Shown here one piece after another: positions 1 to 54,301 of a DNA stretch of 54,301 nt. The stretch is from the NCBI GenBank assembly GCA_024711125.1, contig JANJTM010000060.1, positions 1 to 54,301 on the forward strand. The letters run 5' to 3'. This stretch comes from Rhodothermales bacterium (GTDB taxonomy: Bacteria; Bacteroidota; Rhodothermia; Rhodothermales; UBA10348). The notes under the pieces are model-generated. The model did not search any database. It had not been told where the DNA came from and was given only the letters and a program-made list of their open reading frames with translations. A program made the translations under genes and the position numbers. The number at the start of each line of letters is the position of its first letter. The stretch's first letter is position 1.

Positions 1-353
1 GTCTTGTCGCCCATGGCTCGAATCGCGTCCGGCGGCGGCCCGATGAACGTGATGCCGGCCGACGCGCACGCCTCGGCGAACGATGCGTTCTCGGACAGGA
101 ACCCGTACCCCGGGTGGATCGCGTCGGCTCCGGAACGGCGCGCCACCTCGAGGATGCGCTCCTGCACGAGGTACGACTGGGACGACGCTGCCGGACCTAT
201 GGCGTACGCCTCGTCGGCGAACCGGACGTGGGGAGCGGATCGGTCGGGTTCGCTGAACACTGCGACCGTCGGAATCGAGCGTTCACGGCAGGTCCGCATC
301 ACGCGCAGCGCGATTTCTCCGCGGTTGGCGACCAGGACTTTCCGGATGGACAT
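1..353 (-). CDS. accC: Biotin carboxylase (acyl-CoA or acetyl-CoA carboxylase subunit), N-terminal part
   Basis: The minus strand reads in from an ATG at 353-351 and stays open to the window edge, giving 117 residues. They begin [18 protein letters not shown] and contain [10 protein letters not shown] and [15 protein letters not shown], the conserved N-terminal preATP-grasp fold of biotin carboxylases. These enzymes carboxylate biotin with ATP and bicarbonate. The ATP-grasp domain and everything beyond it lie off the left edge. The fragment cannot tell a stand-alone AccC from the alpha subunit of a propionyl- or methylcrotonyl-CoA carboxylase. It is divergent from the dnaJ-like gene, with 58 bases between the two starts. 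Confidence 0.9.
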
Positions 354-411
354 GGGACGGCACGTTTCGGCGACTCGTTCGTATGATAACCAATGCCCGA
401 CACCGATCGGA

Positions 412-1305
412 ATGGCGGCGCGCAAGGATTACTACGAGACCCTCGGCGTGAGCGAGAAGGCGACGGCCGACGAGATCAAGGCGGCCTATCGCAAGCTCGC
501 GCGCACGCACCATCCGGACCGCAATGCGGGCGACCGGGGTGCCGAGGAACGCTTCAAGCGGGTCCAGGAGGCCTACGAAACGCTCGGCGACGAAGCGAAG
601 CGCAGGGCGTACGACCGTTCGCGCCGCCCTGGTTTCGGCGGCGAGCCGTTCGAGACGTCGGCCGGAGGGCGGTATTACCGTGCCCCGGACGGCACGTTCG
701 TGCGCTACGGGCAGGCGCCCGAAGCCGATGACGATTCGATTCTCGGCGGCCTGGGGGACCTGTTCGGCCGCATGTTCGGCGGTGCCGACGAGCCGCCCCG
801 GGGGCCGAGAGCGGTCAGCCCCGAGATCGACGTCAGGCTTTCGTTCGACGAGATGCTGGAGGGGGGCGAGGCCGAGGTCAACCTTCCGGACGGGCGCCGC
901 GTTCGGGTGCCCTTCCCGCGCGGTGTCAAGGAAGGCTACCGTGTGCGGGTGCGCTCACGATCCCAAGGAGGGTCGGCGGCCCTGTACGTGCGCTTTCACG
1001 TCACGCCACACCCGGAATTCGAGAGGGACGGCACGAATCTGCGCACTTCGGTCCGGGTGAACGCGCTCGAGGCGATCCTCGGCACCTCGCGCAGCGTGAC
1101 GACTCCATACGGAAAGACGCTCCGCCTGTCGATTCCACGCGGCGCGCAGCCGGGCGAGATCCTCCGCCTGAAGGGCCAGGGCCTGCTCACCGACGAGGGC
1201 ACGGGCGACCTGATGGTGACGATCCTCGTCACGGTTCCGCGCGATCTGTCGCCGGAAGCCGAAACGGCGTTGCGCGAGGCGGCGACGAGGGCAGGCCTGC
1301 TTTAA
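412..1305 (+). CDS. DnaJ/CbpA-type co-chaperone without zinc finger
   Basis: A 297-residue protein with an N-terminal J domain (about residues 4-68) that carries the Hsp70-stimulating HPD motif at 34-36. A glycine- and phenylalanine-containing linker follows ([13 protein letters not shown]). The two-part C-terminal substrate-binding domain starts near residue 138 ([17 protein letters not shown]). There are no CxxCxGxG zinc-finger repeats, so it is a class B (CbpA-like) J protein that works with DnaK in the cytoplasm. I chose the ATG at 412 because homology begins at KDYYETLGV; the frame is open further upstream but that part has no J-protein character. TATGAT at 382-387 could be a -10 box, but no good -35 is present. 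Confidence 0.93.
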
Positions 1306-1351
1306 GCCCCCGGGGACCGGACGATACCGGGAGGGATAATCCCATCCGACC

Positions 1352-3424
1352 GTGAACAGGCTTTTCCTGGCGCTTCTCCTGCTGACCGCCGTGCCGACCG
1401 CGGTCGGCCAGGTGCGTTGGCTGCCGGCCGACGGCCCGTACGGAGGCACGTCGGTCGGTGCGCTCGTCGCGCACGGGGACTGGTACGCCGGCACGCCGGG
1501 CGGCCTGTTCGTCTCGACGGACGGCGGGCGCACGTGGCAGCGGGACGATACCGACGGCGCGGCCGCGGTGATCGACGTCACGGCGTTCCTTTCGCTTCCC
1601 GACGGCACGCTGCTGGCAGGTACGCAGTTCGGCTCGATCCATCGCCTGACGCCCGGGGGGTGGATCCAGATCGACCGCCGGGGCACGGTGTCGACCCTCG
1701 TGCGGTCCACGAACGGGGTGCTGTACGCCGGAGAGCGATCCGGCCTCGGGATCTCGACGGACGGAGGCCAGACCTGGCGCACCCAGGTCTCCGGCGGAAA
1801 GCGGCAGCAGACCTATGCCCTGGTCGCCTACGGCGATACCGTCCTCACGGCCACACCCCTGGGCATCCATCGTTCTCCGAACCGGGGAGGCACCTGGGAG
1901 CTCGCCTCGCTCGGGCTCGCCGACCTCAACGTGCGCGCCCTGCTTCGCACGCCGAACGGAACCCTGTTTGCCGGCCTGGTGCCCGTGAACGGGACCTGCT
2001 CCCTCTACCGCTCGCGCTCCGAGGGCAGGCTCTGGACGTGCGTCGAGCCGCGCGAAGCACCGCTGCGCATCGACGCGCTCACGCAGGATTCCGCGGGACG
2101 GATCTACGCGGCGGCCTACCGCCGCATCCTCTACACCGACGACGAGGGCGTCACCTGGCACACGGCGGCCGCGGCGCCCACGGTGCTGACGGCCGTTCAT
2201 GCTTCCGGCAACACGGTGCTCGTCGGAACGACGGGTCGCGGCATCCTGCTGTCCGGCAACCGGGGACTTTCGTACGAGGCCTCGAACCAGGGCCTGACGA
2301 GTTCCGTCGCCGACCTGGCGATCACGTCGTCCGGCCAGGCCTACGTGGCCACTGCCGGTGGGGTGTTCCGCGGAGACCGGCAGGCCGGAACGTGGGAACT
2401 GCTCGACGATCCGGGAGCCTCGGTGACCGCGACGCGAAGTGTGCTCGTGGACACCGACGGATCGCTGCTCGCCGCCACGGCGGCCGGCCTCCGGAAGTAT
2501 TCCGGCGGCGCATGGCAGGAACTCGGGCCGCCGGGTCTGCCCGGAGTGCGCGACCTGGCCAAGGGCGCCGACGGATCCGTGTACATGGGCTACTGGGGAG
2601 GGGTCTGGCGCCTTCGCGCAGGCCAGTGGACCTCGCTCGCCATCGAGGGGGACGACGGGGCGTCGCGGGATGTCCTCTCCCTGCTGGTCGACGGTGATCG
2701 CCTCTTCGCGGGCGGCGCCTGGGACTCGTACGTCTGGTCCGGAGGCACGTGGTCGATGCTGGTCGGCGCCACCGTTTCCTGGTTTGACGCCGGGGTGTTC
2801 GCGAAGGGGCCCGACGGGTCCCTCTGGGCGGGTACCCGCTATGCCGGCGTACTGCGATCCACCGACAACGGCGCGCTCTGGCACGGGGTCGGCTCGGGAC
2901 TCATGGGATCGGAGGACGTGCGCGCCATCGCGTTCGATCCCGCCGGCCGGCCGTGGATCGCGACGTTCGGAAGCGGCGCCTACCGGTACGACGGTTCGAC
3001 CTGGATCCCCGAGAACCTGGGACTCGCCGGTGCGCTGCGACTCACGTCCCTGGGTTTCGACGACGAAGGCGTAGCCTGGGCGGGATCGGACGGCGGAGGG
3101 CTCTTCCGCTACGATCCCCGGTCCTCGACGCGGTCCGAGGCCCCGGAATCGCCCCTTCCCTCGTTTTCGGTGTCGGCGCCGTACCCGAACCCCAGCGCGG
3201 GCGCGGCCTTCGTCCGAATCGACACGGATCGGGATTCGGTACTTCGCGTGGACCTCTACGACCTGCTCGGTCGCCGGGTCGCAACGCACGAGAGCCCGCC
3301 CCGCAGCGCGGGACGGGCCCTCGAACTGGAGTTGCCCACGCAGGGACTCCCGACGGGTGCATACCTGGTGCGCGTCACCGCCGGGAACCGGGCGGCGAGC
3401 ACGACGCTGGTCGTCGGGCGCTAG
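1352..3424 (+). CDS. Secreted BNR/propeller-repeat protein with T9SS-like C-terminal sorting domain
   Basis: A 690-residue exported protein read from a GTG start; MNRLFLALLLLTAVPTAVGQ is a signal peptide. The body is a series of roughly 40-residue repeats with STDGGRTW- and STDNGALWH-like motifs, as in BNR/Asp-box and two-component-regulator-type propellers. The last 85 or so residues (from about 604) match a type IX secretion sorting domain: YPNPSAG, then VDLYDLLGRRV, then GLPTGAYLVRV. The protein is therefore probably moved across the outer membrane and attached at the surface. Its ligand is unknown; such propellers may bind glycans or proteins. Its stop codon shares the palindrome CTAG with the stop of the convergent gene. 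Confidence 0.85.
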   Translation: MNRLFLALLLLTAVPTAVGQVRWLPADGPYGGTSVGALVAHGDWYAGTPGGLFVSTDGGRTWQRDDTDGAAAVIDVTAFLSLPDGTLLAGTQFGSIHRLTPGGWIQIDRRGTVSTLVRSTNGVLYAGERSGLGISTDGGQTWRTQVSGGKRQQTYALVAYGDTVLTATPLGIHRSPNRGGTWELASLGLADLNVRALLRTPNGTLFAGLVPVNGTCSLYRSRSEGRLWTCVEPREAPLRIDALTQDSAGRIYAAAYRRILYTDDEGVTWHTAAAAPTVLTAVHASGNTVLVGTTGRGILLSGNRGLSYEASNQGLTSSVADLAITSSGQAYVATAGGVFRGDRQAGTWELLDDPGASVTATRSVLVDTDGSLLAATAAGLRKYSGGAWQELGPPGLPGVRDLAKGADGSVYMGYWGGVWRLRAGQWTSLAIEGDDGASRDVLSLLVDGDRLFAGGAWDSYVWSGGTWSMLVGATVSWFDAGVFAKGPDGSLWAGTRYAGVLRSTDNGALWHGVGSGLMGSEDVRAIAFDPAGRPWIATFGSGAYRYDGSTWIPENLGLAGALRLTSLGFDDEGVAWAGSDGGGLFRYDPRSSTRSEAPESPLPSFSVSAPYPNPSAGAAFVRIDTDRDSVLRVDLYDLLGRRVATHESPPRSAGRALELELPTQGLPTGAYLVRVTAGNRAASTTLVVGR

Positions 3425-4092
3425 AACCCGAAGTGCCAGCCCAGGCGGATGTAGGGATAAACGGGGATCTGCTCGAGGTCGTCCCGGGCATCCTGGAGCT
3501 CCGCGTCGAGGTCGGCGCGGAACGACGGATCGGAAGCGATCGGACCGGTGGCCCGCGCATCCAGTTCCGGAGTAGCGAGCGCAGCGCCGAGGAGGAAGTT
3601 GAATCCGCGACCGGTCACGCCGAGCGCGAACGCGGGCTGCGTGGATCCGTACTCGAACTCGCCGATCAGCGAGCCTACCTGCGCCGCCGAGTAGGAACTG
3701 CCGTTGATGTCGAACGTCGCGCCGGAGCCCGAATCGAGGGAGATCGTGCCGTCCGCGGCGAGGCCGCCCTGCATGAGCCCGCCCCCGATCGCGAACTTGC
3801 CGCCGCCGGGATGCAGCATGACGAGGATCATGCCGCCTCCGAGCGTCGGCTCGACCACGAACCGGTTGCTGAAGCCCTCGCGTTCGAAGGTCGAGAGCGG
3901 CGCGAAATTGTACTCGGCCGACACCCCGACGAGCCGGAGCAGCCGGACCTCGCCCGAGAGCCCGACACCGAGCGTGGACACGTGCGGGCCGACCGAGATC
4001 GAGACCTGGGCCACGGCGGGGCGGCCCGCGAACAGCGCGACGACCAGCGCAACGGCCGGCATCACGCGACGGATCGAAATCGTGTGGTGCAT
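3421..4092 (-). CDS. Predicted outer-membrane beta-barrel protein, function unknown
   Basis: A 223-residue protein with a signal peptide (MHHTISIRRVMPAVALVVALFAGRPAVAQ, cleavage after VAQ likely). The rest has alternating hydrophobic/polar stretches and glycine-rich turns, and ends in IRLGWHFGF with a terminal phenylalanine, as expected of a small outer-membrane barrel. No enzyme motif is visible. It starts 7 bases after the end of the lipoprotein gene at 4100-4855, on the same strand, so the two probably form an operon. Confidence 0.75.
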   Translation of the reverse strand: MHHTISIRRVMPAVALVVALFAGRPAVAQVSISVGPHVSTLGVGLSGEVRLLRLVGVSAEYNFAPLSTFEREGFSNRFVVEPTLGGGMILVMLHPGGGKFAIGGGLMQGGLAADGTISLDSGSGATFDINGSSYSAAQVGSLIGEFEYGSTQPAFALGVTGRGFNFLLGAALATPELDARATGPIASDPSFRADLDAELQDARDDLEQIPVYPYIRLGWHFGF

Positions 4093-4099
4093 GGCGTCC

Positions 4100-4855
4100 T
4101 CAGAACACGATGGGGGTTACGGAGGTCTCGAATTCGGCGACCCGGACCGTCACCTGGATCCCGGCGACTTCAGCGCCCGGGTTCGAAACGGTGACCGTGA
4201 GCGTCAGATCGAGCGAATTGGGGGAGTTGGTGCCGCCGCTCGGCGTCATCACGATGGAGGTCAGCTGGTTCAGGTACGCTTCCTGCGTGATCTCGATCGG
4301 AAAGAGGCCCTGGAGGGCAGCCACGTCGGTCGTGGTGTATCCGCACGACGCGGCGGTCGCGGCGCATCCGGCGGCGCGCGTGAACGTCACGGGCGCGCCG
4401 GAGACGATCGGGTTGCCCGAGGGCGTGGAAAGGCCCGCGGCGCCCTGGTGCGTGGCGTCCTCGATGAGCCAGTCCAGCGCCCAGCCCGTCACCGAAACGG
4501 TCGCGGGCAGCGAGGCGGCCGAACCCCGGACGAGCGTCATACCGACGTTGCCCGTCAGGACGGCGAGGCCGAGGGTCGTCGTGAGTTCGGTGATCTCGGA
4601 GAAATCGCCCGCGTCGACGTCGTCGAACGTTCTCGAGAGCGACAGTGCCGCGGTGGCCTCGATGTCGGAAGCCTTGCCGGCCGCCGAGAATGTCCCGGTG
4701 GCCTCGGCGCCCTGGTCGCCGTTCAGCCCGAAGACGCCGTCCGAGACGGGAAAGCTCGGGACGGCTTCGTTGAGTTGGTCATCGATCAGGCTGCAACCGG
4801 CGAGAAGCGTCAGCGCTACGCACAGACCGGCGGTGCGTGCGAATCTGGGAAACAT
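4100..4855 (-). CDS. Hypothetical lipoprotein
   Basis: A 251-residue protein. The N terminus MFPRFARTAGLCVALTLLAGCS has a clear lipobox (LAGC), so it should be lipid-anchored after signal peptidase II cleavage. The mature part is rich in threonine, serine and valine in beta-strand patterns, for example LDLTLTVTVSNPGAEVAGIQ, and resembles an Ig-like or all-beta fold. I do not recognise a family. It lies just upstream of the barrel protein gene, which suggests a lipoprotein/barrel pair in the outer membrane. A TACCTTGC box at 4884-4891 (minus strand) could be its promoter element. Confidence 0.72.
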   Translation of the reverse strand: MFPRFARTAGLCVALTLLAGCSLIDDQLNEAVPSFPVSDGVFGLNGDQGAEATGTFSAAGKASDIEATAALSLSRTFDDVDAGDFSEITELTTTLGLAVLTGNVGMTLVRGSAASLPATVSVTGWALDWLIEDATHQGAAGLSTPSGNPIVSGAPVTFTRAAGCAATAASCGYTTTDVAALQGLFPIEITQEAYLNQLTSIVMTPSGGTNSPNSLDLTLTVTVSNPGAEVAGIQVTVRVAEFETSVTPIVF

Positions 4856-4980
4856 CGTTTACCTCACGGGGATGATGGGAACCGCAAGGTACTCCATCAT
4901 GCGCCGCGTGGGATCCGTCCGGCCGCAGGACCGCAAAAAGTGCCCCGTACCGTCCCATCCGCCGGTCAGAGGGCCCGGGA

Positions 4981-6801
4981 TCACTCGGAAGCCGTGACCG
5001 TGCCCATGCGCTTGCGCTCGTTCGCGTCGAGGTACCGCTTGCGAAGCCGGATCGATTTGGGGGTCACCTCGATGAGTTCGTCGTCGCGGATGAACTCGAT
5101 GCACTCCTCGAGCGAGAACCGGCGGGGGGGAATCAGCTTCTCGAACGAGTCGGCCGACGCGGCGCGCATGTTCGTGAGCTTCTTCTCCTTCGTGATGTTG
5201 ACCTCGAGATCCACGTCGCGGCTGTTCTCGCCGACGATCATGCCCATGTACGTGTCGTCCTGGGGCGCGACGAACAGCTCCCCGCGCTCCTGCAGGTTCA
5301 GCACGGCGTAGCCGGTGACGCGACCCGTGCGGTCGGCCACCAGGGCGCCGGTGGCGCGGTGGTCGATTTCGCCGGCCCACGGACGGTAGGTATCGAAGAG
5401 GTGGGTCAGGATACCCGTGCCCTTCGTGTCGGTCATGAACTCGGTCCGGTAGCCGATGAGGCCTCGGCTGGGCACCTGGAACTCGAGGCGCACGCGGCCC
5501 GAGCCGTGGTTGACCATCTTGGTCATCTGGCCCTTGCGAAGGCCCATCTTCTGCACGACCGCGCCGACATAGGCCTCGGCGACGTCGATGAGGGCGATCT
5601 CGTACGGTTCGTGCACGGCCCCGTCGACGCGCTTGGTGATGACCTGGGGCTTGCCCACGCAGAACTCGTAGTTCTCGCGGCGCATCTGCTCGATGAGGAT
5701 CGCCATCTGGAGCTCGCCGCGGCCGTACACCAGGTACCGGTCGGGCGAGTCGGTCTCCTCGATGCGCATCGCGAGGTTGGTCTCGCCTTCCTTGAGCAGG
5801 CGGTCGCGCAGGTTGCGGCTGGTGACGTACTTGCCCTCGCGACCCGAGAACGGCCCGTCGTTGATGCGGAATTCCATCGACATCGTCGGCTCGTCCACGC
5901 GCAGCGCGGGCAGCGGGTGCGGGTCCAACGCATCGGCGATGGACTCGCCAAGCCCGATGCCGGCCATTCCGCCCACGGCCACGATGTCGCCGGGGCCGAC
6001 TTCGGCGGCCGTGACGCGCTCCAGCCCCTCGTACGTGAACAGCGACGAAACCGAGGTCGCCGTGCGGCGCCCGTCCCGGTGACAGAGCAGGACCTGCTGG
6101 CGCTCCTTCAGGGTCCCGTTCACCACGCGTCCGATCGCGAGCGGGCCGAGGTACGAATCCGGCACCACGTTGGTCACGAGGACCTGCACCGAGGCGCTCT
6201 CGTCGCCGACCGGAGCCGGAAGGTGGCTCACGATCGTCTCGAACAGGGGCCCGAGGTCCGTGAGGGGCTGCGAAAGGTCGGTCGTGCACTGGCCGTCCCG
6301 CGCGACGGCATACAGCACGGGGAACTCGATCTGCTCCTCGTGGGCGTCGAGGTCGATGAACAGATCGTAGACCTCGTTCAGGACTTCCTGCGGACGGGCG
6401 TCGCTCCGGTCGATCTTGTTGATGACCACGATCGCGGGCAGGCCGAGCGCCAGCGCCTTCGAGAGCACGAACCGGGTCTGCGGAAGCGGCCCTTCGGCCG
6501 CATCCACGAGCAGCATGATGCCGTCGACCATGCGCAGGGTACGCTCCACCTCCCCGCCGAAATCGGCGTGCCCGGGCGTGTCGACGATGTTGATCTTGGT
6601 GCCCTTGTACGACACGGCCGTGTTCTTGGCCATGATCGTGATGCCCTTCTCGCGCTCGAGGTCCATGGAGTCCATGACCCGCTCGCGCACTTCCTGGTTG
6701 GCGCGGAAGGTGCCGCTCTGCCACAGCAGGGCGTCCACGAGGGTGGTCTTGCCATGGTCGACGTGGGCGACGATGGCGATGTTGCGGATCGGACGGGACA
6801 T
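4981..6801 (-). CDS. typA: Ribosome-associated GTPase TypA/BipA
   Basis: A 606-residue translational GTPase, the usual length for the family. G1 is [10 protein letters not shown] (about 12-21), G3 is DTPGH (74-78) and G4 is NKID (128-131). The elongation-factor domains II, III and V follow, then the TypA-specific C-terminal domain with [21 protein letters not shown]. The protein binds the 70S ribosome in a GTP-dependent way and affects ribosome assembly and stress or cold adaptation. The start is set by [17 protein letters not shown]; the open frame upstream of it is not conserved. No close operon partner is seen. Confidence 0.97.
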
Positions 6802-6904
6802 GGCTTGGGGCCTTCGGATAGGGTATAGCCCATTCCGAACGCCGCCGAGGCGTCCCGGATCACCCGATTTCGTGAACTCTCGGGAGAGACTGCGTCCCGG
6901 GCGG

Positions 6905-8167
6905 CTACCGCACGAGCACGAACGGGCGGGGTGCCGACAGCCGATCCGGCGTGCGGAGGAGGTACAGCCCCGGGGCCGCACCCTCCAGGTCGGCCTCGAT
7001 CGTCTGCCCCGGTCCGTCGGCCACGCCGGAGCGTACGCGGCGTCCGAGCAGGTCCACGATCTCCCAGCGCACGGTTTCCGGGGCGGAAACCCGGAACCGG
7101 ATGCCGGCGCGGGTCGGATTCGGCCACGGGGCCTCCAGCAGCGGCGCTTCGTAGGCCTGCGGGCTCTCGACGGAGGTGGGTGCAGGGCCGGAGGCCCACC
7201 GCCAGATCCCGCTCGCCGCGTTGAAGCACTGCGTGGTCACGACGAGATGGGTCGGCGTGGCGACCGGCGTGCCGGCGCACGGAAGCCCGCCCTGGCCGAC
7301 CGGGTACCCGGTCATGATGGGCTGCGCCGTCGCTCCCCGGTCGGTCGACACGAAGAACTGGCTCTGCGACCCGGTCGTCCACGGAAACCACGTCGCCCCG
7401 TTCGGTGACGGAACGACCGACAGGAAGGCCGTCTGGTTGAAGGTGGGCAGCGAGCTCCACGTCGAGCCCTGGTCGTTCGACTCCAGGATGTCGCCCACGA
7501 GCGCATGGGCGTACAGACGATCCCCGACGTTCCACAATCCGTGCACGAGGTTGAAGGGCGGCACCGTCAGCTGCGTCCACGTGGCTCCCAGGTCTGCCGA
7601 ACGGAGGATGGCACCGATGCCCGACACCACGAACACGGCCTGCGACGTGGCGAGCACGGCGCCGCCCGACGGCGAGCCGGCGAGCATCGACCAGGTCTGG
7701 CCGTCGTCCTGGGACCGGGCGACCGTATTGGTAGTGATCGCGAAATGCGTCGTTCCGATCCGGGCCATGCCCCGGGGGCTGGCGATACCCGGTGCGACGA
7801 CTTCCCGCCAGGTGGCGCCGCCGTCGTCCGAGAACAGGAAGATGGCCGCCGTACCCGGCCCGTTCATGGCGCCGGCCGCCAGCCGGCCGCCGAGCGACGA
7901 GACGAAGAGCGGAAGCGAGGAATAGGATCCGAACGCCGACGCCTCGGTCCACGTGGTCCCGGAGTCCGTCGAGCGGAAGGCACGCGCGACAAAGGGCGGT
8001 CCCTGCAGCACGAATTGGACCAGCGAGCCGGAATCCCAGCCGCCGATGGAGGCCGCGTAGGGGCCACCGAGCGGAATGTTCTGGTCGATGCGCTGCCACT
8101 GTGCGGCGGCGGGCAGCGAGGTGCACAGAACGAGCGCCGCGACGAGGGCGGGGGAGGCGGAACGCAT
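6905..8167 (-). CDS. Secreted BNR/sialidase-like propeller protein with T9SS-like sorting domain
   Basis: A 420-residue exported protein. [23 protein letters not shown] is the signal peptide. Repeats such as [23 protein letters not shown] and [11 protein letters not shown] are BNR/Asp-box motifs of a beta-propeller. The C-terminal 75 or so residues (from about 344: [23 protein letters not shown]) match a type IX secretion sorting domain. It is a second, shorter example of the architecture at 1352-3424. It lacks the FRIP and catalytic-residue pattern expected of a true sialidase, so sialidase activity should not be assumed. It follows ruvA on the same strand after 95 bases. Confidence 0.82.
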
Positions 8168-8262
8168 GGCTGCGGGAGGGCTGGGCGGTGAACCGTCCGC
8201 TCGCCCGGCCGAAAAAAGCCGGGAACGGAGGAAAAAGAGCGGTTGGAAGCGGGGGCAGCGAC

Positions 8263-8853
8263 CTATTGTTCCCGCAGCGCGAGGCGGATGAGCGCCTCGA
8301 CGGAGGTCTCCTCCGGGTGCTTCTTCTCGACCGCGCGCAGCACCTTTTCGGCGGCCGCGGCGCCGAATCCCAACGCCTCCAGCGCCGCGAGCGCGTCGGC
8401 GCGTGCGCCGCGCGGGCTGCCGCCGGCGGCGGCGTCCGAGCCCAGGTCGAGACGCGTCATGCGGTCGCGCAACTCCACGACGAGGCGCTCGGCGGTCTTC
8501 CGCCCGATACCGGGGATGCGCACGAGAAAGCCGACGTCGCCCGACATGAGGTGCGACCGGATCTCGCCCGGGCGCATGGCCGAAAGCGCCGCGAGGGCGA
8601 GTTTCGGACCCACCCCGGTCACCGAGAGCAGCTCGAGGAAGACCGAGCGCTCGGCACGGGTCGCGAACCCGAAGAGCTGCATCGCGTCCTCGCGCACGTG
8701 AAGATGCGTATACAGGCGGGCCGAAGCGCCCACCGAGGGAAGCGCCTCGTACGTGGAGGTGGGCACCAGGACGTCGTAGCCGACGCCGTGGACGTCCAGG
8801 ACGACCTGGGTCGGATGTTTCTCGAGCAGCGTGCCGGCGAGCTGGGCGATCAT
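8263..8853 (-). CDS. ruvA: Holliday junction branch migration protein RuvA
   Basis: A 196-residue protein of normal RuvA length. An N-terminal OB-fold domain (MIAQLAGTLLEKHPTQVVLDVHGVGYDV) is followed by two helix-hairpin-helix motifs, VTGVGPKLALAAL (about 78-90) and IPGIGRKTAERLVVEL (113-128). A flexible alanine/glycine linker and a small C-terminal domain that contacts RuvB (LEALGFGAAAAEKVL) complete it. RuvA tetramers hold the four-way junction and load RuvB. Neither ruvB nor ruvC is visible nearby. The gene begins 19 bases after nadE ends, so it is probably co-transcribed. Confidence 0.97.
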   Translation of the reverse strand: MIAQLAGTLLEKHPTQVVLDVHGVGYDVLVPTSTYEALPSVGASARLYTHLHVREDAMQLFGFATRAERSVFLELLSVTGVGPKLALAALSAMRPGEIRSHLMSGDVGFLVRIPGIGRKTAERLVVELRDRMTRLDLGSDAAAGGSPRGARADALAALEALGFGAAAAEKVLRAVEKKHPEETSVEALIRLALREQ

Positions 8854-8872
8854 CGGGATGGGTCCGGGTCGG

Positions 8873-10591
8873 TCAGGACGGGCGCCCGTTGCGGGTGCGG
8901 CGCATGACGATGGGCAGGCGGCGCCCGATGCCGAACGCCTTGGAGCTGACGCGAAGACCGGGGGCGGCCTGGCGGCGCTTGTATTCGCTGAGGTCGACCA
9001 ACCGCAGGATCCGCGCCACGAAGGCCTCGTCGTGGCCCGTCTCCGAAACGATGGCCTCGAGGTCCTCCTGCCGCTCGACGTAGCGGCGCAGGATGTCGTC
9101 GAGCACGTCGTACGGCGGGAGCGAGTCGGTGTCCTTCTGGTCGGGGCGCAGTTCGGCCGAGGGGGGCTTCTCGATCGTGGAGCGCGGAATCACGCTGCGT
9201 CCATGACGGGCGTTGATGTGCTCCGCCAGCCGGTACACGTCGGTCTTGAAGACGTCGGCGATCACCGCGAGGCCGCCCGACATGTCGCCGTAGAGCGTGG
9301 CGTACCCGACCGAGAGCTCGCTCTTGTTGCCGGTCGTGAGCAACAGGTAGTCGAACTTGTTCGAGACGGCCATGAGCGTCACGCCCCGGGCGCGCGCCTG
9401 GAGGTTCTCTTCGGCCACTCCGAACGGCGTGCCGGCGAAGAGCGGCTGCAGCATGCCCTCGAACGCGTCGACCGCGGGGCCGATCGGGATCTCGTGGAAC
9501 CCGATGCCGAGCGAGCGGGCGAGGGCGAGCGAGTCGTCGACCGAGCCGCTTGAGGAGAAGCGGGAGGGCATCGTGACCCCGACGACGCGGTCGGGGCCGA
9601 GAGCCGCCACCGCCAGCGCCGCCGTGACGGCCGAATCGATTCCGCCCGAGAGCCCGACCAGGGTCTTTCGGAAGGCCCCGGTCTTGTTCACGTAATCGCG
9701 GATGCCCATCACGAGGGCGTCGTGCAGGTCGGCGAGGTCGTCGCGCGGCACCGCGGTACGCGCTTGCGCAGACGGATCGGCCGCGGGTACCGCGGCGACG
9801 GTCGTGGGGCCGCCGTCGGCGGCCGGATGGACATCGACGAGGACCAGCGCTTCCTCGAACGACGGGGCGCAGGCGACGAGGGTGCCGTCGGCGGCGTGCG
9901 CGCGGCTGTCCCCGTCGAAGAGGACCTCGGTGTTGGCCCCGACCTGGTTCACGAGCAGGAACGGGATGCCGTGCTCGGTGCAGATTTCCGACAGGACCCG
10001 GTTGCGCAGCACGTGCTTGCCGACGGCGAACGGGGAGGCCGACAGGTTCACGAAGACGTCGATGCCGAGCGCGGCGAGTTCGTCGATCGGATTGGCCTCG
10101 TAGAGGTGGTAGGGAGCCTGCTCCTCGTTGTTCCACATGTCCTCGCAGACGTGCAGTCCGAGTCGCAGGCCCCGGAAGGACACGACGTCGCGATGCGTTC
10201 CGGGCTCGAAATACCGGTACTCGTCGAAGATGTCGTAGGTCGGAAGCAGGGCCTTGACCACCCGGGCCGTTTCGCGTCCGTCCTCGAGGACGATGGCCAC
10301 GTTCTGCAGCCGCTTTCCGACGCGGGCGGGGTTTCTGACCGGGGCGCCGATGATCACGCCGAGACGGGACGGGACGTCGGCCGCGATGCGCGAGATCGTG
10401 CGCTCGACGTCATCGACGAATGCGTGGTTTTCCAGGAGGTCCAGCGGAGGATACCCGGTCACGCACAGTTCGGGAAATACCACGAGATCGGCACCGAGCG
10501 AGGCGGCTTCCCGGCTGCGCTCCACGACCAGGCGGGCGTTACCCTCGAGGTCTCCGACGATGGGATTGATCTGGGCGAGCGCGAAAAGCAT
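8873..10591 (-). CDS. nadE: Glutamine-dependent NAD+ synthetase
   Basis: A 572-residue two-domain enzyme. The N-terminal nitrilase-type amidase releases ammonia from glutamine; its Glu-Lys-Cys triad is visible as E41 (FPELCVTGYPP), K113 (KALLPTYDIFDE) and C149 (HVCEDMWN). The C-terminal synthetase domain has the ATP-binding loop SGGIDS at 315-320 and converts deamido-NAD+ to NAD+. The start at 10591 gives MLFALAQINPIVGDLEGN, the normal family N terminus. The gene lies in a minus-strand run between pgeF and ruvA. Confidence 0.97.
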   Translation of the reverse strand: MLFALAQINPIVGDLEGNARLVVERSREAASLGADLVVFPELCVTGYPPLDLLENHAFVDDVERTISRIAADVPSRLGVIIGAPVRNPARVGKRLQNVAIVLEDGRETARVVKALLPTYDIFDEYRYFEPGTHRDVVSFRGLRLGLHVCEDMWNNEEQAPYHLYEANPIDELAALGIDVFVNLSASPFAVGKHVLRNRVLSEICTEHGIPFLLVNQVGANTEVLFDGDSRAHAADGTLVACAPSFEEALVLVDVHPAADGGPTTVAAVPAADPSAQARTAVPRDDLADLHDALVMGIRDYVNKTGAFRKTLVGLSGGIDSAVTAALAVAALGPDRVVGVTMPSRFSSSGSVDDSLALARSLGIGFHEIPIGPAVDAFEGMLQPLFAGTPFGVAEENLQARARGVTLMAVSNKFDYLLLTTGNKSELSVGYATLYGDMSGGLAVIADVFKTDVYRLAEHINARHGRSVIPRSTIEKPPSAELRPDQKDTDSLPPYDVLDDILRRYVERQEDLEAIVSETGHDEAFVARILRLVDLSEYKRRQAAPGLRVSSKAFGIGRRLPIVMRRTRNGRPS

Positions 10592-10629
10592 GGGGTCGGG
10601 GCGATGGCCCTCGAACGCGCCGGACCGGG

Positions 10630-11385
10630 TCAGGTGCCGGCCGCCCGAAGCCCGATGAGTCCCATCATGCGCCCGGTGATGCCCCGTTGGGCCCGGTGCG
10701 AGAAAAACCGGTCGGGATCCGACGCCGTGCAACGACCGTCGGCCGACACCGCCGACGGATCCAGGCCTGCCCCGAGGAGTCTTCGCACGATCGCTCCCGC
10801 AAGGTCCACGTGGGGTCGACCGTCTCCGGGAACGGTGCGGATGTCGGCCGGATCGAAGCGCTCGGCGACCTCGGGTCCCACCTGGAAGGCCTGCCAGCCG
10901 ATGCACGGGCTGACCCATGCGGCCACGCGGGAACGGTCGGCTCCGAGCACGGCCATCGCGTCCAGGGTATGCTCCACTACCCCGCCGACCGCGCCGCGCC
11001 AGCCGGCATGACAGGCGCCGATCACCCGCGCGACGGGATCGGCGAGCAGGACCGCGGCGCAATCGGCCGCCACGATGGCGAGGAGTACGCCCGCGCGGTC
11101 GGTGACGAGTCCGTCTCGTCCCGGGAAGAGCCCTCCGGCAACGACCGTTTCGACCTCGGCGCCGTGTACCTGCCCGGCCACGGCGAGATCCTCCGTGCCG
11201 AAACCGAGGGCCTGGGTGACCAGGCGGCGGTTTTCGACCACCGATTCCCGGTCATCCTCGGTTCCCGACCCGAGGTTGAGCGACCCGTAAGGAGCCCGAC
11301 TGACGCCGCCGGCCCGCGTCGTGAACGTCGCCGTGATGCCATCGAGTCCGGCGAAGGAAACGGGTCGGATCCAGTCTGCGCTCAT
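10630..11385 (-). CDS. pgeF: Peptidoglycan editing factor PgeF / purine nucleoside phosphorylase-like (YfiH/DUF152)
   Basis: A 251-residue multicopper-polyphenol-oxidase-fold (DUF152) protein. The metal-site residues are visible as H74 (GQVHGAEVE), C109 (VAADCAAVLL) and H126 (GACHAGWRG). Family members have been reported to act on purine nucleosides and to keep peptidoglycan precursors correct. The ATG at 11385 overlaps the aroE stop by 4 bases (ATGA), which both fixes the start and suggests translational coupling. Confidence 0.93.
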   Translation of the reverse strand: MSADWIRPVSFAGLDGITATFTTRAGGVSRAPYGSLNLGSGTEDDRESVVENRRLVTQALGFGTEDLAVAGQVHGAEVETVVAGGLFPGRDGLVTDRAGVLLAIVAADCAAVLLADPVARVIGACHAGWRGAVGGVVEHTLDAMAVLGADRSRVAAWVSPCIGWQAFQVGPEVAERFDPADIRTVPGDGRPHVDLAGAIVRRLLGAGLDPSAVSADGRCTASDPDRFFSHRAQRGITGRMMGLIGLRAAGT

Positions 11386-12266
11386 GGGTGATCGAGCGCG
11401 TTCTCGGCGGCGCGCCGCGCGACCTCCCGGGGCATTTCGGATCCGGTCCAGCGCGAGAAGGCGGCGGCCGCCTGTTCGACGAGCATGGGCAGACCGCCCA
11501 CGGTGACGGCCCCGCGGGCTCTCGCGTCCAGGAGGAATCGAGTCTGGCGGGGTCGATAGACCAGGTCGTACGCGATCTGTCCCGGTCGGAAGACGTCCGG
11601 AGGGCACGGTGAGACGCCATCCCCAGGGACCATCCCCAGCGGCGTGGTATTGACGATGAGGTCGGCCGACGCCGCGTACCGGGCCGCGTCATCGAGCCTC
11701 CCGGGGTGGATCGCCTCACCCTCGGGTACGGTCAGCGCGAGGGAGTCGGTGAGCGCCCTCGCCTGCTCCGGCCGGCGGGACAGCAGCACGATGCGCACGG
11801 GCACGGGCGAGAGAAGCAGGCCGTACACCACGGCGCGCGCCGCGCCGCCGGCGCCGAGCACCAACGCCTCGCGTACCCGCACCCCGTGGCGCGACATGGC
11901 CTCGTGCAGCGGCGCGAGGAACCCGTTCACGTCGGTGTTGTCGCCCTCCAGCTCGCCGTCGAGAAGGGTCACGGTGTTCACGGCTCCGACCGCGATCGCC
12001 CGCTCGGTGGGTCGCTCGACGAGCCGGAGTACGGCTTCCTTGTGCGGAAGGGTGACGTTGATGCCGCCAAAGCCGCCCGCGGCGAGACCGCGAAGAAAGG
12101 TCTCGAGCGAAGCGGGGGCGACGTCGAAGGCCTCGTACGTCCGGGCCATGCCGAGGGCCCGGAACGCGGCGTTGTGCAGTGCCGGCGAGAGGCTGTGCGC
12201 GATGGGATGCCCGATGACGCCGAACCGGACCGGCCTGGTTCCCCGGTCAGCCGAGTTCGAGTTCAT
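11382..12266 (-). CDS. aroE: Shikimate 5-dehydrogenase
   Basis: A 294-residue enzyme reducing 3-dehydroshikimate to shikimate with NADPH. Visible motifs are HSLSPALHN for substrate binding, catalytic K76 in NVTLPHK, D112 in DNTDVNG, and the nucleotide-binding loop GAGGAA (138-143). The C-terminal part has LVYRPRQTRFL and GLPMLVEQAAAAF. Its start lies inside the last 20 bases of queD, and its stop overlaps the pgeF start, so the three are tightly coupled. Confidence 0.96.
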   Translation of the reverse strand: MNSNSADRGTRPVRFGVIGHPIAHSLSPALHNAAFRALGMARTYEAFDVAPASLETFLRGLAAGGFGGINVTLPHKEAVLRLVERPTERAIAVGAVNTVTLLDGELEGDNTDVNGFLAPLHEAMSRHGVRVREALVLGAGGAARAVVYGLLLSPVPVRIVLLSRRPEQARALTDSLALTVPEGEAIHPGRLDDAARYAASADLIVNTTPLGMVPGDGVSPCPPDVFRPGQIAYDLVYRPRQTRFLLDARARGAVTVGGLPMLVEQAAAAFSRWTGSEMPREVARRAAENALDHP

Positions 12267-12675
12267 GCTCGGCGTAGCTGGTCTCGGTCTCGTGCATCCG
12301 CGCCACGATGCGCCGGATGCCCAGTTCCCTGAGCCGTTCGGCCTTCGTCGCGGCGAGCCACTCGGTGGCGTATCGGCAGAGGTTCTCGGCGGTAGTGTCG
12401 AAGGGGAGCACCGCGTGTTTCCATCCCCGGGATCTGACCACGTCCAGCAGATCCCCGTCCCTCTCGTCCACGATCGTGGCGTGGTCCCACGCCTGGACGA
12501 GGGGCGTCAGCCATTCCTTCAATTCCTTGAAATCGACCAGCAGTCCCCGGGAATCGGGTCGGCCGGTGATCTCCACGAACATGCGGTACGAATGGCCGTG
12601 GAGGTGGCAGCAGGCTCCCTCGTGCCACGGCAACCGGTGTGCGGCTTCCCACCGGAAAAGCTTGGCGACTTTCAT
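12247..12675 (-). CDS. queD: 6-carboxytetrahydropterin synthase (queuosine pathway)
   Basis: A 142-residue QueD/PTPS-family protein. The zinc ligands are H13 (EAAHRL), H26 and H28 (HGH). The spacing C22-x3-HGH is the QueD form rather than the eukaryotic PTPS form. WDHATI carries the catalytic histidine and TETSYAEHEL the terminal glutamate. The enzyme makes 6-carboxy-tetrahydropterin, the second step of 7-deazapurine (preQ0/queuosine) synthesis. queC and queE are not in the window. The start overlaps the upstream stop by 4 bases. Confidence 0.95.
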   Translation of the reverse strand: MKVAKLFRWEAAHRLPWHEGACCHLHGHSYRMFVEITGRPDSRGLLVDFKELKEWLTPLVQAWDHATIVDERDGDLLDVVRSRGWKHAVLPFDTTAENLCRYATEWLAATKAERLRELGIRRIVARMHETETSYAEHELELG

Positions 12676-13622
12676 GGAACGCGGCTCCGGGGACGCGACG
12701 TTGCCGTGGCCGTGGGGGGAGGAGGCGGGGGCGGAGGTACGACGGTGATGAGGATCGACTGCCGCACCAGGTTCTCGACGTCGGCCTCGAGCCGTGCGGC
12801 AAGCGAGTCCAGGTCGCCTTCGGTCAGGACACCGAGCGATTCGAGGCGGCGCAGGCTGGCCAGCCCGGCGAGCGTGGCCCGGATGGCCACCGTGTCGACG
12901 TTCATCGTGGCACCGGAGTCCGGCTTGGACAGCGTGAACGACATCAGTTTCGTCGCACGGGCCATCTGGCGTTCGCGGTCGGCCTGTGTGGCGTCTTCGA
13001 AGTGGGCCCGCCACGACACGGCGCGGTCCTCGATGAGTGCCTTGGCGGCCTCGGCTTCGGCGAAGCGTTCGCGATAACGATCGTCCACGACCACCCGCAT
13101 TCCGTCCTGGGCATAGAACCGGAGACCGACCGAGCGCGCCGAATCGGCCGGGATGTCGCTGCGCACGTGGCGATAGAACGCCACCATCGGTTCCAGCCGT
13201 TCTCCCAGCGCTTCCCATGCGTCCGCCGCCACCTCGGGTTTCGGAGGCGGCGGGCGCCGCTGCACGTCTTTCGGAACGGGCAGCGCCGTAGGGTCCTGCA
13301 GGGCGATGCGGACCACGAGTTCCGCGTCGGCGGCGTCGAGCGGCTCTCCGGCACTGGCGAGGTTCATGACGCTCGCCGCAAAGCGCTCCACCTGCTCGGG
13401 GGTGACTTCCTGTGTCTCCACCTTCCGCCGGAAATCGACGAGCGAGGATTCCACGCGCTCGCGCCCCTCGGCTTCGGGTACGAGGGAGAGAAGGTGCTGG
13501 GACAGGGTGTCGAGCGACTGGGCGACGATGTCGACGGGATTCCGCGAGAGCCACAGGTAGCCCGAGATCGCGGCGACCATCAGGACGCCGATGACGCCGT
13601 ATTCACGCCAGACGGTACTCAT
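12672..13622 (-). CDS. Hypothetical membrane-anchored protein with proline-rich tail
   Basis: A 316-residue protein that I do not recognise. One N-terminal membrane segment (about 9-25, YGVIGVLMVAAISGYLWL) is followed by a mostly helical, charged region. There is a PPPPKPEV stretch near residue 128 and a run of eight prolines near the C terminus. Topology suggests a signal anchor with the bulk in the periplasm. Its stop overlaps the queD start by 4 bases, so it heads the queD-aroE-pgeF run and is likely translated with it. Confidence 0.75.
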   Translation of the reverse strand: MSTVWREYGVIGVLMVAAISGYLWLSRNPVDIVAQSLDTLSQHLLSLVPEAEGRERVESSLVDFRRKVETQEVTPEQVERFAASVMNLASAGEPLDAADAELVVRIALQDPTALPVPKDVQRRPPPPKPEVAADAWEALGERLEPMVAFYRHVRSDIPADSARSVGLRFYAQDGMRVVVDDRYRERFAEAEAAKALIEDRAVSWRAHFEDATQADRERQMARATKLMSFTLSKPDSGATMNVDTVAIRATLAGLASLRRLESLGVLTEGDLDSLAARLEADVENLVRQSILITVVPPPPPPPPTATATSRPRSRVP

Positions 13623-13747
13623 GGATTCCTAGGGTGATGCCCCGGACCGGAGGAAGCGGGGGCCGGATCGTCCACAGGATACGTTCGACGGTGTGGATGT
13701 TTCCCGTGAGTAACGCCCCGGATCGCCGTCTATTGCCACCGAGGGCA

Positions 13748-13788
13748 CAAAAAACAGCGTCCGGTCCACCCACCATGGACCGGACGCT
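13748..13788 (-). terminator. Intrinsic terminator of nrdJ
   Basis: Read on the minus strand, a perfect 13-bp stem (13776-13788 with 13756-13768, AGCGTCCGGTCCA on the plus strand) closes a 7-base loop. A run of six T follows directly (complement of 13749-13754). It lies 55-95 bases after the nrdJ stop, as expected for a Rho-independent terminator. Confidence 0.92.
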
Positions 13789-13842
13789 CCCCGTGAAACG
13801 GACGTCGTTGGAAAGACGTCCTGAGGTGCTCGTTGCCGGAGG

Positions 13843-16800
13843 TCAGCCGCAGCCGCTGGTGTTTCCGCAGTTCGGGCAGGAGTAGCAGGATCCGGCCCGG
13901 ACCGTGATCGAGCCGCAGTTGGAGCACGGCGGCGCGTCCTCCTGGTTCTGGAATCCCGTCGCGTGCGGGTCGGCCTCGGTTTTCACGGCGCCTGCGGACT
14001 GCCCTTGCAGGAAGGCCTCGACCGTGGTTCCGACGAGCTTGTCGACCGGCTGCGGGGGAGCCGAGAAGATGTCGATCTGTTCGGAGTCCGTGGCCGGCGC
14101 AACCAGCTTGGCGGTCTGCGTGTGGACGTGCGCATCATCCGCATCGTGCGGACGGGCCCCTCCCAGGAACTTGAGCGACAGGTACCGGAAGATGTAGTCC
14201 ATGATCGACTTGGCGATCGGGATCTGCCGGTTGTTGGTGAAGCCGGAGGGCTCGAAACGCATGTGGCTGAACTTGTTGGTCAGGTCCTCGAGCGGAACCT
14301 GCCACTGCAGTGCGATCGAGATCGACGTCGCGAACGCGTCCATGAGGCCGGAAATGGTGGAGCCTTCCTTGGCCATCGTGATGAAGATCTCCCCCGGCAT
14401 CCGCGTATCGGGGTAGAGCCCGATATGCAGGTAGCCCTCGTGGCCCGCGATCGAGAACTTGTGCGTGATCGACGGGCGCTCGTCGGGAAGGCGCTTGCGT
14501 TCGGCGCGGTGAACGACCCGCTCCACGACCCGTTCGACGATGCGCTCGACGATTTCCGGCTCCGGCGTCGACATGCCGTCGCCGGACGCGACCTCGACCT
14601 TCGCGCCCTTCGTATTCCCGTTGCGCGTGGTGGACAGGGGCTGCGAGCGCTTGGAGTTCTCCCGGTAGATGGCAACCGCCTTCAGGCCGAGCTTCCAGCC
14701 CTGCAGATAAGCGTCGGCAATGTCTGCGACCGACGAATCCTCGGGCATGTTCACCGTCTTGGAGATGGCGCCGGAGATGAACGGCTGGCAGGCCGCCATC
14801 ATGCGGATATGCCCGTTGTGGTGGATCGAGCGCGTGCCCTTGTGGGGCTTGAACGCGCAGTCGAACACGGGCAGATGCTCCTCCCTGAGGTGCGGAGCAT
14901 CCTCGATCGTGTCGTTCTCCTCCACGTAGGCGAGGATTTCGGCGCGCTGGGTCTCGTCGTATCCCAGCACCGCGAGGGCCTCGGGCACGGTGCGGTTGAC
15001 GATCTTCATGATGCCGTCGCCCTTGCCGGCGAGCAGCTTGTACTTGACGAGCGCGATGTCGGGTTCGATACCCGTGGTGTCGCAGTCCATCATGAAGGCG
15101 ATGGTGCCGGTCGGCGCGAGCACCGTGGCCTGGGCGTTGCGGTACCCGTAGGATTCACCCAGCGCAACCATCATGTCGGCCGAATTCGCGGCGGCCGTGA
15201 GCAGGTAGACCGGGCACGAGGGATGGATGTCAGACACCGCGGCGCGGTGCATCTGCATCACCTCGAGGAACGGCTTGCGGTTTGCCTTGAAGCCATCGAA
15301 GGGCCCGATCTTCGGATTGGCGGCGATCTCGGCACTGCGTGCGTACGCTTCGCAATGCTCGATGGCCATCAGGGCCCCGGCCACCGCGCGACCCGCGTCG
15401 GAGTCGTAGGGGATGCCCATCGACATCAGGAGTGCCCCGAGGTTGGCGAACCCGAGTCCCAGCGGGCGATAGGCGTGGCTGTTCTCGGCGATTCGCGCCG
15501 ACGGATAACCCGCGTTGTCGACCAGGATCTCCATGGCGGTGATGAAGATCCTGGAGGCCGCCCTGTAGCGCAGTACGTCGAACCGACCGTTCTCGTCCTG
15601 GAACTTGCGCAGGTTGAGCGACGCAAGGTTACAGGCCGAATTGTCCACGAACATGTACTCGCTGCACGGGTTGCTCGAGTTGATCGGACCCGTGTTCTTG
15701 CAGGTATGCCAGCGCTGGATGGTGTCCTCGTACTGCAGTCCGGGATCGCCGCAGATCCAGGTCCCCTCGGCGATCTTGCCGAGCACGTCGGCGGCCTGCA
15801 CGTTCTCGATCACGCGCCCGTCGGTCACGGCCGTGAGCGGGAACTGCGCTTCGTCCTCGGCAGCCTGCATGAAGGCGTCGGTGACCCGCACCGACTGGTT
15901 GACGTTCTGGAACGCGACGCTGCCGTAAGCCGGACCGTTGAAGGAGCCGTCGTACCCCTGTTCGATGAGGGCCCAGGCTTTCTTCTCCTCCTCCTGCTTC
16001 GCCTCGACGAACTCCATCAGGTCGGGGTGCGTGCACTTGAGCGTCTGCATGATCGCCGCCCGACGGGTCTTGCCCCCCGACTTGATGGTCGAGCCGGTGG
16101 AATCCTGCACGCGCATGAAGGACACGGGCCCGGACGGGACGCCCCCGCCCGAAAGCCGCTCGCGCGAGGACCGCAATCTCGACCAGTCGGCTCCCACGCC
16201 CGAACCGAACTTGAAGAGGCGTGCGCTCTCTGACATCAGCTGCCAGATGTCGTCGATGGAGTCCTCGACCGAGATGATGAAGCACGCCGAGGCCTGCGGG
16301 CGCTCGTACGGATCGACCGGCACGGCCTTGCGCTTCTTCTCGTCCCAGCCGTGGATCGTCTTGTTCCCGGTGTCGGTGATACCGTACTGGTGGTGGAGCC
16401 CGACGTTGAACCAGACGGGGCTGTTGAACGAGCCGTACTGGTTGACGAGCAGCCACGTCAGCTCGTCGTAGAAGCGTTCGGCATCGGCCGCCGTGGCGAA
16501 ATACTGCTGTTCGCTCCCCCAATCCGCGATCGTACGGCTGACGCGGTGCACGAGCTGGCGAAGGCTGTGCTCACGGCCGCCCTCGGCGGGATCCTCGCCG
16601 GAGCGCTCCACTTCGCCGTAGAAATACTTGCTGGCCACGACGTTGGTGGCAAGCTGGCTCCACGACACGGGGAATTCCACGCCCTTCTGCTCGAAGATGG
16701 CCTTGCCGCCCTGGTTCCGGATGACGGCATCCCGCGTCTCCCACGTGACCGAATCGAACGGACTGGTGCCCTCGGTGGAAAAGATGCGCGGAATGGTGAG

Positions 16801-16875
16801 CCCGTTTTCGGGCTCCTGGACGACGAGGGGATCGGTCTCGAGCGTGAAGAGCGAGGAATGCCTGGGGACGGACAT
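13843..16875 (-). CDS. nrdJ: Adenosylcobalamin-dependent (class II) ribonucleotide reductase
   Basis: A 1010-residue class II ribonucleotide reductase that makes deoxyribonucleotides with an adenosylcobalamin radical. The active-site loop NPCSEYMF holds C404 and E406. The redox cysteine pair is C198 (SACFIISVEDSIDD) and C415 (DNSACNLASLNL). The C terminus has a zinc-ribbon-like cluster, CSNCG and CYSCPNCG, that delivers electrons from thioredoxin. The start MSVPRHSSLF is preceded by a 537-base stretch without genes. I saw neither a convincing cobalamin riboswitch nor paired NrdR boxes there. The gene stands alone with its own terminator. Confidence 0.97.
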   Translation of the reverse strand: MSVPRHSSLFTLETDPLVVQEPENGLTIPRIFSTEGTSPFDSVTWETRDAVIRNQGGKAIFEQKGVEFPVSWSQLATNVVASKYFYGEVERSGEDPAEGGREHSLRQLVHRVSRTIADWGSEQQYFATAADAERFYDELTWLLVNQYGSFNSPVWFNVGLHHQYGITDTGNKTIHGWDEKKRKAVPVDPYERPQASACFIISVEDSIDDIWQLMSESARLFKFGSGVGADWSRLRSSRERLSGGGVPSGPVSFMRVQDSTGSTIKSGGKTRRAAIMQTLKCTHPDLMEFVEAKQEEEKKAWALIEQGYDGSFNGPAYGSVAFQNVNQSVRVTDAFMQAAEDEAQFPLTAVTDGRVIENVQAADVLGKIAEGTWICGDPGLQYEDTIQRWHTCKNTGPINSSNPCSEYMFVDNSACNLASLNLRKFQDENGRFDVLRYRAASRIFITAMEILVDNAGYPSARIAENSHAYRPLGLGFANLGALLMSMGIPYDSDAGRAVAGALMAIEHCEAYARSAEIAANPKIGPFDGFKANRKPFLEVMQMHRAAVSDIHPSCPVYLLTAAANSADMMVALGESYGYRNAQATVLAPTGTIAFMMDCDTTGIEPDIALVKYKLLAGKGDGIMKIVNRTVPEALAVLGYDETQRAEILAYVEENDTIEDAPHLREEHLPVFDCAFKPHKGTRSIHHNGHIRMMAACQPFISGAISKTVNMPEDSSVADIADAYLQGWKLGLKAVAIYRENSKRSQPLSTTRNGNTKGAKVEVASGDGMSTPEPEIVERIVERVVERVVHRAERKRLPDERPSITHKFSIAGHEGYLHIGLYPDTRMPGEIFITMAKEGSTISGLMDAFATSISIALQWQVPLEDLTNKFSHMRFEPSGFTNNRQIPIAKSIMDYIFRYLSLKFLGGARPHDADDAHVHTQTAKLVAPATDSEQIDIFSAPPQPVDKLVGTTVEAFLQGQSAGAVKTEADPHATGFQNQEDAPPCSNCGSITVRAGSCYSCPNCGNTSGCG

Positions 16876-17412
16876 GGCACGAATCGGAATGGAGCGGTAC
16901 GAACGAACAGCCGGTGGCCGGGCGGCGAACCGGACGGTAGCGGCACGACGACCCCGGGGAGGTCACCCGGAGCAGGGGCCGCGGAACGCGGAGTGTGGGC
17001 GGCACCTCGGATAACGGTCGTAGCCGTGGGGCACGAGCCGGGTGGGGAGAGGGGCCGCCGGGCAAGGACCAAGTAACAGACGGGCCGGCACCTTTCGCAA
17101 GCGTGCACGTCGGCGCACGGTCCGTTTTTACCCACACGTTATCCCCCGCAAGCCGGAGGACAGGAAATGCGCGAAAAACGACGGAAATGGCCCTGTATCC
17201 CCATCTTCCGGGTCACCGTTCCGACCCTCGTCCGAACGGGATGCGAGACGGCACCAGGTCGCGAAGGGGGCGCGCCGGGCCTATCAGGGGCCCTCGATCC
17301 GGCATGCCGGGCGGTGTTCCGGCCCCGGCGTCCCCGTGGCGCCCTGCGAAGCCCAATAACGGATCACCCGGTGGAACAATAACGGATTCCGACGACGGGT
17401 TTCGCCCGCGGG
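16876..17412. other. 537-base intergenic region upstream of nrdJ
   Basis: No credible gene is seen; the short open frames here are arginine/proline/glycine-rich and look like products of high GC. The region should contain the nrdJ promoter and leader. I looked for a cobalamin riboswitch (B12-box core) and NrdR boxes and did not find a convincing match. The plus strand has an exact 11-base direct repeat, CAATAACGGAT, at 17354-17364 and 17377-17387, 23 bases apart. Confidence 0.6.
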
Positions 17413-18243
17413 TCAGCCTCCCAGGGTGACCGGCCCGGCCGCGAGCAGCGCAGCCGACACCACCAGGCCCGCCAGGAGGAGTCGCGCGACCGTGCCGACT
17501 TCAACCGTGCCGAGGTCCTCGGCGGACCGACGGGCCGCAGGAAGGGCGGCCGCCATCCAGACGGCGACCGCTGCCGCATACAGCAGGTAGACGGCCAGCG
17601 GCACCGCCGGCTCGCTCTCGACGAAGACCTGCCAGGCGACGATGAGGCCGGGATAGCTCACGGCTCCGAGCACGCTTCGCGAGAGGGGCCACGGAACGTT
17701 CGGTGCGGAAAGCCCGCAGCTGCGAAGCAGGCGTGCGTCGGCCCACAGCCATACGCCGGCGACCGGCAGTCCCACGACAACGGCGGCCCATCCCGGAAGG
17801 CCCAACCCGAAGAGCGCCCCGACATCCCCCCACGGCACCAGGAGCGCCGTGAGCAGGTAAAGCCCGTTGAGCATCCCCGAACAGGCCACGAACGACCAGG
17901 CGAGGAGGCTCGAAAGCGAACCCGGTACGCGACGCAGGGCGACGGGCACCGCCGCTCCTCCGACGACGATCCCGGTGAGCATTCCGCCCGCGAGGATCCA
18001 GGCACGGCCCGTGTCGCCGAGCCGGGACCAGTCGTCCATCCACACGTACGACACCGAGAACGGGTGTACGAGCAGCTCCCAGCGCCGGGCGCCTGCCCCC
18101 GAAACGAGCAGGGAAGCGAGGAAATGGCCGCCTTCGTGGACGAACACCGCGAGATTGTAGGCGACGGCGAACGCGCCGAAGAGGGCGAGCGGCGCCAGGA
18201 GGGAGCGACGGGGCATCGGGAAAGCGGGCAGGTGCCGGCACAT
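17413..18243 (-). CDS. Polytopic membrane protein with HEGGH (HExxH-type) motif
   Basis: A 276-residue protein with about seven hydrophobic segments. The first one carries AVFVHEGGHFLASLLV, an HExxH motif in a transmembrane helix as in site-2-protease (M50) and related intramembrane zinc peptidases. A second metal ligand such as the NxxPxxxLDG motif of S2P is not evident, so peptidase activity is uncertain. The substrate is unknown. An alternative start at 18216 would remove nine residues (MCRHLPAFP). The gene is divergent from the small gene at 18339. Confidence 0.7.
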   Translation of the reverse strand: MCRHLPAFPMPRRSLLAPLALFGAFAVAYNLAVFVHEGGHFLASLLVSGAGARRWELLVHPFSVSYVWMDDWSRLGDTGRAWILAGGMLTGIVVGGAAVPVALRRVPGSLSSLLAWSFVACSGMLNGLYLLTALLVPWGDVGALFGLGLPGWAAVVVGLPVAGVWLWADARLLRSCGLSAPNVPWPLSRSVLGAVSYPGLIVAWQVFVESEPAVPLAVYLLYAAAVAVWMAAALPAARRSAEDLGTVEVGTVARLLLAGLVVSAALLAAGPVTLGG

Positions 18244-18338
18244 GATAGCGCCTGCGGGCGCAAGAACCCCGTGCCGGTTCGCGAGTTACACCCGGCTACG
18301 ATTCACCGCGGTTCCGCACGAGGGCACGAACTCCCGCC

Positions 18339-18731
18339 ATGGATTTCAACGAGCGCAGCGCTTATCCCCACCCCGACGAGTTCCGCGTCATGCGGCCGGA
18401 GTACGTCGATCTCGAGGACGGCTACTTCCAGGCTTCCATCATCATCACCCCGTTCAAGGTGACGGGGAAGAGCGTGTCGAAGCCGGGCGCACGCCGGGCG
18501 GCCATCTACGAGGCCTCGAAGACGTATCGCTCGTACCATCCGTCGTATCGCGTCGAGAACCCGTACCCGGCCGAGTTCGTCGATCAGGACGGGCAGACGT
18601 GGAAGGCGTTGTCGGGACTGATGCGCGAGAAGAACGGCGACTACGTCTTCACGTCCGAGGACGGCGAGGAGGACTACGCCGACATCGAGCAGATGCTCGC
18701 CTGGGACGTGCGTCCCCAGGACGAGGACTGA
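18339..18731 (+). CDS. Small hypothetical cytoplasmic protein
   Basis: A 130-residue acidic protein that I do not recognise (MDFNERSAYPHPDEFRVMRP at the start, ending AWDVRPQDED). There is no signal peptide and no membrane segment. Aromatic-rich stretches (YRSYHPSYRVENPYP) and the lack of stop or frame problems suggest a real, probably lineage-specific gene. It converges on the tRNA nucleotidyltransferase gene with 6 bases between stops. Confidence 0.7.
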   Translation: MDFNERSAYPHPDEFRVMRPEYVDLEDGYFQASIIITPFKVTGKSVSKPGARRAAIYEASKTYRSYHPSYRVENPYPAEFVDQDGQTWKALSGLMREKNGDYVFTSEDGEEDYADIEQMLAWDVRPQDED

Positions 18732-18737
18732 GTCGGG

Positions 18738-20369
18738 TCAGGATTCTTCCGCCGGTTCTTCGGCGCGTACCCGCAGCAGCCACTCCACGGCCGCCTCGTC
18801 GTCGTCCGGCAGTTCGGCCACGGTGACGGCCTCCTTGATCGGGCCGATCGGAATCGCGCCCTGGCCCCGGTACTCGGGCCGGCGCAGACGGCGCATCGCC
18901 TCTTCGAACAACCGGCCCCGGCGCATCGCGTCGTCCTTCACGCGCAGCATGAACGCGAACGCCGGATCGTGCTCGTTGGGAATCTCCCCGTCGAGAATGG
19001 CCTCCCGGATCGCGGTCTTGACGATTCCGACCGCGAGTCCCTCCCCGATGCCGAGGGTCTCCATGATCTCGTGGCCGTCGACCGGGGGCTGGAAGTTGCG
19101 CAGGCGGTCCTTCTCCTCCACCTCGACGATCTTCTCGTCCACGCGGTCGAACGCGCCGAGGTAGCGCCGCACCTTCGCCGGGTTTTTCGAGGTGATGTCG
19201 GCCCGTACGAGGGTCATGAGGTCCTCGACCAGGTCGCCGGCGTCGAATACGAGCCGGCGAACGGCCGAATCCGTCACGGATTCGTCCACGAGCGAGACCG
19301 GGCGATGGTGCAGGCGCACGAGACGCTCGGTTTCCTCCATCCGCTCGTCGGTCGGAAGACGCAGCCGCTCGAAAACGCGCCGCACCATGCGTGCCGAGAC
19401 CTCCTCGTGTCCGTGGAAGGTCCAGCCCGTACCCTGGACGAAGCGTTTCGTGCGTGGTTTTCCGACATCGTGCAGCAGCGCGGCCCACCGAAGCCAGAGC
19501 GTGTCGGCGGGATCGCGGTTCCAGACCGCGTCCACGAGGTTGTCGACGACCTGCAGCGTGTGGTAGAAATTGTCCTTGTGCCGATGGCCGTCGACCGCCT
19601 CGACGCCGCGCAGCGCCGACAGTTCGGGAAGGATGTGACGCAGGATCCCGGTCTCCTCGAGCGGCCTGAGGCCGACCGAGGGACGGCGCGAGAGCAGGAT
19701 CTTCTGCAGCTCCTCGGTGACGCGCTCGACGCTTACGATGCGGATCCGATCGGCCCGCCCGCGCATCGCGTCCAGCGCGTCCGGGTGGATGGCGAATCCG
19801 AGCTGTGCGGCAAACCGTGCCGCCCGCACCATGCGCAGCGGGTCGTCGTCGAAAGTCCGGACCGGATCGAGCGGAGTGCGCAGGATGCCGTCGGCCAGGT
19901 CCTGAACGCCGCCGAACGGGTCAACCAGTTCTCCGTACCTCGTGGGACGCAGGTCCAGGGCCATGGCGTTGACCGTGAAATCGCGTCGGGCCAGGTCTTC
20001 GTCGCGGCCGGCGGGCTCGACGTCCGGATTTCGCGAGTCGGTCCGGTAGGATTCGCGTCGGGCGGTCACGAACTCGAAGACGGTTTCGCCCGACGGGCCC
20101 TGAAGTCTGACGGCGGCGGTGCCGAACGTCTCGTACACGTGGATCGTGGATCCGCCCGTCGCTCGGGCGACCGCGGCGGCGAGGCGTGCCCCGGTTCCCT
20201 TTCCGATCGTGACGAAATCCACGTCGCTGGTCTCGCGACCCAGCATGAGGTCTCGAACGAATCCTCCGACCGCGTAGGCTTCGATACCGATACGGTCGGC
20301 CGCCCGGGAGACCGTGCGCAGCAGGTCGGCGTGCGGATGGGACGCGAGGCGTGCCTGCAGGGGATCCAT
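18738..20369 (-). CDS. cca: tRNA nucleotidyltransferase / poly(A) polymerase family with HD domain
   Basis: A 543-residue class II nucleotidyltransferase. The N-terminal catalytic core has AVGGFVRDLMLG (GG and RD, 33-44) and the metal-binding DVD at 49-51. RRDFTVNAMALDL is the family signature near 128-140. The C-terminal part carries an HD phosphohydrolase motif, LLHDVGKP (HD at about 300-301). It adds or repairs the 3' CCA of tRNA, although poly(A) polymerase specificity cannot be excluded. It is longer than the E. coli enzyme (412 residues). Because I recognise no tRNA genes in the window, encoded CCA ends cannot be checked. Confidence 0.9.
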   Translation of the reverse strand: MDPLQARLASHPHADLLRTVSRAADRIGIEAYAVGGFVRDLMLGRETSDVDFVTIGKGTGARLAAAVARATGGSTIHVYETFGTAAVRLQGPSGETVFEFVTARRESYRTDSRNPDVEPAGRDEDLARRDFTVNAMALDLRPTRYGELVDPFGGVQDLADGILRTPLDPVRTFDDDPLRMVRAARFAAQLGFAIHPDALDAMRGRADRIRIVSVERVTEELQKILLSRRPSVGLRPLEETGILRHILPELSALRGVEAVDGHRHKDNFYHTLQVVDNLVDAVWNRDPADTLWLRWAALLHDVGKPRTKRFVQGTGWTFHGHEEVSARMVRRVFERLRLPTDERMEETERLVRLHHRPVSLVDESVTDSAVRRLVFDAGDLVEDLMTLVRADITSKNPAKVRRYLGAFDRVDEKIVEVEEKDRLRNFQPPVDGHEIMETLGIGEGLAVGIVKTAIREAILDGEIPNEHDPAFAFMLRVKDDAMRRGRLFEEAMRRLRRPEYRGQGAIPIGPIKEAVTVAELPDDDEAAVEWLLRVRAEEPAEES

Positions 20370-20373
20370 GGAC

Positions 20374-21156
20374 TCAGGGACGCAGCGAGTTCCGGATACG
20401 CTCCGTGATGCGGAGGGACTCGAGCGCGTCCTGCAGGGCCACGCCCGACGTCGACCGACGCGAGATCGCATGCATGAACGCGGCGGCCTCCGAGGCCACG
20501 AAGGCGTCGGCCACGGGCAAGGGCACGGGCTGGAGCGACACCGCGCGACGAACACCGCCTCCGCCGGCGGCGACCAGGCTGAAGCGCGCCGGTCCGTCAC
20601 CGAAGGACAGGAGGATCTGGGCCAGTGCCCCATTCTGGAACCGGACCGAAACGGCAACGGCCGAGAGGTTTCCGTCCGGGTCCAACGCCGACTCGACTTC
20701 GGACCGCTGGAGGCTCGTTTCGCCGAAAAGGGCCACACAGGCGTCCAGCAGGTCACCCAGCAGGGCCTCCGCGTCGCCGCGGGACTCCAACCCGAGGTCC
20801 ACGGCCAGCGTGAGAATCGTGGCACGCCCGGCCGACGCGACGCCGGCGAACTCGGGAACACGCCGGAGAGGGCGGATGAGCGCAACCTGCCGGCCGGCTT
20901 CTTCGGCCAGGGTCACCAGGCGTTCGGCAAATCGAAGGCCCAGGGCGCCGGGCCACCGCATGAGCACGTTCCACCCGGCGCGCAGGGCCTCTTCGGCCTC
21001 CACGATGCCGGTAAGGCTTTCTTCCAGGGAGATCCACGCAGCCGCGACGTCGCGGGGAACCGGTGAGCCCGGTTCCGCCGGGCGGGCCCCGAGCGACTGC
21101 AGGGCGGCGCGCACGGCCTGCCCGCGGGATCCGGTGCCCGAAACGTGGAAGATCAT
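20374..21156 (-). CDS. Gfo/Idh/MocA-like protein, divergent
   Basis: A 260-residue protein from the ATG at 21156 (MIFHVSGTGSRGQAVRAALQ). The N terminus has a Rossmann-like glycine turn (SGTGSRGQAV). The C terminus (FMHAISRRSTSG, then DALESLRITERIRNSL) closely resembles the end of Gfo/Idh/MocA sugar oxidoreductases. The usual catalytic EKP motif is not visible, so it may not be an active dehydrogenase. It ends 4 bases before the tRNA nucleotidyltransferase start and is probably co-transcribed with it. Confidence 0.65.
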   Translation of the reverse strand: MIFHVSGTGSRGQAVRAALQSLGARPAEPGSPVPRDVAAAWISLEESLTGIVEAEEALRAGWNVLMRWPGALGLRFAERLVTLAEEAGRQVALIRPLRRVPEFAGVASAGRATILTLAVDLGLESRGDAEALLGDLLDACVALFGETSLQRSEVESALDPDGNLSAVAVSVRFQNGALAQILLSFGDGPARFSLVAAGGGGVRRAVSLQPVPLPVADAFVASEAAAFMHAISRRSTSGVALQDALESLRITERIRNSLRP

Positions 21157-21276
21157 GTCCGGCAGGGGGTGGGAACGGGCTGACAACGGGACGACCCCCG
21201 TCCGCGTTCCTCGGGTATTCCGGAACCTCGGCCCGGCCGCCCGATTGGAAATGATCCTCCCCAAACCCGACAGGCC

Positions 21277-21795
21277 ATGAAGCCACGCGTCATCGTCGTC
21301 CTCGCGGCGGTTCTGCTCGCCGCGACGTCCTTCGTGCTCACCCGGAACCGAGCGGCGGTTCCCGAACTCCCCGTCACCGCGCCGATGTCGTCCGACGGTG
21401 GGTCCACGCTCGTGGTCTACAAATCACCGTCGTGCGGATGCTGCGGGGATTGGATCGACCACATGAAGGAATCGGGCTTTGCCGTGGAAGTGCACGACGT
21501 ACAGGACGTCAGCCCGATCAAGCGGGAGTTGGGCGTGGGGCAGTCCCTGTGGTCGTGCCACACCGCGAAGATCGGCGGCTACGTACTCGAAGGGCACGTT
21601 CCGGCCGAGCAGGTCGTCCGTCTGCTCGCCGAGAAGCCGGCAATCCGGGGCATCGCGGTACCCGGCATGCCGATCGGTTCGCCCGGCATGGACGAGGGAT
21701 ACGACCGGTCGACCTGGCAGGACTACGACGTGGTGGCATTCGACGCGCAGGGAGCGACGTCGGTCTACGCCCACGTGAAGCACTCGGGCGAATGA
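21277..21795 (+). CDS. DUF411 metal-binding protein
   Basis: A 172-residue exported or membrane-anchored protein; residues 5-21 are hydrophobic. The mature domain is DUF411: SPSCGCCGDW with C53, C55 and C56, then LWSCHTAKIGGYVLEGHVP with C94-H95. It ends in the family motif GIAVPGMPIGSPGM and a YDVVAFDAQG stretch. DUF411 proteins are linked to copper and other metal handling in the periplasm. The stop overlaps the next start (ATGA at 21792-21795). Confidence 0.88.
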   Translation: MKPRVIVVLAAVLLAATSFVLTRNRAAVPELPVTAPMSSDGGSTLVVYKSPSCGCCGDWIDHMKESGFAVEVHDVQDVSPIKRELGVGQSLWSCHTAKIGGYVLEGHVPAEQVVRLLAEKPAIRGIAVPGMPIGSPGMDEGYDRSTWQDYDVVAFDAQGATSVYAHVKHSGE

Positions 21796-22814
21796 ACACC
21801 TCCCGGACCGTCGCCCGCATCGCGACCTTCGCCGTGCTTTCCGCTCTCGCCGGCGCGTGCAAGCCTGCCGCGCCTCCGGCGCCCCCGGCATTCGGCGCCG
21901 TCGAGCGCATCGCTCCCGGACTCGACGACGTAATTCCCCAAGGCGCGACGATAGAGGTCCTGGCCGAGGGCTTCGCGTGGAGCGAGGGTCCGGTCTGGCA
22001 GGGATCGCGGCTGCTCTTCTCGGACGTTCCGAACAACCGGATCCACGCCTGGAGCGATGCGGAAGGTCTTTCGACGTGGCTCGAGCCCTCCGGACACACC
22101 GGGGACGGGTCCACCGGGTCCAACGGGGGTTCCAACGGGCTCCTGCTCGATTCCGAGGGCCGCCTGGTTCTCTGCCAGCACGGCGACCGGCGGGTCGCCC
22201 GTCTGGACGCCCCGCTCGATGCGCCGGAGCCCCGGTTCACGACGATGGCCGGGGAGTACGAAGGCCGGCGGTTGAACAGCCCCAACGACGCCGCCTTCGC
22301 CCCGGACGGCTCGCTGTGGTTCACCGACCCTCCGTACGGGCTTCCGGCCGGAGACGGGGATCCGGCCAAGGAACTCGATTCCAACGGGGTCTACGCGCTT
22401 CGCCCTGACGGCCGGGTCGATCTCGTCGTGGACAGCCTCGCGCGGCCCAACGGAATCGCGTTCTCGCCCGACGGTGCCACGGTCTATGTCGCGCAGTCGC
22501 AGCCCGGGGCCGCCTGGATCCTCGCGTACGACGTGACCGCAGACGGCATGGCAGCGAACGGACGGGTGCTCTTCGACGCGAACCCGTTGTCGGCCCCGGA
22601 AAACCCCGGGCTTCCCGACGGCTTGAAGGTCTCCCGCGGCGGCACGCTGTTCGCGACCGGTCCGGGCGGCGTGCTCGTCCTCTCGCCCGCGGGGGAGCAC
22701 CTCGGCACGATCCGCACGGTGGACGCCGCGGCCAACGTAGCCTTCGGGCCGGACGAGGACGCGCTCTACGTCACGGCCTCGTCCCGGCTCCTGCGCATCC
22801 GGCTGTCGCGCTGA
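21792..22814 (+). CDS. SMP-30/gluconolactonase-family lipoprotein
   Basis: A 340-residue propeller enzyme of the SMP-30/gluconolactonase/LRE family. The N terminus MNTSRTVARIATFAVLSALAGAC suggests a lipoprotein signal, although the residue three before the cysteine is not the usual leucine. Metal-site motifs are FAWSEGPVWQG (Glu), LNSPNDAAF (Asn) and RPNGIAFSPDG (Asn, Asp). Such enzymes open sugar lactones outside the cytoplasm. It overlaps the DUF411 gene by 4 bases and converges on the DUF1080 gene with 9 bases between stops. Confidence 0.88.
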   Translation: MNTSRTVARIATFAVLSALAGACKPAAPPAPPAFGAVERIAPGLDDVIPQGATIEVLAEGFAWSEGPVWQGSRLLFSDVPNNRIHAWSDAEGLSTWLEPSGHTGDGSTGSNGGSNGLLLDSEGRLVLCQHGDRRVARLDAPLDAPEPRFTTMAGEYEGRRLNSPNDAAFAPDGSLWFTDPPYGLPAGDGDPAKELDSNGVYALRPDGRVDLVVDSLARPNGIAFSPDGATVYVAQSQPGAAWILAYDVTADGMAANGRVLFDANPLSAPENPGLPDGLKVSRGGTLFATGPGGVLVLSPAGEHLGTIRTVDAAANVAFGPDEDALYVTASSRLLRIRLSR

Positions 22815-22823
22815 TCCCCGCGG

Positions 22824-23531
22824 TCAGAGCGGCTTGATGCGGATGTTCCGCAGCCAGACCGGCTCGTGGTCGCCCTGGAAGGCGATATGGCCTTCCGGTT
22901 CGCGTCCGTAATCCGGGTTGTCGGCCCACTTGCTGGCGGCCACGGCCGCGTCCCAATCGGGCGTCATCAGTTCGTACTCGACGACCTTGACGCCGTTCAG
23001 CCAGTGCTCGACGTGCGTACCCTGGACGAGGATGCGGCCACTGTTCCACTCGCCCACGGGGCGAACGGCCGCCGGATCGGTCGGGTGTACGTCGTAGTTG
23101 GCGCCGGCCATGCGGTCCGGTCCTTCGAGCCGGTCCGGATGCCCATCGTTGTCGAGCAGCTGGTATTCCGGGCCGGTCACCCAGGGATGGTCGTGGTCCT
23201 CGCTCACGCGGAACATGACCCCGCTGTTGCCGCCGGCCTCGAGTCTCCATTCAAACTCGAGGTCGAAGTCGCGGAACCGCTCACGGGTCACGATATCCCC
23301 CTCTCCGCTCGGGCGGGCCTGGTGCAGGGCACCGTCCACGATCTCCCAGCCCGGCGCCATACCGTCCTGGTCAAACCCGCGGAAGGCGTCCATCGACGTG
23401 CCGTCGAAAAGCACGATCCAGTCGGTTCCGAGCGTCGCCGACGTGGGCGTCGGTTCGGGAGCCGGCGTGTCCGGGGAGCCGCCGCAAGCGGCCGCGGCGA
23501 GAAGGAGGAGGGGCATGAAGCGTCGTGCCAT
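22824..23531 (-). CDS. DUF1080 lipoprotein (3-keto-disaccharide hydrolase domain)
   Basis: A 235-residue lipoprotein (MARRFMPLLLLAAAACGG, lipobox AAAC) with one DUF1080 domain: WIVLFDGTSMDAFRGF, GNSGVMFRV, GPEYQLLDNDGH, EWNSGRILVQGTHVEHWLNG and the ending VWLRNIRIKPL. These are all hallmarks of the family, which includes enzymes cleaving 3-keto-glycosides. It follows the Tat-exported TIM-barrel gene on the same strand by 59 bases. Together with the isomerase and MFS gene this suggests periplasmic breakdown of an oxidised sugar. Confidence 0.92.
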   Translation of the reverse strand: MARRFMPLLLLAAAACGGSPDTPAPEPTPTSATLGTDWIVLFDGTSMDAFRGFDQDGMAPGWEIVDGALHQARPSGEGDIVTRERFRDFDLEFEWRLEAGGNSGVMFRVSEDHDHPWVTGPEYQLLDNDGHPDRLEGPDRMAGANYDVHPTDPAAVRPVGEWNSGRILVQGTHVEHWLNGVKVVEYELMTPDWDAAVAASKWADNPDYGREPEGHIAFQGDHEPVWLRNIRIKPL

Positions 23532-23590
23532 GGCAGGTGGGCCCGAAGGCCGCGATTGGGCGCCCGGATGGGCGCGGTGAGTCTGGAAGT

Positions 23591-24532
23591 TCAGGAATAC
23601 TCGGGTGCGAGCTTCTCCCGGACACGCCCGAGCAAGGCGATCGTCGCGCGGATGCCGTCGGGTTCCGAAAGCGTATTGCCTTCGTACTCGACGTCGATGT
23701 AGCCGCGGTAGCCCGAATCGAGCACGATGCGCAGCATGCGATCGTAATCCGTGTGGATCTCGTTGCCCTCGGCGTCGAAGTCGTGGGATTTCGCCGAGAC
23801 ACCCTTCGCGAACGGCATCAGCTCGGATATGCCCAGGTATCGGTCGTACGACGTGCCGTCCCCGAGGTTGAAATTGCCGAAATCGGGCAGGGTGCCGATG
23901 CGCGGGTGGTCCACCGCGCGCATTACGCCCGCGAGCCAGCTTCCGTCGCTCGAGAGGCCCCCGTGGTTCTCGACGATGACGTTGATTCCGGATGCCTCGC
24001 CGATCTCTGCGAGGCGCCGCAGACCGTCGGCGGCCCGGGCCGTCTGCTCCTCGCGGCTGCCCGAAGACTGCGCGTTGACGCGGATGGAGTGGCAACCCAG
24101 GAAAACCGCGGCGTCGATCCACGGACGGTGGTTCTCGACGGCCTTCAGGCGCGCGGCCTCGTCGGCGTCGCCCAGTTCACCCAGCCCGTCGCACATGATG
24201 AGCAGGCTCCGGACGCCCTCGCCGTCGCACCGCGCCTTGAGTTCACCCAGGTATTCGGGGTCGGTGCGCCGGTCGGTGAAGAGCTGGTTGACGTATTCCA
24301 CGGCGTCGAGGCCGTAGTCGCGCCGGGCCACGACGGGGAAATCGAGCGGGTCGAGCGTGCCCCCGCGGATGGCACGGTGCAGCGACCACTGGGCCAGCGA
24401 GATGCGGAAGATCGGGTCGGCCACGGGTGCAGCGGTTTCCGCCGCCCCGGGCTGCTTCGCGCAGCCCAGCGGCAGGATCGTGGCGCCGGCGGCGAGGCCC
24501 GCCGCCCGGCGAAGGAAGGTGCGTCGTTTCAT
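23591..24532 (-). CDS. Tat-exported sugar phosphate isomerase/epimerase-like TIM barrel protein
   Basis: A 313-residue protein. The N terminus MKRRTFLRRAAGLAAGATIL is a twin-arginine signal (RRTFLRR followed by a hydrophobic stretch), and PLGC suggests a lipoprotein anchor as well. The mature part is an AP-endonuclease-2/xylose-isomerase-like barrel, with NVIVENHGG and GTLPDFGNFNLGDG as likely metal-site strands and GYIDVEYEGN at the end. The exact reaction is unknown. It lies between the DUF1080 and MFS genes. Confidence 0.88.
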   Translation of the reverse strand: MKRRTFLRRAAGLAAGATILPLGCAKQPGAAETAAPVADPIFRISLAQWSLHRAIRGGTLDPLDFPVVARRDYGLDAVEYVNQLFTDRRTDPEYLGELKARCDGEGVRSLLIMCDGLGELGDADEAARLKAVENHRPWIDAAVFLGCHSIRVNAQSSGSREEQTARAADGLRRLAEIGEASGINVIVENHGGLSSDGSWLAGVMRAVDHPRIGTLPDFGNFNLGDGTSYDRYLGISELMPFAKGVSAKSHDFDAEGNEIHTDYDRMLRIVLDSGYRGYIDVEYEGNTLSEPDGIRATIALLGRVREKLAPEYS

Positions 24533-24578
24533 CGGAGGACTCGTTCACGCCCCTCGGGAATGGCCCGCGGGGCCGGAT

Positions 24579-25802
24579 TCAGGGAGCGGTGTCCACGCGG
24601 TCGCGGAACGCCAGCGCGAAAAAGACCAGGATCGCGCCGGCGAAGGCCGCGGGGAGGAACCAGAAGGTCTGCCACTGGGAGGCCGTCATTTCGGCTCCGC
24701 CCAGCGCCGTGAAGAGGTTGCCGGCCACCTGGGCGCCGATCAGCATGCCCACGCCGTTCGTCAGCAGCACGAAGAGCCCCTGGGCCTGGCCGCGGATGGC
24801 CGCCGTCGACTTCTTGTCCATGTAGATGTACCCGGTCACGAAGAAGAAGTCGTAGCAGATGCCGTGCAGGAGGATGCCGACGGTGATCATCCAGAAGATC
24901 GAGCCGGGGACGGCGAGCGCGAACAGCGCATAGCGCAGCACCCAGGCCGCCATTCCGACCAGGATCATCCACTTCACGCCGAGCCGCCGGAAGAAGAGCG
25001 GCATCAGCAGCATGAAGACCACCTCGGACATCTGCCCGAGCGACATCGTGGCCTCGACGTTCGAGAAGCCGACGTTCTTCACGAGGATCGGAGAGAAATT
25101 GTAGTACGCGGCGAGCGGAATGCAGATCAGGAGGCTCGAGACCACGAAGACGTAGAACGAGGGGGAGCCCAGCGTCTTCAGCGCGTCGATTCCGGCGATG
25201 GAGCGCAGGGAGACCTTCTGGCCGGCCGCGTGGGGCGGCGTGTGGGGCAGCGTGAAGGCATAGAGCCCGACCGCGATGCCCGCGATGCCGGCCGTGTAGA
25301 TCGGAAGCGCGGTCTCGTTGGCCTGCACGGACCCCGACAGCGCGCCGAGCACGAACGAGATGAAGAGGCCGGCCGCGATCCACCCGATCGTTCCGAACAC
25401 GCGAATGAGCGGAAACTGTCTTTCCTGGTCCTCGATGTTGTGGAAGGACAGCGAGTTCGCGAGCCCGATCGTGGGCATGTAGCACAGGTTGTGCAGGAGC
25501 AGCAGGCCGATGAAGAGCGTAGGATTGCCCGTCGCCTGCGGGACGAGCAGCATGGCGACGCCGCCCAGCAGGTGCAGCACGCCCAGTACCCGCTCGGTCG
25601 AGAAATACCGGTCGGCGACGAGCCCCAGGAAGAACGGCGACACGATCGCGGCCAGCGGGTTGACCGTGTACGGCCAGTGCGTCAGGTCGCCCATGCCGTG
25701 GGCGATCATGTAGTTGCCGATCGTGACGTACCAGGCTCCCCAGACGAAGAACTGGAGGAACATCATGACGCCCAGTCGGACGCCCACGGAGAAACGGCTC
25801 AT
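24579..25802 (-). CDS. MFS transporter, nucleoside:H+ symporter family
   Basis: A 407-residue, roughly 12-helix permease of the Nuc_H_symport group. Typical parts are the N terminus (VMMFLQFFVWGAWYVTIGNYM), an aspartate/arginine loop (GLVADRYFSTERVLG) and GILLHGICYDFFFVTGYIYMD. Although named for nucleosides, such permeases are common in sugar-catabolism loci of Bacteroidota and Planctomycetes, often beside TIM-barrel and DUF1080 genes, as here. A promoter-like pair lies just upstream at 25828-25856. Confidence 0.92.
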   Translation of the reverse strand: MSRFSVGVRLGVMMFLQFFVWGAWYVTIGNYMIAHGMGDLTHWPYTVNPLAAIVSPFFLGLVADRYFSTERVLGVLHLLGGVAMLLVPQATGNPTLFIGLLLLHNLCYMPTIGLANSLSFHNIEDQERQFPLIRVFGTIGWIAAGLFISFVLGALSGSVQANETALPIYTAGIAGIAVGLYAFTLPHTPPHAAGQKVSLRSIAGIDALKTLGSPSFYVFVVSSLLICIPLAAYYNFSPILVKNVGFSNVEATMSLGQMSEVVFMLLMPLFFRRLGVKWMILVGMAAWVLRYALFALAVPGSIFWMITVGILLHGICYDFFFVTGYIYMDKKSTAAIRGQAQGLFVLLTNGVGMLIGAQVAGNLFTALGGAEMTASQWQTFWFLPAAFAGAILVFFALAFRDRVDTAP

Positions 25803-25827
25803 GGGGGATCGTGCGGAGTAAACCCCC

Positions 25828-25856
25828 TATTTAGCCCGCGCCGGCCGGAATCTCAA
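25828..25856 (-). promoter_or_regulatory. Putative promoter of the MFS gene
   Basis: On the minus strand TTGAGA (25851-25856) is followed after 17 bases by TAAATA (25828-25833), 26 bases upstream of the start at 25802. It is a reasonable -35/-10 pair and is also close to the Bacteroidota TAnnTTTG form. Confidence 0.45.
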
Positions 25857-25873
25857 GTCGCCGGCCCGCCCGT

Positions 25874-28207
25874 TCAGCGGAGGAAGGTGTAGGCGTACTT
25901 GAGCAGGACCGTGCGCGTCGACGAGACCGGGAGGGTCGGCACGCTGCCGTACCGGTCCGTGTGGAAGCCCTCGTTGTAGACGAGGTAGAAGTCGTTGCCT
26001 TCCCTCGGGTTGAAGCGGAAGCGCACGTTGGCCGAGAGGGCGTCGGCGGCCGAGTTGTACTGGACGAGCGCCGACAGCGTGATGCGGGTGCTGACGGTCA
26101 GTTCGGTCGTCGTGCGCAGCAGGATCGACTCGAAGGTCTGTCCCCGGTCGGGGAATTCGATGCGTTCCGCGCCCCATCCCCCCGTGATCCTGAGGTGGGG
26201 CGACGGGCTCCACCGCGGCGTCAACATCATGCCGACGCGCCGACCGTCGAAGAAGCTGCCGACGTTCACGGTCGCGGTCGTCGAGACCGGCCAGCTCGAC
26301 GGCAGGTTGATCTCGCCGCGGAGCGCCGCGTAGTCGTACCGTCCGGCCGGCACGCCGCTGTCGTCCGAGAGGTCGAAGCCCTCGAGCAGGTCCTCCCGGG
26401 TGAAGAGCCCGGTCGCGGTGAAGACCCAGTTCCGCCGGAGGCCGACCATGTACCCGGCCTCGATCCCGGCCGTCTCGAGCGACCGGTCGGCGTTGCGCCA
26501 GTACAGGTTCGATTCGATCGATCCGCCGTGGTTCGCGACCGGGGACGGTTCGCCCGGACGCGCGCTCCAGCCGAGCACGCCGCGGGCCTGCGTATAGTCC
26601 TCGCGCGACTGGAACCCGATGCCCGGCTCGTAATCGCGCCCCGCGCGGTTGAAGCCCGCCTCGTACCGGAACCCGATCTCGCGCGCCCGCACGAGCTGGA
26701 CCCTCAGGCGGTGGTTCGCGGCGCCGAGCGCGGCGTTCGCCAGGCCGTCGGCGTAGGTCTGGGCCCAGGCGAACTGCAGGTAGTCGTCCCCGGCCACGTT
26801 GACGAGCGCGTCGGCGCCGACGGCCGTGTTCCAGCCTGAGCCCAGGTTCTCCTCCCGGCGCGACGTGACGGCGGCACCCACGTACGAATTGGCGTTCCAG
26901 ACCTGCTTCTTGAGTCGCAGCACGCCGAAATGGGTGGACGGAATGCGGGGGTCGCACGCTGCGCCGTCCTCGCACGGCCGGTGCCGGTGCCGCGCCGACT
27001 GCATGGTGAGCAGGCCCACGTCGAGCCCGCCGATGCGCCCGACCAGGCGCGCCCCGCCGAGGATCGGCACCTCGCCTCCGCCCGAAATGCCGATGCGGCG
27101 GGAGTAGAAGAGGCCGTCGTTCTCGCCGAACGAGAACGTGAAGTTCGACGTGCGCTCGAGGAAGAACTGCCGCTTCTCCGGGAAGAAGAGCGAGAACCGC
27201 GTCAGGTTCACCTGCTGGTCGTCGGCCTCGACCTGCGCGAAGTCCGTGTTCACCGTGGCGTCGAACGTGAGGTTGGAGGTGAGGCCCACCTTGACGTCGA
27301 ATCCGAGGTCGCGCGTGATCTCGTCCTCGCGCTCGTACCCCGTCCCCGCGGCGTTCGCGTTCCACGCCTGGCCGAGACCGGCCGTGGCGTACGGCGTGAA
27401 ATAGATCGGACGCGAGGACCTGAGGCCCGAAAACGCGTGGCGTTCCCCCTTGGAAGGCTTCATGAAGCTCCAGAAGCCCCAGTCGGGCGGAACGTCCGGG
27501 TACACCATGAGGGATTGCGTACGCGCCAGGTACCGGTACGCGTTGACCCCCATCACGACCTCTCCGCCCGGACCGGGCTCGAAGCGCAGGCTGGATATCG
27601 GGATGCGGAGCTCGGCGCTCCACCCGTCCGCGTCGCGGTCGGTGCGCCCGTCCCAGAACGTGTTCCAGTCCACGTTGGCGTCCTCCATCTGGCGGGCGTC
27701 GTTCGCCATCATGGCATCGATGCGCGCACCCGTCGAATAGAGCACGAAGACGACCATGGTCTCCCGGTCGTTGAACGTGTCGAGGCCGAACGCGACCTGG
27801 TCGTCGTTGTCCGACCAGTTGTCCCGCCGGAAGGTCGTTTCGATCGGAGGCCGATCGTCGAGGCACCGCACGCCGACGTAGACGAACTCGTCGTCGTACA
27901 GGAAGCGGAAGTCGGTCTCGACCGGAAGGGCGCCGCCGTAGGTGGGGGTCTGCTGCACCAGCGGCAGCGGCCTCGCGGCCGCCCAGGCCGCTTCGTCCGG
28001 GCGACCGTCGAGCTCGATGGGACCGGACGCGCGCACGGCGACCGCGGGCGCCGACGGCCCCCCGGCGGTCGCGAGGCCCTGGGCGGCCGCGCCGCGGGCG
28101 GCGACGAGCAGCAGGAGAAACAGGGCGGCTCGGAGCACGGCGCGACGGGGACCGGCGGCCGGACGGGCAGCCTCGGCCGGCGGGATCGGGGAGCGGAGTC
28201 GGGCCAC
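25874..28207 (-). CDS. DUF5916 outer-membrane protein with N-terminal CBM9-like domain
   Basis: A 777-residue exported protein. The most likely start is the GTG at 28207, two bases after the M20 gene stop; a second GTG lies 27 codons further in. The hydrophobic VLRAALFLLLLVAARGAAAQ stretch is the signal. Next comes a carbohydrate-binding (CBM9-like) domain: IELDGRPDEAAWAAA, FRFLYDDEFVYVGVRC and WSAELRIPISSLRF. The long C-terminal part is the DUF5916 beta-barrel (FFPEKRQFFLERTSNF is the family signature), ending LLKYAYTFLR. It may be involved in uptake or processing at the outer membrane; the substrate is unknown. Confidence 0.87.
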   Translation of the reverse strand: MARLRSPIPPAEAARPAAGPRRAVLRAALFLLLLVAARGAAAQGLATAGGPSAPAVAVRASGPIELDGRPDEAAWAAARPLPLVQQTPTYGGALPVETDFRFLYDDEFVYVGVRCLDDRPPIETTFRRDNWSDNDDQVAFGLDTFNDRETMVVFVLYSTGARIDAMMANDARQMEDANVDWNTFWDGRTDRDADGWSAELRIPISSLRFEPGPGGEVVMGVNAYRYLARTQSLMVYPDVPPDWGFWSFMKPSKGERHAFSGLRSSRPIYFTPYATAGLGQAWNANAAGTGYEREDEITRDLGFDVKVGLTSNLTFDATVNTDFAQVEADDQQVNLTRFSLFFPEKRQFFLERTSNFTFSFGENDGLFYSRRIGISGGGEVPILGGARLVGRIGGLDVGLLTMQSARHRHRPCEDGAACDPRIPSTHFGVLRLKKQVWNANSYVGAAVTSRREENLGSGWNTAVGADALVNVAGDDYLQFAWAQTYADGLANAALGAANHRLRVQLVRAREIGFRYEAGFNRAGRDYEPGIGFQSREDYTQARGVLGWSARPGEPSPVANHGGSIESNLYWRNADRSLETAGIEAGYMVGLRRNWVFTATGLFTREDLLEGFDLSDDSGVPAGRYDYAALRGEINLPSSWPVSTTATVNVGSFFDGRRVGMMLTPRWSPSPHLRITGGWGAERIEFPDRGQTFESILLRTTTELTVSTRITLSALVQYNSAADALSANVRFRFNPREGNDFYLVYNEGFHTDRYGSVPTLPVSSTRTVLLKYAYTFLR

Positions 28208-28209
28208 GG

Positions 28210-29526
28210 TCAGCGCCGCGCCCCGCCGAGGTAGTCGAGCGCCACGTTCAGCAGGGACTGCATGCCGGTGCGCATACCGGCCTCGTCCACGACGAAATCC
28301 GGGGTGTGATGGGACGGCGCATCCTCGGTCCGCATGCCGCGGGGCATTCCGCCAACGAACCAGTAGAGGCCCGGGACCTCGTTGGCGAAGAACGAGAAGT
28401 CCTCGGCGCCGGTCTCGGCCTCGACGAGGCGCACGTTGTCCTCTCCCGCGGCCCGCTGCAGCGACGGCAGCATGCGGGCCGTCAGCGCGGGGTCGTTGTA
28501 CGTCACCGGGTAGCTCGCGCTCATCGGGATCTCGACCGTCACGCGCGCGCCGTTCGAGGCGGCCGTGTGCTCGGCGATCTCCCGGATGCGGCGGTGCACG
28601 ATCTCCCGCATGCCGTCGTCGAACGTGCGGATGGTTCCGACCATCTCCACCTGCTCGGGGATGATGTTCGAGCGCACGCCGCCCTCGATCTTGCCCACGG
28701 TGACGACTGCCGCGGCCCTGGTGAGGCGGCTCGACCGGGACACGACCGTCTGGAGGTTGTTGATGATCTGGGCCGCCGTCACGATCGGGTCGATGCCGTC
28801 CCAGGGCGTGGACCCGTGGGCCTGCCTTCCGTGCACGAGGATGCGGAAGTCCTGCACGCTCGCCATGATGCCCTCGGGGCGGTAGTTGATGCGCCCGACC
28901 TCGAGCTGCGCGTCGATGTGCAGCCCGAACACGGCCTCCACGTCGGGATCGCGCAGCACGCCCTCCTCGACCATGAGCTCGGCCCCGCCGCGTTCGCCCG
29001 GCGGCGCGCCCTCCTCGGCGGGCTGGAAGATGAACTTGATCGTACCCGCCAGGTCCTCCTTCCGCCCCGCGAGGATCTCGGCGACGCCCATGAGCATCGC
29101 GACGTGCGTGTCGTGCCCGCAGGCGTGCATCACATCGACCGTTTCCCCCCGGTATTCCCCCTTCGCGATCGAGCGGAAGGGCAGGTCGTTGCGCTCGGCG
29201 ACCGGGAGCGCGTCCATGTCGGCGCGCAGCGCGATGACGGGGCCTGGCCGGCCACCGCGCAGGATGCCGATCACGCCGGTGTGCGCGACGCCGGTCGTCA
29301 CCTCCATGCCGAGCGAGCGCAGGTGCTCGGCCACGATGCCGGCCGTGCGGAATTCCCGGTTCGAAAGCTCGGGATTCCGGTGGAAATCGCGCCTCCACTC
29401 GATGACGCGCGGTTCGACGGTGAGCACGTCCTGGGTGACGGTCGACGGCAGCGGGGACGCGTCCTGGGCCGCGGCGGGCAGGGCGCAGGCCGCCAGGACG
29501 GCCGCGCCGAACAGGCGATGGATCAT
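28210..29526 (-). CDS. Secreted M20-family amidohydrolase / peptidase
   Basis: A 438-residue enzyme with a signal peptide (MIHRLFGAAVLAACALPAAAQ). M20D features are the metal ligands in MHACGHDTHVAM (C136, H138, H141), QPAEEG (E171-E172), GLHID (H203) and a late histidine in PSHHTPDF. The dimerisation domain is present between them. Relatives include N-acyl amino acid and hippurate amidohydrolases, which release an amino acid from an acyl group. Export makes a peptide- or acyl-amino-acid-scavenging role likely. A TATCTTCG box lies 22 bases upstream of the start. Confidence 0.92.
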   Translation of the reverse strand: MIHRLFGAAVLAACALPAAAQDASPLPSTVTQDVLTVEPRVIEWRRDFHRNPELSNREFRTAGIVAEHLRSLGMEVTTGVAHTGVIGILRGGRPGPVIALRADMDALPVAERNDLPFRSIAKGEYRGETVDVMHACGHDTHVAMLMGVAEILAGRKEDLAGTIKFIFQPAEEGAPPGERGGAELMVEEGVLRDPDVEAVFGLHIDAQLEVGRINYRPEGIMASVQDFRILVHGRQAHGSTPWDGIDPIVTAAQIINNLQTVVSRSSRLTRAAAVVTVGKIEGGVRSNIIPEQVEMVGTIRTFDDGMREIVHRRIREIAEHTAASNGARVTVEIPMSASYPVTYNDPALTARMLPSLQRAAGEDNVRLVEAETGAEDFSFFANEVPGLYWFVGGMPRGMRTEDAPSHHTPDFVVDEAGMRTGMQSLLNVALDYLGGARR

Positions 29527-29548
29527 GGGGGTTGGGCAGTGGAGCGCG

Positions 29549-29556
29549 CGAAGATA
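29549..29556 (-). promoter_or_regulatory. Putative -7 box (TATCTTCG) of the M20 gene
   Basis: TATCTTCG on the minus strand, 22 bases upstream of the ATG at 29526, one base off the Bacteroidota TAnnTTTG consensus. No clear -33 TTG was seen. Confidence 0.4.
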
Positions 29557-29587
29557 ACGGAATCCGGGAAAACCGGACGCTCCGCGC

Positions 29588-30451
29588 TCAGCCCCGGAAG
29601 GTGTCGCAAGTCTCGACGGTCCCGCTCTCCAGACCCCGTCGGAACCACGCCGCGCGGTCGGCCGCCGATCCGTGCGTGAACGATTCCGGCTGCACCCTTC
29701 GCCCCGCGGCCCGCTGCAGGCGGTCGTCGCCCACCGCGGCCGCCGCCGCGAGGCCCTCCTCCAGGTCTCCGCTCTCGAGGAATCCCGCGTCCTGCCGCGC
29801 CGAGTGCGCCCAGATGCCCGCGAAACAGTCGGCCTGGAGCTCGAGGCGCACCGAGACGGCGTTGGCTTCGGTCGCCGAGGCCCCGCTCATGGCGCGGCGG
29901 GCCTCCTGCTCGATGCCGAGCAGATTCTGGATGTGGTGTCCGACCTCGTGGGCGATGACGTAGGCGAACGCGAAGTCGCCCGGGGCACCCAACCGTTCGA
30001 GTTCCGACAGGAAGCCCAGGTCGATGTAGATGCGGTCGTCGCCCGGGCAGTAGAAGGGCCCGGTGGCCGCGGTCGAGTAGCCGCAGGCCGATTCGACCTC
30101 GTCGGTGTACAGCACGAGGCGCGGCGGGCGGTACTCGGCGCCCGCCTCCTCGAATAGCGGGATCCACGCGTCCTCGGTGGATCCGAGCACGACGGCCACG
30201 AACTGGGCGTCCTCGTCCGAAGGATCGATGTCGCCGGAACCCGCCGTTCCCGGATCGAGGCCGGCCGAAGGATCCAGGCCACCGCCGCCCGCGAGCAGGC
30301 CGAGCAGGTTCGTCGGGTCCACCCCCAGCAGGAGGGCGACCAGCAACGCCACGATCGCCATGCCGCCCCCGATCCGAACCCCGGGTCGTCGGCCCGGCGC
30401 GCCGCGCTGATCGTCCACGTTCTCGGACGCCCGACGTCCTTTCCATTTCAT
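29588..30451 (-). CDS. Neutral zinc metallopeptidase (YpfJ family)
   Basis: A 287-residue protein. One N-terminal membrane segment (about 31-50, MAIVALLVALLLGV) is followed by the peptidase domain. It contains SACGYSTAATGPFYCPGDDRIYID and the zinc motif AHEVGHHIQ (H168, E169, H172), then LELQADCFAG, which is the third ligand region, and a C-terminal FTHGSAADRAAWF. This matches PF04228 throughout. The natural substrate is not known. The start overlaps the end of the DoxX gene by 4 bases (30448-30451). Confidence 0.93.
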   Translation of the reverse strand: MKWKGRRASENVDDQRGAPGRRPGVRIGGGMAIVALLVALLLGVDPTNLLGLLAGGGGLDPSAGLDPGTAGSGDIDPSDEDAQFVAVVLGSTEDAWIPLFEEAGAEYRPPRLVLYTDEVESACGYSTAATGPFYCPGDDRIYIDLGFLSELERLGAPGDFAFAYVIAHEVGHHIQNLLGIEQEARRAMSGASATEANAVSVRLELQADCFAGIWAHSARQDAGFLESGDLEEGLAAAAAVGDDRLQRAAGRRVQPESFTHGSAADRAAWFRRGLESGTVETCDTFRG

Positions 30452-30888
30452 GACGGATTCCCTCCGGCCCCGACGCGCCGGGAGGCGAGCCACGCGTCGA
30501 CCGAGTAGCGGCCAGGGTGGATCAGCACGAGTCCGGCCGCGACGGCGAGATTCTTGAACGCGTGGGCCGGGCTGCCCTGTCCCGAGAAAACGTGTCCGAG
30601 CCACGCGACGAGCATCGTGATGGCGAGGAGTGAAGACGCCCACCGGGTATAGAGCCCGGCGGCGATCAGCAGGCCGCATACCGATTCGGCGAAGGCCGCG
30701 GCGAATCCCCAGGCGACCGGAAGGAACGTGATTCCGTACCGCTCCAGCGCGCCGCCGAGCCCGGCCCACTGCTCCGGGCCTCCCATGAGCTTGGCCCAAC
30801 CGTGGTACCAGAGGAAACCGAGTCCGAAGCCGAGCCGCAGCACGAGCAGGCCGAGGTCGGTTAGCCGGGAGCGCGACGCATCGTTCAT
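30448..30888 (-). CDS. DoxX-family membrane protein
   Basis: A 146-residue protein with four membrane helices. The DoxX pattern is visible: LGLLVLRLGFGLGFLWYHGWAKL at the start, then AESVCGLLIAAGLYTRWASSLLA and VAAGLVLIHPGRYSVD. DoxX proteins sit in the inner membrane and have been linked to redox stress. The preferred start is the ATG at 30888 (MNDASRSRLTDLGLLVLR). It heads a two-gene operon with the zinc peptidase. TATCTTCA at 30914-30921 may be the promoter -7 box. Confidence 0.9.
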   Translation of the reverse strand: MNDASRSRLTDLGLLVLRLGFGLGFLWYHGWAKLMGGPEQWAGLGGALERYGITFLPVAWGFAAAFAESVCGLLIAAGLYTRWASSLLAITMLVAWLGHVFSGQGSPAHAFKNLAVAAGLVLIHPGRYSVDAWLASRRVGAGGNPS

Positions 30889-30913
30889 GGGAGGGCGGTA
30901 TCCGGTGGGATCT

Positions 30914-30921
30914 TGAAGATA
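30914..30921 (-). promoter_or_regulatory. Putative -7 box (TATCTTCA) of the DoxX operon
   Basis: TATCTTCA on the minus strand, 25 bases upstream of the DoxX ATG, in the same position and form as the boxes before the M20 and tryptophanase genes. Confidence 0.35.
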
Positions 30922-30960
30922 GCGCGGAGCCCACCCGTCGCCCACACGGATCGGAGCGAC

Positions 30961-31518
30961 CTATTTCTCCCAGCTCTTCGGCGACCACGGCAACCGGGTG
31001 AACACCGACGGATCTTCGGCTTCGAAGCCGCGGGCCAGCGCCCGTCCGAAGGCGAGCCGCGCTTCTTCGGCCGTCCGGACGTCCTTGAGGTCCGAATACA
31101 CCTCGTCGGCGACGGGCGTCAGCGCGAGACGGTCCCCTTCGCGGTCCACGAAGAGGAAAAGCCAGCCCTCGGGATCGGCCGTGCATTCCATGCACCGGAT
31201 ATTGGCGATCGAGCGACGCTCGACTTCGGTCAGGAACACCCGGTACCGGGACGTGTCGGCAGGGATGCGGATCTCGCCCTGCGATTCGGTCCCGTAGTAC
31301 TCGACGTAGTACTGGAATCCGTCGAAGGGCAGCACGAGCATCCGATCGTACGGAGGGGAGGCCTCCGGGTCCCGCGCTTCCCACAGGCCGAAGAGCGTCG
31401 TGTCGACCGGGACCGACGGAGGGTCGGACAGCGGTACGGGCGAGGTGGAGCACGCCGAGCCGGCGATCACGGCGAGGACCGGAAGGACGACGGAGAGGAT
31501 CCCGGGACGTTTCGACAT
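30961..31518 (-). CDS. Hypothetical lipoprotein
   Basis: A 185-residue protein that I do not recognise. The N terminus MSKRPGILSVVLPVLAVIAGSACS looks like a lipoprotein signal with an imperfect lipobox (GSAC). The mature part has LWEARDPEASPPYDRMLVLPFDGFQYYVEYYG, a cysteine pair in IRCMECTAD, and a charged helical C terminus. It lies between DoxX and tryptophanase on the same strand, 87 bases after the latter. A role cannot be inferred. Confidence 0.7.
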   Translation of the reverse strand: MSKRPGILSVVLPVLAVIAGSACSTSPVPLSDPPSVPVDTTLFGLWEARDPEASPPYDRMLVLPFDGFQYYVEYYGTESQGEIRIPADTSRYRVFLTEVERRSIANIRCMECTADPEGWLFLFVDREGDRLALTPVADEVYSDLKDVRTAEEARLAFGRALARGFEAEDPSVFTRLPWSPKSWEK

Positions 31519-31605
31519 GGAGCAGGCGGCAGGCTTGTTGGTGGGAAAGCCGCACGTCCGGCCCGGCAGGTAACCGGAGACCGCCGGGCGATCGTTTCCG
31601 CGCCT

Positions 31606-32976
31606 TCAGACCGGCTCGAACCGCGCGCTGAAGTGGCGCAGCCGCTGCGGCTGTTCGACGATGCGCACGCCCCGGATCCCGTCCCGGCGCGCCGACAGGT
31701 CCCGGAAAACGTCCACCACGTAGTCGATCTGGCTCTTCGTGTAGACGCGGCGTGGAATCGCGAGGCGCACGAGTTCGAACCGGGCCGGCAATTCCGCGCC
31801 GGTCTCGGTATCCCGCTTTCCGAACATGACCGAGCCGATCTCGACGGTGCGGATACCGCCCTCCCGGTACAATTCGATCACGAGCGCCTGGCCGGGGTAC
31901 AGCGAGGCGGGAATGTGCGGAAGCATGGAACCCGCGTCCACGTAGATCGCGTGGCCCCCGGGTGGCTGCACCACGGGAATGCCGGCGGCGACGATGTTTT
32001 CGCCGAGGTAGGATGTCGACGAGGCCCGGTATTCCTGGTAGGGCAGGTCCAGCGCTTCGTACAGCCCGATCGCGATAGCCTCGAGGTCGCGCCCGGCAAG
32101 GCCCCCGTACGTAGGGAAGCCCTCGGTCAGGATGAGCAGTTCCTCTTCCTGCCGGGTCAGCGCGTCGTCGTTCGAGCAGAGGAATCCGCCGATGTTGACC
32201 AATCCGTCCTTCTTGGCGCTCATGGTGCACCCGTCGGCGTAGGAAAACATCTCGCGGGCGATCTCGAGCAGCGGCGTTTCCCGGTATCCCGGCTCACGCG
32301 TGCGTATGAAGAAGGCGTTCTCGGCGAAGCGGCAGGCATCGAGGTAGAACGGGACGCCGTGCCGGCGACAGATCGCCGACGCTTCGCGAATGTTCGCCAT
32401 GGACACCGGTTGGCCACCCCCACCGTTGTTGGTCACGGTAATCATCGCAAAGGGCACGTGCCCCTGGAACTTGTGCAGCGTGCGGTCGAGGGCCTCCAGG
32501 TGGATGTTGCCCTTGAAGTCGCCCGGGGCGAAGAGGTCGCGGGATTCGTCACACGGCAGGTCGAGCGCCGTGGCGCCGACGGCCTCGATGTTGGCACGCG
32601 TGGTGTCGAAGTGGGTGTTGTTCGGCACCACGTCGCCGGCCTTGACGAGCGTGGAGGCCAGGATGCGCTCGGCGGCGCGCCCCTGGTGGGTCGGAATCAC
32701 GTGGCGGAAGCCCGTGATATCCTTGACGGCGGCCTCGAACCGCTCGAAGGACGGGCTGCCCGCGTAGGATTCGTCGCCGCGCATCACGCCCGCCCACTGC
32801 TGCGCGCTCATCGCGCCGGTCCCGGAATCGGTCAGGAGGTCGATGATGACCGATTCCGACGGGACCTTGAACAGGTTGAAACCCGCGGCTCGCAGCACGG
32901 CCTCACGCTCTTCCGGCTCGGTGAACCGGATCGGTTCGACGACCTTGATGCGGAACGGCTCGATGATGCGGCGCAT
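31606..32976 (-). CDS. tnaA: Tryptophanase (tryptophan indole-lyase)
   Basis: A 456-residue PLP enzyme of the beta-eliminating lyase family, breaking tryptophan into indole, pyruvate and ammonia. The PLP lysine lies in MSAKKDG (K256). Tryptophanase and tyrosine phenol-lyase differ at three substrate-pocket positions. Here they are Asp (D124, HFDTT), Ile (in RTVEIGS) and His (in LRHFSAR), all of the tryptophanase type; a phenol-lyase would have Thr, Arg and Phe. The start MRRIIEPFRIKVVEP is preferred over an upstream in-frame ATG. No TnaC-like leader peptide or tnaB permease was seen. Confidence 0.93.
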   Translation of the reverse strand: MRRIIEPFRIKVVEPIRFTEPEEREAVLRAAGFNLFKVPSESVIIDLLTDSGTGAMSAQQWAGVMRGDESYAGSPSFERFEAAVKDITGFRHVIPTHQGRAAERILASTLVKAGDVVPNNTHFDTTRANIEAVGATALDLPCDESRDLFAPGDFKGNIHLEALDRTLHKFQGHVPFAMITVTNNGGGGQPVSMANIREASAICRRHGVPFYLDACRFAENAFFIRTREPGYRETPLLEIAREMFSYADGCTMSAKKDGLVNIGGFLCSNDDALTRQEEELLILTEGFPTYGGLAGRDLEAIAIGLYEALDLPYQEYRASSTSYLGENIVAAGIPVVQPPGGHAIYVDAGSMLPHIPASLYPGQALVIELYREGGIRTVEIGSVMFGKRDTETGAELPARFELVRLAIPRRVYTKSQIDYVVDVFRDLSARRDGIRGVRIVEQPQRLRHFSARFEPV

Positions 32977-33029
32977 GACGGCGAAAGGACTCGTGGCGGT
33001 TCGATCGGCAGGGCGCACGACCGTGGCGG

Positions 33030-33037
33030 CGAATATA
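33030..33037 (-). promoter_or_regulatory. Putative -7 box (TATATTCG) of tnaA
   Basis: TATATTCG on the minus strand, 53 bases upstream of the tnaA start, similar to the boxes before the M20 and DoxX genes. Confidence 0.35.
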
Positions 33038-33087
33038 GCCGGGCCGCCGGGGCGCGGAAGTAGGGCGAACGCCGCGTCGCAGCCGGG

Positions 33088-33126
33088 AAAAATGGAAAGG
33101 GCGCGGACCCCGGGATCCGCGCCCTT
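33088..33126 (-). terminator. Intrinsic terminator after the HEAT-like secreted protein gene
   Basis: On the minus strand an 11-bp perfect stem (33116-33126 with 33097-33107, AAGGGCGCGGA on the plus strand) closes an 8-base GC-rich loop. T-rich sequence follows a few bases later (complement of AAAAAT at 33088-33093). It lies 22 bases after the gene's stop. Confidence 0.85.
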
Positions 33127-33148
33127 CCGGGATGCGATGCTTGTCGGC

Positions 33149-33631
33149 TCAGTTGACCGGCCAGACCACGGTCGGATGACCGACCTCGACCGTGCCGATA
33201 TGGCGGAGCCTGTGGTCGAGCAGGACGGCGCCGATCGTCTGTTTCACCGCCGGGCAGTCCTCGAACCGGTAGCTGCGGGCCAGGAAGTCGATGCCCCAGT
33301 GGTCATCGACGGCGTTCAAGGCAACGACGGCGAGGCGGCGCATATTGTCGTTCCTGTCCTCCCGGTAGATGCGCGCCATCTCGATCACGTCCCCGCGGTC
33401 AAGGCCGAGGTTGGGCGCGTACTGGATGGTCATGCGCAGCGCGGTAACGCGCACGCCGAGGTTGTCAGAAACGAGGGCGTCCGAAATCCGGTCGCCGTAC
33501 GCCTGCCATTCGACGGCAGTCATCAGGGCGGCGCGATCGGGCGTCAGTTCGAGGCCCGGCGGATCGGCGACGACGGTCGACGCGGACCCGGCGAGCAGGA
33601 GAGCGACGAACAGGGCGAGGGTTCTACACAT
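33149..33631 (-). CDS. Small secreted HEAT-repeat-like protein
   Basis: A 160-residue protein with a signal peptide (MCRTLALFVALLLAGSASTVVA). The mature part is helical with HEAT-like pairs: ALVSDNLGVRVTALRMTIQYA, DNMRRLAVVALNAVDDHWGIDFL and CPAVKQTIGAVLLDH. No catalytic motif is visible, so a scaffolding or binding role in the periplasm is most likely. The start at 33631 is chosen because the signal peptide begins there. The gene stands alone with a strong terminator behind it. Confidence 0.78.
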   Translation of the reverse strand: MCRTLALFVALLLAGSASTVVADPPGLELTPDRAALMTAVEWQAYGDRISDALVSDNLGVRVTALRMTIQYAPNLGLDRGDVIEMARIYREDRNDNMRRLAVVALNAVDDHWGIDFLARSYRFEDCPAVKQTIGAVLLDHRLRHIGTVEVGHPTVVWPVN

Positions 33632-33986
33632 GGCGGTACCTCCGTGGGTCACGCGTTGGGGGCTGTTGCGGAGGTCCGGACACACCTCTTCCACGGTTCC
33701 TCTCGGCGTTCTTCGACCGGCGGAGCGCGCGGGGGGATGCGACCTGTCTCCGGGTCTCGACCTTCGGGGGCTCGAGGCCTTTGTGGAGGGTTACGGAGAG
33801 GATGATGCGAAGTTGAGCCCCTGACCCCGATATTCGGGTAGGGGATCGTAGCAATTCCTGCGCGGACCGGTGCCTACCCCCGTGAGCGTATCGCGCCGGT
33901 CTGCCCGGGGTCCCGCCGAATGCGGGGCGGTCCTGCGTGCCCCAGGTCCCGTATCCCGTCGGTGCTGCCCACGGAGCCTGCGTCCA
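33632..33986. other. 355-base divergent intergenic region
   Basis: It separates the small secreted protein gene (minus) from the YwaF-type gene (plus) and should hold both promoters. No credible coding frame is seen. There is a short inverted repeat CCCGATATTCGGG at 33827-33839. No RNA gene was recognised. Confidence 0.5.
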
Positions 33987-34748
33987 ATGGAAACCTACTT
34001 CACATGGGATTATGCCGGCACTCCGTTCGAACTGTTCGGACCGGCCCACATCGCCTCTCTCGTCGTATTCGCGGTACTGGGGTGGCTCGTCCTTCGCGCC
34101 GGGGACGCCGCCGACGACACGAGACGCCAAGCGCTTCGCCGGGGCATGGTGGCGGTGCTCGTCGGTAACGAGGCAGCCTGGCATACCTGGAACCTCTGGC
34201 ACGGGCACTGGGATCTCGAAACCATGCTGCCTCTCCACGCCTGCAGCTTCATGGTATGGTGGTCGGCGTGGTCGCTCTGGTTCGATCGTCGCTGGATGCA
34301 CGCGCCGATCTACTTCATGGGTATCGCCGGAGCGATGCAGGCGCTGATCACGCCCGACGCGGGGGTATACGGGTTTCCGCATTTCCGATTCTTCCAGACC
34401 ATGATCGCGCACGCGGTGCTGGTGCTGGGCGGGATCTGGGTGGCGCGCGTGGACGGGTTCCGACCGACGCTCCGGAACGGGGCGGTGGTGCTCGCCGCGC
34501 TGAACGGGTACGCTCTGCTGGTCTACTTCGTGAACCTGGCGGTGGGGTCGAACTACCTCTACGTGAACGGAAAACCCGAGGTCCCCTCGCTCATCGACGC
34601 GATGCCGGCCTGGCCGTGGTACATACCGATCCTGGAGTTGCTCGCGGTGTTCTTCTTCGTCCTGCTCTGGCTTCCCTACCGGCGTACCCCGCCGCCCGCC
34701 CCCGCGGGGGCACCGCTCGCCCCCGAAATCGTACGGATCGATTCCTAG
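33987..34748 (+). CDS. TIGR02206/YwaF-family integral membrane protein
   Basis: A 253-residue protein with about seven membrane segments. Family motifs are FELFGPAHIASL near the start, then LPLHACSFMVWW, the GVYGFPHFRFFQTMIAHAVL stretch, and GSNYLYVNGKPEVPSLID before PWPWYIPILELLA. The function of the family is not established. The start at 33987 gives METYFTWDYAGTPFELFGP, the normal N terminus. It is followed after 61 bases by the haem-type lipoprotein gene, but a promoter-like box lies between them. Confidence 0.9.
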   Translation: METYFTWDYAGTPFELFGPAHIASLVVFAVLGWLVLRAGDAADDTRRQALRRGMVAVLVGNEAAWHTWNLWHGHWDLETMLPLHACSFMVWWSAWSLWFDRRWMHAPIYFMGIAGAMQALITPDAGVYGFPHFRFFQTMIAHAVLVLGGIWVARVDGFRPTLRNGAVVLAALNGYALLVYFVNLAVGSNYLYVNGKPEVPSLIDAMPAWPWYIPILELLAVFFFVLLWLPYRRTPPPAPAGAPLAPEIVRIDS

Positions 34749-34809
34749 TTGCAACGAGCATTCGACGGCGTCGCCTACGTTGCGAACGCCCCCAAAGCCG
34801 TGCTTCCCC

Positions 34810-35232
34810 ATGAAACTGCGACTCTGCCTCGCCGCGCTTCTCCTTGTCGCGGCGTGTGACTCCAATACCGTCGAGCCGGACACCGGCGGCAACGGGGGCG
34901 GAGGAGGCGGAGGCGGCGGCGACGACGGCGTCTCGTTTTCGTCTGCGGTCCTGCCCATCTTCCAGTCCTCGTGCTCCGGTTCGGGGTGTCACGCGCCGGG
35001 CGGAACGAGCGGGGTGAACCTCTCGACCTGGGGCGACGTCACGGGTTCGGAGGGCGCGCAGTACGGAACGAGGGTCGTCGTGGCGGGCAGCGCAGCGGCG
35101 AGTCCGCTCGTGGAAAAGCTGGGCGCTTCACCCCGGTTCGGCTCGCGCATGCCGCTCGGCGCTTCTCCGCTTTCGAGCGCCCAGGTGACCACCATCCGGA
35201 CCTGGATCGATGAAGGCGCGAAAAACAACTGA
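34810..35232 (+). CDS. Lipoprotein with CxxxxCH haem-binding-like motif
   Basis: A 140-residue lipoprotein: MKLRLCLAALLLVAACDS with lipobox VAAC, then a threonine/glycine linker holding a nine-glycine run. The small cytochrome-c-like domain has LPIFQSSCSGSGCHAPGG, with C55 and C60-H61. This is a CxxxxCH motif with two more residues between the cysteines than classical CxxCH. SRMPLG at M114 is a possible axial methionine, and TIRTWIDEGA ends the domain as in Planctomycete-type cytochrome c domains. It overlaps the YceI gene by 23 bases. TACGTTGC at 34776-34783 could be the promoter box. Confidence 0.85.
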   Translation: MKLRLCLAALLLVAACDSNTVEPDTGGNGGGGGGGGGDDGVSFSSAVLPIFQSSCSGSGCHAPGGTSGVNLSTWGDVTGSEGAQYGTRVVVAGSAAASPLVEKLGASPRFGSRMPLGASPLSSAQVTTIRTWIDEGAKNN

Positions 35233-35773
35233 GCGCCTTCTCGTCCTCGCCACGCTGGCGGCGTTCGTTGCGCCCGCGTCGTACGCGCAGGTCTTCGCGA
35301 CCGAAAGCGGCCGGGCCGAGTTCACCTCGTCGGTGCCCCTGCACTCGTTCACCGGGACGAGCGACCGTCTCGTCGGACGTATCGACCTGGCCACCGACTC
35401 GGTCGACTTCTATCTCGACCTCGAGACGCTCGACACCGGGATCGGCAAGCGGGACAAGGACATGCGGAAGACGCTCGACACCGCGCGCTTCCCCTTCGCC
35501 GAGTTTCTCGGTCGCCTGGAGACACCGGTGAACCCGGCCGCCGCCGGGGCGCAACGCGTCCGTGTGCGGGGCACGTTCACCATCCACGGGGTCTCGCGCG
35601 CCCTGGTGGTCGACGGCACCCTCACCCGCGAGGGCACCGGACTGCGGCTCGAAGCGGCCTGGGAGCTTCGGCTCGACGAGTATGACATCGAGCCGCCGAG
35701 ACTCCTGATCGTCAAGGTCGATCCCGTGCAGAAGATCGCGATCCGCGCGCTCCTCAACCCTTCGCCCCGATGA
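35210..35773 (+). CDS. YceI-family periplasmic protein
   Basis: A 187-residue protein with a signal peptide (ending SYAQ) and a YceI lipocalin-like barrel: EFTSSVPLHSFTG at the N terminus, LVGRIDLATDSVDFYLDLETLDTG, the MRKTLDTARFPFAEF motif and GTFTIHGVSRALVVDG. YceI proteins bind isoprenoid or amphiphilic lipids in a hydrophobic pocket. It is the middle gene of a coupled operon, with its start inside the haem-type lipoprotein gene and its stop overlapping the next start by 4 bases. Confidence 0.95.
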   Translation: MKARKTTERLLVLATLAAFVAPASYAQVFATESGRAEFTSSVPLHSFTGTSDRLVGRIDLATDSVDFYLDLETLDTGIGKRDKDMRKTLDTARFPFAEFLGRLETPVNPAAAGAQRVRVRGTFTIHGVSRALVVDGTLTREGTGLRLEAAWELRLDEYDIEPPRLLIVKVDPVQKIAIRALLNPSPR

Positions 35774-36642
35774 ACGTCATGCCCCGCCTGCTGCCGGCCC
35801 TCGTCCTTGCCGTCCTGCTCGTCGCGCCCGCGTCCGCGCAGGTGGAACGTCGCCGCGCCGTGACCGGCGGCCCGGTCGAGGAGCTGTTCTGGGCCCCTAC
35901 GGTCATCTCGACCGCATCGGTGACCAACCTGCCCCGTGGGAACGCCAACTTCACCATCCTGCACTCCTTCGGCCCGGTGTCGGGCGGAATCGGCCAGCTC
36001 TGGGGCCTCGACGGTGCGGCGAACATCCGGTTCGGCCTCGACTACGGGATCAGCGACCGGGTTTCGGTCGGAATCGGTCGCTCGCGCCTCGACAAGGTGC
36101 TGGACTTCCGCACGAAAGTGAACGTGCTTCGCCAGACGACGGACGGCCGCGTGCCGCTGGAACTGGCGGTGAAGGGCGACCTCGGCATCACGACCGAGGA
36201 GAACGGTTTCGCGTTCGGCGACCGTATCTCGGGCCTCGTGTCGGTACTCGTCGCGCGCCGGGTGTCGGATCGGGTCTCGCTCCAGGTGACGCCCATGTGG
36301 TCGCACTTCAACGCGGTGGTGCCGTATTTCGTAGGGGGAGAGCGAATCGTGCCCGAGGCCGACCACGTCGCGATCGGGGTCGCCGGTCGCTATGTCCTCT
36401 CTGACCGGCTGGCGATCCTGGCCGAGTTCGTGCCCGTCGTCGGGTCGCGCACCGAGGGTACGAAGGACAATCTCGCGCTAGGCCTCGACATCGAGACGGG
36501 CGGGCACGTCTTCCAGCTCTTCGTCGCGACCTCGCACTGGTTGACGGAGCAGCACGCGATCGCCCGCAATACGGAGGACTTCTTCGCGGGCGATTTCCGG
36601 CTCGGGTTCAACGTGAACCGGGTGTTCGGGGTCGGGAAGTAG
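35770..36642 (+). CDS. DUF5777-family beta-barrel protein
   Basis: A 290-residue outer-membrane-type protein with a signal peptide (LLVAPASAQ). Family features are VEELFWAPTVISTASVTNLPRGNANFTILHSFG near the start, ANIRFGLDYGISDRVSVGIGRS, and the ending FRLGFNVNRVFGVG. The repeating strand pattern fits a 12- to 14-strand barrel. DUF5777 genes commonly sit beside YceI and cytochrome-like genes in Bacteroidota, and that is the arrangement here. Its transported or bound molecule is unknown. Confidence 0.92.
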   Translation: MNVMPRLLPALVLAVLLVAPASAQVERRRAVTGGPVEELFWAPTVISTASVTNLPRGNANFTILHSFGPVSGGIGQLWGLDGAANIRFGLDYGISDRVSVGIGRSRLDKVLDFRTKVNVLRQTTDGRVPLELAVKGDLGITTEENGFAFGDRISGLVSVLVARRVSDRVSLQVTPMWSHFNAVVPYFVGGERIVPEADHVAIGVAGRYVLSDRLAILAEFVPVVGSRTEGTKDNLALGLDIETGGHVFQLFVATSHWLTEQHAIARNTEDFFAGDFRLGFNVNRVFGVGK

Positions 36643-36654
36643 CGTCCTCGGCCG

Positions 36655-39111
36655 TCACCGCCTCGGCTTCGCCCGCGCCGTCGGCTCGGCCTCGAGCGGG
36701 TTCTCGGGCCACCAGTGCTTGGGATATCGCCCGCGCAGGTCCTTGCGCACGTCGAAATAGGCGTCCTTCCAGAAACTCGCGAGGTCGCGCGTGACCTGGA
36801 CCGGGCGGTGGGCCGGGCTCAGCAGGTGCAGGGTGAGCGGGACCCCGTCGACCGTCGGCGATTCGGTGAGGCCGAAGACCTCCTGGAGACGCACTGCGAG
36901 CACGGGGGCTTCGGGGTCGGAATAGTCGATCGGAATGCGGGAGCCGCTCGGCACCTCCACGTGGGTCGGGGCCCTGCGATCCAGTTCCCGCTGCCGCGCG
37001 TAATCGAGGCCCGAGAGCAGCACGGCCGTGAGATCGACGCGCGCAAGGTCGCTCCAGCGGGTCATGCCCGAAAGGAACGGGAGCAGGCGGTCGCCGTCGA
37101 CGAGCGCTGCGTCGCTTGCGTCGGGCCAGTCGGCGTGTCGCCGAGCCAGGAATACGAGCCGCTGCTGCAATTGCCGGGCCACCTTCGACCAGGGCAGTTG
37201 CGAAGTGCCGCGCTCGCGCACCGCCTCGAGCAGCGTTTTCGCAATGCTGTGGGGGTCCGGGTCGGGCCACGGGGCCGCGCGAAGCACCACCGCGCCGATG
37301 CGCACCTCGCGGACGGCCTCGACGCGTTCCGCGGCATCGTTCCAGCGCACCTCCTCTACCGTGCGCAGCCGCCCCGAAAGGGTCTTTTCGAGGTCTTCCC
37401 GGGTCGCCGGCGCGGCGCGGAAGATGCGCGGGCGCACGCCCGTTCCGCCCAGATCGGCCACGACGACGAAGGGCTCGTCGGCGAGGGGATCCGAGGGGTC
37501 GATCTCGGCATTGCGGCCGTTGGACAGGCGGAAGCGACCTTCCCCGATGCGCTGCGCTACCCGGTCGGGGTAGGCATGCGCCAGGAGGAAGCCGGCGGCG
37601 GCCGGGTCGCCGGGGCGGTCGGCGGCCCGCGCCTCGTTTCGAAGTCGGGCCGATTCGCGGCGCACGCGCTCGACGGCGCCTCGCGCAGGGCCGCCGGCGC
37701 GCAGGGCGTGCAGTTCGTCGCGCAGGTCCGATGCGCGTCGCCGGTCGGCGTCGCCCGCGCCCAGGACCGCGACGTCTTCGAGCAGGGCGGCGAGATCGCA
37801 GGCTGTCGCGGTGAGCGCCGCGGGGGCCGCAAGGATCATGTGGGCGAGTCTCGGATGGGCGGCGAACCGGGCCATGGCCCTCCCGTGGGCGGTGACCGCG
37901 CCTTCGTCGCCCAATGCCCCGAGATCCCGCAGCAATTCGGTGGCCTGCGTCCACGCCGGCGCGGGCGGCGGGTCCAGCCACCGCAGCGCGAGCGGATCCC
38001 GCACGCCCCATGCCGCGAGGTCGAGCGCGAGCGGGGCGAGGTCGGCCTTCGTGATCTCCGGGGCTGCGAACGCCGCGCGGTGGTCATGCTCGAAGCGCGT
38101 CCAGAGCCGGTGGCACCGGCCGCGTCCCAGGCGCCCCGCGCGGCCGCGGCGCTGGTCGGCCGACGCGACCGGGCAGGGCACGGTGACGAGGCGGGTCATT
38201 CCGCTCGCCGGCGAGAATTCGGGCTCGCGCGCCAGCCCGGAGTCGACGACGACGCGAACGCCTTCGATCGTGAGGCTGGTCTCCGCGATGTCGGTGGCGA
38301 GCACGACCTTCCGCCGCCCGGCCGGAGACGGTGCGATCGCGGCGTCCTGTTCCTCGGCGGTCAGCGCGCCGTAGAGCGGGCGCACGTCGATGTGCGGCGG
38401 CAGGCCCGCCAGGAGATCGGCCGCGCGGCGGATCTCGGCCTGTCCCGGCAGGAAGACCAGGAAGTCACCCTCGGTTTCGCCGAGGAGGCGACGCACGACC
38501 GACGCCGCGGCGGCCTCGATGCGCTCGCGCGGCGCATGGGCCTCCCACGTGGTGTCGACGTCGAACATACGCCCCTCGCTGCGCGCGATACGGGCCCCTC
38601 CCAGGAGGGCCGAGACCGGATCGGCGGCGAGCGTGGCCGACATCACGACCAGGCGAAGGTCTTCGCGGAACGCTTCTCGTGCGTCGAGCGCGAGCGCGAG
38701 CCCGAGATCGGCCTGCAGGGAGCGCTCGTGGAACTCATCGAAGACCAGGCACCCGACGCCCTCCAGCGCCGGGTCGTCCTGCAGCATCCGGACCAGCACG
38801 CCCTCGGTGACGACCTCGAGCCTCGTGCGCGACGAGACCCGCGTGTCGTCCCGCATGCGCCATCCTACCGTCTGCCCCACCGCCTCGCCCATCGCGCGCG
38901 CCATGAAGCGCGCGGCGGCACGCGCGGCGAGCCGTCGCGGCTCGAGCAGCACGAGCCGCTTTCCGACCATCCACGGCTCCTCCAGCAGGGCGGGCGGAAT
39001 GCGGGTGGTCTTGCCGGCGCCGGGCGGCGCGTGCACGACGACGTCGGTTCCGGAGCGCAGGGCGTCGCGAATGGCGGGCAGCGCCGAGTCGACGGGAAGA
39101 GGGAGGGACAC
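36655..39111 (-). CDS. hrpB: ATP-dependent helicase HrpB
   Basis: An 818-residue DEAH-type helicase of the HrpB family, normal length. Walker A is APPGAGKTT (28-36), the DEAH-box variant is FDEFHERS, and MSATL, TDIAETSLTI and QRRGRAGR are motifs III, V and VI. The C-terminal HrpB domain includes SGSRIPIDYSDPEAPVLAVRLQEVFGL and ends near KHWWPENP. The start is read from the GTG at 39111 (VSLPLPVDSALPAI). The longer open frame upstream runs through the hairpin repeats and encodes a repetitive peptide that is not part of HrpB. The physiological role of HrpB is not settled. Confidence 0.94.
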   Translation of the reverse strand: MSLPLPVDSALPAIRDALRSGTDVVVHAPPGAGKTTRIPPALLEEPWMVGKRLVLLEPRRLAARAAARFMARAMGEAVGQTVGWRMRDDTRVSSRTRLEVVTEGVLVRMLQDDPALEGVGCLVFDEFHERSLQADLGLALALDAREAFREDLRLVVMSATLAADPVSALLGGARIARSEGRMFDVDTTWEAHAPRERIEAAAASVVRRLLGETEGDFLVFLPGQAEIRRAADLLAGLPPHIDVRPLYGALTAEEQDAAIAPSPAGRRKVVLATDIAETSLTIEGVRVVVDSGLAREPEFSPASGMTRLVTVPCPVASADQRRGRAGRLGRGRCHRLWTRFEHDHRAAFAAPEITKADLAPLALDLAAWGVRDPLALRWLDPPPAPAWTQATELLRDLGALGDEGAVTAHGRAMARFAAHPRLAHMILAAPAALTATACDLAALLEDVAVLGAGDADRRRASDLRDELHALRAGGPARGAVERVRRESARLRNEARAADRPGDPAAAGFLLAHAYPDRVAQRIGEGRFRLSNGRNAEIDPSDPLADEPFVVVADLGGTGVRPRIFRAAPATREDLEKTLSGRLRTVEEVRWNDAAERVEAVREVRIGAVVLRAAPWPDPDPHSIAKTLLEAVRERGTSQLPWSKVARQLQQRLVFLARRHADWPDASDAALVDGDRLLPFLSGMTRWSDLARVDLTAVLLSGLDYARQRELDRRAPTHVEVPSGSRIPIDYSDPEAPVLAVRLQEVFGLTESPTVDGVPLTLHLLSPAHRPVQVTRDLASFWKDAYFDVRKDLRGRYPKHWWPENPLEAEPTARAKPRR

Positions 39112-39320
39112 GGGGGTTCTTCTCAGGCCCGGAGCATCAGGTGGTGGGGAACGTCCGGGCCATTTCGGGCGCTCTGACCACGGCGTCCATTCGGATTGCA
39201 GTCGTTCGGCTCGGGCGGGAGGGTGGTCATCGGTGCACGGCGGTATGGCTTGCGCCGTCCCCGTACGGCTTCCACTTCGACATCGAATTCCGCCCGCGTT
39301 TTCCTCCGGATCGGGCCGCC

Positions 39321-39432
39321 AAGTGGAATTATCGCCCCCGATTCCACTTCCGGGCCCGAAAAATCGACGCGGAAGTGGAATAATCGCCCCGATTCCACTT
39401 CCGGGTCCGAAAAACCGACGCGGAAGTGGAAT
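39321..39432. repeat. Tandem 51/52-base repeats forming interchangeable hairpins
   Basis: The unit AAGTGGAAT(T/A)ATCGCCCC... begins at 39321, 39373 and 39424, giving spacings of 52 and 51 bases; the third copy is cut short. Each full junction gives a perfect 12-bp stem ATTCCACTTCCG/CGGAAGTGGAAT with a 17-base loop (39341-39352 with 39370-39381, and 39392-39403 with 39421-39432). The middle arms can also pair with each other (39370-39381 with 39392-39403, 10-base loop). It lies between the glycoside hydrolase stop and the hrpB start, in a 419-base gap that otherwise shows no gene. Confidence 0.9.
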
Positions 39433-39530
39433 ATCGGCCATGTTTTCCACTACACCCCCCGGCGGCACGGCGAAATGATGCGACCGGCCATCGACGCTGA
39501 CCCGCCGAAGGGAGTGTGATCATCCCCTGG

Positions 39531-42113
39531 TCACGGGCTCGGCGGGAATTCGCGATCCGGGACGAGTTCCACCGATTCGACCTCGAAACCGTGGGTTCCG
39601 TCCCGTTCCTCTGGCGCGAAATGCTCTCGCCCGACCGCGAATTGCACGCCGTCGAGGGTCGCCAGGTCGGGCGCTGCGGCGTCGCCTGAAGCCCTGAACC
39701 GGTAGGGCGGAAACGCCGGGTACGGCCGCGGCAAAAGGAACAGGTCGCTGCGGCGTAGCGAGGCCACCGGGATCTCGTAGGTTTTCCACTCGGGTGTCGT
39801 GTCCACGACCGCGCTCCAGGCCGACCCGTCGGCGAGCGTGATCGCGACTTCCAGTCGGTCGCGCTCGCGCCCGGCCGAACGCGCCACGACGCGCAGCACG
39901 GCCTCCGGACCGAACGCGGCCAGGCGCCCGAGTGGGGGCCCGGAAAGATGGGCGCGCGCGGCGAAATGGTGCGGCTCCGGCCCGAAATCGGGCACCTCGG
40001 CGCGGAAGGCGAGGTCGCCCGCCGTGCGGCCCTCCACGACGTCCGACCGGAACCGCACGTAGGCGAACCACGACGGAAGGAGCATCCGGTGACGGTCGCG
40101 CGCGGCGTCGAAAAGTGCCAGCGGGTGTCGGGCCTCGACGACGGGCACCGTGAACGTGCCCTGCCCGGTGAAGTCCCAGTCCCACGGCACGCCCGGGGCG
40201 CCGCCGGGAAAACTCGTCGCGCGTCCGCCTGCGAAGACCGTCACGCGGTATTCGGCGAGGCCCGGGCGCCGCGCGGGCAGCTCCCCGGTGTACACGGGCC
40301 CGCCCGACGAAGCGAGCCGCACGGGCGGCATCCAGCCTCCGGGTCCCTGGCCGCCGACGAAGAACACCACGACCGAGTCGGGGCGCTCGGCCGACGAGAC
40401 GGTTACGCGGACCGGCGTCGGGCGGCCGGATTCGGCCTCGGCGGGAGGCGTGTGCACGATGCGCGGCGCCCCGGCAGTGGCCGCGGGAGCATGGAATTCG
40501 GCGCGCACGTCGGACGGCTTGGCGACACCCGGGCGCGTCAGCAGGTATACGCCCGGTCGAACGGCGAACGCTCCGCCCTCGACGCGCGGGATGTGCCCGT
40601 TGCCCTCGTCGACGGGCGCGGCCGAGAATTCGGGGCCGAGGTCCGGCAGGTCGATGGTCATCGGCCGTTCCGCCCACTGGATCTCGACGGCGCGGCGGTC
40701 GAGGCTGCCGCGCGTGAAGGGATCCTCGACCCACACGGCGTCGGGATAGACCTCCAGGCGCCACGCTCCGGGAGCCAGACGGTCCAGGAAATAGGCCCCC
40801 GTTCCGGCGTAGCGCACAACAGGCGAGGAGCCGACTCCGGCGACGTGGCGCAGGGCGCCGCGGTCCACCGGCTCGGTGGCGGTCGTGTTCGAATGGTAGA
40901 AAAGCGTGTCGGCCGACATTTCCGACAGATCCTCCCCGTACGAAACGCGGAAAACGGCCCCGCCCGCCTCGAACCGCGCGCTGGCCGGGTAGGCCGGAAA
41001 CGAAGCCCGCCGCGGTACGCGGCGGAAGGCCTCGGCCGCGATCAGGAGGCTGATCGCCTTTCCCGGCGCATGCACCAGGTTCACGAAGTGCGTCTGGTAC
41101 TCCGTGTTGTAGGCCGCCATCGCCATCGGGTCGTAGGCGAACTGGGCCGCGATCTGCACGCCCGCGCCGCGGAAGCTGCGCGTCATCGCGGGGTACATAT
41201 GGGAGCCCGCGACATCGGCCGCGTCGAACTCGTAGACGAGGCGGGCCTTCTTTTCGCAGCCCGGAAAGGCGTCGAAAGGCGTCGGGTAGCGGTCCACGTT
41301 GGGCAGCATGTTTCCGCCCAGGGAGCGGCCACGAACCAGCGACGTCGGGTACCACTGCATCGTGACACCCTGCACCGACGACGCGCACACGGCGCGCCCG
41401 TGACCCGGGGTGTACGTCTCGGCGATGTTGTAGAACAGCGGTTTCGTCCACCCGGCCCGGCGCGCGACGCGCACCAGGCGGTCGATGTAGCCGCGCGTGA
41501 CGGTCGTGTCCGGGTGGTTCGGCTCGTTCACGAACTCCAGCGCGACCACGGCCGGGTCGTCCTTGTAGGCGAGTCCGCGGTACGGGTTGACGTGCCGCAC
41601 CCACTGGTCGAAGTACCGCTCCTGCGCGGCAAGTGCGGCCGGGTTGAACGCCAGGTCGGTCTTGGAAAAGGGGTCGATCCATGATCCGGTGTCCTTTGCC
41701 GGCTCGGGATAGCCGGTGGGCCACCAGGCCACCGGGGTCAGCACCGTGCGGATGCCCCGCTCGGCGAGGCGCGCCACGAGGTAGTCGTAGAGGTCGAGGT
41801 GGTCGTTCGAGAGCAGGTTTCCGAGCGAATCCGACACTTCCCGTTCCCAGACGTGCACGCGGAAGACGTCGAATCCGAGCCGGTCGAAGTGGGCCACGTC
41901 GGCGTCGATGGCGGCCTTGCGGTCGACGCCGAGCCGCCCGTGGGCCCGGTAGGCGTGGGCGAAGGGCGTCGTGTAGTTCACGCCGAAGAGGGCCACCTCT
42001 TCGCGGCTGTCGGTCCAGCGCAGCACGCCCCGGTCGTCGACCCAGGTCGGATCCTGCGCGGCGGCGGCGGACACGGCGGCGATGGACAGGAGCGCAGGGA
42101 GAAGGACACGCAT
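39531..42113 (-). CDS. Secreted GH5-like (clan GH-A) glycoside hydrolase with beta-rich C-terminal domains
   Basis: An 860-residue exported protein (signal MRVLLPALLSIAAVSAAAAQ). The N-terminal 400 or so residues form a clan GH-A TIM barrel. LFGVNYTTPF and DVFRVHVWEREV are early strands, ALEFVNEPNH holds the acid/base Glu (E197), and VYEFDAADVAGSHMYPAM holds a possible nucleophile (E295). The remaining 450 residues have Ig-like (PAEAESGRPTPVRVTVSSAERPD) and carbohydrate-binding-like stretches near the end. The substrate is probably a plant or algal beta-glycan, but this is inference. A perfect TAGTTTTG box lies 23 bases upstream. Confidence 0.85.
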   Translation of the reverse strand: MRVLLPALLSIAAVSAAAAQDPTWVDDRGVLRWTDSREEVALFGVNYTTPFAHAYRAHGRLGVDRKAAIDADVAHFDRLGFDVFRVHVWEREVSDSLGNLLSNDHLDLYDYLVARLAERGIRTVLTPVAWWPTGYPEPAKDTGSWIDPFSKTDLAFNPAALAAQERYFDQWVRHVNPYRGLAYKDDPAVVALEFVNEPNHPDTTVTRGYIDRLVRVARRAGWTKPLFYNIAETYTPGHGRAVCASSVQGVTMQWYPTSLVRGRSLGGNMLPNVDRYPTPFDAFPGCEKKARLVYEFDAADVAGSHMYPAMTRSFRGAGVQIAAQFAYDPMAMAAYNTEYQTHFVNLVHAPGKAISLLIAAEAFRRVPRRASFPAYPASARFEAGGAVFRVSYGEDLSEMSADTLFYHSNTTATEPVDRGALRHVAGVGSSPVVRYAGTGAYFLDRLAPGAWRLEVYPDAVWVEDPFTRGSLDRRAVEIQWAERPMTIDLPDLGPEFSAAPVDEGNGHIPRVEGGAFAVRPGVYLLTRPGVAKPSDVRAEFHAPAATAGAPRIVHTPPAEAESGRPTPVRVTVSSAERPDSVVVFFVGGQGPGGWMPPVRLASSGGPVYTGELPARRPGLAEYRVTVFAGGRATSFPGGAPGVPWDWDFTGQGTFTVPVVEARHPLALFDAARDRHRMLLPSWFAYVRFRSDVVEGRTAGDLAFRAEVPDFGPEPHHFAARAHLSGPPLGRLAAFGPEAVLRVVARSAGRERDRLEVAITLADGSAWSAVVDTTPEWKTYEIPVASLRRSDLFLLPRPYPAFPPYRFRASGDAAAPDLATLDGVQFAVGREHFAPEERDGTHGFEVESVELVPDREFPPSP

Positions 42114-42136
42114 GGCCTGACGGTATTACCTTTCGT

Positions 42137-42144
42137 CAAAACTA
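42137..42144 (-). promoter_or_regulatory. Bacteroidota-type -7 box TAGTTTTG of the glycoside hydrolase gene
   Basis: TAGTTTTG on the minus strand fits TAnnTTTG exactly and lies 23 bases upstream of the ATG at 42113. A -33 TTG was not clear. Confidence 0.5.
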
Positions 42145-42224
42145 CGCGTCGGCCGATCTCCGGGACAGCGGTGCCGCACGGGCGCCGGTCAGACCGGGGT
42201 GTGAAGACGGCCGGCATCGCACCC

Positions 42225-42458
42225 ATGCCTGCCTACGACTACAAATGCCGCTCCTGCGGCGCACCGTTCGAAGTCCGGCGCACCGTCGCCGAGCATACCG
42301 CCGGCACGGCGGTTTCCTGTCCCCTCTGCGAGTCGAGGGACACCGAGCGGGTGTTCACTCCGATCGCCATCGGTGCAGCTTCGGGAGGCGGCGCGTCCCG
42401 CGAGTCCATGCCGACCGGGCCGTCGTGCGGACCCGGTTGCGGCTGCCATTCGAACTGA
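42225..42458 (+). CDS. FmdB-type zinc-ribbon protein
   Basis: A 77-residue protein: MPAYDYKCRSCGAPFEVRR and VSCPLCESRDTERVFTP give two CxxC pairs of a zinc ribbon (C8/C11 and C32/C35), the FmdB/CxxC_CXXC_SSSS family pattern. A glycine/serine tail ends in GPGCGCHSN. The family is named after a putative formamidase regulator, but most members have no tested function. It is divergent from the glycoside hydrolase gene, with about 110 bases between starts. Confidence 0.93.
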   Translation: MPAYDYKCRSCGAPFEVRRTVAEHTAGTAVSCPLCESRDTERVFTPIAIGAASGGGASRESMPTGPSCGPGCGCHSN

Positions 42459-42675
42459 ACGACAGGCCGCGCACCCGCCCGGCACCGGCCGGCCGATCGA
42501 CGAGGTATCGCGGGGCCGGTGCTTGAGGCCGCCCTGCCCGCGGCGGGCACAAATCGCGCTCGGGGCGTGACCCTTTGCCGGGCATGCCGTACCATGCGCC
42601 AGCTTTCGTGGAGCGCCCGGACCCCCGGCGCACGGGAGCGTCGCGACCCCCGGAACCAGCCAGCCCTTCGGCCTG

Positions 42676-44136
42676 ATGGACGTCAAATCCCTTTTCCGCC
42701 GCAAGATTTCCAGCGAAGCATCGGGCGAGGGTCCGAAGCTCAGCCGTGTCATGGGTCTCTTCCAGTTGACCCTGCTCGGCATCGGGGCCATGGTCGGCAC
42801 CGGCATCTTCGTCACCGCGGGCACGGCCGCGGCCGGCGGCGCGAACCACGTCGGCGCCGGTCCCGCGCTCATGGTGAGCTTCTTCATCACCGCCGTGGCC
42901 TGCGGCTTCGCGGCCCTCTGTTATGCGGAATTCGCGGCGATGATACCCGTCGCCGGCTCGGCCTATACCTACGCCTACGCGTCCTTCGGCGAAATCGTCG
43001 CGTGGATCATCGGGTGGGACCTGGTGCTCGAGTACGCGGTGGGCAACGTGGCCGTAGCGATCGGGTGGGCGGGGTACTTCAACGGGCTACTGCGCGGCAT
43101 GGGCATCCACATGCCCGATTGGCTGACGATGAACCCCATGAACGCGACCCCCGAGGTGCTGGCGGCGGCGCCGCACCTGGCGGGCATTCCGATCGTGTTC
43201 AACCTGCCCGCCATCGCGGTGGTGCTCGGGGTGACGGTGCTGCTCTGCATCGGGATCCGCGAGAGCGTGCGCGCGAACACGCTCTTCGTGATCATCAACC
43301 TCTCGATGATCCTGCTCTTCATCGTCGTCGGGATCTTCTACGTGGAGCCGCAGAACTGGACGCCCTTCGCCCCGAACGGGTGGAACGGCATCATGACGGG
43401 CGCGGCGCTCATCTTCTTCGCGTTCATCGGGTTCGACGCCATCTCGACCGCATCGGAGGAGACGAAGGACCCGCACCGGAACGTACCCCGCGCGATCCTC
43501 ATCAGCCTTGCGGTATGCGCCGTCCTCTACTCCACCGTAGCCGCCATCCTGACCGGACTGGTGCCGGTCTCGCAGCTCGGGCTGCCGGAGGCGGTCGAGC
43601 AGCCGGTGGCCTACGCGATGCGGGCGATCGGCCAACCGTGGGTTGCGGGCGTGCTTTCGGCAGGAGCCATCGTGGCCATGACCAGCGTGCTGCTGGTATG
43701 GCAGTTCGGCCAGACACGCATCCTCTACGTGATGAGCCGCGACGGGCTGCTTCCCGAACGCATGAGCAAGGTCGATCCCTCCCGGCACACGCCGATCGCC
43801 CCGACGGTCATCGCGGGCGTCGTGGTCGCCGTGGCGGCAGGATTCCTGGACATCAGCGTGGCCGTCGAACTGACCAACATCGGAACGCTCTTCGCCTTCG
43901 TGCTGGTTTCGGCCGGCGTGCTGATCCTGCGCGTGATCGAACCGGACCGTCCGCGCCCGTTCAGGGTGAAATTCGTACCGTTGGTGCCGCTTCTGGCCAT
44001 CGGATGCTGTCTCTACCTGATGGCGAGCCTTCCGCTCGTGACCTGGGAGCGGTTCGGCATCTGGCTCGTCGTGGGACTTGTGCTCTATTTCGTGTTCAGC
44101 CGCGGCCACAGCGTGCGGGGGCAGCAGAGCGCGTGA
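42676..44136 (+). CDS. APC-family amino acid permease
   Basis: A 486-residue, roughly 12-helix transporter. The family start is LFQLTLLGIGAMVGTGIFVTAGTAAA, followed by CYAEFAAMIPVAGSAYTYAYASFGEIVAWIIGW and FFAFIGFDAISTASEETKDPHRNVPRAI. These are hallmarks of the APC superfamily and closest to the cationic amino acid transporter-like bacterial group. It imports an amino acid by H+ coupling; which one is not determined. It ends 3 bases before the stop of the convergent AlkC gene. No clear ribosome-binding site is visible before the ATG. Confidence 0.93.
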   Translation: MDVKSLFRRKISSEASGEGPKLSRVMGLFQLTLLGIGAMVGTGIFVTAGTAAAGGANHVGAGPALMVSFFITAVACGFAALCYAEFAAMIPVAGSAYTYAYASFGEIVAWIIGWDLVLEYAVGNVAVAIGWAGYFNGLLRGMGIHMPDWLTMNPMNATPEVLAAAPHLAGIPIVFNLPAIAVVLGVTVLLCIGIRESVRANTLFVIINLSMILLFIVVGIFYVEPQNWTPFAPNGWNGIMTGAALIFFAFIGFDAISTASEETKDPHRNVPRAILISLAVCAVLYSTVAAILTGLVPVSQLGLPEAVEQPVAYAMRAIGQPWVAGVLSAGAIVAMTSVLLVWQFGQTRILYVMSRDGLLPERMSKVDPSRHTPIAPTVIAGVVVAVAAGFLDISVAVELTNIGTLFAFVLVSAGVLILRVIEPDRPRPFRVKFVPLVPLLAIGCCLYLMASLPLVTWERFGIWLVVGLVLYFVFSRGHSVRGQQSA

Positions 44137-44139
44137 CGG

Positions 44140-45240
44140 TCAGCCGGCGAGCGTGAGCCGGAATTCCGCGCAGCCGATCGATGCCCCGTTGACGAGTACC
44201 TCGACCCGGTGCACGCCCGGGTAGTATCGCCGGGTGGTCACGGCGCGGAAGGAGTGCTCCCGTTCGAGGCGGACCGGCACGTCGGCGGTCACGCGGCGCG
44301 TGGTCCACTTGAAGACCTTCGCGGTCGTCGATCCGTTGGCGCGCACGTGGTGCACGGCGTAGTCGACGAGCAGGGCCGCGTCGTGCGAGGCCGTCAGTTC
44401 GACGGCGAACGACAGCGCCTCCCCCAACCGGACGTCCGGCGTCCGTACCTCGACGCGGCCCGAGACGCGGGCGCCTTCGAACCCGAACAGCCCCAGCGCC
44501 CCGGAATGCCCGGCCTTGACGAGCGTGCGCAGCGCCCGCTTCAGGAGCCGGACCCGCTCCGGGGAAGCGTCGACCATCCAGGTCTTCGCCAGGTCCACGA
44601 CCCGCTCCGGGTGGTCCTTCGCGATGTCGTTCAGGTTGTTGGCCACGCTGCGCCGCACGTACTCCTCCGGATCGTCGCGCAGTCTTTCGAGGAGTGCGAT
44701 CACGGGCTCCGGGTCCCGCACGAATTCCGAGAGTCGCATGCCCCAGGGAAGGCGCGGCCTCGTTCCCTCCGAGACCAACCGGCGCACGTGCGGGTCGGGG
44801 TCCCGGGTCCACCCGGCCAGTACGGAGAGCGTTTCGGCGGGCCGTCTGGCCAGGTAGGGCCGAACAGCGAACTCGCAGCTGAACCTGCGTGTCAGATCGT
44901 GCATGGCGCGGACCGAAAGATCCGGGTGGTCCAGGCCGTAGGACTCGACGAACTGGCACACCGGCCACCATTCCATGGCTTCCGTCACGCCCTCCGTGTC
45001 GTCCTGGGGTGGGGGAAGCGAGCGCAGCAGCCGCGCCAGCGCATCAGGATAGGCGGGCTCCAGGTAGTCGCGCAGGCACGCGGCGACATGCCGCACGCGG
45101 TCCTTCAATTCGAGCCCGTCCAGCGGCGCGAGGCAGGCGGTGCGGAACGGAATCGTGTCGAATGGGCCGGTCGCGGCGAGGCGGTCGGCGAGGCGGTCGA
45201 TGGCCGCGCTCCCGATGAGGTTCTTGAACGGTTCGGGCAT
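44140..45240 (-). CDS. DNA alkylation repair glycosylase, AlkC-like with Ig-like domain
   Basis: A 366-residue HEAT-repeat-fold glycosylase. The N terminus FKNLIGSAAIDRLADRLAA, the repeat block DPDPHVRRLVSEGTRPRLPWGMRL, and PEEYVRRSVANNLNDIAKDHPERV are typical AlkC/AlkD helices. The last 100 or so residues (RVSGRVEVRTPDVRLGEALSFAVELTAS to the end) form a beta-rich Ig-like domain, which marks the AlkC group. The enzyme removes alkylated bases such as 3-methyladenine from DNA. No other repair gene is adjacent. Confidence 0.92.
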   Translation of the reverse strand: MPEPFKNLIGSAAIDRLADRLAATGPFDTIPFRTACLAPLDGLELKDRVRHVAACLRDYLEPAYPDALARLLRSLPPPQDDTEGVTEAMEWWPVCQFVESYGLDHPDLSVRAMHDLTRRFSCEFAVRPYLARRPAETLSVLAGWTRDPDPHVRRLVSEGTRPRLPWGMRLSEFVRDPEPVIALLERLRDDPEEYVRRSVANNLNDIAKDHPERVVDLAKTWMVDASPERVRLLKRALRTLVKAGHSGALGLFGFEGARVSGRVEVRTPDVRLGEALSFAVELTASHDAALLVDYAVHHVRANGSTTAKVFKWTTRRVTADVPVRLEREHSFRAVTTRRYYPGVHRVEVLVNGASIGCAEFRLTLAG

Positions 45241-45352
45241 GGTCGGGCGGCGTGAGGGTGGGCGCGCGAACGGAATATCGTTCGCGCGCCCACCGACGTC
45301 ACGTCGCCGTGGGACGGGGGCGTTCGGCCGGGAATTCGGCCGGCCGCCCGGA

Positions 45353-45520
45353 TCAGAACGATCCGCCCATGACGATCCAGAGGAAACCGCTGATCAGGAC
45401 GAGAAGAACGACCAGCAGGGCGCCGAGGAGAATCCCGGCGTTCTTTCCCGCGCGGGCGGGATCATCGTGGGTGGCGTGCGCGCCGACAGAACGCGCCGAC
45501 GCCTTTTTTGCCTGGCTCAT
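45353..45520 (-). CDS. Small single-pass membrane protein
   Basis: A 55-residue protein: a basic N terminus (MSQAKKASARSVGAHATHDD), then one membrane helix (NAGILLGALLVVLLVLISGFLWIVM) and a GGSF end. Its length is under the usual gene-calling limit. It is supported by the well-formed helix and its own start, but no homolog is recognised. Confidence 0.5.
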   Translation of the reverse strand: MSQAKKASARSVGAHATHDDPARAGKNAGILLGALLVVLLVLISGFLWIVMGGSF

Positions 45521-45600
45521 GCGTAATGGGGCGGCCCTGAGGCCGCGTCGAGGATTCCGGAATCCCGGCCGCCGGGCCGGGGTGATTCGAGCGGAAATCC

Positions 45601-45930
45601 TCAGAGCCGAAGCGGAAACGGGCCGGCTTCGCCCGAACGGGCGCAGGAAGCGCCGGAACGATCCGGCAATGCGCGTTCGCCACGCGGCGGTGGCGGCGCC
45701 GACGCGTCCACTGCGCGCCGTGCGGTCGTCACGTCGGGAGCGGCGCCGGGAGCCGACGGCGCGGGCGCGATGCTCACGGGTCCCGGCGGAAGCAGGCCCT
45801 CGAAGACCTTGGACGACGCCCGTTCGAATCCCCGGCCCGTATCGGTGCCGCCATCGGACGACACCGCGTGGGCCGGGTTCGCGAATGCGAGGCAGGCGAG
45901 CGCCAGGAAGGCGACGAGAAAAGCGCGCAC
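45601..45930 (-). CDS. Small putative secreted protein
   Basis: A 109-residue protein if read from the GTG at 45930. VRAFLVAFLALACLAFANPAHAV is a good signal peptide with an AHA cleavage site. The mature part is low in complexity: SSDGGTDTGRGFERASSKVFEGLLPPGPV, then a proline/alanine stretch with PPPPRGERALPDRSG and two cysteines near the end. I do not recognise it. The gene follows the VWA lipoprotein on the same strand after 112 bases. It could be a false call favoured by high GC. Confidence 0.4.
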   Translation of the reverse strand: MRAFLVAFLALACLAFANPAHAVSSDGGTDTGRGFERASSKVFEGLLPPGPVSIAPAPSAPGAAPDVTTARRAVDASAPPPPRGERALPDRSGASCARSGEAGPFPLRL

Positions 45931-46042
45931 GGTGAGGAGGGGTCGGGACTGAAACGCCGGGACGCAAAACGGATCCCGGCCGGTTCCGCGCCGAATCGAC
46001 TTCCACCTCGCGAATGGGGCCTCGGTGCCGGCGTGTTGGCCG

Positions 46043-47701
46043 TCAACCCTCCCGGTTGAGTCGCGCGGCCTCGTCGACCAGGCGCAGGAACTCTGCGCGC
46101 CAGCCGTGCGCATCGCGGCCGAGGGCGCCGGATGCCCATCGGTGCACGTCGGCCAGCGTGGCGTCGCCGCGGAATTCCGAACCGCGCAGGATCATGCCGA
46201 ACGCGGCTACGGAGGCCGAGAACCGGAAATCTTCGCTGGTGTCGGCGAACCGCTCGATGCCGAGCGCCGGAACCGGGGTCTCGAGCAGGCGGCTGCGGTC
46301 TCCGCCGGGATCCTTGTAGCGGAGCGCGAGGTGCATGAGTTCACCCGAGGCGGCGGCGGACGTGAGGCTCCCGGACCGGTACCGAAGGTCGCCTGCCGAC
46401 GATACGACTGTCGTCGACCGGCTTCCGACCGGGATGATCTCGTAGAGCGCCGTGACCGAGTGACCCGCACCGAGTTCGCCCGCGTCCTTGCGGTCGTCGG
46501 AGAAATCCTCGGGAGCCAGGAGACGGTTCTCGTAGCCGATCAGGCGATAGGCCTCGACCAGGGCCGGATTGAACTCGATCTGCAGCTTGACGTCCTTCGC
46601 GATCGTGTGCAGTGTGCCTCCGAGTTCCGAAACGAGCACCTTGCGCGCCTCGAGTTCCGAGTCGATGTAGTAGTAGTTGCCGTTGCCGTGGTCGGCGAGC
46701 AGCTCCATCTTGTTGTCCTTGATGTTGCCGGTCCCGAAGCCCAACACCGTCAGGAAAACGCCGGATTTGCGCTCCGATTCGATGATCTGCAGCAGTTCGG
46801 CATCGGAAGAGACCCCCACGTTGAAGTCGCCGTCGGTGGCGAGGACCACGCGGTTGATCCCGCCCTGCGTGAACCCGCGGCGCGCGGTTTCGTAGGCGAG
46901 ACGGATGCCGTCGGCTCCCGCGGTCGATCCTCCCGCCTGCAGGCGTTCCAGGGCCGCCAGTATGGCCTCGGACCGGTCACCGCGCGTCGGTTCCAGCACG
47001 AGACCGGCCGCCCCCGCGTACACCACGATCGAGACACGATCGTTTTCCGACAGTTCTCCGGCGAGCATGCGGAAGGCCTTCTTCAGCAACGGAAGCTTGT
47101 CCGGCTCGTCCATCGATCCCGAGACGTCGAGCAGGAAGACGAGGTTCGACGCCGGCCGCCCCGCCAGGTCCATCCGCCGACCCTGGAGGCCGACGTGCAC
47201 GAGCCGGTGGGCAGGGTTCCACGGAGCCGGTCCCGTTTCGGTTACGATCGCGAACGGCGCGCTCCCCTCCGGATCGGGGTAATCGTAATCGAAATAGTTG
47301 ACGAGTTCCTCGATGCGCACGGCGTCCTTCGGGGGCGCCATTCCGTCCCGGATGAAGCGTCTCACGTTGGCGTAGGACGCTGCGTCCACGTCTATCGAAA
47401 AGGTGGAAAGCGGGTGGTCGGTCACCCGGCGAAATCCGGATTCGGCGATCGGGGCGTAGTCCTCGGTGTTCCACGCGGGCTGCCCGGGGTGCCCTGCGAC
47501 GCCCAACGCCTTCGACCCGACCCGAGAGGAGGCGGCGGGCTCACGCGAGACCGCGAATTCGTCCAGGACGGAAGCCGCGTTGCCTCCCGCGTCGTCGGGG
47601 ATACGGGCGGATCGATCGTTGTCGGGCCGGGTCTGGACGCACCCGATGAAGAGGGTCGCGAGGGCGAATCCGGCGAGAATCGGGCGCAGCGTGCGTGGCA
47701 T
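46043..47701 (-). CDS. VWA-domain lipoprotein (YfbK type)
   Basis: A 552-residue lipoprotein (signal ending LATLFIGC). An N-terminal vWF_A-linked domain (STFSIDVDAASYANVRRFI, RIEELVNYFDYDYP) is followed by a VWA domain with the metal-ion-dependent adhesion site LLDVSGSMDEP (D192, S194, S196) and VVLATDGDFNVG. The C terminus is DUF3520 (TALYEIIPVG, MHLALRYKDPGG, RFSASVAAFGMILRGSEF). The family is widespread and probably mediates protein contacts in the cell envelope. Nothing nearby identifies its partner. Confidence 0.93.
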   Translation of the reverse strand: MPRTLRPILAGFALATLFIGCVQTRPDNDRSARIPDDAGGNAASVLDEFAVSREPAASSRVGSKALGVAGHPGQPAWNTEDYAPIAESGFRRVTDHPLSTFSIDVDAASYANVRRFIRDGMAPPKDAVRIEELVNYFDYDYPDPEGSAPFAIVTETGPAPWNPAHRLVHVGLQGRRMDLAGRPASNLVFLLDVSGSMDEPDKLPLLKKAFRMLAGELSENDRVSIVVYAGAAGLVLEPTRGDRSEAILAALERLQAGGSTAGADGIRLAYETARRGFTQGGINRVVLATDGDFNVGVSSDAELLQIIESERKSGVFLTVLGFGTGNIKDNKMELLADHGNGNYYYIDSELEARKVLVSELGGTLHTIAKDVKLQIEFNPALVEAYRLIGYENRLLAPEDFSDDRKDAGELGAGHSVTALYEIIPVGSRSTTVVSSAGDLRYRSGSLTSAAASGELMHLALRYKDPGGDRSRLLETPVPALGIERFADTSEDFRFSASVAAFGMILRGSEFRGDATLADVHRWASGALGRDAHGWRAEFLRLVDEAARLNREG

Positions 47702-47852
47702 GGCAGGGCACCGGTCTGGACCGCGGCGCGCGGCGGCCGATCGTCGGCAGCGTGCGGTCCGCTCCGAGCAGGAACGCGTTCGGCCGGGCCTTATTGCGCC
47801 GCGGCCCCGGGACCCGACCGGGAGCGCGTTGTCCCGAGGTTCACGGCCTGCG

Positions 47853-48884
47853 TCAGGGAGACAGGCCCCGGGGCCGGCCGTCGACGATTTCGGTTCGTGC
47901 CCGTTCGAGGAATCGCTTTCGGGTGAGCCTCACGACGTACTCGAACCGGGTGCGGTGCCGGGCCCGGTATTCGCAGGGAGTGAGTCCGGGCAGGTGGCGG
48001 GACAGCGCCTCGAAATGGGTCTGCCCTCCATGGGGGGTGACGGAAGAGACCACCACGTCCGCGGCACCGGCACGGTAGGCGGCCTCGAGGTCCGGGTCCC
48101 CGGTTGCCGATCGCGGCTCGGGCCTCCCGACCACCGCTGCAGCGAGCCGGACCGCGTCTGTCGGCTCGGGCTCCTCGAACGCGGATTCCCGCAACGGCAC
48201 GGAACCACGCACGATGGACGCCCGCAGGCAGATCGCCGCGGTCACGATCGGCACGCGAGGTTCGAATTCCGGAAGCGCACGCAGGGTCTCGACCACGTTG
48301 CGCAGCAGGTCCCGGGCACGCAACGAAGTCGCGGCGCCGCAGAGCAGCGCCTCGAAGACCTCGAACGGGATCTCCGGCCGCCGCCGACCGCCTTCCTCTG
48401 CCAGCCGAATCCACAGGAGCCCCCGGGATCGTACCACCCGCGTGTCGGAGCTCGCGGCCGCGGCTCGCTTGAGTCCCCGGATCACGCGGGCCAGCGAGGG
48501 ATCCGATTCCTGCAATTGGCGAAACAACCCGTCGTCGACCTTTCGTGCCACCATGCGCCGCACTTCGGCGAACAGGGTGGCAGGGTCCATCATGGCAGCG
48601 GCGGCCGGGTCGATGCGACGACGCAGCTCTACGAATCGGCCGCGCGGGTCCCTGCGGAACAGGTCCGCGATGCACTCCAGGGCCAGGTCGTTCTCGGTGA
48701 GCGGCGACACGTGGTAGCGGAACGAGTGCCGTCGGTCGCGCAGGCGAAGGTAGACAACCGCCACGCGCACCATCTCGTGTACGACCTGCTCCACGGATTG
48801 ACGTCCGGGGCTTTCGGAAAGCGTATCGAGCAGCGCTGCACGAAGTCCTGCACGCGGAGCGGGGCCGGGTGGGTGATCGAACAT
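47853..48884 (-). CDS. Hypothetical cytoplasmic protein with C-terminal HTH-like end
   Basis: A 343-residue protein from the ATG at 48884 (MFDHPPGPAPRAGLRAALLD). It has no signal or membrane segment and is rich in arginine and leucine. YHVSPLTENDLALECIADLFRRDPRG and the RMVARKVDDGLFRQL region look like helical regulatory segments. The end (THFEALSRHLPGLTPCEYRARHRTRFEYVVRL) loosely recalls the last helices of AraC-type DNA-binding domains or sigma region 4, but the match is not complete. I assign no function. It is divergent from the Kelch-TM gene and shares a 327-base intergenic region with it. Confidence 0.65.
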   Translation of the reverse strand: MFDHPPGPAPRAGLRAALLDTLSESPGRQSVEQVVHEMVRVAVVYLRLRDRRHSFRYHVSPLTENDLALECIADLFRRDPRGRFVELRRRIDPAAAAMMDPATLFAEVRRMVARKVDDGLFRQLQESDPSLARVIRGLKRAAAASSDTRVVRSRGLLWIRLAEEGGRRRPEIPFEVFEALLCGAATSLRARDLLRNVVETLRALPEFEPRVPIVTAAICLRASIVRGSVPLRESAFEEPEPTDAVRLAAAVVGRPEPRSATGDPDLEAAYRAGAADVVVSSVTPHGGQTHFEALSRHLPGLTPCEYRARHRTRFEYVVRLTRKRFLERARTEIVDGRPRGLSP

Positions 48885-49211
48885 GGCGGTGGGATGCCGG
48901 CACCGTGCATGGCGGCCGCGGCCTGGTTCCGCGGTCCCGGCAGGGTTGGCCGGCTGCGGGGAGTATCGCGGCAAGCGGTGAATCCTCCTGCCCGGCATTC
49001 CCCTACGTGAGTGGGTAACAATTCGAAACAGCGGTCTCGCGCCGGCCGATGCGACGGGTGTTTCGAGATTGTTTCGGGAATCCGGTCCGACGGAAATTGC
49101 TCGTTTCGGGGATGCGGGGGGGCTTTTCTGCCGGGCGGGTCCGCGATACCTTCGATCGGGCCCGATCCTGCGGGTCCGTGATCGACAGCCCGCGGCCTTG
49201 CCCTCTCGTCC
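48885..49211. promoter_or_regulatory. 327-base divergent control region with CGAAAC/GTTTCG motifs
   Basis: Between the two divergent genes there are four copies of one 6-base word: CGAAAC at 49024-49029 and GTTTCG at 49060-49065, 49071-49076 and 49103-49108. The middle two are 11 bases apart, one helical turn. TACCTTCG at 49147-49154 could be the promoter -7 box for the plus-strand gene. No coding frame or RNA is evident. Confidence 0.45.
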
Positions 49212-50774
49212 GTGACACGTCCGCTTCCGTTCGTTCTCGCGGCGTTCCTGCTCGCCGTTGCGCCGCCGGCCGAGGCCCAGGCGCCGCTCTGCGTGCACCA
49301 CCAGGTGGGTTGTTCGCCGGAAACGGGCAACATACCCGAGCTCGGCACGCCGGTCGGCACCCACGGGACGTCACGTGTCTATATCGCCGACGACCGTGTG
49401 CGCATCGTCGACCTGGAAACCCTCGCGGTTCGCGAAATCCCCCTCCAACCGTTCGTCCACCTGTGGGACAGCCTGACCGTTCCGCTGCGTTCGATGGGCG
49501 TCGGAGGTCCAGGCCCGTCGGCCTGGATCTGGGACGCCAGCGGGGGCACCCCGATGCGACTACCCCTTCGGGAAGGGGAGCGGGCGCACGTCTATCCCCG
49601 GCGAAGCTGGTACGCGCTCTTCGGCCACGCGCCCGGAATCCGGCCGGAAACAGGAAATCCGGTGCTCTACGGCGGATACGGATACTACCGGGCGCAGGAC
49701 TTCCTGCTGGAGTTCGACCCGGAGGCAGACACGTGGCGAGAACTCCCCGCCCGCTTCGGATCGCCCACGCCCGGGCCGAGGAACGCGGCCTGGCTGCTGA
49801 CCGGGTGGGACGCCCGACGCATCCTCCTGTTGGGCGGGAGCGTCGCCCTGTCCGGCCAATCCCCTCCGGTGTATTCCGAGGAACTCCGGGACGCATGGGT
49901 ATACGATCCCGCCGACAGCACGTGGAGCGAGATCGATGTCGATCCGGGCCTGGTCTGCTCCCTGAAGCAGTGGATCTACACCAAGGTTTCGGTCGCGACG
50001 CATCCATCCACCGGATCCGTGGCATTTCCGGTTACCTGCCCAACGGCAGCGTTCCCGGATCGGACCGTGGTCCAGTGGAGGCCGCTCGCCGGTACCGTCG
50101 ACGTGCTCGGGGTGCTGCCACGGGATTTTGCGCTGCAGCAGGTTCCCCTCGGCACGTACATCGTGCCGGGCTCTGACAGCGTCACCGCGATGTTCTGGCA
50201 GGTGCGTCGCGGTCGCCCGCCCGTCGAGTGGACCGTCCATCGATTCCGCTTTCCGCTGCGAGCCGAATACGGTCCGGCCGGAGCGGGGGACGGCACTTGG
50301 CCCGGTGTGTGGCTGCCTTGGCTGGCAGGTCTGTTTCTCGCGGCCGCTGCGGGCGCAATCGTCTTCGCGCGAAGGCGGCAACGCCTGCCCGAAGGAACCG
50401 GTCCCGACCGACGAGTGATCCAGGTGGAGGTCGCGGTGGGGCAGGGTACGATCCGACTCTCCGACGGGACCGGCGAACATCGCCTCGATCTGTCCGTCCA
50501 CGCCGCGGAGCTGTTGGCCTTCGTGGCGCGGCGTCAGGCGGACGTCGGGCAGATACTCGACGCGGAGGAGGTGAACGACCTGTTCCTGTCCCGCTACCGT
50601 GACCCGGACACGGCCCGAGTCACGAAGAACCGGGCGCTGGACCAGCTCAACGGGGCCTTCACGCGACGCTACGGAAGGCCTCTTCTCGAGCGGCGCCGAA
50701 GCCCGGCCGACCGGCGGCGGGTGGAGTACGTGATCCGATTCGCCCTCCGGGCCGGGTCGGGTCAGGACTGTTGA
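49212..50774 (+). CDS. Membrane one-component regulator candidate: Kelch-like sensor, one TM helix, winged-helix-like domain
   Basis: A 520-residue protein read from the GTG at 49212, with signal peptide to about residue 23 (APPAEAQ). The extracytoplasmic part (24-363) has Kelch-like blades, for example VLYGGYGYYRAQDFLLEFDPEADTWRELP and ILLLGGSVALSG with DAWVYDPADSTWSEI. One membrane helix follows (about 366-386, WLPWLAGLFLAAAAGAIVFA) and then RRRQR, which sets the C terminus in the cytoplasm. The last 100 residues (LDLSVHAAELLAFVARRQAD, then TKNRALDQLNGAFTRRYG and RRSPADRRRVEYVIRF) look like a winged helix. No kinase or receiver is present. Confidence 0.72.
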   Translation: MTRPLPFVLAAFLLAVAPPAEAQAPLCVHHQVGCSPETGNIPELGTPVGTHGTSRVYIADDRVRIVDLETLAVREIPLQPFVHLWDSLTVPLRSMGVGGPGPSAWIWDASGGTPMRLPLREGERAHVYPRRSWYALFGHAPGIRPETGNPVLYGGYGYYRAQDFLLEFDPEADTWRELPARFGSPTPGPRNAAWLLTGWDARRILLLGGSVALSGQSPPVYSEELRDAWVYDPADSTWSEIDVDPGLVCSLKQWIYTKVSVATHPSTGSVAFPVTCPTAAFPDRTVVQWRPLAGTVDVLGVLPRDFALQQVPLGTYIVPGSDSVTAMFWQVRRGRPPVEWTVHRFRFPLRAEYGPAGAGDGTWPGVWLPWLAGLFLAAAAGAIVFARRRQRLPEGTGPDRRVIQVEVAVGQGTIRLSDGTGEHRLDLSVHAAELLAFVARRQADVGQILDAEEVNDLFLSRYRDPDTARVTKNRALDQLNGAFTRRYGRPLLERRRSPADRRRVEYVIRFALRAGSGQDC

Positions 50775-52330
50775 AGCCGGTCGGGGCGCTGCTCCGGGTT
50801 TCGCGAACGCCTCGCATCAGGGGCCGAAGCGTGCCGTGCAGCGCCGGGCAGGAAGGTATTGAGCAGCGGTCCGAACCCCTGGACGGGATTCATGGACCGC
50901 ATGGTGTCGCGGATGACGAAGACCGTGCGCAGAGGCGGACGCTCGACGGGTTGGGTCACGCGGCCGAGGAGGAGCCAACCAAGGAAACGAAGCGCAAACC
51001 CGAGCACGAATAGTGCCTTCAAGCCCTCGAGGAAGGACCAACCGAAGATCGGAGCCGATGCCGTGAGCGCGGCGGCCACCGTGCCGCCCATGATCGGTCC
51101 GACCGCACCGGTCGCGCCCCCGGCGGCGGCCGCAAGCGCGAAATAGGAGGTCTTGCCCCGGTCAGGGGCAAGTCGCATGGTCAGATTGCCCGTGGCGAGC
51201 GTCAGCCCACCCCAGGCGAAGCCGCCCGTGATGCTGAGTACCGGCATCAGGTAGTACCCGGGACCGGACGCGGCGGTGAACAGCCACCAGACCGGCTGAA
51301 GCGCGACCGAAAGACCGGTCATGCGCATCACCTGGAGATCGCCGTGCCGGTCGCAGAGCGGGCCCCAGACGCGCTGGCCGAGGAGGTTCGACACGATTCC
51401 GCCCGCCGAAAACATCATCACGGACGCGACGCCCACTTCGACCTGGGTCAGCATGTAGACGGCGAAGAACGGGGCGACGAACCACACGCCGAAATTCCAG
51501 GCCCCGAGGTAGGCCAGGAAGGGTCGGAAGGTCCGGTCGGTGAGCGGCTCGCGGATATGGGCCGAGAATCCTCCCGGCAGCGATGCGGCGGGTTCGGGCT
51601 CGGGGTGGCGCGACAGGAAGTGGATCGATACCAGCCGGAACGCGATGCCCAGGCCGATGAGCGCGAGAAATACGGGAATCGGTTCCTCGGCCGCGCGCAC
51701 CGCATGGCCGGCCGTCGCCGCGGTGGCGGCTCCGAACGCGTTGCAGACGAAATTTCGGGTGCCGAAGAAACGTCCCCGAAGGCGATCCGGTACGAGGTCG
51801 CTGATCCAACTCGTCCATGCGGCCGTCGCGATCGCCGCGAAGGCCTGTTGCGCCAGCAGCACCACGAGCACCACCGTGAGTGCCTGCCCGGGCTCGAACC
51901 ACGCAACGGCCGCCAGCGTCGCGGCCCATGCCAGCGCGTCGACCGTGGACGAAACCAGGAGAACGTCCCGCCGCCATCCCCCCCGCCGGCGGATGATCTC
52001 GGCCCCGAGAGGTTGGGCGAGACCCCCGAGGAGAGGAAGGGAAGCCGCCAGGCCGACTTCGAACGAGCCGGCGCCGATCGCGACGAGAAAGGCCGTCAGG
52101 AACGGCCCGGCGGTGAGCGTCGAATACTGTACCGCGAAGACACCGTCCGAGATGCTGAGGCGCATCACGCGTCGCGTGTCCGGCGACGGATGGTCGTTTC
52201 GCGCGGGAGAGCGATCAGGTGCCCGCGAGGGGTCCGGCAACGGGATGTCGTCGATGGGTGGCACCCGAAAACGTAAGCGCCACCGCCGCCGAGGATCCCG
52301 ACCCCATGCCTGCAGGCTGGAATTTCGCAT
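50762..52330 (-). CDS. MFS transporter
   Basis: A 522-residue permease with about 12 membrane helices after an arginine/proline-rich N-terminal tail. LPLLGGLAQPLGAEIIRRRGG and WISDLVPDRLRGRFFGTRN are the conserved loops of the first half, and GPLCDRHGDLQVMRMTG those of the second. It is probably a drug or metabolite exporter, but the substrate is not shown. The tail (about residues 1-55) may not be translated: an ATG at 52165 (MRLSISDGVFAVQY) is an alternative start. Its end overlaps the Kelch-TM gene by 13 bases. It is divergent from tetR. Confidence 0.85.
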   Translation of the reverse strand: MRNSSLQAWGRDPRRRWRLRFRVPPIDDIPLPDPSRAPDRSPARNDHPSPDTRRVMRLSISDGVFAVQYSTLTAGPFLTAFLVAIGAGSFEVGLAASLPLLGGLAQPLGAEIIRRRGGWRRDVLLVSSTVDALAWAATLAAVAWFEPGQALTVVLVVLLAQQAFAAIATAAWTSWISDLVPDRLRGRFFGTRNFVCNAFGAATAATAGHAVRAAEEPIPVFLALIGLGIAFRLVSIHFLSRHPEPEPAASLPGGFSAHIREPLTDRTFRPFLAYLGAWNFGVWFVAPFFAVYMLTQVEVGVASVMMFSAGGIVSNLLGQRVWGPLCDRHGDLQVMRMTGLSVALQPVWWLFTAASGPGYYLMPVLSITGGFAWGGLTLATGNLTMRLAPDRGKTSYFALAAAAGGATGAVGPIMGGTVAAALTASAPIFGWSFLEGLKALFVLGFALRFLGWLLLGRVTQPVERPPLRTVFVIRDTMRSMNPVQGFGPLLNTFLPGAARHASAPDARRSRNPEQRPDRLQQS

Positions 52331-52350
52331 CGCAATGAGCCAATCGAATT

Positions 52351-52383
52351 ATTCAACCAATCAGTTGAATTATGCGGTTGAAT
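52351..52383. promoter_or_regulatory. Palindromic operator between the MFS and tetR genes
   Basis: ATTCAAC at 52351-52357 and GTTGAAT at 52364-52370 form a perfect inverted repeat with a 6-base spacer. A third half-site GGTTGAAT follows at 52376-52383. It is AT-rich inside GC-rich DNA and sits just upstream of both genes, as expected for a TetR operator. Confidence 0.7.
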
Positions 52384-52453
52384 ATCGTAGACTCTCCACC
52401 GAACCCGCTGCCACAGCCCACCCGTGGACGAAACAGGACGTCGAAACGAGGAA

Positions 52454-53059
52454 ATGAACAAGGACGGCGACACCGAGGATCGGATCTTCGAGGCGGCCCA
52501 GGCCGCTTTCCACGAGCACGGCTTCGACGGGGCTCGCATGGCCGACATCGCGCGGCGGGCGTCGATCAACCAGTCGATGCTCCACTACTACTTCCGCACG
52601 AAGGAGCAGCTCTTCGACGCCGTCTTCAGAAAGGCCATCCTCGCGGTGTTGCCTCCTGCCATCGCGATCCTGGGGGAGGATGGGCCGCTCCTTGCCAAAC
52701 TCGAGCGCTTCGCGCACCGGTATGTGGGCATCCTGCAGGCAAATCCGCATATCCCGGCCTTCATCCTGTTCGAACTGCGTCGCAATCCCGAAGCGATCGG
52801 TCGCCTGGCCGGCGAAACGGCCGGTCCGGTCTTCGCGCGCTTCCGAGGTGACGTCGAGCGGGCCGTGCGCGAAGGCGACATCCGGCCGATCGAGCCGTCG
52901 CACCTGCTGGCGAACGTGGTCGGTCTGTGTGTCTTTCCGTTCGTTGCCCGACCCATGCTGCAGGGTGGTCTCGGCATGGGGAACGAGGCGTACGACGGCC
53001 TGCTGCGCACGCGCGCCGATCACGTCGCCGATTTCCTGCGCCACGCGCTACGCCCATGA
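52454..53059 (+). CDS. TetR-family transcriptional regulator
   Basis: A 201-residue repressor. The N-terminal helix-turn-helix is AAFHEHGFDGARMADIARRASINQSMLHYYFRTKEQLF (about 14-51), clear TetR type, followed by an all-helical ligand-binding domain. The ATG at 52454, preceded by GAGGAA, is preferred over an upstream GTG at 52424 that has no ribosome-binding site. The stop overlaps the tolC start by 4 bases (ATGA), so it likely controls its own efflux operon and perhaps the divergent MFS gene through the operator at 52351-52383. Confidence 0.94.
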   Translation: MNKDGDTEDRIFEAAQAAFHEHGFDGARMADIARRASINQSMLHYYFRTKEQLFDAVFRKAILAVLPPAIAILGEDGPLLAKLERFAHRYVGILQANPHIPAFILFELRRNPEAIGRLAGETAGPVFARFRGDVERAVREGDIRPIEPSHLLANVVGLCVFPFVARPMLQGGLGMGNEAYDGLLRTRADHVADFLRHALRP

Positions 53060-54301
53060 CGCCGATTCTCCTCCTCATCCTGCTCTCCCTGCCGCAGCCG
53101 GCCGACACCCTGCGGCTCGACCACGCCTACCGCGCCGCGGAAATGCGGTTTGCCCGCACGCGCGAGGTGGCGATCGCCGAACGGACCCTCGCGCTGCGGG
53201 AGAAGAACCTCGACACGCGCTTCCTTCCGACGCTGACGGCCTCCAGCCAGGCGACGTACGTGAGCGACGTGGCCGAGATCGGGATCTCCATGCCCGGTTT
53301 CACGCCCCCGGCGATCGCGAAGGACCAATACAAGGTCGCGATCACGGCCGAGCAGCTGGTCTACGACGGCGGTGCCACCGCCGCGCAGCGCGCCCTGGAG
53401 CGGGTGCAGGCGGCCTGGGCGGCGGGTGAAGTGGCCGTTGCGGCCTTCGCACTGCGGACGGAGGTGCACGCCGCGTGGTACGCCGCCCTCGCGGCCGAAG
53501 CCGAGGTGGCCGTGCTCTCGGTGCTGGAGGGGGAGCTGACCGCACGGCGGGACCAGGTCCTCGCGGCGTTCGCCCGCGGAGCCGCCACCCGGGCGCAGGC
53601 CGACGTGTTCGAGGCGGAACGCATCCGCGTGGTCCAGCAGCGCACCGCCGCCGGGGAACGCCGGCGAGGCGCCCTCGACGCCCTCGGGGAACTGACCGGC
53701 TGGGCCCTGCCCGATGCCGTCCGGCTTCCCACCGAGGCCGACCCGCCGGTCGCCGGGGACGGCGTGCGCCCCGAGTTCCGCCAGTTCGACCTGGCGAGGG
53801 AACGCCTCGATGCCCAGTCGCGGCTGCTGGCGCGGCGCTCCCGGCCCAGGGTAGGCGCGTTCGCCGACGTGGCGGCCGGCCGTCCGCAGGGCATGAACTT
53901 CTTCGAGGACGAGTTCGGGCCGTTCTTCTCGGTCGGCATCAAGGCGACCTGGACTCCCTGGGACTGGCACGCCACGGACCGCGACCGGGAGGCGGTCGCG
54001 CTGCAGGCCGAGGCCGTGGACGCGCAGGAAGAGGCCTTCAGGCAGGCCCTCCGCGTGCGCAGGGCACGACTGCTCCGCGACGCGGCGGCGCTGGAGCGCC
54101 AGCTGGAGGCCGACGCCGAACTCGTGGCGCTGCGCACGCGCATCACGGCCGACGCGGCCTCCCGCCTCGAGAACGCAACCCGGCCGCCCACCGAATTCCT
54201 GGTCGAACGAGGCAACCACGAACGCGCCGAGCTGGCCCAGCGCCAGCGGCGCATCCAGCTCGCCCTGGTGCGGGCCGCCCTCGAACTGCTGAACCCGAAC
54301 G
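53056..54301 (+). CDS. TolC-family outer membrane efflux protein, partial
   Basis: An open frame from the ATG at 53056 to the right edge without a stop, giving 415 residues. The N terminus MTPILLLILLSLPQPADTL is a short signal peptide. TolC features are the first-repeat start LRLDHAYRAAEMRFARTREVAIAE and coiled-coil helices such as ALRTEVHAAWYAALAAEAEVAVL. The second repeat starts near RPEFRQFDLARERLDAQSRLLARRSRP, with VGAFADVAAGRP as a barrel strand. TolC proteins form the outer-membrane channel of tripartite efflux pumps. The membrane-fusion and pump genes, if present, lie beyond the window. Confidence 0.92.
   Translation, partial: MTPILLLILLSLPQPADTLRLDHAYRAAEMRFARTREVAIAERTLALREKNLDTRFLPTLTASSQATYVSDVAEIGISMPGFTPPAIAKDQYKVAITAEQLVYDGGATAAQRALERVQAAWAAGEVAVAAFALRTEVHAAWYAALAAEAEVAVLSVLEGELTARRDQVLAAFARGAATRAQADVFEAERIRVVQQRTAAGERRRGALDALGELTGWALPDAVRLPTEADPPVAGDGVRPEFRQFDLARERLDAQSRLLARRSRPRVGAFADVAAGRPQGMNFFEDEFGPFFSVGIKATWTPWDWHATDRDREAVALQAEAVDAQEEAFRQALRVRRARLLRDAAALERQLEADAELVALRTRITADAASRLENATRPPTEFLVERGNHERAELAQRQRRIQLALVRAALELLNPN

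Follow-up and report, generated by a model that had tools for sequence, protein, structure and literature searches.

The locus and its neighbourhood

The window, by which we mean the whole stretch of 54,301 nucleotides analysed here, comes from a Rhodothermales bacterium and carries, at 49212-50774 on the forward strand, a gene with a GTG start that encodes a protein of 520 residues. The frame is seen in the sequence and has relatives, and it is present as a single copy in its own genome. It opens with a signal peptide (residues 1-23, 49212-49280), assigned by eye; hydropathy within the first 120 residues peaks at 1.58. After the signal peptide come the Kelch-type region, a single membrane helix and the C-terminal domain, all described below and all on the same strand. 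The initial annotation had read this same series, with Kelch-like blades, and the sequence, Pfam matches, hydropathy and structural models together uphold it. The gene is real and conserved, and it has no name in Pfam or NCBIfam.

An intergenic stretch (48885-49211) is common to the gene and a divergently oriented neighbour, and forms a putative operator region. We found no sigma-70-like promoter and no terminator in it. Its best direct repeat measures 15 nt at a spacing of 32 nt and was equalled in 13 of 60 dinucleotide shuffles, which is chance level; with no promoter beside it, we rejected this repeat as evidence of an operator.

The divergent neighbour (47856-48884, reverse strand) encodes a protein of 343 residues that Pfam does not recognise. 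Its family is found in seven of the 27 genomes of the host's taxonomic family, in up to three copies (G014), and has a second copy in the window's genome (L085). A homologue occupies the same position in one other genome (G006). The neighbour family is present without the Kelch gene in three of the seven genomes (G001, G013 and G014), the Kelch gene is present without the neighbour family in G024, and the two lie on separate contigs in G004; the contigs of G007 are too short to judge. As the two genes occur separately across the family, the neighbour was rejected as a dedicated partner. A protein of about 280 residues follows the neighbour homologue at two loci (L082 and L085), and our guess is that these two proteins form a sigma-like/anti-sigma-like pair.

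Further genes flank the locus. Downstream lie three unremarkable genes, for an MFS transporter (50762-52330, reverse strand), a TetR-type regulator (52424-53059, forward strand) and, to judge by eye, a probable TolC-type outer membrane efflux protein (52927-54300, forward strand), and on the far side of the divergent neighbour there is a YfbK-type von Willebrand factor A protein (46043-47701, reverse strand). At the Bacteroidia-type loci introduced below, the neighbours include a TonB-receptor-like protein, SurE, LpxB and a histidine kinase (L042 and one in L047 scanned).

Kelch-type sensor region

Residues 24-362 (49281-50297) constitute the predicted periplasmic sensor, assigned from Pfam Kelch matches and fold searches and modelled mostly at low confidence. 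The best-supported blades span residues 151-245 (49662-49946), on which Pfam, the AlphaFold model and the fold search all bear. Within them fall matches to Kelch_1 (22.9 bits, cut-off 20.1), Kelch_2 (22.5 bits, cut-off 21.3) and Kelch_3 (22.7 bits, cut-off 22), as well as a family signature, GGYGYYRA (residues 154-161, 49671-49694), which is conserved in the alignments and recurs as a GGYG-type core in the examined intact relatives.

The full-length AlphaFold model, built from the window protein and eight Balneolaceae-type relatives, has a mean pLDDT of 54.7. Ten-residue blocks of the Kelch core (141-240) range from 49 to 87, most of the Kelch region lies below 50, and the region is poor outside about 141-245; the blocks covering 401-510 reach 73-93 and the final block (511-520) reaches 60. 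Kelch domains dominate both fold-search lists of this model (for example TYW4, Z 12.8 over 99 residues). The Kelch-like sensor of the initial annotation thus stands as regards its motifs, which exceed the Pfam cut-offs; a closed propeller of six or seven blades is at most putative, with moderate model confidence confined to approximately residues 141-245.

The Kelch mutarotases NanM and YjhT are exported bacterial Kelch propellers; they differ from the present family in having neither a membrane helix nor a winged helix. Sub-threshold matches to the NanM or YjhT models appeared in one of 19 members scanned, and no such match is listed for the window protein in the Pfam and NCBIfam scans. These matches lend something to the reading that the Kelch domain is a periplasmic enzyme or scaffold, mutarotase-like or glycan-binding, with a cytoplasmic tail that merely anchors or tunes it. 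We regard this as very unlikely, however, for the tail is folded, conserved and kept across the family, and a plain anchor would need none of this.

In some Fodinibius/Aliifodinibius members (L034, L035/L030 and L038), the Kelch part is preceded by an additional N-terminal domain some 200 residues long. A weak OB-fold match, presumably in this extra domain, was recorded in one of the 19 members scanned.

Membrane helix and predicted topology

An AlphaFold helix and the hydropathy profile place the membrane helix at residues 363-389 (50298-50378), directly followed by RRRQR. The best hydropathy window covers residues 368-386 (mean 2.04), with six lysines or arginines in the 15 residues after the helix and none in the 14 before it. 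Among 31 members, the top-scoring 19-residue hydrophobic stretch in the second half of the protein has a mean hydropathy of 1.5-3.1 and ends about 90-175 residues before the C-terminus; lysine and arginine are commoner after the helix than before it in 25 of these members and not so in the other six. From the leading signal peptide, the hydropathy and this charge distribution, the Kelch part is predicted to be periplasmic and the C-terminal part cytoplasmic, the latter being where the initial annotation had put it.

The linker between the membrane helix and the C-terminal domain is arginine-rich and about 10 residues long. A protease might cut this linker or the helix, so that the regulator would act only once its C-terminal fragment is freed to reach DNA. 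Beyond the linker itself nothing specific speaks for such release, and single-pass regulators are reported to act from the membrane (PMC10269533); we regard this alternative as very unlikely.

Fold of the C-terminal domain

The C-terminal domain, predicted to be cytoplasmic, occupies residues 400-516 (50409-50759) and shows, in the models and by fold search, the order bbb-a-b-a-a-bb(b). Its third, recognition-type helix spans residues 465-487 (50604-50672) in the models and contains RALDQLNGAFTRRYG; the modelled wing hairpin spans residues 492-508 (50685-50735) and contains RRRVEYVIRF, both stretches having been quoted in the initial annotation. In both sequence and model, the protein ends 12 residues past the hairpin, with one short strand there. 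Modelled alone with seven relatives, the domain attains a pLDDT of 83.1 and a pTM of 0.77, with strands at 9-15, 20-24 and 29-33, a helix at 36-52, a strand at 55-57, helices at 58-66 and 72-94, and strands at 99-103, 111-115 and 118-121 (model numbering). This is the secondary-structure order of OmpR/PhoB with three strands in front, and the winged-helix fold is well supported by the models. The leading sheet is modelled in the window protein and can also be made out by eye in L021, L029 and L041.

The rows that VIA-align lists for the model include BaeR (Z 9.6, rmsd 2.8, 96 residues), the CadC DNA-binding domain (Z 8.9, rmsd 2.8, 97 residues), AdeR (Z 8.3, rmsd 3.2, 94 residues), ToxR on ompU DNA (Z 8.1, rmsd 3.4, 102 residues), SaeR (Z 7.9) and a TcpP activation complex chain (Z 7.2, rmsd 3.3, 94 residues). 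Interspersed among these transcription factors are a cohesin head module (Z 8.1) and JetABC (Z 7.9), whose winged helices we take not to be transcription factors. On this scale rows within one Z unit are tied and a Z near 8 is modest; the fold therefore has good support, the function less. The winged-helix look noted in the initial annotation accordingly reappears as a predicted OmpR/PhoB-type winged helix, with CadC and ToxR among the best matches, and structure prediction did not return a different fold, the outcome that would have counted against that reading.

Pfam has no match in the window protein after the membrane helix, no NCBIfam model scored above its cut-off for the C-terminal domain, and Trans_reg_C (PF00486) was unmatched at E values up to 1 in the window protein and in the 19 members scanned. 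Foldseek of the C-terminal model against the PDB gave no match within E 0.001, the best standing at E 0.034; many of its rows are MarR-type winged helices and others are unrelated. In hhalign comparisons with domains from its own genome, the C-terminal profile reached 49% (best, 33 columns), 15% and 1.3% against five OmpR-type domains, and 0.4% against three MarR-type domains, a weak control in which one domain lies under its family cut-off. C-terminal profiles found no PDB sequence under E 0.02. The hhalign and PDB sequence comparisons being weak or null, a proof of the winged helix from sequence was dropped.

The wing motif

Two columns, an aspartate and an arginine, are invariant across all 23 aligned C-termini, and they are the only ones. 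In the window protein they are Asp500 and Arg502, the outer residues of the wing D-x-R formed with Arg501 (50709-50717). A loose pattern finds D-x-R in all 25 C-termini of 20 further regions, two of which duplicate earlier loci (L128 is the DNA of L041, and L141 that of L039). In the recognition-type helix, R469, N473, A475 and N480 are invariant among the seven sequences of the window's own family (f1).

The wing has a parallel among MarR proteins. Searching the PDB with the profile of the 23 C-termini retrieved 22 sequences at E values up to 10, none of them under 0.02. Of these, 18 were classed as MarR-type, in part from their names (such as MexR, OhrR, MgrA, ZitR and FabT). The MarR-type sequences match the wing-bearing end of the profile, and in the two MarR-type alignments printed, D-x-R stands opposite D-x-R. 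In the DNA complex of the MarR protein SCO3205, Arg98 is described as entering the minor groove, presented by Asp96 (PMC3737563), and a minor-groove arginine contact has been proposed to be generic for MarR proteins (PMC2650471). By this parallel, the most constant residues of the family would be those that a DNA-reading wing needs.

Other observations bear on a different use of the domain. The five intact members of a Bacteroidia-type branch (L042-L045 and L047) all lack the D-x-R, and their C-termini are homologous to those of the other members (hhalign 88%, 62 columns). The domain has a pI of 9.6 in the window protein and is acidic, with a pI under 7, in 14 of 31 members. The missing wing motif and the acidic C-termini, along with the nearby ranks of JetABC and the cohesin head module, speak for a protein-interaction module. 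Instead of reading DNA, it would pass the signal of the Kelch sensor to RNA polymerase, a sigma-like factor, a kinase or another partner in the cytoplasm. Against it, all the other examined members have the D-x-R wing, like the DNA-contacting wings of MarR proteins, and CadC and ToxR are among the best structural matches; we judge this reading rather unlikely and favour a DNA-binding role.

Distribution and conservation

All genome counts given here include the window's own genome. A search with the single protein found matches in five of the 27 genomes in its taxonomic family, with two copies each in G006 and G007. The seven same-family sequences align over their full length and are 24-31% identical to the window protein; since the C-terminal domain is in addition conserved far more widely, the architecture lies beyond chance. 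A profile of these seven sequences had matches in 17 of the 394 genomes searched in the phylum.

A single-protein search of genome contigs gave no match, and a scan of named genomes yielded 14 loci. Eight are Balneolaceae-type (Fodinibius/Aliifodinibius, Gracilimonas, Balneola and Balneolaceae MAGs) and include duplicates, the proteins of L035, L037 and L040 being those of L030, L025 and L019; the other six are labelled Flavobacteriales (two), Bacteroidia (two), Bacteroidetes or Bacteroidota. The three shared proteins show family f18 to be Balneolaceae-like, from which the class is probably Rhodothermia and the phylum Bacteroidota as GTDB uses these names. Gracilimonas amylolytica LA399 and Fodinibius sediminis DSM 21194 are named strains with relatives.

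The C-terminal domain was also searched alone to see whether other sensors precede it. At E 0.001, one profile (A10) had matches in 15 of the 394 genomes. Three of these genomes (G215, G252 and G383) lie outside the class, and in the four frames from them a Kelch core of the GGYGxW form is accompanied by a membrane helix, though the query contained no Kelch sequence. The profile of the 23 C-termini (A13) gave 48 matches at E 1e-5, spread over 28 of the 244 genomes in the class. Across the phylum, the C-terminal-domain search reached 37 of 394 genomes at E 0.01, of which the 18 with a best E under 1e-5 were taken as family. The remaining 19 (best E 3.1e-4 to 9.2e-3) are mostly partial matches in short frames, and we would guess that they are MarR-type proteins.

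From the 48 A13 matches, 20 further regions were fetched, leaving out G466 (two) and G467 (one). They contain 25 C-terminal matches, of which 19 are in frame with a Kelch core by pattern and one (L126) has a core recognisable by eye, GGAGEF. At L130 the core lies in another frame just upstream of the C-terminal match, so the gene is broken there, and the last four frames are cut by contig ends. In every examined intact frame the C-terminal domain is preceded by a Kelch core and then a membrane helix, and among the frames examined no intact example joins this domain to another sensor. The recurrence of the domain order, for which the initial annotation had suggested a search, thus extends through the class and elsewhere in the phylum.

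Comparison with known systems

CadC, ToxR and TcpP are single-pass proteins with a periplasmic sensor and a cytoplasmic OmpR-type winged helix, features that are predicted for the Kelch family as well. In those proteins, however, the DNA-binding domain precedes the membrane helix and the sensor is C-terminal, whereas here the sensor comes first and the winged helix last, the sensor is of Kelch type, and Trans_reg_C finds no match. Given the missing Trans_reg_C match and the reversed order, the Kelch family is most likely CadC/ToxR-like in its working and outside that family. With MarR proteins it shares the Asp-x-Arg pair of the wing, which in a MarR protein-DNA structure places its arginine in the minor groove; unlike them, it is membrane-anchored and lacks the post-wing helices that form the MarR dimerisation arm.

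Accounts of sensing in the host group centre mostly on two-component hybrids and anti-sigma systems. The Y_Y_Y transmembrane regulators of Bacteroidota, which often bear Reg_prop propellers, also combine an extracytoplasmic sensor and a cytoplasmic output in one chain. The Kelch family differs from them in that Pfam scans of the window protein and 19 members found no Y_Y_Y, kinase, receiver, LuxR or AraC-type domain.

In its modelled form the Kelch family falls within the wide group of transmembrane transcription regulators (Demey et al. 2023, PMC10269533): a membrane helix is present, and the predicted winged helix, with transcription factors among its best matches, is a candidate DNA-binding domain, although no curated DNA-binding model matches the window protein. 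About 56% of that class are reported to be single-pass and 7.7% to contain Y_Y_Y (PMC10269533). The words kelch and propeller are absent from the main text of the same paper (PMC10269533), and we found no description of the Kelch-membrane helix-winged-helix architecture in open-access literature, as judged by titles and the beginnings of abstracts.

Proposed mechanism and significance

We consider it likely, on the strength of the models, that the protein is a membrane-anchored one-component transcription regulator, in the outline first proposed for it: the initial annotation had read such a regulator in the spirit of CadC and ToxR with the reverse domain order, and the predicted fold, the topology and the recurring order support it. 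The Kelch domain would bind a periplasmic ligand or partner protein, and binding may change how the protein oligomerises or how the membrane helix stands, a change that the helix would pass to the cytoplasm. The winged helices, to judge from their fold and wing, could thereupon come together in pairs on an operator close to the membrane, helix 465-487 entering the major groove and Arg502, oriented by Asp500, the minor groove. Transcription would change without a kinase, a receiver or phosphorylation; no phosphotransfer is proposed because the Pfam scan found neither a kinase nor a receiver domain.

How a protein fixed in the membrane finds its operator is an open question for membrane-anchored regulators. 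The Kelch family provides a recurring set in which a Kelch-type sensor is used and the order is opposite to that of the well-studied CadC, ToxR and TcpP, and its output domain, at about 90-120 residues, is compact and could lend itself to purification. If the proposal is true, proteins that curated models do not recognise become candidate regulators, and a new, testable set of one-protein switches is gained.

Copy number within genomes

Pairs of A13 matches within 5 kb on one contig were found in G312, G472, G507, G510 and G518. G507, a fragmented assembly listed as 7% contaminated, has eight C-terminal matches, and an expansion to eight matches in one genome accords with varied input. We lean, by a modest degree, towards a broader proposal: a family of one-component switches spread across the phylum, each with a periplasmic GGYGxW Kelch propeller and a winged helix of its own family, OmpR-like in fold with a MarR-type minor-groove wing, in which local expansions suggest a different envelope or surface ligand for each copy.

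Three genomes of one genus (g64: G504, G507 and G508) carry 3-8 matches each, with neighbouring pairs in G507. At L057 (G312:C8, about 258000-262000), two copies of the Kelch-membrane helix-winged-helix unit lie in a single frame of 1223 residues, which may represent either a fusion or an internal start.
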